Part shown: positions 1-32,891 of the stretch, in pieces
Position numbering within the stretch: the first letter of the stretch is position 1
Layout of the letters: every line of letters starts with the position of its first letter
Virus record (IMG/VR): IMGVR_UViG_3300027816_000272
Span: 1 to 32,891 of that record
Origin: a virus
Length of the DNA stretch: 32,891 nucleotides
Reading direction: 5' to 3' (one strand)
Made by a program: the position numbers and the translations under genes
The notes under the pieces: model-generated
What the model was told of the DNA's origin: nothing
The model's input: only the letters and a program-made list of their open reading frames with translations
Databases searched by the model: none

Positions 1-38
1 ATTTCTGCCGCTGCTTCCATGAGTTTGTTTGTTGCCAT
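1..38 (-). CDS. gp22: Prohead core scaffold protein gp22, 5' end only (partial)
   Basis: Only the first twelve codons and part of a thirteenth are inside the window, reading MATNKLMEAAAE. The ATG at 36-38 has a strong ribosome binding site (AAGGAG, 46-51) and a consensus T4 late promoter just upstream. It follows the gp21 protease gene directly. In T4 the next gene is 22, the major scaffold of the prohead core that gp21 degrades during maturation. The identity is inferred from gene order; the visible residues are too few to prove it. Confidence 0.6.
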   Translation of the reverse strand, partial: MATNKLMEAAAE

Positions 39-60
39 TGAATATCTCCTTATGATTTCT

Positions 61-68
61 TATTTATA
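61..68 (-). promoter_or_regulatory. T4-type late promoter (TATAAATA) for gp22
   Basis: The minus strand reads TATAAATA, an exact match to the T4 late promoter core recognised by the sliding-clamp-activated gp55 sigma factor. It lies between the gp21 stop and the gp22 start, about 23 bases upstream of the ATG, leaving room for the AAGGAG ribosome binding site. An extra promoter for the abundant scaffold (and probably major capsid) genes fits T4 practice. Confidence 0.7.
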
Positions 69-72
69 AATT

Positions 73-723
73 TTAAAGTTTTCGTAGGAAGTTTTCGAAG
101 AGTTGTAATCCGACAGATTCAACATCTCTGCGTGATGCTTTACGAATTTGCTGTTTAGCATGGTCGATATGTGACTCGACAAACTTACCTTCTACGAACA
201 TCCATTCTTTGTTTTCCATGATGCCTTGAACAAAAGCACCTGGAGCAGAAGGGTCAGCAACAATATCAGCAGCAGTTGCAAGACGCAGGTCATCTTGTAC
301 TAGATTATAACCTTCTTTTGTCATTACGACAGAACCCAAAGCACGTGATGAAACACCAAGACCGACACCAGACTCAATAAGATTCTTAGCAATCAAACCA
401 TATGGTGTTTCCATGATGAGTGCTTTACCGACAAATGTATTACCGTTCTCTACCAAACTTGTAATCTTATGCGACACACGTTCTAGATTCAGTGATGGTG
501 TGTCTGGATGTCCCAGTTCACCAAGCGCACGATTTGTGTTGATGTACTCTTCGGTATATCGTTCAACTTCATTACGAAGTGTATCCATTTTGTACATACG
601 ATTGTTACGGTTGACTGCATCGCCAACTAGAAATATGCCTTCAATGTACAGATTCTTTTTACCGTCTTCTGTTTTTTCGGTAAGATATCTTACATTTTCA
701 ATGTGTTCTTTAATAAGTTTCAT
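73..723 (-). CDS. gp21: Prohead core maturation protease (T4 gp21 family)
   Basis: A 216-residue protein, close to T4 gp21 (about 212 aa). This serine protease sits in the prohead core and cleaves scaffold and shell proteins at (L/I)-x-E sites during head maturation. Family marks are the ELGHP segment (His72), VSHKI (His85) and GVSSRA (Ser125/126), the likely catalytic His and Ser regions. Which His is catalytic cannot be fixed by eye. The N-terminal half has the usual EGIFLVGDAVNRNNRMY-type strand pattern. The start ATG overlaps the preceding stop as TAATG and has AGGAG about ten bases upstream, suggesting translational coupling. Position between gp68-like and gp22 matches T4. Confidence 0.93.
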   Translation of the reverse strand: MKLIKEHIENVRYLTEKTEDGKKNLYIEGIFLVGDAVNRNNRMYKMDTLRNEVERYTEEYINTNRALGELGHPDTPSLNLERVSHKITSLVENGNTFVGKALIMETPYGLIAKNLIESGVGLGVSSRALGSVVMTKEGYNLVQDDLRLATAADIVADPSAPGAFVQGIMENKEWMFVEGKFVESHIDHAKQQIRKASRRDVESVGLQLFENFLRKL

Positions 724-1085
724 TAGATTGATACTCCTGTGTATGGATCAACATTGTAAGTTGCATACTTGGCCAGTTCTAGAACAACCGTACCGCCAGT
801 AACAATTTCAATTACGATGCTTTGAGTGTTATTATTTGCAATTGAATGTCCGTACTCATCAAAGTCCATGCTGCCACCACTATGCAGTGCCAGTAATGGA
901 ATGCTATTACGGACAATACGAATGTTGCCGTTTGTTGACCATTTAACATGACGAATGTCTGCCGCAGTAACAGTCTCGATGGTTGCGTTTGCTCTTAAAT
1001 CATTGAGAGTGACAGTATATGTTCCAGGATCAACTGCTCGAACGATTGACGATCCTCTAAGTGTATTGGTAATTTCAAATGGCAT
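723..1085 (-). CDS. Hypothetical protein in the head-core operon, possibly structural (120 aa)
   Basis: No family recognised with certainty. The sequence is rich in beta-branched residues (TYTVTLND, TQSIVIEIV, GTVVLEL) and has no signal peptide, membrane segment or catalytic motif, so it is probably a small all-beta protein. It lies between the gp68-like gene and gp21, where T4 has no gene, and overlaps the gp21 start by one base. That position suggests a head accessory or decoration protein, but this is inference from location only. The start ATG is one base from the stop of the gene before it and has only a weak ribosome binding site, so coupling is likely. Confidence 0.75.
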   Translation of the reverse strand: MPFEITNTLRGSSIVRAVDPGTYTVTLNDLRANATIETVTAADIRHVKWSTNGNIRIVRNSIPLLALHSGGSMDFDEYGHSIANNNTQSIVIEIVTGGTVVLELAKYATYNVDPYTGVSI

Positions 1086-1086
1086 T

Positions 1087-1548
1087 TTATTTTAGTCCCA
1101 TTGCTTGACGACGGCGCATTGACATTTTTCTTTTCATCAATGTACGTCTTAGTTTACTTTTTCTTGTTGTCTTCCAAGAACGTTTCAATAAACGTGCTTT
1201 ACGTAATCTTACTGTTGCAGGTATACGTTTAACCGTGCTACCAGAAATTCTATAACCTTTGATGCCTGATTTGCGTACATTTCTTTGTACGATAATTCTA
1301 CCTTTTTTGTTGCGACGAATACGGCGGCGTACTTTTGTAATACGACCCATCTTTTGAATGTTTGGATTGCGTTTCTTAGCCGCTTCCTCTAACACTTGTT
1401 CGTCAACTTCAATCTCTTCAAACATCGCATCAACGACATATGGCTTTGCTTCTTCCATACGGATAGAAGCAATGTCGTTCAGACGCTCAAAGATTAATTC
1501 TTTGGCTTCGTCTAATCTATTCTGTAGAATTAGTTCTACAAAATTCAT
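1087..1548 (-). CDS. gp68: Prohead core protein, gp68-like, with strongly basic tail
   Basis: A 153-residue protein in two parts. Residues 1-60 are amphipathic and acidic (LDEAKELIFERL, MFEEIEVDEQ), like other T4 prohead core proteins. Residues 60-153 are extremely rich in Arg and Lys (VRRRIRRN, RKSKLRRTLMKRK, MSMRRRQ). T4 gp68 is a small core protein with a basic C-terminus at the same map position, which supports the name; direct sequence identity cannot be judged here. Two (L/I)-x-E|A sites that gp21 could cut are visible, LDE|A at residues 12-15 and LEE|A at 53-56. The ATG lies inside the end of the 219-aa gene, a 32-base overlap, so expression is probably coupled. Confidence 0.7.
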   Translation of the reverse strand: MNFVELILQNRLDEAKELIFERLNDIASIRMEEAKPYVVDAMFEEIEVDEQVLEEAAKKRNPNIQKMGRITKVRRRIRRNKKGRIIVQRNVRKSGIKGYRISGSTVKRIPATVRLRKARLLKRSWKTTRKSKLRRTLMKRKMSMRRRQAMGLK

Positions 1549-2176
1549 ATAGTTTTCCGAATGTTGTTACAGACTCAGTTAGTTGTTGCCAAAAGATTTC
1601 TTTGCTGTCTTCTTCTAACTGACCGTATGTGTTTATAATTTGTTGTTTTGTTTCTTCGTCTAAAGAAATAGTAATGCCATCGTTGAGCGTTATTTCTTCT
1701 GCTTCAGCAAGTTCTTTAATGTATTCTTCCGCTTGAACTGGAGCATCAACCATTGGACCATAAGGAATGCTAAATGCTCGTTTTATTTTGTCACTCCAAT
1801 ACAGAGCAATACGTGTGCCGTCTGGATACAATCTTACCGCTTTACGTTTGATTACTAATATAACAGGTGGATCTGGCACCAATGGTGTATCCATACGTGC
1901 TTCATTAAGTTCTACTTCTTCACGGACTGCTTGTCTTGCTTTACCATAAATCTGTTTACTTGAAACTAAATCTACCATGCGATTAAAAAGATTACGCATG
2001 ATCTCACGATCAGCATTGTTGAACTGTGGGCGTTCTTCACCCATCTTGTCTAAGATTTTGTGGATGCGGGCCAACTGTGCTTTGTTTGCTAACCCTGCAC
2101 GAACAAGCGCATCGAACTTAGAGTAGTCCTGTTTCTCTTCTTCTACGATAGATTTGAATTCGAGTAGTGATTTCAT
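1517..2176 (-). CDS. Probable prohead core-associated protein (219 aa)
   Basis: Not identified as a named T4 protein. Residues 1-90 look helical and charged (KFDALVRAGLANKAQLARIHKIL), the middle 105-145 is a small beta region (VILVIKRKAVRLYP), and 150-219 is acidic and helical. It lies between gp67 and gp68-like genes, starts in a 4-base ATGA overlap with gp67, and carries two LxE|A motifs (LNE|A at residues 90-93, LAE|A at 156-159) matching the cleavage rule of T4 gp21. A core protein processed with the prohead is therefore plausible. Similar proteins seem common in marine T4-like phages, as far as I recall. Confidence 0.7.
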   Translation of the reverse strand: MKSLLEFKSIVEEEKQDYSKFDALVRAGLANKAQLARIHKILDKMGEERPQFNNADREIMRNLFNRMVDLVSSKQIYGKARQAVREEVELNEARMDTPLVPDPPVILVIKRKAVRLYPDGTRIALYWSDKIKRAFSIPYGPMVDAPVQAEEYIKELAEAEEITLNDGITISLDEETKQQIINTYGQLEEDSKEIFWQQLTESVTTFGKLYEFCRTNSTE

Positions 2177-2373
2177 TCTTGCTCTACGGCTTCTTCACTG
2201 TCGGTAACTTCTTCGTCACCTTGCTCTTTCCCGCCAAATAAAGTTGTAGCCATTTCTTGCTTACGGCCTTGGAGCGCATCGAACGCTTTTGCGGATAAAA
2301 CATTTTCTATACCTTCTTTTGCTGCTGCGCTATCACCAGCGGCAATGTTATTGATAATATCTTTTAGTTCCAT
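2173..2373 (-). CDS. gp67: Prohead core protein gp67
   Basis: A 66-residue acidic protein (T4 gp67 is about 80 aa). The N-terminus (MELKDIINNIAAGDSAAAK) is helical, followed by the family pattern of a short KAFDALQGRKQEMATTLF helix and then an acidic tail (GDEEVTDSEEAVEQE). It is a component of the prohead scaffold core, is cleaved by gp21, and helps set head shape in T4. It sits directly after the portal gene as in T4, with ribosome binding site AAGGAAAA overlapping the gp20 end. It shares an ATGA junction with the next gene. Confidence 0.85.
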   Translation of the reverse strand: MELKDIINNIAAGDSAAAKEGIENVLSAKAFDALQGRKQEMATTLFGGKEQGDEEVTDSEEAVEQE

Positions 2374-2384
2374 AATAATTTTCC

Positions 2385-4052
2385 TTATCTGCGTCTATTA
2401 TTTATACTGACAACCGATTTACTTACTTCGTCATCTAAACCAGGTGTTAATGACTCTTCTTCTTCGGTATTTTCTACCGTATTGTCTTCTGGTTCTGCTT
2501 GAGGTTCAGCACCCTGTGGTGGTCCACCTAATGCGGGACCTTGCATGTCATCGGGCAATGTGTCTTTTTCTTTTTGTATTGCTGCTTGCATTGCTTCAAT
2601 CTCTTCATCCGTCATCATGAGAATCTTATTCATCACATAATTATTGGAGAAGTAACGACCAACAAATGGATCAACTAGGCTTACCATTTGTAATCTATTC
2701 TGTAGCAATTCTGCTTCACGCAGTTCGGTAAAGTTATTGTCTTTACGGAAGTCGTAGTAAACATCTTCTTTGAACTTATCCCATTCTTCACGTGTACAAA
2801 TGCCCTTCAGTACCAATTGTACTTTGAGTGCTTCATCAAACACTTGTGAGAACTTATTACGCAGACGAACAACAAACTTGGCAAACTTCAGTTCATCACG
2901 TGTAACTTCTTGTGAACGACCAAGACCTGCTAAACCACCTTCTTGTGATTCAAGTCTTGAATATGGTACGTTTAAAGATTGTAAAAGTTTCTTTTGGAAA
3001 TATTTTACATCTTCTAGTTCGCCCAAGTTTTGACCAGCAGGCAGTGTGGTAATTTCTGTACCTTTACCACCTTCACGGCGTGGTAGCCAGAAGTCTTCAA
3101 GCATTGACATATGCTTACGTTCATCACGGATCTCACCTGTGTTGGCATCGTAAACTAATTTGTTACGGTACTTGATCATGATGTCACGCAGATATTGCTC
3201 TGCTTTACCACGTGGCAAGTTACCAACGTCGATGTAGAAAATACGGCGTTCTGGCGCTCTTGAAATACGGTAAATAACAATCGCATCTTCAATCATACGT
3301 AACTGATTGAGTGGCTTGATTGCTTTGTGTAGATACGAAATAACAAATGTATTCTTAGCATCCATCAAACCAGAGTTCACATTAATGATAGCGTCTGGTG
3401 CAATACGAATGCCTTGACCTACGTTTGATGTAAATGTCTGTGTCGTGGTACCACGATCATTATAGACATAGTATTCAGCAACCGATACGACGATCATTGC
3501 TCCAGTTTTTGGATCACGATCTTTTTTAATCTCACGCACTTTACGAATCTTGCGTGGATCAATGTATCTAAGTTCTTGAATACCTTCTTTAGGATTTTTA
3601 TCGTTAACTACGATATGATAAAAAACACGACCATCAATATACCAACGTTTGAAAACATCATCAGCCAAATTACTAAAGTTCAACATCTTTAATACATTGT
3701 TGAACTCTTCGATAATTTTCTTCTTGATTGTTTCAGGCTGCTTCAGATTGTCAAGAACGATGTCAACAACCTTACCTTGATCATCATGTGTGATGGCTTC
3801 ATTGACGATTTCATCAATTGCCATTTGACACTCTGGGTGATTTGACATCTCACGATAACGTGTAATAAGTTCTATTTCGTTGCGAACAGAACCTTCAAGA
3901 TCAACGTATGTACCGTAATACGCATTTTGCGTAACGGTAACAGCACCATCATCTATGGTTGCGGAAGGCAAAGCAAAGGATGCCTGTTCGGGCTTTTCAG
4001 CCTTGACGACATCCTTTGAGCCTATTGTAAAGCCAAAAAGTTTAATTGCCAT
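2385..4052 (-). CDS. gp20: Portal vertex protein gp20
   Basis: A 555-residue protein (T4 gp20 is 524 aa). It forms the dodecameric portal ring that starts head assembly and through which DNA is packaged. Recognisable gp20 features include the N-terminal ITRYREMSNHPECQMAIDEI region, the DDVFKRWYIDGRVFYH strand, ELRYIDPRKIRKVREI, the RAPERRIFYIDVGNLP segment, and a long helical C-terminal half with LNVPYSRL and QEVTRDELKFAKF. The last 70 residues are acidic and Pro-rich, then end in Arg. It begins after a hairpin terminator that follows gp19. The ribosome binding site is AGGATG. Confidence 0.97.
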   Translation of the reverse strand: MAIKLFGFTIGSKDVVKAEKPEQASFALPSATIDDGAVTVTQNAYYGTYVDLEGSVRNEIELITRYREMSNHPECQMAIDEIVNEAITHDDQGKVVDIVLDNLKQPETIKKKIIEEFNNVLKMLNFSNLADDVFKRWYIDGRVFYHIVVNDKNPKEGIQELRYIDPRKIRKVREIKKDRDPKTGAMIVVSVAEYYVYNDRGTTTQTFTSNVGQGIRIAPDAIINVNSGLMDAKNTFVISYLHKAIKPLNQLRMIEDAIVIYRISRAPERRIFYIDVGNLPRGKAEQYLRDIMIKYRNKLVYDANTGEIRDERKHMSMLEDFWLPRREGGKGTEITTLPAGQNLGELEDVKYFQKKLLQSLNVPYSRLESQEGGLAGLGRSQEVTRDELKFAKFVVRLRNKFSQVFDEALKVQLVLKGICTREEWDKFKEDVYYDFRKDNNFTELREAELLQNRLQMVSLVDPFVGRYFSNNYVMNKILMMTDEEIEAMQAAIQKEKDTLPDDMQGPALGGPPQGAEPQAEPEDNTVENTEEEESLTPGLDDEVSKSVVSINNRRR

Positions 4053-4073
4053 TAAATATCATCCTGTAATAAA

Positions 4074-4093
4074 AGTAGGGCAAAAGCCCTACT
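4074..4093 (-). terminator. Rho-independent terminator between gp19 and gp20
   Basis: An 8-bp perfect stem (AGTAGGGC / GCCCTACT) closes a TTTT loop on the minus strand and is followed by TTTATT. It starts two bases beyond the gp19 stop and ends about 20 bases before the gp20 ATG. It should attenuate tail-tube/sheath transcripts before the portal gene, which is needed in few copies. Confidence 0.8.
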
Positions 4094-4094
4094 C

Positions 4095-4640
4095 TTAGAC
4101 CACACCATCTGCAACTGCTTCCCACCACTGGTAGGTAAGTGTTACAGAAAACTCTTCAATCGTATCATTTGATCCCCAATCAACATCAATTGGAGTGATG
4201 TCGGAAGGGAACATTCCAACAAATTTGTATTTCTTAATTGAGTTACCTGCTTTTCCAAACTGAGTAACTTCACCATCAGTTGTATAACCTAGTGGTGTAC
4301 CAGCGACTGGATTACGAACGTTTAGATTGTGGCTGTTGATGCCATTCATCCAACGTTCGAATGCATTGCGTACAATAAAATCTTCGTCGTTGATAATTGT
4401 TACTGTCCAATCAGCAAATGTGCGATTACCCACAAACTTTAATTCACGACCAAAGTATTGAACAGGCACAACACCCAGAGTTGCTCCTGGAAGTTGTGCT
4501 GTTTTACACATGAACGTCATTTTTGTTTGTGCGTTTCCTGGTGCTGAGAACGCAGGAAACGGCATACTTACCTCAAATAGATTTGGGCGGGCACCGTCAC
4601 CTGTTAGTTGTGAACGGAACTGATTTACGTTAAATGCCAT
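4095..4640 (-). CDS. gp19: Tail tube protein gp19
   Basis: A 181-residue protein (T4 gp19 is 163 aa) whose hexameric rings stack to form the inner tail tube through which DNA passes. The start MAFNVNQFRSQLTGDGARPNLFEVSMPFP, the TAQLPGATLGVVPVQYFGRELK segment, and the end IDVDWGSNDTIEEFSVTLTYQWWE are typical of the T4-type tube family. It follows gp18 by 26 bases with ribosome binding site CAGGAG and a TAAATA element. It is followed by a strong terminator, in line with the high and separate demand for sheath and tube subunits. Confidence 0.96.
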   Translation of the reverse strand: MAFNVNQFRSQLTGDGARPNLFEVSMPFPAFSAPGNAQTKMTFMCKTAQLPGATLGVVPVQYFGRELKFVGNRTFADWTVTIINDEDFIVRNAFERWMNGINSHNLNVRNPVAGTPLGYTTDGEVTQFGKAGNSIKKYKFVGMFPSDITPIDVDWGSNDTIEEFSVTLTYQWWEAVADGVV

Positions 4641-4662
4641 TTATTATTCTCCTGTTTCTCTT

Positions 4663-4670
4663 TTATTTAG
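4663..4670 (-). promoter_or_regulatory. Possible late promoter core (CTAAATAA) before gp19
   Basis: The minus strand reads CTAAATAA across the gp18 stop codon, about 25 bases upstream of the gp19 ATG. It shares the TAAATA core with the other proposed late promoters here, but overlaps a coding end, so chance occurrence is possible. Confidence 0.35.
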
Positions 4671-6355
4671 GCTGCACCCACAACTTCATTGAAACTTACA
4701 CCTGTGCGTACGGCAACAAAGTTAAGTTGAATAAAGTTGATAGAACGAGCAGGTTTAATGTAAATGTCACCAACAAATTCATTGCGATCAATAATCTCTG
4801 CGGTGTTGTTTGTGTCATCACAGACTACACGGAAATCAACAATACCACGACGGCCTTGTACATCACGCAAGAATGGTTCAACTAAAGCAACAAACTGGGC
4901 ACGTGTAAACTGATCATTAAATTCGAACAGAGAGAAACGAGCCGCACGTGAAATCGCTTTCTCAAGTGTAATAAACAAACGACGAACATTGATGCGATCA
5001 AAGGCGCTTGGCTTTGCTAACATCGTTTTATCGCCAAACAAAACTGTGCCTTCACCTGGGAACGAAACAACAGGATTAATTCCTTTTAGATACAAAGAAT
5101 CACGTTCTGATTTTGTTGGATTCCATGCAAGTTTAATGACATTTTTGATCACACCACGATTCATACCACCAGGTGAGAACCAAGGATCACGTTCGGTATC
5201 TGTACGAACACATGTTCCAGCAATGTCACCATTTAGTGGAACCCAACGATAAACATCACTATATTTGTCATACTGATACTTGTAACCGGAATCAATTACA
5301 GCATACGAAGATGAAGTCAATGAATCACGGTATGTTGCGATAGCACTTGCTTCACTACCAGCATTGTCTACACAACTTGCTTTGGTTGGCGAAATAAATG
5401 CCATACAATCTTTACGAGATTCAGCAATGTTACTAATAACGTATGTAGCAATTGTGCTATTACCTGAACCAGTAACACACAACGAAATGTCAATTGATTC
5501 TGGATTTTTAAACAAATCCCATCCAGTAGTAATTTGTGAAGAACCCACTGTGCCATCTGCACCGTTTGACAGTGAATATTCTACATTTGCTGTTGTTGTT
5601 TTAAATGATGAAGCATTAGCAGTAGAACCCCACGCAGTACCAGAACTTAGATTTGCTGTTGCTGGATGAGCAACCCACCAAACATATTGTGATTTATTTG
5701 AAACTACATTTTTATAATAGTTGCTATTACCCGAATCGTCTTTAGCATCAGATGCTTTTGAAACGAATGCATATTTTTCTAGAACTGTACCTGCTGTGCC
5801 TGACCACAAACCATCTTCGTCAACAACAACGATATGAACTTCGTCATTTGCACCACCACGACTTGCAACGTATGATGATGTTCCAGTGTTTGCATTAAAT
5901 TGTGAACGGTATGGCCATGTTGCAAATGTTCCTAAATCAGCTATTGAAACTTTTAGTGAGTTGCCTAATGCTCCAGGAAATTTTGCTGCCCAACCACCAT
6001 ATGCACCATCAGCATAACCGTTATGATTGTCATCCCAATCTTCTTCGTTTTTAATAACCAAAGCACCACCATTTGCGGTGGCATTATTAGCACCACTTGG
6101 CAGGGCACGAACAACTTTTAAATTGTTGCCGTATGCCAAAAAGTTTGCTGCGGAGAACCAATATTCATAATTATTGCCGTCTGGCTTACCGAAGGTGTTC
6201 ACCAAACGAACCTCATCGGAAATAGATGTTACTACACTACATGGTCCCCAATTAAAAGGTCCTACAAATGCGCCAGTAGAAGTGGCAACCGAAGGAATAA
6301 CTGTAGTCAGATCGATCTCTGATACATTTACTCCAGGTGATAGTTGTAATGCCAT
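4667..6355 (-). CDS. gp18: Contractile tail sheath protein gp18
   Basis: A 562-residue protein, shorter than T4 gp18 (659 aa), as expected if the protruding surface domain is reduced. The N-terminus LSPGVNVSEIDLTTVIPSVATSTGAFVG, FNWGPCSVVTSISDEVRLVNTFG, and the conserved C-terminal sheath domain (NPVVSFPGEGTVLFGDKTM, DRINVRRLFITLEKAIS, then FEFND) place it firmly in the family. It polymerises around the gp19 tube and contracts on infection. The middle 90-330 is variable and Ser/Asn/Gly-rich. A late promoter and a perfect AAAGGAG ribosome binding site precede it, consistent with very high expression. Confidence 0.97.
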   Translation of the reverse strand: MALQLSPGVNVSEIDLTTVIPSVATSTGAFVGPFNWGPCSVVTSISDEVRLVNTFGKPDGNNYEYWFSAANFLAYGNNLKVVRALPSGANNATANGGALVIKNEEDWDDNHNGYADGAYGGWAAKFPGALGNSLKVSIADLGTFATWPYRSQFNANTGTSSYVASRGGANDEVHIVVVDEDGLWSGTAGTVLEKYAFVSKASDAKDDSGNSNYYKNVVSNKSQYVWWVAHPATANLSSGTAWGSTANASSFKTTTANVEYSLSNGADGTVGSSQITTGWDLFKNPESIDISLCVTGSGNSTIATYVISNIAESRKDCMAFISPTKASCVDNAGSEASAIATYRDSLTSSSYAVIDSGYKYQYDKYSDVYRWVPLNGDIAGTCVRTDTERDPWFSPGGMNRGVIKNVIKLAWNPTKSERDSLYLKGINPVVSFPGEGTVLFGDKTMLAKPSAFDRINVRRLFITLEKAISRAARFSLFEFNDQFTRAQFVALVEPFLRDVQGRRGIVDFRVVCDDTNNTAEIIDRNEFVGDIYIKPARSINFIQLNFVAVRTGVSFNEVVGAA

Positions 6356-6395
6356 TGGATTTCTCCTTTATTGTTGGGTCAATATTCTTTTTATT

Positions 6396-6406
6396 GTCTA
6401 TTTAGT
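6396..6406 (-). promoter_or_regulatory. Late promoter core (ACTAAATAGAC) before gp18
   Basis: The minus strand reads ACTAAATAGAC about 41 bases upstream of the gp18 ATG, in the only non-coding gap between gp17 and gp18. The same 11-mer occurs at 23258-23269 and a close variant at 16679-16688. It shares TAAATA with the T4 late consensus TATAAATA but has AC or GAC in front in place of TA. Confidence 0.65.
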
Positions 6407-6409
6407 TTT

Positions 6410-8041
6410 TTACAAACTTGATGATAAATAGCCAGCTGGTGGCTCCCACATGTCCCCATCTTCCACTTCCATTTCTCTACGAAGTCCGTCTTCAATAAAG
6501 CCAAAAGGCAGCATACTTTCTTCTCCTAACATGTTCTGCTCTTCTAGCATGATCTTGCGGATGTCGATTCTTGTCTCATCTTTGAAGAATGTCTGTGCCG
6601 TCAGCCAGGCATAAAGCACTAGCCCCATTACAATATCGTCGTTATTGCCTTCTTCGGCAGCATACGTGTCTCTTGTCCGAACAAAGGTGTTCAGTTCTGC
6701 GATGGTATCGAAGTCGTTGATAATGAGTTTGTCGTTCTCAATCAGCGTTTTCAAGTTAGCACAGCCAATTTTCTTGACTGATTTGGTTGTCTTTACACCA
6801 AAAGCCACTGAGCGTTTAAAGCCAGCAGAAATGCTCTGACCTTTGATATGATGATGCTCTAGCTTATAGATGTTTTCATATTCCAGATCATAATGTAGAA
6901 TATCTACGACTTGCTGACCAACATTGTTGGTTTCAATCAGTACATAAGCCTGGTTGTAACGATTGGCTAAAGCATACACCACTGTTGGAAAGAACAATAG
7001 CGGCAGCTTATTATTCCGATATCGTGCGACTTGTTTATAAGGAGCTTCTGTAGCATCCAAAACATTGATCGTATGATAATCTAGACCTACGCCCTCAGCA
7101 CAGTCTACTGTGGCAATGTAAATGCGTCCTGGGCGTGGATCTTCATATACAAATAGATTGCCGTCATCTTCAATACGGGTTGGGTCATAGAACGCCAATG
7201 AACGGAGTTTGGAACCAGAAATCAGTGTCGCTGAAGAACCAATAAACTCTGTCTCAAATTCTTGTCGGAATTGTTCTTCAGAAGTGTTTCGTATCGTTTC
7301 TTCTTTCCACTTCTCATCACGACCTGGCACCATTGACCAGTGAATCTCAAGTGTTTTGTATGTTGAACGATTTTCAATCGCATCTGTCCACATCTTATAA
7401 AACAGATTCAGACCGTTCGGAGTAGAAACAATAATTACTTTTGAACTTTTACCAGATGAGATAACAGGATAAGTAGAAGTAAAAAAGTCTACTGCCATGT
7501 TGTGTGGCACAAAAGCAAATTCGTCAAGAAAGATTAGATTATATGAACCACCACGAACACCCGCTGCTGATGTAGCGTAAGCATAAATCTTTGAACCATT
7601 TTCTAATTCAATCGAACGTTTGTTCCAGTTGATAATACCTTGTTGAAGCCATGAAGGTAAATACTCATAGGCTTTTTGTATCTTAGCAAGAATGTCTTGA
7701 GCAAGTTGGAGTTTGTTGGCAAGAATACCAATTACGAATTCTTCGTTGAACAATGCTGACCAAAGCATATACCCGACAGTTGTAGTTGTCTTACCAACCT
7801 GTCGTGGCATCTTTGCGATACAAAAACGATTGTCATGAAATGTACGAACCATGTCTTCTTGAAATGGCCACATCTCAAAAGGCACAAGACCTTTATCTAC
7901 GTTGACAATTTTGACATAGTTACGAATAAAGTACACCGGATCTTCGGTGCATTTTACAATCTCTTTTAATTGCTCTTCAGTGTAGGATATTTCAACACCG
8001 ACTCGTTTGAGCCGTGCATTACCAAGGTACCCGTCATCCAT
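6410..8041 (-). CDS. gp17: Terminase large subunit gp17 (packaging ATPase and nuclease)
   Basis: A 543-residue protein (T4 gp17 is 610 aa). It pumps DNA into the prohead through gp20 and cuts the concatemer. The ATPase domain shows Walker A PRQVGKTT at residues 79-86 and Walker B NLIFLDEFAF with Asp173/Glu174. The coupling motif is STPNG (206-210). The RNase H-like nuclease has ATVDCAEG (Asp313), VLIETNNVG (Glu370) and NNDDIVMG (Asp468/469), the three acidic positions of the T4 nuclease. All key residues are present, so it should be active. It starts three bases after the Dps-like gene, not directly after gp16 as in T4. Confidence 0.98.
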   Translation of the reverse strand: MDDGYLGNARLKRVGVEISYTEEQLKEIVKCTEDPVYFIRNYVKIVNVDKGLVPFEMWPFQEDMVRTFHDNRFCIAKMPRQVGKTTTTVGYMLWSALFNEEFVIGILANKLQLAQDILAKIQKAYEYLPSWLQQGIINWNKRSIELENGSKIYAYATSAAGVRGGSYNLIFLDEFAFVPHNMAVDFFTSTYPVISSGKSSKVIIVSTPNGLNLFYKMWTDAIENRSTYKTLEIHWSMVPGRDEKWKEETIRNTSEEQFRQEFETEFIGSSATLISGSKLRSLAFYDPTRIEDDGNLFVYEDPRPGRIYIATVDCAEGVGLDYHTINVLDATEAPYKQVARYRNNKLPLLFFPTVVYALANRYNQAYVLIETNNVGQQVVDILHYDLEYENIYKLEHHHIKGQSISAGFKRSVAFGVKTTKSVKKIGCANLKTLIENDKLIINDFDTIAELNTFVRTRDTYAAEEGNNDDIVMGLVLYAWLTAQTFFKDETRIDIRKIMLEEQNMLGEESMLPFGFIEDGLRREMEVEDGDMWEPPAGYLSSSL

Positions 8042-8044
8042 AAT

Positions 8045-8479
8045 TTATCGTGTAAAACTCTTCAGCATCCAACCATGTTTTTGATGAGCGTCTAGAATAT
8101 CTTGTAAGAAGTTACCTACAGCAGGTTCGTCAGCAGCGTCAGCAACAGCAATACCTGTACGAAGTTCCATGATAAATTTATCATTGTCAGCGGCAAGTTC
8201 AGACATCATTACGACTGGTGCAGGTATCGCTACGTTAAAAGTAATCTTGGACAATTCACTCATTCTTCCAAGAGTTGTTGGAGCATAAGAATTTAACGCA
8301 CGAATGTGTTCTGCGATTAGATCAGTTTGATCAAACACTGCCTCATAGAATGTACCAAGAAAACCATGATACTCAGCAAAGTTTGGACCTTCTACATTCC
8401 AATGATAGGTATGTGCTTTAAAGTACAAAGCAAAGTTCGTACCAAGAATAACCTTCATTTGTTCGATTAGTTGTTCCAT
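8045..8479 (-). CDS. dps: Dps-like ferritin (DNA-protecting iron-oxidising protein)
   Basis: A 144-residue four-helix-bundle protein of the Dps family, which forms 12-mers that oxidise and store iron and shield DNA from peroxide damage. The Dps ferroxidase pattern is present: His26 (YHWNVEG), His38 (AEYHGF), Asp53 and Glu57 (DLIAEHI). These match E. coli His51, His63, Asp78 and Glu82 in spacing. The position of E. coli Asp67 is Gly42. The basic N-terminal DNA-binding tail of E. coli Dps is absent. The gene is four bases from gp16 and three from gp17, with AAAGG upstream, so it should be a late gene co-expressed with packaging proteins. It is probably host-derived, though its base use looks like its neighbours. 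Confidence 0.9.
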   Translation of the reverse strand: MEQLIEQMKVILGTNFALYFKAHTYHWNVEGPNFAEYHGFLGTFYEAVFDQTDLIAEHIRALNSYAPTTLGRMSELSKITFNVAIPAPVVMMSELAADNDKFIMELRTGIAVADAADEPAVGNFLQDILDAHQKHGWMLKSFTR

Positions 8480-8483
8480 AATT

Positions 8484-8885
8484 TTATTTATTTCCTTTGA
8501 TCATTTTAAGTAATTCGGTAGTGGAGCCAACGAAGATTGCTTTATCGACGTTGACTCCTTTACTAGACTCCGACTGAGGTGCAAGCTCTTTTTTTCTTTT
8601 TTGTAACTCTAGTAAATCTTTATTCATCTCAGCCAGATTTTTCATCATTGTGGCTAAGACTTCATATGCTCTTGGTGACTCTGATTGATTCGCAACTGAA
8701 GCTAATTCAGTCAATGCTCGGTTACCATTATCAATCAATGAACGCATATTTGTACGAGCAAATTCAGCATCGGCATCAATTTGATTAGCACTATCATCTA
8801 TTACAACAGGCATTGTTTCGATTCGGCCTTCTTCAATAGGCTCAACATCAAAGATTTCAGATAAATTTTTATTCAGTTTTTTCAT
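8484..8885 (-). CDS. gp16: Terminase small subunit gp16
   Basis: A 133-residue mainly helical protein (T4 gp16 is 164 aa). It assembles into rings, recognises DNA ends or pac-like sites, and regulates the gp17 ATPase. The central coiled-coil-like stretch (RAYEVLATMMKNLAEMNKDLLELQKRKKEL, residues about 72-101) is the conserved core in T4-like phages. Its start overlaps the gp15 stop as ATGA. Identification rests on this core and on gene order gp15-gp16-(dps)-gp17. Confidence 0.88.
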   Translation of the reverse strand: MKKLNKNLSEIFDVEPIEEGRIETMPVVIDDSANQIDADAEFARTNMRSLIDNGNRALTELASVANQSESPRAYEVLATMMKNLAEMNKDLLELQKRKKELAPQSESSKGVNVDKAIFVGSTTELLKMIKGNK

Positions 8886-9883
8886 GATAATGTATCAGGC
8901 CATTCTTTAATCGTTTCAATAAATCCAAAGTCTGCTGGCGGTGCGGCTGTTGTTGGATTAGGCTCAACAATTACCGCAGCAGCATTGATTGAAGTTGTAT
9001 CTAGCGTAGACACATTATATCTTGCTCCAGAATAATCACCTGTAAGTGTATAGCCAGTTTGTATATACTTATTACCACCAGTAATGACTAATGTGCCAAG
9101 TGAAGTGTTGCTGAAGTATTCTACAGTACCAAAGAATCCATTGGCACTATCACGGAGTGTTTCTCCAGTTGTAAACACATTGTTACCATTCGCATAGTCA
9201 ACATAGACTTTTTGAATTTCTTTTGAGGTAAGATCAATGTTGATATTGGTATTAGCAGCATTAATAATTTTACCTGTTTTGACTGGTGGCCAGATGAAAC
9301 TCTTGGCTGTAAACGTTAAATCCCAAACAATAATTCGTGTTGTACCATCACCCATGCCACCTTCATAATCAACTGTCGATGCTACTGAATTAAGTATGAT
9401 AGGCACTGTGTACTTCTGATTCATTTGAGGAATAAAATCTACTACAACACTAAAATCTGGTGTGAAGAATGGTAGTATTTGTTCCAGTATTTGTGTGCCA
9501 TCTTCTGTGTTGCGAACATAAATTGATAAACTAAATTCAAAGTTATATGGCACAGGTAAATATTGTGTAGCAACTCCGGTGTTTGTAGCAGCAGCAAAAT
9601 TCTGTAGTGTGGAAATCTGTTTACGACTTGAATCATACTCAAGGTTGTCAAGATTAAATGACATTCTTGGTATTACAGAGTTTATCGATTTGATCAAATT
9701 TGGATCAGAAGTAATCTGTGTCAGATATCTTTCTTTAGGACCATATGACAATGGTACTTTAAGTTTTTCTTTTGGGCTACCAGATTGTGTATAACGAACA
9801 ATTTCAAGATCATTGAACATTGTACCAAACACAACCACCATTTTACGAATGGTGCGATGATAAAATTGAGAATTACCTAACAT
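8882..9883 (-). CDS. gp15: Tail sheath stabiliser / tail terminator gp15
   Basis: A 333-residue protein (T4 gp15 is 272 aa). It caps the finished tail as a hexameric ring and joins it to the head neck. The opening LGNSQFYHRTIRKMVVVFGTMFNDL is characteristic. The C-terminal 110 residues carry an extra beta-rich, Gly/Thr-rich part (FTTGETLRDSANGFFGTVEYF) that T4 may lack. I chose the ATG at 9881-9883, giving a one-base TGATG overlap with gp14 and GGAG seven bases upstream, over an in-frame TTG one codon earlier. Confidence 0.93.
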   Translation of the reverse strand: MLGNSQFYHRTIRKMVVVFGTMFNDLEIVRYTQSGSPKEKLKVPLSYGPKERYLTQITSDPNLIKSINSVIPRMSFNLDNLEYDSSRKQISTLQNFAAATNTGVATQYLPVPYNFEFSLSIYVRNTEDGTQILEQILPFFTPDFSVVVDFIPQMNQKYTVPIILNSVASTVDYEGGMGDGTTRIIVWDLTFTAKSFIWPPVKTGKIINAANTNINIDLTSKEIQKVYVDYANGNNVFTTGETLRDSANGFFGTVEYFSNTSLGTLVITGGNKYIQTGYTLTGDYSGARYNVSTLDTTSINAAAVIVEPNPTTAAPPADFGFIETIKEWPDTLS

Positions 9884-10788
9884 CAAGGTTCTCCAAACGG
9901 ATTCACTTCCGTAAAGTCAATGATACCATCACCCGCTGCTTCAATACGAGCATTGTCAATGATGTCTTCAAATGCTGTGTTTTGAACTGGAGCATCAGAA
10001 GCAAGTGTGACTGTCCATTGTGAAGAACTTGTATTACCTTTCACATTAGCCGATGCGACAAAATCACCCTGCATTCTATACACATCAATGTATGAATTTG
10101 GTTGAAAATCGTAAACTAGTGCTTGTGCTGTAGCAGAAGAGAGATTTGAACCTTGATATACAATTTCATCGTTAAGAAATTTACCTGAACCAGAGCCTAA
10201 TGAAATACGAAGTTTTGGATAGTAATTACGAATATTGCCATCGATTTCTGAAATGCCTGTTTCAATAACTTCATTTGAAAAGTAAAACTGTTTCATTTTC
10301 AAAGCATACACATACACATTACCACCTCGACCACGACCTAATGTATAAAACATGGCTTGATCGTTTTCTGATTCTACACTGGTAATCTCAAAGAAACTTG
10401 TAGTCATTGGTATGTAAATCAAGTCACCTTCAAGAGGTCTTGTTAAACCATTAACCGCATACCTAAATCTCAGTCGTGAGACAAGCAATGTTGCTTCATC
10501 ACGAATCTCTAAACCAAACTTAGATATGAAATCTTGTTCACCATCAAAGCCGTTTACATTTTCTAGATACATTTCAATTGGATGTGCAGTGCGATATTCT
10601 TTCAAAACATCTTCACCAAACAGATAGTCTACTTGATCACGTGTTGTGCGTGGTAAATAATAAACATCCAAGCCATAAATCTTGAGTGCTTCAATGACAA
10701 GATTTTCGACCAATAACTGTTCTGGAGTGATGACATTGCCACCACCCAGCTTTGACGGAAAATTATTAAAATAAAAGTTAGTTGACAT
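9883..10788 (-). CDS. gp14: Neck protein gp14
   Basis: A 301-residue protein (T4 gp14 is 256 aa), part of the gp13-gp14 collar that seals the filled head and accepts the tail. The N-terminus TNFYFNNFPSKLGGGN followed by TPEQLLVENLVIEALKIYG and VYYLPRTTRDQVDYLFGED is typical of the family. Later segments include LIYIPMTTSFFEIT and a Phe/Tyr-rich KMKQFYFSNE. It overlaps gp13 by one base (TAATG) and gp15 by one base, so the 13-14-15 set is likely translated in a coupled way. Confidence 0.94.
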   Translation of the reverse strand: MSTNFYFNNFPSKLGGGNVITPEQLLVENLVIEALKIYGLDVYYLPRTTRDQVDYLFGEDVLKEYRTAHPIEMYLENVNGFDGEQDFISKFGLEIRDEATLLVSRLRFRYAVNGLTRPLEGDLIYIPMTTSFFEITSVESENDQAMFYTLGRGRGGNVYVYALKMKQFYFSNEVIETGISEIDGNIRNYYPKLRISLGSGSGKFLNDEIVYQGSNLSSATAQALVYDFQPNSYIDVYRMQGDFVASANVKGNTSSSQWTVTLASDAPVQNTAFEDIIDNARIEAAGDGIIDFTEVNPFGEP

Positions 10789-11741
10789 TAGCCAGTAAAG
10801 ATTTCCGAAGGTAGTGAACCCATTTGATAAATCTGTTCTTCCATCTCTTTGATTTCTTCTGATGCTTCATCATAAATTTTCTGACCATTCAGCGTAACAC
10901 CACCCGGCATTTGAATACCTTCAAACTTTTTAAGGTTGTTACCCCACTGCTGTTTGATTTTTGCTGTAGCCAATTGTTTCAGAAAACGATCATTCCACAC
11001 ATCAGTCGTGCCTTCAATTTGAATGGCTGAATTACTATGCGTTAATGTTGGTGGTCCAACTAATGTCAAACTTGTGGGCGACTCAATGTTACCAACTTGT
11101 TTTGATTCTGTGCCAATAGTAATGAAATCAAATGGTACAATTTCTTGGTCAAATTTTGTACCGTAACCCACGATTGTATTTGATGATGGATCACCCGTTA
11201 CTGTACCCGTCAACACAATTGTTTCTGGTCGAATTGTGCGATAGCACTCAACGACAACCCATTCACCTGGTTGAACATCTCTTGACCAATCAATGTCAAG
11301 AAACACTTTGTTCTGATGACGATTAAAACGGAATTGTGGTGTACCAGAGAACAATAGATTCAATGTACGAAGGTGCTGCATGGTAATTTCGTATGACACA
11401 TACGATACCGACGTAAAGTCATAAAGATCATGTAGACGCAACTGATAACGCAAATCAAACATATTGATCGATGCGTTAGACTGATCAAATGGAAAAATAC
11501 CCGTAACAAATTGTACGGCATCAGGACAATAAATCCATTGACGATCAATATCCGCTTGTGTGATCTGATGTTTCATGTACAGTTTTTCTGTACCGTCATA
11601 ATGATAATCACGCCAAAAATTAAGCGCATCATCAATTCGATCATCTACCTGATCATCGTCAACGTTGATTTCAATAACCGGAAATCCTAGTCTACGCAGG
11701 CAGTAATCTTTGAATTGTTGTCTTGTGTTTATAGTTGCCAT
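10788..11741 (-). CDS. gp13: Neck protein gp13
   Basis: A 317-residue protein (T4 gp13 is 309 aa). With gp14 it forms the head-tail connector above the portal. Recognised by INTRQQFKDYCLRRLGFPVIEINVDDDQVDDRIDDALNFWRDYH-type N-terminus, the central TGTVTGDPSSNTIVGYGTKF beta insert, and the helical end with ATAKIKQQWGNNLKKFEG and IYDEASEEIKEMEEQI. It is the first classical head-completion gene after the fibre cluster, three bases beyond a fibre repeat protein. Confidence 0.95.
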   Translation of the reverse strand: MATINTRQQFKDYCLRRLGFPVIEINVDDDQVDDRIDDALNFWRDYHYDGTEKLYMKHQITQADIDRQWIYCPDAVQFVTGIFPFDQSNASINMFDLRYQLRLHDLYDFTSVSYVSYEITMQHLRTLNLLFSGTPQFRFNRHQNKVFLDIDWSRDVQPGEWVVVECYRTIRPETIVLTGTVTGDPSSNTIVGYGTKFDQEIVPFDFITIGTESKQVGNIESPTSLTLVGPPTLTHSNSAIQIEGTTDVWNDRFLKQLATAKIKQQWGNNLKKFEGIQMPGGVTLNGQKIYDEASEEIKEMEEQIYQMGSLPSEIFTG

Positions 11742-11744
11742 AAG

Positions 11745-12572
11745 TTATGGATTCTGATTTGTTGCTCTTTGGAAATTAGAGTTTGCTGCCAATATTGTAT
11801 ATGTATTCGCTGCTGTTTTTATAACATTGAACGAATATATGTCAATAGATTCTTGTTGTGTTGCCGCAAAAGAAGGTGCAGAATTACCCAAGTAAAACGG
11901 TGCCTGTAATACACCATCGACGTAAACATTAGCACGAAATCTTGTTGCACCTTGTTTCAACAAAATTGCTGTAGTAACTGATTGACCTATTCCTAGTTGT
12001 GAATCAAGGGTGTTCTGTGTATTTGCTCTCAGATTAAAAGTTACATTTGCAGTGGTATTTGATGAAAAGAAATATACTGTATTATTCTGCAAATCAATGT
12101 TTACATTACCACCTACTGCTGTTGTAAAAACATTGGCAGTCTCAAATACTTGCGTAAGTGATATTTGTAAATTTGAAGTAAGTGTGTTACTTGCAATTTG
12201 ACCTGCTACGATGTTGTTAGCACGAATACTGTTTGGTGCTAAGTCATCACCAGTAATTGTTTGTGCGGCAAGAAGATTGCCTGTGATTGTGCCAGCAACA
12301 ATGTTATTACCACGAATGGCATTATCAACAATATTATTACCAGAAATTGAGCCGTCTGCGATTAAATTGCCTGTGATTGTGCCAGCAACAATGTTATTAC
12401 CACGAATGGCATTATCAACAATATTATTACCAGAAACAGAACCATCAGCAATAAGGTTTCCCGTAATGGCACTTGCAACAATATTATTTCCACGAACGGC
12501 GTTTGATGCAATCTTGTTTCCAAGAATTGCACCATCTGCTATACGACCCGACTCTACTTTTTGTTCAGACAT
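11745..12572 (-). CDS. Decapeptide-repeat fibre protein with C-terminal beta domain (275 aa)
   Basis: Residues 10-130 are about eleven 10-residue units of the type GN(N/L)I(V/A)xxxIx, for example GNNIVASAIT, GNLIADGSVS, GNNIVDNAIR. Residues 150-265 form a beta-rich domain (VTFNLRANTQ, IGQSVTTAILLKQGA, then an end with YTILAAN) that is closely matched by the C-terminus of the 215-aa protein two genes upstream. Such repeats occur in phage fibre and whisker proteins. The map position next to gene 13 is that of T4 wac (fibritin), but no sequence link to fibritin is visible. Exact role unknown; a virion fibre is most likely. Confidence 0.75.
   Translation of the reverse strand: MSEQKVESGRIADGAILGNKIASNAVRGNNIVASAITGNLIADGSVSGNNIVDNAIRGNNIVAGTITGNLIADGSISGNNIVDNAIRGNNIVAGTITGNLLAAQTITGDDLAPNSIRANNIVAGQIASNTLTSNLQISLTQVFETANVFTTAVGGNVNIDLQNNTVYFFSSNTTANVTFNLRANTQNTLDSQLGIGQSVTTAILLKQGATRFRANVYVDGVLQAPFYLGNSAPSFAATQQESIDIYSFNVIKTAANTYTILAANSNFQRATNQNP
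12276..12436. repeat. 71-bp perfect direct repeat, two copies offset by 90 bp
   Basis: Positions 12276-12346 and 12366-12436 are identical over 71 bp. The 90-bp offset equals three decapeptide units of the encoded protein. Perfect identity at the DNA level, beyond what the protein needs, points to recent duplication or gene conversion. Confidence 0.9.
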
Positions 12573-12893
12573 TTACATACCCCCAAACAAAAAGACATCA
12601 TCAAAAATGTCTGGAGGTGATACTATGTTATTTCCAGATACAGCATTATTCGCAATCAAATTTCCCGTAATTGTGCCAGCAACAATATTGTTACCAGCAA
12701 TAGCCTCAACAGCAATCAAATTTCCCGTAATTGTGCCAGCAACAATATTGTTACCAGCAATAGCCCCAACAGCAATCAAGTTGCCAGTAATCTGACCCTC
12801 TACAATATTATTACCAGCAATGGCGCCAGAGGCAACCAAATTACCAGTAATACTTGTTGTACTAATAAGAGGTGTGCGAACTTTTTGAATCAT
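12573..12893 (-). CDS. Short decapeptide-repeat fibre protein with FGGM C-terminal tag (106 aa)
   Basis: Almost the whole protein is decapeptide repeats (GNLVASGAIA, GNNIVEGQIT, GNLIAVGAIA). It lacks a globular domain and ends in SPPDIFDDVFLFGGM. The same tail, with one change, ends the 172-aa protein at 31754-32272. The start follows the previous stop within four bases and has only a weak ribosome binding site, so it is probably coupled to the 215-aa gene. It may be a fibre segment or linker. It could also be a remnant of a larger fibre gene, but the clean ends and conserved tag argue against decay. Confidence 0.7.
   Translation of the reverse strand: MIQKVRTPLISTTSITGNLVASGAIAGNNIVEGQITGNLIAVGAIAGNNIVAGTITGNLIAVEAIAGNNIVAGTITGNLIANNAVSGNNIVSPPDIFDDVFLFGGM
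12661..12780. repeat. 60-bp tandem repeat, two copies (58 of 60 identical)
   Basis: Copies at 12661-12720 and 12721-12780 differ at two positions. Each encodes two decapeptide units. The unit length in frame makes gain or loss of copies harmless to the reading frame. Confidence 0.9.
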
Positions 12894-12897
12894 TTAT

Positions 12898-13545
12898 TTA
12901 ACCAAAACCGTATGATGTTCTTGAGCCCAAAATTGAATATGTGTTGGCTCCTGTTTTTATTGTCGTAAAAGTGTACACATCCAACTGTTGACTTGTAAGT
13001 GATGTAGAGTAAGTAGGCCTACTATTGCCACTCCATCTGGTACTATTTGCTTGATACACACCATCAATAGAAAGATTAGCCAAATACTGTATGCCACCAC
13101 CCTGCGTCATTATAAAAGCTGTCGTAAGTGACTGTCCATTCCCCATCAAACTATCAAGAGGAACTTGAGGACTTACTCGCAAATCAAATGTAACATTTCC
13201 AGCTGTATTGCCAGTCAAATAATACACTGAACTATCACCAACAAAAATACTTACGTTACCATTCGCTGAACCTGGTATTAGATATGTGTTTTCCAGTAGA
13301 CGATTAATTGGTAAAAGTTTTGTAGAAGGCAACGAAGACTCAGCAATTGCCACACCATTGACCGTATTTCTTCCAAGATTTAAATTAACACCAATAGTAA
13401 TGGTGTTGGAAGCAGGATTAAATGATATGCTACGATTTACGTATTCAACATCCGCTCTTCCAGACAGACCTGGCTGCAAGCCGAAATAAAATTCTTTGTT
13501 TTCATTTACGGCTTGCAGTATTGGTAATGTAGTTACTGATAACAT
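12898..13545 (-). CDS. Fibre/structural protein with shared C-terminal beta domain (215 aa)
   Basis: Residues 1-90 hold a strand-rich segment (FNPASNTITIGVNLNLG) with the naming pattern of phage fibre coat modules. Residues 95-215 (YYLTGNTAGNVTFDLR, GNGQSLTTAFIMTQGG, then VYTFTTIKTGANTYSIL) match the C-terminal domain of the 275-aa protein at about one residue in three or better by eye. There is no decapeptide array. It starts inside the junction with the 1028-aa gene (TAAATG). Function beyond virion structure or adhesion is unknown. Confidence 0.7.
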   Translation of the reverse strand: MLSVTTLPILQAVNENKEFYFGLQPGLSGRADVEYVNRSISFNPASNTITIGVNLNLGRNTVNGVAIAESSLPSTKLLPINRLLENTYLIPGSANGNVSIFVGDSSVYYLTGNTAGNVTFDLRVSPQVPLDSLMGNGQSLTTAFIMTQGGGIQYLANLSIDGVYQANSTRWSGNSRPTYSTSLTSQQLDVYTFTTIKTGANTYSILGSRTSYGFG

Positions 13546-16500
13546 TTATGCCTGTGCTTCTGTCCACGACAATCTAGAGAAGATAGATGCTGCCCCCGTA
13601 CCAACGTTTCGGGCACAAATTGTAATGATATCAGGTCCATCGGGAAAGAAACCACGATTTGGATCAAGTGTTCCTCCACCCAAAATACTATTACCCAAGT
13701 CACGAACTAAGTTAAGTTCGACTGAAGTTGTTGTCAAGTTCGTTGTACCACCAGATGAGTTAGTGAAGAAGCCGTAGATAACTTCACCACCATCAATTCT
13801 TGTGTCTGCGCTATGATTAATATATTGAACCAAACTTGAACCACCGACTGAAGCCCACTGTGGTGTAGCATTTGCAGTTGATGCATTCAAAAGAATTTCC
13901 ATCAAGAACTGACCACCAGAGAGGAGGTCTAATTGACGTAGAATCATTTGCATACGATTAACTACTTCACGATCACCAAGTCTTGAACCAGGAACACCAT
14001 TACTAACCGATGGTGAAATACGGAAACTTTGTATTGCCATACGCTGACCAGGAGGTATGCTTCTTGCAACTGGCATACCTTGAGTAAACACGAAAGACTT
14101 ATCATCATCGTAACGACCATCCATAATTACAGAAGTACCCCAATGACTCAATCTAGGTGAATAACCTGGCGCATGAAGTTCAACAGAAGTTGGCGAAGTT
14201 GATGAGAACGTAAACGTTTGTGCTGTATTACCCATTGGAATAAATGTCACAAGACCTGTGCCACCAATTTGTGGTGCTTGTGAAAGTTGAATCGATACAC
14301 CAGGAGTAACTGAAGTAATAATTGCTGTACCAGGAATGTTAGCATTACTTACATACATGCCAGGTTGAATGCCAGTCGTTGCTTGACCTGCTACCAAATT
14401 CAATACTGTGCTTGTCGTAGACATCACACAGTTGATGGTGGCACCAGTTTGGCCACGTGTAAGATTATTAAATGTCCAACCCGATGGTGAATTATTTGAA
14501 ATGCCATTATAGTTAATGAATTCGCTCAGACCACCAGGTCCACCGTATACCCACAATGTACCTGCTGTTGGGAAAACTGAAGCATTTGCTACGTTCATTG
14601 TATTGTCACCGGAGTTCATCGTTGCTTGAAGTCTGGTTCTACGTGAGAACGTATTTGTTTCATAACGTGCGGGCAAGTTACCTGAACGCATATATGCTTC
14701 ATAGTTGACGTTATTATTAACTACTTTATGGCAGTAGATAATGTTACCATCTGTAGCACGGAATCCCCAACGAACAAAACCAGCACCATACCATGAATAA
14801 TCTAGATACAACATTTGCATTCTGCTTAAATCAATATTATATCCTGATGGTCCTGTTCCATTACAGCGATCTATATTCCACTCTGATTGCGTATATTTAA
14901 AATCAATAGTTTTGTTTGCAACTGCTTGGAAAAGTGGAGTTTCACCACGATACGCAGGAGAAACATGTAATCTTGTGTCAGATTGAATTTCAATGACACG
15001 ATATGACATACCTTTGATAACGATATAGTCACCAACTTCAAGTTCAGAAGAGAACTTGGTTGTTACACCGTTGACATTCACACCATCAATCTGTGTATTT
15101 GAAGTGTTTGCACTGATGTAACCAGAAATTTGACGAGTTGATGAACGTCTAACAGCCGATAATGTTGTACCGTCATATTCAAAAAACAATCCGTTTTGAT
15201 CATCAAACATACCAACACGGTTAATAGCACCAAACCAACTATTGACGGTTATACGATATAAGCCTGTCGCTGTAGAAGATGATGGTGTGCTATTTGCAAC
15301 ATAACGGAATGTATACGGATCCAGTGTTTCAAAAACATTAAATGTTCCGTTGTATGCCACCTCATTACAATTGGTGACATTAATTGATACGTTTGCATCT
15401 AAGAAGTGAGGCTCTTTTGTTTTGACTGTTACAACCACACCTGAACTGATAATACTATCAACACGCATCGCCGGCTTCATCAACGTACCAGTTGACATCT
15501 GAATACCTTTACCAGACTGGTAACGGAAATAACGGCGTGTCTGACGAATCAATTGATTATTATGACCTTCTGCTGCTGTACCAAATTCAACACCACCATC
15601 ATATGCACGATGTACGATTGTTGAACGACCGGCAGAGAACAAGTTTGCCAGTGAAGAAGTGATACCACCAGAACTTACTGGTGCTACGTTAGCATCAATA
15701 CGGAAAGTAGTATTAGAGTAGACGCCAGTAATTGTGTAAGTACCGTTTGGTGTACCAGATGTTGCAGCAAATGCACCCTGAATAATAACTTCATTGCCTA
15801 ATGACAAACCATGTGGCTGAGTTGTTGTAATTTGACCGTTTGCAAATGTGCTGATGAAGTTAATGTTTGCAATACCAATATTAGCACGTGAGTACACTGA
15901 ACCGTTTGCAACAGCACTTACACCAGGAATGTTAATATTAACGTTTGCTATGCCTGCTGCTGTGTTAATGTAACGTTGTTTTGTTGTGTAACGAATTGCA
16001 TGGCCTGGTGTTACTGAATCGACCATGAATGTTCCATCAGCAGGTCCCCATGCCGTATCTGTTACAAAAACTGGAGTGTTTACAGCAACAGTGTTTGCGG
16101 TGTAAACTGTAACCACGCTGGAATTGGAGTTGACTGCAATGGCTGTTACAGTTAGTGGTCCACCAGTAGAAAAAATGGTGTTTGCACTTGTGTTTTGGTA
16201 TGCATATGGTCGATTATTGACAAGAGATAAAGATTCCCATTTCGTTGATTGAGTGGAATATTCAAAGTCAGTATCAATCAATGCTTGTGGTTGACTTGTT
16301 CTGAATTTATTTACTGGGTCAGTATACAGTTCTGACGGAGTAAACTTCTCTTCATACTCATCAATGACAACTTGCAGATCGTCGGTCGCCGACATTGCAG
16401 TTGTATTGTACTGAAGAACGATACTTGTCGTTGCTGCTCCAGTAGTGTTGTTTGTCGATGTTGAATATGAGGTAATTTTCAGATTTGGATCTGAAAAATT

Positions 16501-16632
16501 GTAGATTACCTGATTCGTGTTCAGATTCGTAATGAGAACGAATCTCTCTCTTTGAATGATTTGATTAAATACAATCGTTCTGCTTGACGGTGTGAACGAG
16601 AAGTATGTATCAGATAATACTTTTCTAGCCAT
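13546..16632 (-). CDS. Large virion structural protein, tail fibre or baseplate-linked (1028 aa)
   Basis: The N-terminus (residues 20-105: RFVLITNLNTNQVIYNFSDP, then SIVLQYNTTAMSATDDLQVVID) is a domain I recall from marine T4-like phages. Residues about 165-460 hold repeated Ig-like modules with NGTY/NGTF turns (PNGTYTITGVYSNTTFRI, YNGTFNVFETLDPYTFRY). Residues about 580-665 hold a conserved phage domain with DLSRMQMLYLDYSWYGAGFVRWGF and a later LPARYET. The C-terminal third is beta-rich. It lies where T4 has genes 9-12, after a late promoter and with GGAG upstream. A baseplate or fibre-connector role is inferred. Confidence 0.75.
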   Translation of the reverse strand: MARKVLSDTYFSFTPSSRTIVFNQIIQRERFVLITNLNTNQVIYNFSDPNLKITSYSTSTNNTTGAATTSIVLQYNTTAMSATDDLQVVIDEYEEKFTPSELYTDPVNKFRTSQPQALIDTDFEYSTQSTKWESLSLVNNRPYAYQNTSANTIFSTGGPLTVTAIAVNSNSSVVTVYTANTVAVNTPVFVTDTAWGPADGTFMVDSVTPGHAIRYTTKQRYINTAAGIANVNINIPGVSAVANGSVYSRANIGIANINFISTFANGQITTTQPHGLSLGNEVIIQGAFAATSGTPNGTYTITGVYSNTTFRIDANVAPVSSGGITSSLANLFSAGRSTIVHRAYDGGVEFGTAAEGHNNQLIRQTRRYFRYQSGKGIQMSTGTLMKPAMRVDSIISSGVVVTVKTKEPHFLDANVSINVTNCNEVAYNGTFNVFETLDPYTFRYVANSTPSSSTATGLYRITVNSWFGAINRVGMFDDQNGLFFEYDGTTLSAVRRSSTRQISGYISANTSNTQIDGVNVNGVTTKFSSELEVGDYIVIKGMSYRVIEIQSDTRLHVSPAYRGETPLFQAVANKTIDFKYTQSEWNIDRCNGTGPSGYNIDLSRMQMLYLDYSWYGAGFVRWGFRATDGNIIYCHKVVNNNVNYEAYMRSGNLPARYETNTFSRRTRLQATMNSGDNTMNVANASVFPTAGTLWVYGGPGGLSEFINYNGISNNSPSGWTFNNLTRGQTGATINCVMSTTSTVLNLVAGQATTGIQPGMYVSNANIPGTAIITSVTPGVSIQLSQAPQIGGTGLVTFIPMGNTAQTFTFSSTSPTSVELHAPGYSPRLSHWGTSVIMDGRYDDDKSFVFTQGMPVARSIPPGQRMAIQSFRISPSVSNGVPGSRLGDREVVNRMQMILRQLDLLSGGQFLMEILLNASTANATPQWASVGGSSLVQYINHSADTRIDGGEVIYGFFTNSSGGTTNLTTTSVELNLVRDLGNSILGGGTLDPNRGFFPDGPDIITICARNVGTGAASIFSRLSWTEAQA

Positions 16633-16678
16633 TTCGACTCCAAATAATTGGGTAATTGATTATTTTTTAAAATCTCTA

Positions 16679-16688
16679 CTATTTAGTC
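16679..16688 (-). promoter_or_regulatory. Late promoter core (GACTAAATAG) before the 1028-aa gene
   Basis: The minus strand reads GACTAAATAG in the 58-base gap upstream of the 1028-aa gene, about 47 bases before its ATG. It nearly repeats the elements before gp18 and at 23258-23269. Confidence 0.65.
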
Positions 16689-16690
16689 TT

Positions 16691-17173
16691 TTATTCGCCA
16701 ATCATAATATCGATTGGTCGGTAAGGATAAGTTCTCTGAACGGTATTTGCGATGCCAGGAACGACTCTTATTTGAATTGTTGACCCGTTCGGTACGGGTT
16801 CGGAGAAACGAATTGTACCATCACTGTCTAACATATAACCACCATCGGGGGCATATATGTTAGTTATCCAAGTGTTTGAACCATAGGTGTTCGCATAAGG
16901 TTTCTGTATTGTACCATTTACAATTATCATCAAACTTGACGGATCTCTGACAGATACATTTGTTGTGTTATATCTTAATGGAAAATTTAATGTATTTCCA
17001 TCTGCCAGATATGATATATCATCTAAGTCGTAATTAGGTAAAGTATCCGCTGAGATATTTTCTACAGTGATGGCAGCATTGGCAATTTTGGTGTTTGTAA
17101 CGGCATAATCTGCTATCTTGACAGTTGTTACTGCACTGTTTGCTATTCTAGCGGAACCTATTGTTTGTAACAT
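16691..17173 (-). CDS. Small fibre protein with decapeptide repeats and beta module (160 aa)
   Basis: Residues 1-45 are decapeptide units (IGSARIANSAV, VKIADYAVTN, TKIANAAITV). Residues 50-150 hold one copy of the beta module also found in the 1820-, 190- and 172-aa proteins (GNTLNFPLRY, LMIIVNGTIQKP, then IRFSEPVPNGSTIQIRVV), here with a YGSNTWITNIYAPDGGYM insertion. The ribosome binding site GGAGGA is strong. It follows the giant fibre gene by three bases and is probably a partner or tip subunit of that fibre; this is inference from position and shared module. Confidence 0.7.
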   Translation of the reverse strand: MLQTIGSARIANSAVTTVKIADYAVTNTKIANAAITVENISADTLPNYDLDDISYLADGNTLNFPLRYNTTNVSVRDPSSLMIIVNGTIQKPYANTYGSNTWITNIYAPDGGYMLDSDGTIRFSEPVPNGSTIQIRVVPGIANTVQRTYPYRPIDIMIGE

Positions 17174-17176
17174 TTG

Positions 17177-20100
17177 TTATCCTCCAAATACAAGAGCCAT
17201 AGCAATTGCCTTCCCAGTAGATGCGGCAGTATTTGCTTGAATAAATGCTGCGTTTGCTTGTATGAAAGCGGCATTAGCTGTAATAAACGAAGCGTTGACT
17301 GTATTTGAAACTGTATTCAATGTAGCATTAGCACTTGCCTGAACATTTGCAATTGCAATATTTGCTGTATTAGAAATGTTATTCGCTACATTACTTGAAT
17401 TGTATATCAGATTGTATAACTGAGTGTCAAGTTTGGCTAAACTAATCGAACCATCTGGTGTGATGAAAGCATTTGCTGTCGTGTACATTGTAATGACACG
17501 AACTAATTCACCACTAGCAGGAGCACCGTCAAAAGTAATTGTTTGTTGAATATTGTTGACTGTGTATGATGTAATTGGTTGAATAACACCATCAACAGAA
17601 ACGATCAACACTTCACGTGCTTGTGGTAAAAATCCTAAGTTAAATGTCGTGAAGTTACCATTCGCAACTGTTTCGAATGTTGATACTGAAACATTTGAAC
17701 TGACATATTGAACAAAGTATGGATTAACTTTGTCATATCCAACTACACGAATATTTTCTCCGTTGCCAGGAGCGGTAATAAACGTAATGTTATTTGTTGA
17801 TGGATTTACAGTATATGCGTCTTCGGGTTGTAAAATACCACCAATTGAAACAAAGATGGCGTTGCCAGATTCCGGTCTAAATCCTAAATTAAAGCCCTGC
17901 GTTACACCATCACCAATACCATTATACGAAACAACAATGGCACCAGCAGAGTTCGCAACATCAAGAGTATAAAGATTTACATTATTGAATCCTGCTACAC
18001 GAACAGATTCTCCAGCAGGTGGAGGCTCATTGAATGAGATCGAACTGTTCGAACGATTTACTTCATAATCAGCAAGTTCAGTTTGTACAATACCACCAAT
18101 TGAAACAATTACTGCTGTATTTGATGTTGGTGTAAACCCTAAAGCATATGTAGAAACAGCACCATTTGATGTTGTAGAGAAACTTCTAACTTCAGCATTA
18201 GCACCAGTATTTGCTTTATCAAAAGCGGCATTGGCTTGCAAGAATGCCGCATTGGCAGTATTAAACGCTGGTTGTACTTGTGGTGCTACATTGTTTGCCG
18301 AAGCAAAAGCGGCATTAGCATGATCGAATGCTGCGTTAGCCTGCGTTGATGTTGCGTTAGCTACGATAAATGATGCGTTTGCCTGATTGTAAGAAGCATT
18401 CGCCTGAATAAAGCCACTATTCGCATGGAAAAATGCTGAGTTTGCTTGTGTAAAGCCAGAGTTCGCATGATTAAATCCAGCATTTGCTTGAATTGTCGTA
18501 GCATTGGCAACAATAAATGCCGCATTCGCATAGTCACCTGATGTTACTGCTTTACCGTCGGCGGTGTTTGCTGCCACATATCCAGCATTTGCGTGATGGA
18601 AAGCAGACTGTGCGTGAAGAATACTAGCATTGGCTTGAATAAATGCCGCATTAGCGGTATGAAACGCCGGCTGAACTTGCGGAAACACATTATTAGCAGC
18701 AGCAAAAGCAGCGTTCGCATGAACATATGCACCATTAGCATATACTCCCGCCGATGTAGCATTTGAATCAGCATTGTTTGCTTTGTCGAACGAAGCGTTG
18801 GCGTGTATAAATGCCGCATTTGCTTGTATGAAAGCAGCATTAGCTGTATCATATGCTGGTTGTATTTGTGGTGCTACATTGTTCGCAGCAGCAAACGCAG
18901 AGTTGGCATAAGATCCAGCTGACAAAGCATTCGCATCAGCATTGTTGGCTTTACCAAACGCAGCATTCGCATGAATGAATCCACTGTTAGCATATGAACC
19001 GGCAGACAGCGCATTTATATCGGCAGTGTTTGCTTTATCGAACGAAGCATTGACATGAATAAATGCCGCATTTGCTTGAATGAATGCCGCATTTGCTTGA
19101 ATGAATGCCGCATTAGCAGTGTTGAATGCTGGCTGTACTTGTGGTGCTACATTATTTGCCGAAGCAAAAGCAGCATTAGCATGGTCGAATGATGCGTTGG
19201 CTTGAATGAATGCTGAATTTGCTGTGTTGAATGCTGGTTGTACTTGTGGTGCTACGTTATTTGCTGAAGCAAAAGCAGCATTAGCATGATCAAACGCAGA
19301 GTTAGCATATGAGCCAGCAGACAAAGCATTTGAATCGGCAGTGTTTGCTTTTACAAATGATGCGTTAGCATGAATAAACGCAGCATTAGCAGTATCGTAT
19401 GACGGTTGAACTTGTGGTGCTACATTGTTCGCAGCAGCAAACGCAGCATTGGCGTGATTAAAAGATGCGTTGGCTTGTATAAATCCAGAATTTGCGATTA
19501 TGAACGAAGCATTCGCATATTGACCAGTAGCATTTTGAGACACATAAGCGGCATTGGCATGAGCATATGATGAGTTCGCTTGAATGAAGCCAGAATTTGC
19601 ATGTTTGAAACTTGCAATTGCTAAGTTTTCTGCAATGTTCGCAGTCGCAAATCCTGCTTTAGCAAGTTCATTAGTGCTGTTTGCAAGATTCGCACCAATA
19701 GGATAAAATTCTTTTTCGTATGCTTCAAAAGTGTTATATACTAACCAACTGTTCGCAGTTTTATTCGCAAGAAGAATATGACCAGGTTCACCAGTGCCTT
19801 CGTATGCTAACCATTCATTGACAGTTTCATCCCAAAGAATGTATGCGTTAGGTGAGTCGCCACGATTGACAATGATCGCAGCATTGAGTGATGGTGTACC
19901 AACAACATTGGCACTCAGAATTACATTGTTACCACCAATAAACAATTGATCTGTAGTAATTGTTTGAGCATTACTAACTACCAGATTGCCTGTAATGGTC
20001 AGATTACCTGTGAACAAACCATCACCAGCAACGTGTAGGTTTGCTTGTGGGCTGTCTGTATCAATACCTAAACGGTCATTGACATAATCCCAATACAGTT

Positions 20101-22639
20101 TAGTAGGATCTTGGTCAATAGCACCATTGCGACCAAACAGAATAGCACCGTTTGTTTTATTCTTGCCTTCCATCAAATGAGAATAGACAAGAATCGAACC
20201 GTCTGTTACATCAGACAGAGTGACATAACCAATTGCCATTGGCACACTTGGTGTTGCTGGTGGAGTTGTTTGATATTCACCTGGTGTATCGGACAAGAAC
20301 AACTCTTGACCAGCAGTCAATAACGAAGTGTTAAGTCCTCTTATTTTACCATGTATCGTTACATAACCATAATCATTATTTGCAATCGTAGTAGAAGTAA
20401 CACCAACAACTTCAGCATTCTCAGCAAGAGTTGCCGAAGCAAGAGCAACAGCGGGGAAACCATTTGCCGATGCGTCACCACCTATACGAGCAACTTTACC
20501 TCTGGCAATTGTAGTACCAGAATTATTCCATACACGAATTACTGTTTCTTGACCAAGTTGAATCGTATTATCAGATTCGTTGTTATATGCTAAAGTCTTC
20601 TGATCGTTTTCGTAAAAAATACGACCTTCGTTTCTTGGTGGTATAGAAGATGAAGTGTTTAAATCAATATACGAACCAACAAATACATTTTGTGTTGTTA
20701 GATTAGCATTAATTGTAACATTAGCGGTAACTGTGCCACCAAGATTTGCATTTAACGAATTGTTGGCACGAATGAATGCCGCATTCGCATATTGACCTGT
20801 AGCATTCTGTGAAATATAAGCAGCATTAGCATGATCAAACGCAGCATTGGTTTTTATGAAGCTCGAATTGGCATGAATGAATGCGGCATTCGCATATTGA
20901 CCAGTAGCATTCTGTGAAAGATATGCTGCATTTGCATGGTCAAAAGCAGCATTTGTTTTTATAAATGCACTATTGGCTTGAATATATGCACCATTAGCAG
21001 CAGCAAAAGCACCATTAGCATTTGCGAAAGCAGCATTGGCTGAAGCAAAAGCACCATTGGCATTTGCAAAAGCATATGATGTGTAGACATACATGTCTAC
21101 TGTACCGTTTGCGCCAAAGAAATAATTTGAAAAGATAGCATTAGCACCCGTAATACTACCGTTTGAACCTGTTGTTGTCAGTGTGTTCGATGTAACATTA
21201 CCAACAATAGTAACATCACCAGTAACTTGACCACCAACGTTTGCGTTTAGTGAATTATTGGCACGAATAAATGCAGCGTTGGCTGTGTTGAATGCCGCAT
21301 TCGCTGAAGCAAAAGCACCGTTGGCATTCGCAAAGGCAGCGTTGGCTCTAGCAAAAGCACCATTCGCATTTGCAAAAGCAGCATTCGCATGATGAAAGCT
21401 AGAATTGACATGTATAAAACTTGAATTCGCTTGTATAAATGCCGCATTGGCGGTGTTGAATGCTGGTTGTACCTGTGGTGCTACATTATTTGCCGAAGCA
21501 AAAGCAGCATTAGCATGATCAAACGCCGCATTAGTTTTTATGAATCCAGAATTTGCTTGAATGTATGCAGCATTCGCTGAAGCAAAAGCGCCATTCGCAT
21601 TTGCAAAAGCAGCATTGGCTGAAGCAAAAGCACCGTTGGCATTTGCGAAAGCAGCATTCGCATGAAAGAATGCAGAGTTGGCTTGTACAAATCCAGAGTT
21701 TGCTCTTATGCCAGTTGTGTTTTGACTTGCGTATGCGGCATTTGCGTGAATGAATGCGGAGTTAGTAGTAGCAAATGTACTATTGGCATTTACAAAAGCA
21801 GCATTCGCATGATGATATGCTGAGTTGGCTTGAATGAATCCAGAGTTCGCATAATTACCAGATGCGTTTTGAAACTGAAATGCCGAGTTAGCATGAATGT
21901 ATGCTGCGTTGGCTTGTTCATATGCCGAGTTTGCTCTAATACCGCTTGTGTTTTGACTTGTATATGCGGCATTCGCATGTAGATACGCAGCATTCGCATG
22001 AAAGAACGAAGAATTAGCTTGTGTAAATCCAGAATTTGCTTGATCAAAAGAATAATTAGCATGTAAGAATGCCGAGTTTGCTTGTACGAAAGCTGAGTTA
22101 GCATACGATGCTGTCGCTGAACCACCCAGATCATCATAGTTTACGCCATCATTCGTAAATGTCCATTTGTTGTCAGTTTCATTCCACAACAAATAAACAT
22201 TCGGTTGTGCGCCACGATCAATTTCAATACCAGCATTCATTGTCGGTTGACCCGACTGACTAATCGCTGTATTCAGTGTGATAATATTATCACCGATCAA
22301 TACGACAGGTACATTGGCACCAATCGAACCACCAACGATATTCAGATTACCTTGAATCAGAACATCACCAGTAATTGTGCCACCAGAGTTGGCGTTTAGC
22401 GAATTGTTAGCACGAATTGAAGCAGCATTTGCTGTACGAAATGCTATATTAGCTTGTTCATATGATGTAAGTCCACGAAGATATGAATCATGTCCACCAA
22501 TAGGAATAGCACCTGTTTCCGCTGGTGAACCAATGAATAATGTGTTACTACTATACGAATACGCTGGTTCACCAATGTTGAGTGATACAGGTGTATTTGT
22601 TGTTAGCGAACGCTTTATTTGAATTGATGTATTTGACAT
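17177..22639 (-). CDS. Giant heptad-repeat tail fibre protein (1820 aa)
   Basis: Residues 1-175 form an N-terminal head with a beta module (NAGIEIDRGAQPNVYLLWNE). Residues about 175-466, 517-630 and 985-1480 are arrays of 7-residue units AN(A/S)(A/S/G)(F/Y)xx, roughly 120 units in all, probably a long coiled rod. The first and second arrays are separated by a short globular part at 467-516. Residues about 633-984 are globular and repeat the head module (NRGDSPNAYILWDE). Residues about 1482-1725 are three tandem beta modules with VSIGGIVQ-type strands. The end is GKAIAMALVFGG. No signal peptide or enzyme motif is seen. A long tail fibre is the likely role. The start has a weak ribosome binding site. 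Confidence 0.85.
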   Translation of the reverse strand: MSNTSIQIKRSLTTNTPVSLNIGEPAYSYSSNTLFIGSPAETGAIPIGGHDSYLRGLTSYEQANIAFRTANAASIRANNSLNANSGGTITGDVLIQGNLNIVGGSIGANVPVVLIGDNIITLNTAISQSGQPTMNAGIEIDRGAQPNVYLLWNETDNKWTFTNDGVNYDDLGGSATASYANSAFVQANSAFLHANYSFDQANSGFTQANSSFFHANAAYLHANAAYTSQNTSGIRANSAYEQANAAYIHANSAFQFQNASGNYANSGFIQANSAYHHANAAFVNANSTFATTNSAFIHANAAYASQNTTGIRANSGFVQANSAFFHANAAFANANGAFASANAAFANANGAFASANAAYIQANSGFIKTNAAFDHANAAFASANNVAPQVQPAFNTANAAFIQANSSFIHVNSSFHHANAAFANANGAFARANAAFANANGAFASANAAFNTANAAFIRANNSLNANVGGQVTGDVTIVGNVTSNTLTTTGSNGSITGANAIFSNYFFGANGTVDMYVYTSYAFANANGAFASANAAFANANGAFAAANGAYIQANSAFIKTNAAFDHANAAYLSQNATGQYANAAFIHANSSFIKTNAAFDHANAAYISQNATGQYANAAFIRANNSLNANLGGTVTANVTINANLTTQNVFVGSYIDLNTSSSIPPRNEGRIFYENDQKTLAYNNESDNTIQLGQETVIRVWNNSGTTIARGKVARIGGDASANGFPAVALASATLAENAEVVGVTSTTIANNDYGYVTIHGKIRGLNTSLLTAGQELFLSDTPGEYQTTPPATPSVPMAIGYVTLSDVTDGSILVYSHLMEGKNKTNGAILFGRNGAIDQDPTKLYWDYVNDRLGIDTDSPQANLHVAGDGLFTGNLTITGNLVVSNAQTITTDQLFIGGNNVILSANVVGTPSLNAAIIVNRGDSPNAYILWDETVNEWLAYEGTGEPGHILLANKTANSWLVYNTFEAYEKEFYPIGANLANSTNELAKAGFATANIAENLAIASFKHANSGFIQANSSYAHANAAYVSQNATGQYANASFIIANSGFIQANASFNHANAAFAAANNVAPQVQPSYDTANAAFIHANASFVKANTADSNALSAGSYANSAFDHANAAFASANNVAPQVQPAFNTANSAFIQANASFDHANAAFASANNVAPQVQPAFNTANAAFIQANAAFIQANAAFIHVNASFDKANTADINALSAGSYANSGFIHANAAFGKANNADANALSAGSYANSAFAAANNVAPQIQPAYDTANAAFIQANAAFIHANASFDKANNADSNATSAGVYANGAYVHANAAFAAANNVFPQVQPAFHTANAAFIQANASILHAQSAFHHANAGYVAANTADGKAVTSGDYANAAFIVANATTIQANAGFNHANSGFTQANSAFFHANSGFIQANASYNQANASFIVANATSTQANAAFDHANAAFASANNVAPQVQPAFNTANAAFLQANAAFDKANTGANAEVRSFSTTSNGAVSTYALGFTPTSNTAVIVSIGGIVQTELADYEVNRSNSSISFNEPPPAGESVRVAGFNNVNLYTLDVANSAGAIVVSYNGIGDGVTQGFNLGFRPESGNAIFVSIGGILQPEDAYTVNPSTNNITFITAPGNGENIRVVGYDKVNPYFVQYVSSNVSVSTFETVANGNFTTFNLGFLPQAREVLIVSVDGVIQPITSYTVNNIQQTITFDGAPASGELVRVITMYTTANAFITPDGSISLAKLDTQLYNLIYNSSNVANNISNTANIAIANVQASANATLNTVSNTVNASFITANAAFIQANAAFIQANTAASTGKAIAMALVFGG
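18200..19680. repeat. Heptad (21-bp) repeat array 3 of the giant fibre gene
   Basis: Encodes roughly 69 units of AN(A/S)xFxx with interspersed 14-residue blocks. It includes six of the seven NNVAPQVQPA-type blocks, and a perfect 21-bp tandem duplication at 19063-19104. Confidence 0.85.
20750..21085. repeat. Heptad repeat array 2 of the giant fibre gene
   Basis: About 15 units, with ANGAFASANAAF-type 14-residue pairs and two QNATGQYAN blocks. Flanked on both sides by globular segments. Confidence 0.8.
21240..22115. repeat. Heptad repeat array 1 of the giant fibre gene
   Basis: About 41 units of the same heptad, containing 42-bp super-repeats (GAFASANAAFANAN) and one NNVAPQVQPA block. The DNA copy around 21463-21520 is nearly identical to that around 19123-19180. 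Confidence 0.85.
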
Positions 22640-22648
22640 TTATAATTC

Positions 22649-22900
22649 TTAGAATAATCCGCCGTCAAGATTTCCTAAAACGGTAGTAGCAATTTTCATT
22701 TCAAAACGATTGTTTGCTGAGTCAAACACTAAAGAATATCCATCTTGAACGCCTTCTGTGGACACATCATTTATTTCTGCCAATGTTACATTTGGTTTTG
22801 GTTTAAAGTTCGGTGATGTAAGTGTTGCTCTATTCGGTTGAAAAACTGTAACAGAACCTAAGTTAGGTTGACCAACCGTAACTGGACCTAAATCTGGCAT
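22649..22900 (-). CDS. Small fibre-associated protein (83 aa)
   Basis: The N-terminal 45 residues are low in complexity, with repeated PxLGxVTV and QPN pieces. Residues 40-70 (LAEINDVSTEGVQDGYSLVFD, then NNRFEM) match a short module common in phage fibres, where LxDVxxxGxxxGxxLxYD precedes a hydrophobic strand. It ends NLDGGLF. It sits nine bases before the giant fibre gene and three after the 111-aa gene, with GAGG as ribosome binding site. It is likely a small fibre or baseplate-adaptor subunit; the exact function is unknown. Confidence 0.65.
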   Translation of the reverse strand: MPDLGPVTVGQPNLGSVTVFQPNRATLTSPNFKPKPNVTLAEINDVSTEGVQDGYSLVFDSANNRFEMKIATTVLGNLDGGLF

Positions 22901-22903
22901 GAA

Positions 22904-23239
22904 TTACCTCGTAACTGATGGAAGAACAACAGCAGTGCCTTCTACTACACGTGTCACAGAATTGTCAGTCGAGTTTCTGATAATCAAATCATAAACATAG
23001 CGACCAGGAGTTAAGTTTGATGTGTTCGCAGCAGTCATTGAAAGTGTGATTTGACCGTTAGCATTCCCAGTAATGATCGCTGTGAGTGTGTTTGCTGATG
23101 AAGAATAATAAGATTTGCGTAATTGAGCAGAAGCAGAATAAGTTGTGAGATTTACGGAGTCACCTTGTACATCATTTACAGTGACAGTTGATGTGAGGTT
23201 TGCACCTTGCTCAATAGTGATTTCTACGTATGCCGCCAA
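22904..23239 (-). CDS. Small beta-sandwich structural protein starting at TTG (111 aa)
   Basis: An all-beta protein (VEITIEQGANLTSTVTV, SASAQLRKSYYSSSA, ITLSMTAANTSNLTPGRYVYDLII) resembling the N-terminal Ig-like domain of BppU-type baseplate proteins and similar small proteins of marine myoviruses. The start is TTG at 23237-23239. No in-frame ATG exists near it, and AAGGAG lies six bases upstream with perfect spacing. A late promoter precedes it and a terminator lies further upstream, so it opens a transcription unit that continues into the giant fibre gene. Confidence 0.75.
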   Translation of the reverse strand: MAAYVEITIEQGANLTSTVTVNDVQGDSVNLTTYSASAQLRKSYYSSSANTLTAIITGNANGQITLSMTAANTSNLTPGRYVYDLIIRNSTDNSVTRVVEGTAVVLPSVTR

Positions 23240-23257
23240 GATTGTCTCCTTCTAATC

Positions 23258-23269
23258 GTCTATTTAGTC
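23258..23269 (-). promoter_or_regulatory. Late promoter core (GACTAAATAGAC) opening the giant-fibre unit
   Basis: The minus strand reads GACTAAATAGAC about 20 bases beyond a terminator hairpin and about 19 bases before the TTG start of the 111-aa gene. It contains the same ACTAAATAGAC 11-mer as the element before gp18. It is the clearest promoter in the window because it stands in a non-coding gap bounded by a terminator. Confidence 0.7.
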
Positions 23270-23283
23270 AATCTTGGAAGCGT

Positions 23284-23310
23284 AAAAAAACCCCCACATA
23301 TGTGGGGGTT
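23284..23310 (-). terminator. Strong Rho-independent terminator
   Basis: A 22-bp perfect palindrome AACCCCCACATATGTGGGGGTT (23289-23310, centre CATATG) is followed on the minus strand by seven T residues. It lies 20 bases beyond the stop of the 126-aa gene and just before the late promoter at 23258-23269. The plus strand side is also T-rich, so weak two-way action is possible, but no plus-strand gene needs it. Confidence 0.92.
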
Positions 23311-23330
23311 CTATTATTTAAAAATATAAT

Positions 23331-23711
23331 CTATTCTTCTGTAGGTGGGGAAACAGGATCGGGAGCAGGATCCCAAACACCATCAGTTTCGTTCCAAACA
23401 TAGTTACCATCGGGTTTTGGCACAGGCGCTACCCAATCGGCTGTTCCTAAATCAAGTGTCCAAGATGGAAATGGTGAAGGGGGAATAAAAGCATCAGCAC
23501 CTTCATGGTAAATCATTCCTTGACCAGCATATCTTTTACGAAAATTGCCGTTATAACTTGTTTGTACCCAACGACCACCAAAAAGTCTTTCACAAAATGC
23601 GGCACCAATAGATTCTTTTTCAGTGCCGTTTGGTGTAGATGTATCTCTGTTATCAACAACGATAACACGAAGAACTACATTATTATGATCTAATTCGGCA
23701 AAGTGTGCCAT
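23331..23711 (-). CDS. Conserved phage protein of unknown function (126 aa)
   Basis: I recognise the pattern from many marine T4-like phages, without a known function: MAHFAELDHNNVVLRVIVVDN, then CERLFGGRWVQTSYNGNFRK, YAGQGM, DAFIPPSPFPSWTLD, and a Pro-rich, acidic end. It is a small soluble protein rich in Trp and Tyr (WVQTSY, SWTLD, YVWNE). It lies downstream of the glycine-rich adhesin, where fibre accessory or assembly proteins are often coded. AAGGAG lies six bases before the ATG. It is the last gene before a strong terminator. Confidence 0.8.
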   Translation of the reverse strand: MAHFAELDHNNVVLRVIVVDNRDTSTPNGTEKESIGAAFCERLFGGRWVQTSYNGNFRKRYAGQGMIYHEGADAFIPPSPFPSWTLDLGTADWVAPVPKPDGNYVWNETDGVWDPAPDPVSPPTEE

Positions 23712-23729
23712 TTTATCTCCTTGTAACTT

Positions 23730-23981
23730 TCATTTTAATTGTTCAGACAATACTTTTTCTTGTATACCAAATTCTTTAAGTTGATCGTCACGCCACTGTG
23801 TATCTATGGAATCTTCTAATTGCTTTAGTTTTTCCATACACTCTTTTACTTCTTCCATAGTTGGGCATGGTCTAGGATCATCCCATTTGCTAAAACCCAT
23901 ATTACTTATTTCCCAAGTTGCGCCTGGTCGTAATAAATGAACTGCTGTATCTATTCCATATAATTGATATATTTTTTCCAT
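23730..23981 (-). CDS. Small hypothetical protein, possibly a fibre accessory (83 aa)
   Basis: Contains VHLLRPGATWEISNMGFSKW, then DDPRPCPTMEEV and an acidic amphipathic helix. Similar short proteins with a CPTxEEV motif follow fibre genes in other phages, as I recall, but no function is known to me. I chose ATG at 23979-23981 because GGAG lies five bases upstream; an in-frame GTG two codons earlier would overlap that site. It directly follows the glycine-rich adhesin by 19 bases, so a chaperone or assembly role is possible. Confidence 0.65.
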   Translation of the reverse strand: MEKIYQLYGIDTAVHLLRPGATWEISNMGFSKWDDPRPCPTMEEVKECMEKLKQLEDSIDTQWRDDQLKEFGIQEKVLSEQLK

Positions 23982-24000
23982 AATCACTCCAAATAACTAA

Positions 24001-25950
24001 TTAGCCAACAACTTTAATAATAACGATTCCTGATCCACCGGCCCCAGAATTGAAAAAGGTTGCGGGGTTGTTGCAATGTCCACCGCCACCACCACCGCCA
24101 CCGGTATTCACTGTGCCAGCAGCACCAATTTTTCCTGCGGGTGCTGTGCCGGCAGCAGGAGGTGGTCCGCCACCAGCACCACCGCCACCAGCCCCACCAG
24201 ATGACCCACCGGGACCAAATCCGCCACCACCACCACCGCCAGCATAACTCGTCGAAACTCCAGTAATTGAAGAAGCAACACCCTCACCACCATTGCCACC
24301 AGCACGTGGTACAGCCGAAGTTCCTGCTGCCCCGTTAGCACTTGCGCCTCCACCACCTGCGCCGGAGTTTGCGTTTGGTGTCGTTATACCAGCACCACCG
24401 CCAAATCCTTGCGCTGGCGTCACGTTTGGTATATTACCCTGTCCAATCGCTAATGTGTTATTAGCAAATCCAACGCCATATGTGCCGGCTCCACCACCAC
24501 CCGATCCACCATTTGCTGCTGCGTAAGCACTGCCTGGGTGACTGAAACAAATAGCTCCCGACCCTCTTCCACCACCAGCAGCAGAAATTTGATTTGGTGT
24601 GGTTCCAAAACTGGAATTTGTGCCATTAGACCCTTGTGTTATTGCGGTTGGACTGGTCCCCGAATTGCGATTACCACCACCACCAACAATAATAGGATAT
24701 ACTTGCCCAGGAGTGACTGGATAGTTTGTACCAATGCGTACTCCACCAGCGCCACCACCGCCACCAATTAGATAATTGACACCACCACCTGGGTTTCCTG
24801 TAGATGCTCCTGCTCCGCCACCTCCACCACCAGCAACGACAAGATAATCAATCAATGTGGCGCCAGTTGGTGCTGTCCAATTAGTCGATGTTTTGAAAGT
24901 GTAAGTAGTTTCACTTGCAGGTTGTACATAACGAATGATGACGATACCTGAACCACCAGCACCTCCGAATGTGGCGCCACTCAAAGGGGATACAAGATTT
25001 GCGCCGCCACCACCGCCGCCACCAGTGTTTGCTGTGCCATTTTGCCCATTTGCTCGTAATGCTGCACACCAGCCAGGGGCATTAGGGTGTGGATTTCCAC
25101 CTCTACCCCCACCACCAGCGCCTCCTGCTCCAGCAGTACCCAAAACTTGTGGAGTACCCCCCGTACATGAGTAAGTAGCCCCACCACCACCACCAGCATA
25201 AGTAGTAGATATTCCAGATATTGAACTTGCTATGCCTACGCCACCCATACCTGCTGAACTTGTGTTCCCAGTGCTGCCATTTGCACCAGCACCACCACCA
25301 CCACCGGCTCGACCATTTACTCCTGGGGTAAAACCAGCACCACCACCAAACCCCTGAGCAGGAGTTACATTAGGAAGATTACCTTGACCACCAGGAGTAA
25401 CACCAAGTGGACTTGTTGACGCTGTTCCTCCCCCCCCTGATCCACCTATTCCGGCATAACCCAAAGTGGGGGCAGCTGGTCCGTGTGTCCTACCCCCCAT
25501 CCCACCACCTGTCGCATCAACACTGTTTGGAGAATTACCAAAAGAACTATTACTACCATTTGCAGCAGGAGTTGCTCTAACGGAATCAGCAGTGCCCCCA
25601 CCACCAACAGTTATAGTATAATCAACACCTGGAGTAACACTCATGTTAGTGCCTAAGCGAAAACCACCGGCCCCACCCCCACCACCAGCAATAAAGTTAG
25701 TGCCACTACAAGCAGCACCACCACCACCGCCACCGCCAACAACAAGATAATCAACAGAAGTAACGCCAGGCGGTGCTGTCCAAACACCAGAACCAGTAAA
25801 TGTCAAAACAGTAGTGAGAAGATTTTGTGGCCATTTACCAGCAGCAATATAGTTCATTGCTTCTGATACAGTAAAGACGCCGCTTGTACCAGAAGTCGCA
25901 ACTGAAATAGGTAGGGCTCTTACCAAACCACCTGAATAACGTCTAGTCAT
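24001..25950 (-). CDS. Glycine-rich tail fibre adhesin with duplicated domain (649 aa)
   Basis: After a 45-residue N-terminal part (FTVSEAMNYIAAGKWP) come two copies of one domain. Each starts with a W-T-A-P strand (VWTAPPGVTSVDYLVV at about 55; NWTAPTGATLIDYLVV at about 360), continues into Gly-rich loops with GGGGGG runs, and ends SGIVII. The Gly-rich class resembles the polyglycine sandwich tips of phage adhesins such as S16 gp38 and the Gly-rich domains seen in many predicted phage fibres. The role is probably receptor binding at a fibre tip. Coding is C/G-rich compared with neighbours because of Gly codons. Ribosome binding site AGAGGA. Confidence 0.8.
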   Translation of the reverse strand: MTRRYSGGLVRALPISVATSGTSGVFTVSEAMNYIAAGKWPQNLLTTVLTFTGSGVWTAPPGVTSVDYLVVGGGGGGGAACSGTNFIAGGGGGAGGFRLGTNMSVTPGVDYTITVGGGGTADSVRATPAANGSNSSFGNSPNSVDATGGGMGGRTHGPAAPTLGYAGIGGSGGGGTASTSPLGVTPGGQGNLPNVTPAQGFGGGAGFTPGVNGRAGGGGGAGANGSTGNTSSAGMGGVGIASSISGISTTYAGGGGGATYSCTGGTPQVLGTAGAGGAGGGGRGGNPHPNAPGWCAALRANGQNGTANTGGGGGGGANLVSPLSGATFGGAGGSGIVIIRYVQPASETTYTFKTSTNWTAPTGATLIDYLVVAGGGGGGAGASTGNPGGGVNYLIGGGGGAGGVRIGTNYPVTPGQVYPIIVGGGGNRNSGTSPTAITQGSNGTNSSFGTTPNQISAAGGGRGSGAICFSHPGSAYAAANGGSGGGGAGTYGVGFANNTLAIGQGNIPNVTPAQGFGGGAGITTPNANSGAGGGGASANGAAGTSAVPRAGGNGGEGVASSITGVSTSYAGGGGGGGFGPGGSSGGAGGGGAGGGPPPAAGTAPAGKIGAAGTVNTGGGGGGGGHCNNPATFFNSGAGGSGIVIIKVVG

Positions 25951-25977
25951 TAAAAATTCCTCTCTTGATGCTCTGAA

Positions 25978-26361
25978 TTAGCTGATTGTTTCGTATGAAC
26001 AAGTGAATGTCAAATTACTTGCTGAGTTACTCTGAACCCACAACATGCTTGCTTCGCCCGTAACAGTGGTATCCAACAAATAAAATGATGTTGATTTGTC
26101 TAACAAAACCAACGTTGAGTTCGGTGGAACAGAAACCGTGTTACCAATCGAACGAAACGTAGTTCCATCAGCAAGGCGTAGTTCTATGGTAGCAGCATAT
26201 GAAGTGGCTGGATCCAAATTTGCTATCATGACCGTGTTTACTTTATGAGTAGCATTAGTCGCCGGCGCAGCAACCAATCCCTGTCGTGCTGTATTCGCAG
26301 GCGTGAGTGTCACCGTATGCGGTATAATAGAAGTTACGTTTACAATATTAGGTGCGGCCAT
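25978..26361 (-). CDS. Small beta-rich structural protein (127 aa)
   Basis: An all-beta protein with the pattern NTVMIANLDPATSYAATIEL, a VPPNSTLVLLDKSTSFYL turn and a closing FTCSYE strand. The same order of strands is visible in the 112-aa (31403) and 111-aa (32272) proteins, which also have an IAN motif in the first third. It is probably a small virion or fibre-collar subunit. Ribosome binding site GGAG lies nine bases before the ATG. It ends 27 bases before the glycine-rich adhesin. Confidence 0.7.
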   Translation of the reverse strand: MAAPNIVNVTSIIPHTVTLTPANTARQGLVAAPATNATHKVNTVMIANLDPATSYAATIELRLADGTTFRSIGNTVSVPPNSTLVLLDKSTSFYLLDTTVTGEASMLWVQSNSASNLTFTCSYETIS

Positions 26362-26364
26362 TTA

Positions 26365-26937
26365 TTATGCTCCAAAAATAATTGATCCTACAAATCCTGA
26401 ACTTAGGATTTTTGTATTTGCTGATGCTGAAAAGTTGCTATCTGATATAGTGCCGTCTGCGATTAGATTACCAGTAATTGTACCGGCAACAATGTTGTTT
26501 CCACGAACACTATTTGGTGCTAAATCATCACCAGTAATGGTTTCTGCGGCAATCAGATTACCAGTAATTGTACCAGCAACAATGTTATTGCCACGAATAG
26601 AGTTTTGAGTAAGATTATTACCTGAAACTGATGTAGCTGCAAGTTTATTACCAGTTACAGAACCGTCTGATGGTACTTGTGTTGTTGTGCCATTACCAAT
26701 ATGATGAACAGCAATATTGTTTGTGCCTACTGAAGGAGCAGTAGTAAACGTAATGATATCACCACTTAGAGTATAATCAATACCTGGAATTTTGTAAGAA
26801 CCGTTAACAAAAACAACAACGGCTGCTGTCCCAGCAGGTGCCCTGGTAAGAACACCAAAAATAGTGCTGCTACCATCGCCGTTGAATAAATCAACTATAT
26901 GCGGTACTGACGTAACTTGATTGCCAATATAAGACAT
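26365..26937 (-). CDS. Fibre protein with beta module and decapeptide repeats (190 aa)
   Basis: The opening MSYIGN is shared with the 172-aa protein. Residues 15-90 hold one beta module (GDGSSTIFGVLT, VVVFVNGSYKIPGIDYT, IITFTTAPSVGTNNIAV). Residues 95-175 are decapeptide units (GNNIVAGTIT, GNLIAAETIT, GDDLAPNSVR) nearly identical to those of the 275-aa protein. It ends SSGFVGSIIFGA. This architecture, module plus repeats plus short hydrophobic tail, suggests a fibre segment that docks to another protein through its end. A late promoter-like TAAATA and AAGGA ribosome binding site precede it. Confidence 0.75.
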   Translation of the reverse strand: MSYIGNQVTSVPHIVDLFNGDGSSTIFGVLTRAPAGTAAVVVFVNGSYKIPGIDYTLSGDIITFTTAPSVGTNNIAVHHIGNGTTTQVPSDGSVTGNKLAATSVSGNNLTQNSIRGNNIVAGTITGNLIAAETITGDDLAPNSVRGNNIVAGTITGNLIADGTISDSNFSASANTKILSSGFVGSIIFGA

Positions 26938-26954
26938 TTAAATCCTTAATTTTA

Positions 26955-26966
26955 CTCTATTTATTC
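26955..26966 (-). promoter_or_regulatory. Possible late promoter core (GAATAAATAGAG)
   Basis: The minus strand reads GAATAAATAGAG, overlapping the stop of the 139-aa gene and about 25 bases before the 190-aa gene. It shares the TAAATAGA core with the other elements, but overlaps coding sequence, so confidence is moderate. Confidence 0.45.
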
Positions 26967-27376
26967 GTTCTTGAAGGCGGCTCATCATCAGGACAAGGAT
27001 ATTGTTCGTTTACTATTTTAATTGTTTTATAAAAATCTGATTCTTTTCCTGGAATCTGATTTTTGTCTATTGCCTCATATAACAAATTGAACAGCACAGT
27101 AATGTCAGGATATGCCTGATATCGATCATAAAAGTGTTGCCAATACGCACAAAATCTTTCTTGAAACTCTAGTTCATTCAGTATTTCTTCTTTTGTTGGT
27201 GGTGGTAAACCACTTTCATCCTGATACTCACCAAAAACGAACTCACCATCTTGTTCGGATAAACCGTACTGCGCTGTTGGTCTAAGCGCACGTGCGGCTG
27301 TTTTATAATTACAATCAAGTTTACCTTGACCGTGATTAATTAAAAACTGTGAATAATAAATCTCTTCGTTATTCAT
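26957..27376 (-). CDS. Hypothetical protein in the fibre cluster (139 aa)
   Basis: A soluble, charged, largely helical protein with many aromatic residues (YYSQFLINHGQGKLDCNYKT, FCAYWQHFYDRYQAYPDITV, DFYKTIKIVNEQYPCP). No family recognised with confidence. It lies after the tail assembly chaperone-like gene and before a fibre gene. The composition (acidic, helical, aromatic) would suit an assembly factor more than a beta-structured virion fibre; this is inference. Ribosome binding site AAGGGTG lies about nine bases upstream of the ATG. Confidence 0.65.
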   Translation of the reverse strand: MNNEEIYYSQFLINHGQGKLDCNYKTAARALRPTAQYGLSEQDGEFVFGEYQDESGLPPPTKEEILNELEFQERFCAYWQHFYDRYQAYPDITVLFNLLYEAIDKNQIPGKESDFYKTIKIVNEQYPCPDDEPPSRTNK

Positions 27377-27406
27377 TCAATCACCCTTCATTTATAATTT
27401 TATATA

Positions 27407-27865
27407 TTATGGTTTTTCAGGCCACTGTATATTCCAAGGAAAACCCTCTTGTGACGACATATCACGAAGTGCTTGACGATACGTTGCCCATGCTGCTTTA
27501 TCCGCCGGTGAATCTTCCAGTTGTGTCCAATCGGATTCTGTCAATCTTTGATTGCGTGTGCGGCGAACGGCTTCACTCTGTTCAGCATCTCTTATTAATT
27601 TATATGCATCTTCTTGTTGACTGTCACTAAAAATTGGTCCTAACACATACTTAGTATACCATTTTCCGTCAATTTGTTCAATACCACCAAACTGACTGTA
27701 TTGATACATCGTGCCACCAGTTGCTTGTGGACCCTCAAATACGGGGTCAACACCGTTTGCTTCCATCCACTCAGTTGTTACTGGTGCTGGAGTTGACGGT
27801 ATCATATTACGCAGAGCATTGTCTGTTGGAAAATATTCACCGGTTGATTGTAATCTGTAACCCAT
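27407..27865 (-). CDS. Tail fibre assembly chaperone-like protein (152 aa)
   Basis: The C-terminal half (RRTRNQRLTESDWTQLEDSP, then AAWATYRQALRDMSSQEGFPW and WPEKP) fits the phage tail assembly chaperone pattern (Phage_tail_APC, PF16778), with its RNxxLxxxDWTQ, YRQxLRD and final WP. Members usually follow the fibre gene whose product they help to fold. Here it follows the 1171-aa adhesin by 19 bases, so that adhesin is the likely client. The N-terminal half (residues 1-75) is less typical and may hold the client-specific part. AAAGGA lies before the ATG. Confidence 0.8.
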   Translation of the reverse strand: MGYRLQSTGEYFPTDNALRNMIPSTPAPVTTEWMEANGVDPVFEGPQATGGTMYQYSQFGGIEQIDGKWYTKYVLGPIFSDSQQEDAYKLIRDAEQSEAVRRTRNQRLTESDWTQLEDSPADKAAWATYRQALRDMSSQEGFPWNIQWPEKP

Positions 27866-27884
27866 TTTTTTCCTTTTTTTATTT

Positions 27885-30800
27885 TTATGCTATAGCCCAA
27901 TATATGTATCTGGGAGAAGAAATACAAGACTGTGAGTTAAATAATATGGCGATGTCATTACCAAATGCCGCTGTGTTAAATGTAACGGCAGTAATTGTTG
28001 GACCATTTGTCCAAGTGATACCATCATCTGAATAAGCAGTGTTTCCGGAACCACCTCCAGCCAAAAATCTATTCCCAGTAAAAACTAATGCTTGTGGACT
28101 ACGACCTATTGTTCTTGAGGTCCATGTGGTGCCGTCTGGAGATGTAAGCAATGTTTGACTGTCACCGCCGATAACATACAAATTTTTACCATAAACTATA
28201 TCTCTAAGAGCAATATTTCCTAGTCCCAAATCTGTTAGTGTAAAATTGATTCCATCAGATGATTGAAGTAGTCTAGAACTGGAACCCACAATAAAAAGTA
28301 CACCATTCAAATATTTAATTCTGTTAAGACTGACTGTTGTACCTGTCGATACAGAAGACCAATTTATACCATCTGAAGAACTCAAAAGTGTACCAGAGGC
28401 TCCACATGCCCAATATTTTCCAAAAGCAAACTCACAAGAAAGCAAATTACTTGCTGTACCGCTGGTTCTTGATGACCAAGAAGTACCATTCGATGAAGTA
28501 GTTATGTCACCATTGGTACCACACGCAACATATAGTTCATTTCCAAAAGTAATGCCACGAAGAGTGCCAGAAGTAGTAGAATATGTTGTCCACCTTATAC
28601 CGTCTGGTGAAAAATTAACTTGCCCACTGCTATCCACAACCACAAATTGATTATTGTGAAAAATGGCTCCTTCGACAGCAGTGCCACCAACAGGGTAGCT
28701 GGCGTAAAATTCTCCATAACCGCTGTTCATATCTGCTGGTGCTGTTGATGATATTTCAAAGCCTGCTGAATAAGGATCAATGTAATCTGTTGATGTATTT
28801 TCTGTGTTAGTGGTCTCTATTGAAAAATAGGGATCATTGCCCGACAATATACCTCTAGACGAATCATATAAGTACCAGTCACCGGCACTTTCAGTAGATT
28901 TTATTAGAACTAATCTTGCTCCAGCAGTAAATCCACAATCTATTTGTTGTGAAGTTCCTACTCCTTTACCAACATAATATGAACATTTTGAAACACTCGG
29001 AACATCACCAAAAAGATATGCAACAAATGAATGACCGGAAGCATTAACACTACCATTTGTGCCTACCGTAAACGAAGAAGAAGTTGGTGCCGTATCATTC
29101 CAAAAGGTAGCAAGAGTAGAATAAGCTCCCCCATCATCTAATTGTAAAGATAAATTTGGTCCTAAAGCTGATGTATATACAGCCCAAGCATCGGTGCCTC
29201 CAGCAGTTTTTTTGACCCAAATCATTTTTGGCACTACACCCAAATTATGACTGACTGTTCTAGCGGTACCGGTACCTGTGTATGTAACAATATCAAGAAA
29301 TCCAGGAGCCCGTCTGAACGCTTCAACTATTTGATTGTTCGAAACAACACTCAAATTTAACTGAGAAGTCGCATCATTTCCCACACCAAATCCATCCATT
29401 GCAGAGAAAGAAGTACCATATCCAGATGTAGGTGTCATCAAAGAATCTGCGTCAGTAACTCCTGCTGCGGTAGTACCAGTAGCTAAGTATTGATTACCTC
29501 TCAATCTATCACCAACAAGCATTCCACCAAATGAAGTTGAATTTCGCTGACGAGCCATGATCATGTCAGTTAGAATATTAGTTGTCACTTTACGATTATC
29601 AACGTTAGTGCCTGTATAAACGATTGGTTGAAACACCTCAGTACCACTTGTTGGTGTTTCCATTGGACCACGACGGATGGCGATGTAGATGAACGTGGAG
29701 TTAAGCGTGTTTATTTTTCCACCATCATCAATTATTTGAAATCCATTTGCAAGTAAAGCTATTCTTGTATTTAAATTTTCTACAACATTCAAATTAGGAT
29801 AAATTTGAGGTGTTTGATTAGAACCAGGAGTATTTGTGATACCCCTTACACCGTCATGTAAGCACCAATCATTGGATGCGGTAGAATCTTTTATTAACAA
29901 AAATGCAGGTTCATACCCAAGATTTATAGTCGGACCCGTTGTGCTACCATTTCCAATATAACTTCCACAACTAATTATATTGTCCGAACCACTTAGACCA
30001 AAGCCACCAGCGTCGTGAGCGAATAGATATGCAACATAGGTTGCACCGTTTTCATTAACTTCAGGAGTAAGTCCATCTACGGTAAACACCGTATCTGTAG
30101 GCGTTGTGTTATTCCAAGCACTGCTACTTGCTGCCGCAAGAGTTGAGTTAAGAATTAATACCTGATTACTGCCCGTTGATCGATGATACACATACCAGTT
30201 GTATCCCACACTAGTGCATTTGATGAAAATACATCCTGGCACTGAACCAAGATTGTGAGAAATCTGACGACTAGCAACACCATTACCCGTATAAGTCACC
30301 ACATCAAAGAACTTGGCTTGTCTACGGAATGTCCATGAGGCATAGAGACTTGCGTTATTGTTATAATCTACATCATCACTTAAAGAAAATCCTGTATTGC
30401 TAAAAGCGGTAACTCCTGACAATTCAGACGCCTCAAAAGCACCGGTGCTAGAATCTAAAGATTTGGTTACACCTCTTGCCGTATCTACAAGACGATGGCC
30501 TACTACTTGAGAACGACCTTTGATCCAAACTAGACCTCCTTTGGAGGTATCATTAAATACACCACCCTCTGTTCGAGAAATTGGCGCACCAGAAATTGTA
30601 ATAGAGTATGCGTTTGGCGATAGGTCCGTTGTAAGACTTGGAGCTTTACAAGTGAGTAATTGTGTGCCCGAAACTGCCTCTAGTGGGCTAGACGGCCTAG
30701 TAAAGTTCGATGTATATAATGCAGTGTTTGTGATTCTAAGATTTGAAATATACCCTTGTGTAAATTCGTAGCCAGAACCGGCACTGCTACCAGCACCAAT

Positions 30801-31400
30801 ATAAAGAGTGCCTGTTGTGATTGCTCCAGTTACACCAGCTGTTGTGCCACTAAGTAGTGTGCCATTAAGAAACATGCGAACAGTGGAACCGCTTCTACAA
30901 AGCGCAACATGGCTCCATTGATTAACTATTGGGGGATTAAATGAAAAGTTGATTTGCCCATATCCCCCAACTTGAACATAAAATGCTCCCGTGTTTAGAT
31001 AATCTGTAACTATAGAAAAATTGGTATCTCTAAAAGACTTGTCTAAGATTATATACGCACGGTTGAAATCTGTGGGAAAAAAGAAAAATTCAACGGTAAA
31101 ATCTCCGCTGAGAGCAGGCATTGTTGTTATTAAAGCATCATCTACACCGTCAAACTCAACATATCCACCATATATACTGCCAGACATGTCGATTCCATTT
31201 GAGATCGTCTGCGTGGTACCATTGCCTGTATACAGATACGTCGAAAATACATCTTCAACATAAACAGCCGTGGTTACGACACCTGGTGTCGTTGCAAAAG
31301 GAAACCGTCTGAGGCTTATTCTATTTGAACTAAACTTTCTTGCCGCAACTCTTGGCTGATTGTTTAGACTGCCAGTCAGGCCAAATCTTTTTAGACTCAT
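27885..31400 (-). CDS. Large adhesin with LamG-like, repeated phage and beta-propeller-like domains (1171 aa)
   Basis: Residues about 80-237 are a concanavalin/LamG-like fold (YVEFDGVDDALITTMP, DFTVEFFFFP, WSHVALCRSGSTVRMFLNG). Residues about 285-365 (GLVWIKGRSQVVGHRLVDTARG) and two modules at about 366-590 and 702-900, opening FDVVTYTGNG and LDIVTYTGTG, look like the DUF7483-type repeats of phage fibres. Residues about 900-1171 hold at least five strands-and-turn repeats with SxDGxxW (SPDGIRW, SSDGINW, SPDGTTW), as in Ycf48/BNR-like propellers. The protein probably binds surface glycans or another receptor. No catalytic motif is visible. The chaperone-like gene follows. Confidence 0.8.
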   Translation of the reverse strand: MSLKRFGLTGSLNNQPRVAARKFSSNRISLRRFPFATTPGVVTTAVYVEDVFSTYLYTGNGTTQTISNGIDMSGSIYGGYVEFDGVDDALITTMPALSGDFTVEFFFFPTDFNRAYIILDKSFRDTNFSIVTDYLNTGAFYVQVGGYGQINFSFNPPIVNQWSHVALCRSGSTVRMFLNGTLLSGTTAGVTGAITTGTLYIGAGSSAGSGYEFTQGYISNLRITNTALYTSNFTRPSSPLEAVSGTQLLTCKAPSLTTDLSPNAYSITISGAPISRTEGGVFNDTSKGGLVWIKGRSQVVGHRLVDTARGVTKSLDSSTGAFEASELSGVTAFSNTGFSLSDDVDYNNNASLYASWTFRRQAKFFDVVTYTGNGVASRQISHNLGSVPGCIFIKCTSVGYNWYVYHRSTGSNQVLILNSTLAAASSSAWNNTTPTDTVFTVDGLTPEVNENGATYVAYLFAHDAGGFGLSGSDNIISCGSYIGNGSTTGPTINLGYEPAFLLIKDSTASNDWCLHDGVRGITNTPGSNQTPQIYPNLNVVENLNTRIALLANGFQIIDDGGKINTLNSTFIYIAIRRGPMETPTSGTEVFQPIVYTGTNVDNRKVTTNILTDMIMARQRNSTSFGGMLVGDRLRGNQYLATGTTAAGVTDADSLMTPTSGYGTSFSAMDGFGVGNDATSQLNLSVVSNNQIVEAFRRAPGFLDIVTYTGTGTARTVSHNLGVVPKMIWVKKTAGGTDAWAVYTSALGPNLSLQLDDGGAYSTLATFWNDTAPTSSSFTVGTNGSVNASGHSFVAYLFGDVPSVSKCSYYVGKGVGTSQQIDCGFTAGARLVLIKSTESAGDWYLYDSSRGILSGNDPYFSIETTNTENTSTDYIDPYSAGFEISSTAPADMNSGYGEFYASYPVGGTAVEGAIFHNNQFVVVDSSGQVNFSPDGIRWTTYSTTSGTLRGITFGNELYVACGTNGDITTSSNGTSWSSRTSGTASNLLSCEFAFGKYWACGASGTLLSSSDGINWSSVSTGTTVSLNRIKYLNGVLFIVGSSSRLLQSSDGINFTLTDLGLGNIALRDIVYGKNLYVIGGDSQTLLTSPDGTTWTSRTIGRSPQALVFTGNRFLAGGGSGNTAYSDDGITWTNGPTITAVTFNTAAFGNDIAILFNSQSCISSPRYIYWAIA

Positions 31401-31402
31401 TC

Positions 31403-31741
31403 TCAGTAGACTTCAGTACCAAATGCAGAAAACGCCAACAAAGAACTATTCGCATTGACTGATACAATTGAACCAGCATTGAGTGTTACGCCTAGTGAGA
31501 GTGTTATCGTATCTCTACCAGGAACATTGACGCCATATGCCAAATAGCTAACGTTCGATACAGCAGCACTTGAAGTATTCACTGCCACCCTAAATGCCGC
31601 ACCAACACCTGCTGCTTCATCAAGATTTGCGATAGTGATAGACGAAATAATCGCAGAATTTCCAGAAGGAACCGTGTACAGTGTAGTCAACACATTAGCT
31701 GAAGGATTTCTTTGTCCTAATATTTTGTATGCTCTTGCCAT
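31403..31741 (-). CDS. Small beta-rich structural protein (112 aa)
   Basis: A beta-sandwich-like pattern (LTTLYTVPSGNSAIISSITIAN, TITLSLGVTLNAGSIVSVNA, LLAFSAFGTEVY) seen in small virion proteins of marine myoviruses. The IAN motif and the L-x-AGD/AGS turn followed by V-x-V are shared with the 111-aa protein at 32272. It ends two bases before the 1171-aa gene, so the two are probably co-translated, and it may form an adaptor for that adhesin. Ribosome binding site AAAGGA. Confidence 0.7.
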   Translation of the reverse strand: MARAYKILGQRNPSANVLTTLYTVPSGNSAIISSITIANLDEAAGVGAAFRVAVNTSSAAVSNVSYLAYGVNVPGRDTITLSLGVTLNAGSIVSVNANSSLLAFSAFGTEVY

Positions 31742-31753
31742 TTATTTTTCCTT

Positions 31754-32272
31754 TTACATTCCACCAAACAAAAATGCATCATCGAAAATGTCTGGAGGTG
31801 ATACGATATTGTTGCCTGAGATTGCGTTGTTTGCGACTAAATTGCCTGTAATTGCGCCAGTCGCTATTTTGAGCGTTGTGATGCTGCCATCAGCGACATC
31901 TGTTGCTACAATAGTGCCTGGTGCAATCTTATCACTAGTGACAGAATTTGCTGCAAGTTGTGTTACACCGACAGCGCCCGCTTGAATTTGACTTTGAGTA
32001 ACTTGATTAAATGTCAATGTAATTGGTGACGTATAATTCACCAAAATATTTTCGGTGCCTAATGATGGCGCTTCAGTGAATGTTACAACACCCGATGAAA
32101 CATTATACGAAGCAATTGGTGTTTGTAACACACTATTGACAACAACGATAATAGCATTGGCATCATCAAGAGTTCTTGACAAAGTAAATTGAGTACAAGC
32201 ACCGGTACCACTAAACTTATCTACTTTAGCCGTAAAGAAATTTACTTCAGGGCTATTGCCAATATATGACAT
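31754..32272 (-). CDS. Fibre protein with beta module, decapeptide repeats and FGGM tag (172 aa)
   Basis: The MSYIGN opening matches the 190-aa protein. Residues 15-90 hold a beta module (GTGACTQFTLSRTLDD, IIVVVNSVLQTPIASYNV, VVTFTEAPSLGTENILVNY). Residues 95-155 are decapeptide-like units (SVTSDKIAPGTIVATDVADG). The tail SPPDIFDDAFLFGGM is the same, with one change, as that of the 106-aa protein 19 kb away. Its start overlaps the previous stop by one base (TAATG), and GGAG lies about nine bases upstream. It is a probable fibre segment. Confidence 0.75.
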   Translation of the reverse strand: MSYIGNSPEVNFFTAKVDKFSGTGACTQFTLSRTLDDANAIIVVVNSVLQTPIASYNVSSGVVTFTEAPSLGTENILVNYTSPITLTFNQVTQSQIQAGAVGVTQLAANSVTSDKIAPGTIVATDVADGSITTLKIATGAITGNLVANNAISGNNIVSPPDIFDDAFLFGGM

Positions 32273-32604
32273 TACGTAATCTCCAGAACTGAAACGATAA
32301 CATCGCCAGATGAAGCAATTGATGTGTTGACTTGTAAATAATCACCCGCTTCAAGCACCATTTTTTGATCACCACCAATAGGAACTAAAGCACCACCAGG
32401 AGCAATTGTCGCATCTTTGACAAGATAAACATTATTGGTAATGTTGCCGCCACTCAGAATGACATTTGCTGAGATTGGTGAGTTCGTGATGTTAGCAATT
32501 GTCATGCCAATCACAGTTGCTTGTACTCCAGCACCAGCCGAATAGACATTTTGTGCCGTAGTTCCAGCAGCTTTGAGTGTTTGATTTTTAAAAGTATTGG
32601 CCAT
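32272..32604 (-). CDS. Small beta-rich structural protein (110 aa)
   Basis: Begins MANTFKNQTLKAAGTTAQNVYSA and continues with ATVIGMTIANITNSPISANVIL, a lysine/aspartate-containing middle (YLVKDATIAPGGALVPIGG) and the turn VLEAGDYLQVNTS before the last strand. This resembles small virion proteins that cap or decorate baseplates and fibres in marine myoviruses, and two others in this window. I chose the ATG at 32602-32604, which sits six bases after AGAGGA, not the in-frame TTG one codon upstream. A late promoter-like element lies 28 bases upstream. Confidence 0.75.
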   Translation of the reverse strand: MANTFKNQTLKAAGTTAQNVYSAGAGVQATVIGMTIANITNSPISANVILSGGNITNNVYLVKDATIAPGGALVPIGGDQKMVLEAGDYLQVNTSIASSGDVIVSVLEIT

Positions 32605-32631
32605 CAAAATCCTCTAATTTTACAGTTTGAA

Positions 32632-32641
32632 TCTATTTATC
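32632..32641 (-). promoter_or_regulatory. Late promoter core (GATAAATAGA)
   Basis: The minus strand reads GATAAATAGA one base beyond the stop of the partial fibre gene and about 28 bases before the next ATG, in a non-coding gap. It is close to the T4 consensus TATAAATA. Confidence 0.6.
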
Positions 32642-32891
32642 TTATCCTAAGGCAATCGCAAACGCTAATGCTCTTCCTTCAATATCACTTATACCTGAAC
32701 CAGAAATTGTTCCAGTAAAACTTACATTACCAACAACGTTACCAGTAACGGCTAGATCACCACCGACAGTGAAATCGGTGTTTGCGTAGAATGTGCCACC
32801 AACGCCGTTCGTTAGATTGTTCGCAACGGCAATTAAATCTTCAGTTGCTATAAGCCATTGCTGAAAGGTATTCGCAGTTGTTACCTGATTA
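32642..32891 (-). CDS. C-terminal end of a fibre/structural protein (partial, cut by window edge)
   Basis: An open frame enters from the right edge and ends at TAA 32642-32644, giving 82 complete visible codons. It reads TTANTFQQWLIATEDLIAVAN, a beta coat segment (FTVGGDLAVTGNVVGNVSFTG), and an end GRALAFAIALG. The NTFQQWLxxTxDLI pattern and the coat segment are common in fibre and structural proteins of marine myoviruses. The end resembles that of the giant fibre (GKAIAMALVFGG). The start lies outside the window. Confidence 0.7.
   Translation of the reverse strand, partial: NQVTTANTFQQWLIATEDLIAVANNLTNGVGGTFYANTDFTVGGDLAVTGNVVGNVSFTGTISGSGISDIEGRALAFAIALG

Follow-up and report, generated by a model that had tools for sequence, protein, structure and literature searches.

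Why would a T4-like phage carry a gene for a Dps-family mini-ferritin between the genes for its two terminase subunits? The question is posed by a 32,891-bp fragment of an uncultured virus (the window, here meaning the whole stretch of DNA analysed), which holds a T4-like head and tail gene cluster on its minus strand (Table 1). A sequence-only reading of the window had described a Dps-like gene lying between genes 16 and 17, with gaps of four and three bases, at a place where T4 has no gene. The gaps are indeed 4 nt toward gp16 and 3 nt toward gp17, and in T4 the two terminase genes overlap by 17 nt, with nothing between them. The answer that we favor, with a probability of about 0.58, is that the gene specifies an active, late mini-ferritin of a phage lineage, which would form a 12-mer, oxidize Fe(II), and protect DNA during packaging, and whose tie to head assembly is functional.

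Table 1. Positions of the dps gene, its ferroxidase codons, and neighboring head genes in the window
Feature	Positions	Strand	Support or remark
dps (P0001), phage Dps-family mini-ferritin, 144 aa, ATG start	8045..8479	-	Pfam, PHROG, AlphaFold, Foldseek
gp16, terminase small subunit, upstream neighbor of dps	8484..8885	-	PF11053 1.8e-10, PHROG 445 3.4e-33
gp17, terminase large subunit, downstream of dps	6410..8041	-	PF03237 1.3e-30, PF17289 6.6e-16, PHROG 2
4-nt gap and gp16 end, AAAGGAAATAAATAAAATT before dps ATG, weak ribosome-binding site	8480..8500	-	
gp20, portal protein, same head cluster	2385..4052	-	PF07230 5.3e-181
gp21, prohead protease	73..723	-	PF03420 Peptidase_S77 2.6e-35, PHROG 207
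His26 codon, ferroxidase site A ligand (E. coli His51)	8402..8404	-	invariant in 190 Dps
His38 codon, site B ligand (E. coli His63)	8366..8368	-	invariant in 190 Dps
Gly42 codon, acidic site-B position (E. coli Asp67)	8354..8356	-	Gly in relatives
Asp53 codon (E. coli Asp78)	8321..8323	-	invariant in 190 Dps
Glu57 codon (E. coli Glu82)	8309..8311	-	invariant in 190 Dps

The first line of evidence concerns the identity of the gene. Reading of the plus strand at this place is interrupted by stops, and the gene lies on the minus strand. Its product, P0001, matches the Pfam Ferritin family (PF00210; E=3.4e-19, 69.6 bits against a cut-off of 24.5), PHROG 3636 (7.6e-30), and solved Dps proteins in the PDB (best 3e-17); as judged from these alignments, the Dps assignment is far beyond chance. 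The AlphaFold model (pLDDT 97) shows the Dps pattern of four long helices (residues 2–28, 34–61, 88–115, and 119–141) and a short BC helix (residues 70–76), and the top Foldseek matches in the PDB are Dps proteins, with TM scores of 0.94–0.96 and an rmsd of about 1 Å. Taken by its sequence and its predicted structure, the ORF is a Dps-family mini-ferritin gene.

His26, His38, Asp53, and Glu57 had been singled out beforehand as ferroxidase residues. Together with Gly42 they align with E. coli Dps positions 51, 63, 78, 82, and 67, respectively, at a constant offset of 25, and the equivalents of the four are conserved without exception in 190/190 phage and bacterial Dps domains, including those linked to head proteins. 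In the single-chain model, the ligand positions are compatible with the intersubunit ferroxidase centre of a dodecamer. The canonical five-ligand centre is represented by the counterparts of His51, His63, Asp78, and Glu82, with Asp/Glu at 67 absent; because of Gly42, P0001 is not filed in the canonical five-ligand class. The earlier remark that Gly42 replaces Asp67 was correct, but the replacement is nothing special: this glycine is invariant across 42 close relatives of P0001, and among the 190 domains glycine is the commonest residue at position 67 in phage Dps and is present in some bacteria too, which rules it out as a distinguishing trait. In canonical Dps, acidic residue 67 contacts site B through water, and NpDps4 binds iron with Asn at this position (PMC6675082). 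Given the latter observation and the frequency of glycine in phage Dps, Gly42 does not predict a dead protein, although loss of the site-B acidic residue could alter the activity of P0001, whose centre would then combine an intact site A with a weakened site B. It is thus highly improbable that P0001 is a catalytically dead, Dps-shaped structural protein: Gly42 is in favor of such a reading, but the invariance of the four remaining ligands, head-linked domains included, and the iron binding of NpDps4 speak against it.

Other types of centre were also considered. The His-type centre of NpDps4 has a His at 78 and draws His164 from a third subunit (PMC6675082). In a sequence comparison with that description, P0001 has Asp53 at position 78, and Met138 appears to hold the position of His164, as in canonical Dps. 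The buried, bacterioferritin-type centre of DpsL, which is built on two E-x2-H motifs in helices B and D (PMC11150526), was ruled out, there being no ExxH in P0001 residues 34–61 or 119–141. His58 was dropped as a compensating ligand: close relatives and the cyanophage family have it without exception, but the wider group of terminase-slot proteins has H, K, E, or Q at this position.

The position of dps between the terminase subunits, along with the PHROG 3636 label of “DNA binding protein,” could be taken to mean that the protein coats or condenses the concatemer to help gp16 and gp17. However, P0001 has no basic tail at either end: in the AlphaFold model helix A begins at residue 2, in accord with what had been said of the N-terminus, and the helices from 2–28 to 119–141 fill the chain. 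The net charge is about -8 and the pI is 5.1. The lack of tails and the acidic pI speak against DNA condensation, and we consider a DNA-binding packaging factor very unlikely.

The second line of evidence is the constancy of the slot. At least 524 stretches in IMG/VR encode relatives of P0001. In the best 80, which were examined, the order gp13-14-15-16-dps-17-18 is kept as far as each contig reaches, and gp16-dps-gp17 is found in all those with both neighbors in view (75/75). The search for Dps beside gp17 that the sequence-only reading had suggested gave the same picture when gp17 was used to retrieve loci: of those that show both gp16 and gp17, 67/68 have dps between them, down to about 76% gp17 identity. 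The slot of dps is therefore fixed across a large clade of uncultured T4-like phages. In L028 and L032, two of the relatives, GAGGAAA stands near the dps ATG. At L384 (2440-2540), where gp17 is 78% identical, dps is cleanly absent and gp16 and gp17 are 3 nt apart, which indicates that the gene is dispensable in that slot. A dps gene in the terminase operon occurs in none of the isolated-phage Dps neighborhoods examined; in Mosig, HTVC008M, and S-PM2, the isolates closest by gp17, other genes fill the gp16-gp17 gap. Our search of the open-access literature turned up no earlier description of a terminase operon containing Dps.

In seven relatives (L006, L009, L012, L013, L031, L065, and L395), an ORF of ~190 aa is inserted between dps and gp17; by eye, the L009, L012, L031, and L395 sequences resemble a GIY-YIG homing endonuclease. 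Elsewhere (L076:3333-5900), gp17 is split: its two ORFs stand about 750 nt apart, which may reflect an intron or an inserted endonuclease. A 133-kb relative, G004 (L210/L211, L212), has 26 tRNA genes and a permuted tmRNA of betaproteobacterial type (L212:7160-7534; RF01850, 139 bits), a hint of a betaproteobacterial host.

The third line of evidence comes from the history of the gene. Median dN/dS is 0.11 for dps, compared with 0.10 for each of gp15 and gp16, and Dps distances correlate with gp17 distances (r=0.74; 0/500 permutations); on these sequence measures, dps is under purifying selection and evolves with its neighbors. A tree of 88 sequences unites 69 phage Dps (environmental sequences and that of S-SRM01) in a single branch with a support of 95, outside of which fall the bacterial Dps, chosen by similarity to P0001 and mostly from Alphaproteobacteria, and three other isolate Dps. 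A tree of P0001 against bacterial Dps had been proposed as a check, and it places the protein in a phage-dominated lineage distinct from them. The slot sequences fall into two groups in the free tree, and a single clade for all of them is consistent with the data (AU p=0.75). Recent capture from a host is not supported, as the best bacterial relatives in this mostly alphaproteobacterial sample are 36–38% identical and lie outside the phage branch. The gene would have descended vertically in an uncultured T4-like clade, where it belongs to the standard make-up of the terminase operon.

The fourth line of evidence comes from other phages, in which Dps is found among or within head proteins. A fold search of viral proteins returned Dps domains within proteins named prohead protease. 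In L416/L461, a single ORF has Dps at residues 18–157 followed by a Peptidase_S78 prohead protease (Pfam 7.5e-31), in the order large terminase, portal, Dps-protease ORF, major head protein. In L466, again with the portal on one side and the major head protein on the other, the Dps domain comes after a protease-like stretch, while L467 has a separate Dps between a portal and a protease. The latter locus also encodes, beside the portal and Dps, a prohead-protease-like domain fused to an Acb1 anti-CBASS domain (L467:3914-5599; PF23474, 5e-35), possibly a counter-defence protein wired into head assembly.

Analogously, in a T4-like clade (L468-L476) a Dps domain is part of a protein encoded between portal and gp21, the interval occupied by genes 67/68 in T4. 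Sister sequences (L477-L479) have an Asp/Glu run in place of the domain, and both flanks are alignable; a model of the L468-L476-type protein has a high-confidence Dps domain between flexible arms. In the window itself, the interval between portal and gp21 encodes, on the minus strand, a very basic 153-aa protein (1087-1548; pI 11.6) and an acidic 66-aa protein (2173-2373; pI 4.2), both possible prohead-core proteins. In a third T4-like group (L220, L284, and L285), dps lies directly before gp13. Neither fusion of Dps to a prohead protease nor its exchange for an acidic stretch in a post-portal protein, at the gp67/68 position, is described in the open-access literature that we searched.

How general such linkage is was assessed with further phage Dps sampled by a short motif. 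About 24% of the non-redundant sampled phage Dps (33/139) lie within 1.5 kb of recognized head, neck, or terminase genes, a lower bound given the limited detection of head genes; subject to the same limit, about three quarters have no recognizable head gene nearby. Portals number seven among the neighbors of sampled Dps and none among far control genes. A general assignment of phage Dps to the head genes was rejected, because many of the sampled genes sit in DNA-replication or nucleotidyltransferase neighborhoods. In five loci (L410, L418, L428, L429, and L448), Dps adjoins or is fused with DUF5824 or a PHROG 9737 motif directly after portal genes; PHROG 9737, of unknown function, has a Cys/Trp-containing motif, “CWDGYKQVGMK..VPNCVP.” The four head contexts together do not form one clade (AU p=0.03), which weakly rejects a single origin for all head-linked Dps; head linkage thus probably arose more than once. 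The pattern suggests that iron detoxification has been coupled to head assembly repeatedly among phages.

Phage Dps are already known and are mostly regarded as auxiliary stress genes. Applied to the window, this would make P0001 an ordinary cytoplasmic Dps that, in the infected cell, deals with host iron and with oxidative stress, and its place in the operon an accident of insertion into a unit transcribed late. The metabolic or DNA-replication neighborhoods of other phage Dps, the clean absence of dps from L384, and the same reading by authors working on gut and Lactobacillus phages (PMC8008677, PMC6669764) are in agreement with it. An accident does not, however, account for a slot fixed over a broad clade, nor for the separate recruitment of the domain to fusions with head proteins and to positions after the portal, and we regard this explanation as rather unlikely.

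Another possibility is that the mini-ferritin is enclosed in the prohead and either guards the packaged DNA or is released into the next host, like the internal proteins of T4. Head-protein fusions in other phages do position Dps inside or at the prohead, and by analogy with them packaging of P0001 into the virion is plausible. Moreover, mass spectrometry found the Dps of Privateer in purified virions (PMC7881722) and the Dps-family protein CDS67 of SU10 in virion preparations (PMC4281155), and a ferritin-like protein was reported in a Vi01-like phage (PMC10892097). The sequence-only reading had allowed that the protein might even be packaged, and the fusions together with the Privateer and SU10 proteomes put that idea on firmer ground. 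SU10 virion preparations also contain DNA polymerase, so a proteomic match may reflect carry-over. In T4, proteins are taken up into the core of the prohead, and some of these are injected (PMC9958956), which would give a packaged Dps a precedent in kind. Against these points, P0001 stands alone: it is fused to no head domain, and a capsid-targeting sequence is not convincingly present, the only such stretch being a weak match, “LIE,” at residues 4–6 inside helix A; moreover, gp16 and gp17 are not prohead-core proteins. A Dps 12-mer measures roughly 9 nm and could not follow DNA through the portal, so that it would need to be trapped early. A virion-internal location for P0001 is, on balance, unlikely.

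The favored reading, that of a late mini-ferritin acting during packaging, can be outlined as follows. The gene would be co-translated late with gp16 and gp17, a timing read from its place in the operon. P0001 would assemble into a hollow 12-mer and, through its intersubunit ferroxidase centre, would oxidize and store Fe(II) with peroxide or oxygen. Fenton reactants would thereby be removed around the phage DNA while it is packaged, presumably protecting it. Unrelated phages wire a Dps domain into head-building proteins, which suggests that the tie to head assembly serves a function and is not incidental.

A broader proposition, which we put forward tentatively and hold to be less probable than not, is that tailed phages have repeatedly made the mini-ferritin a head component, taken into the prohead or attached to it in the form of a stand-alone gene in the terminase operon, a fusion to the prohead protease, or a domain replacing a post-portal acidic run, and that the capsid is an iron-oxidizing compartment guarding the genome. 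Taken together, Dps in the terminase slot and Dps in head proteins point to oxidative protection as part of head assembly. They open the way to testing concretely whether phage DNA, once packaged or while it is being packaged, has to be shielded from iron and peroxide; phage biology has hardly addressed the matter.

Compared with known systems, P0001 is closest in fold to solved bacterial Dps (1n1q from Bacillus brevis, 8ff9 or PA0962 from P. aeruginosa, and 2d5k from S. aureus; TM 0.94–0.96), and it shares with bacterial Dps the short BC helix and the four ferroxidase ligands at dimer-interface positions. It differs from them in its sequence (about 36–38% identity at best), its phage lineage, its glycine at the site-B position, and its lack of a tail. 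Kuravirus-type podophages such as SU10 and Privateer also encode a Dps, but outside the head operon, the SU10 gene being a middle gene. In phage 7-11, a relative of these two, dps lies beside thymidylate synthase, and its product, unlike P0001, falls outside the main phage Dps lineage. The Dps of cyanophage S-SRM01 belongs to the same large lineage as P0001 and shares Gly42 at 31% identity, but its gene stands between those for a porin and a hypothetical protein, some 57 kb away from gp17. In the S-SRM01 record (MW015081.1, 128216-132177), the names of the terminase large subunit and the tail sheath appear to be swapped. The DPS proteins of gut “Gratiaviridae” (PMC8008677) and of Lactobacillus phages (PMC6669764) were proposed to limit oxidative damage; unlike for the window, the portions of these two reports available to us report no terminase or head linkage.

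The likeness to T4 67/68 belongs to the L468-L476 protein only and consists in its position between portal and gp21, its Dps-less sister L478 having matched no PHROG family; the window dps, unlike either, is located at gp16/gp17. Encapsulins, in which an HK97-fold shell encloses a ferritin-like protein, would be the cellular parallel of a Dps-loaded prohead. For P0001, the parallel is an analogy only; yet should the head-component proposition hold, a Dps-loaded capsid would be the viral counterpart of ferritin-loaded encapsulins.
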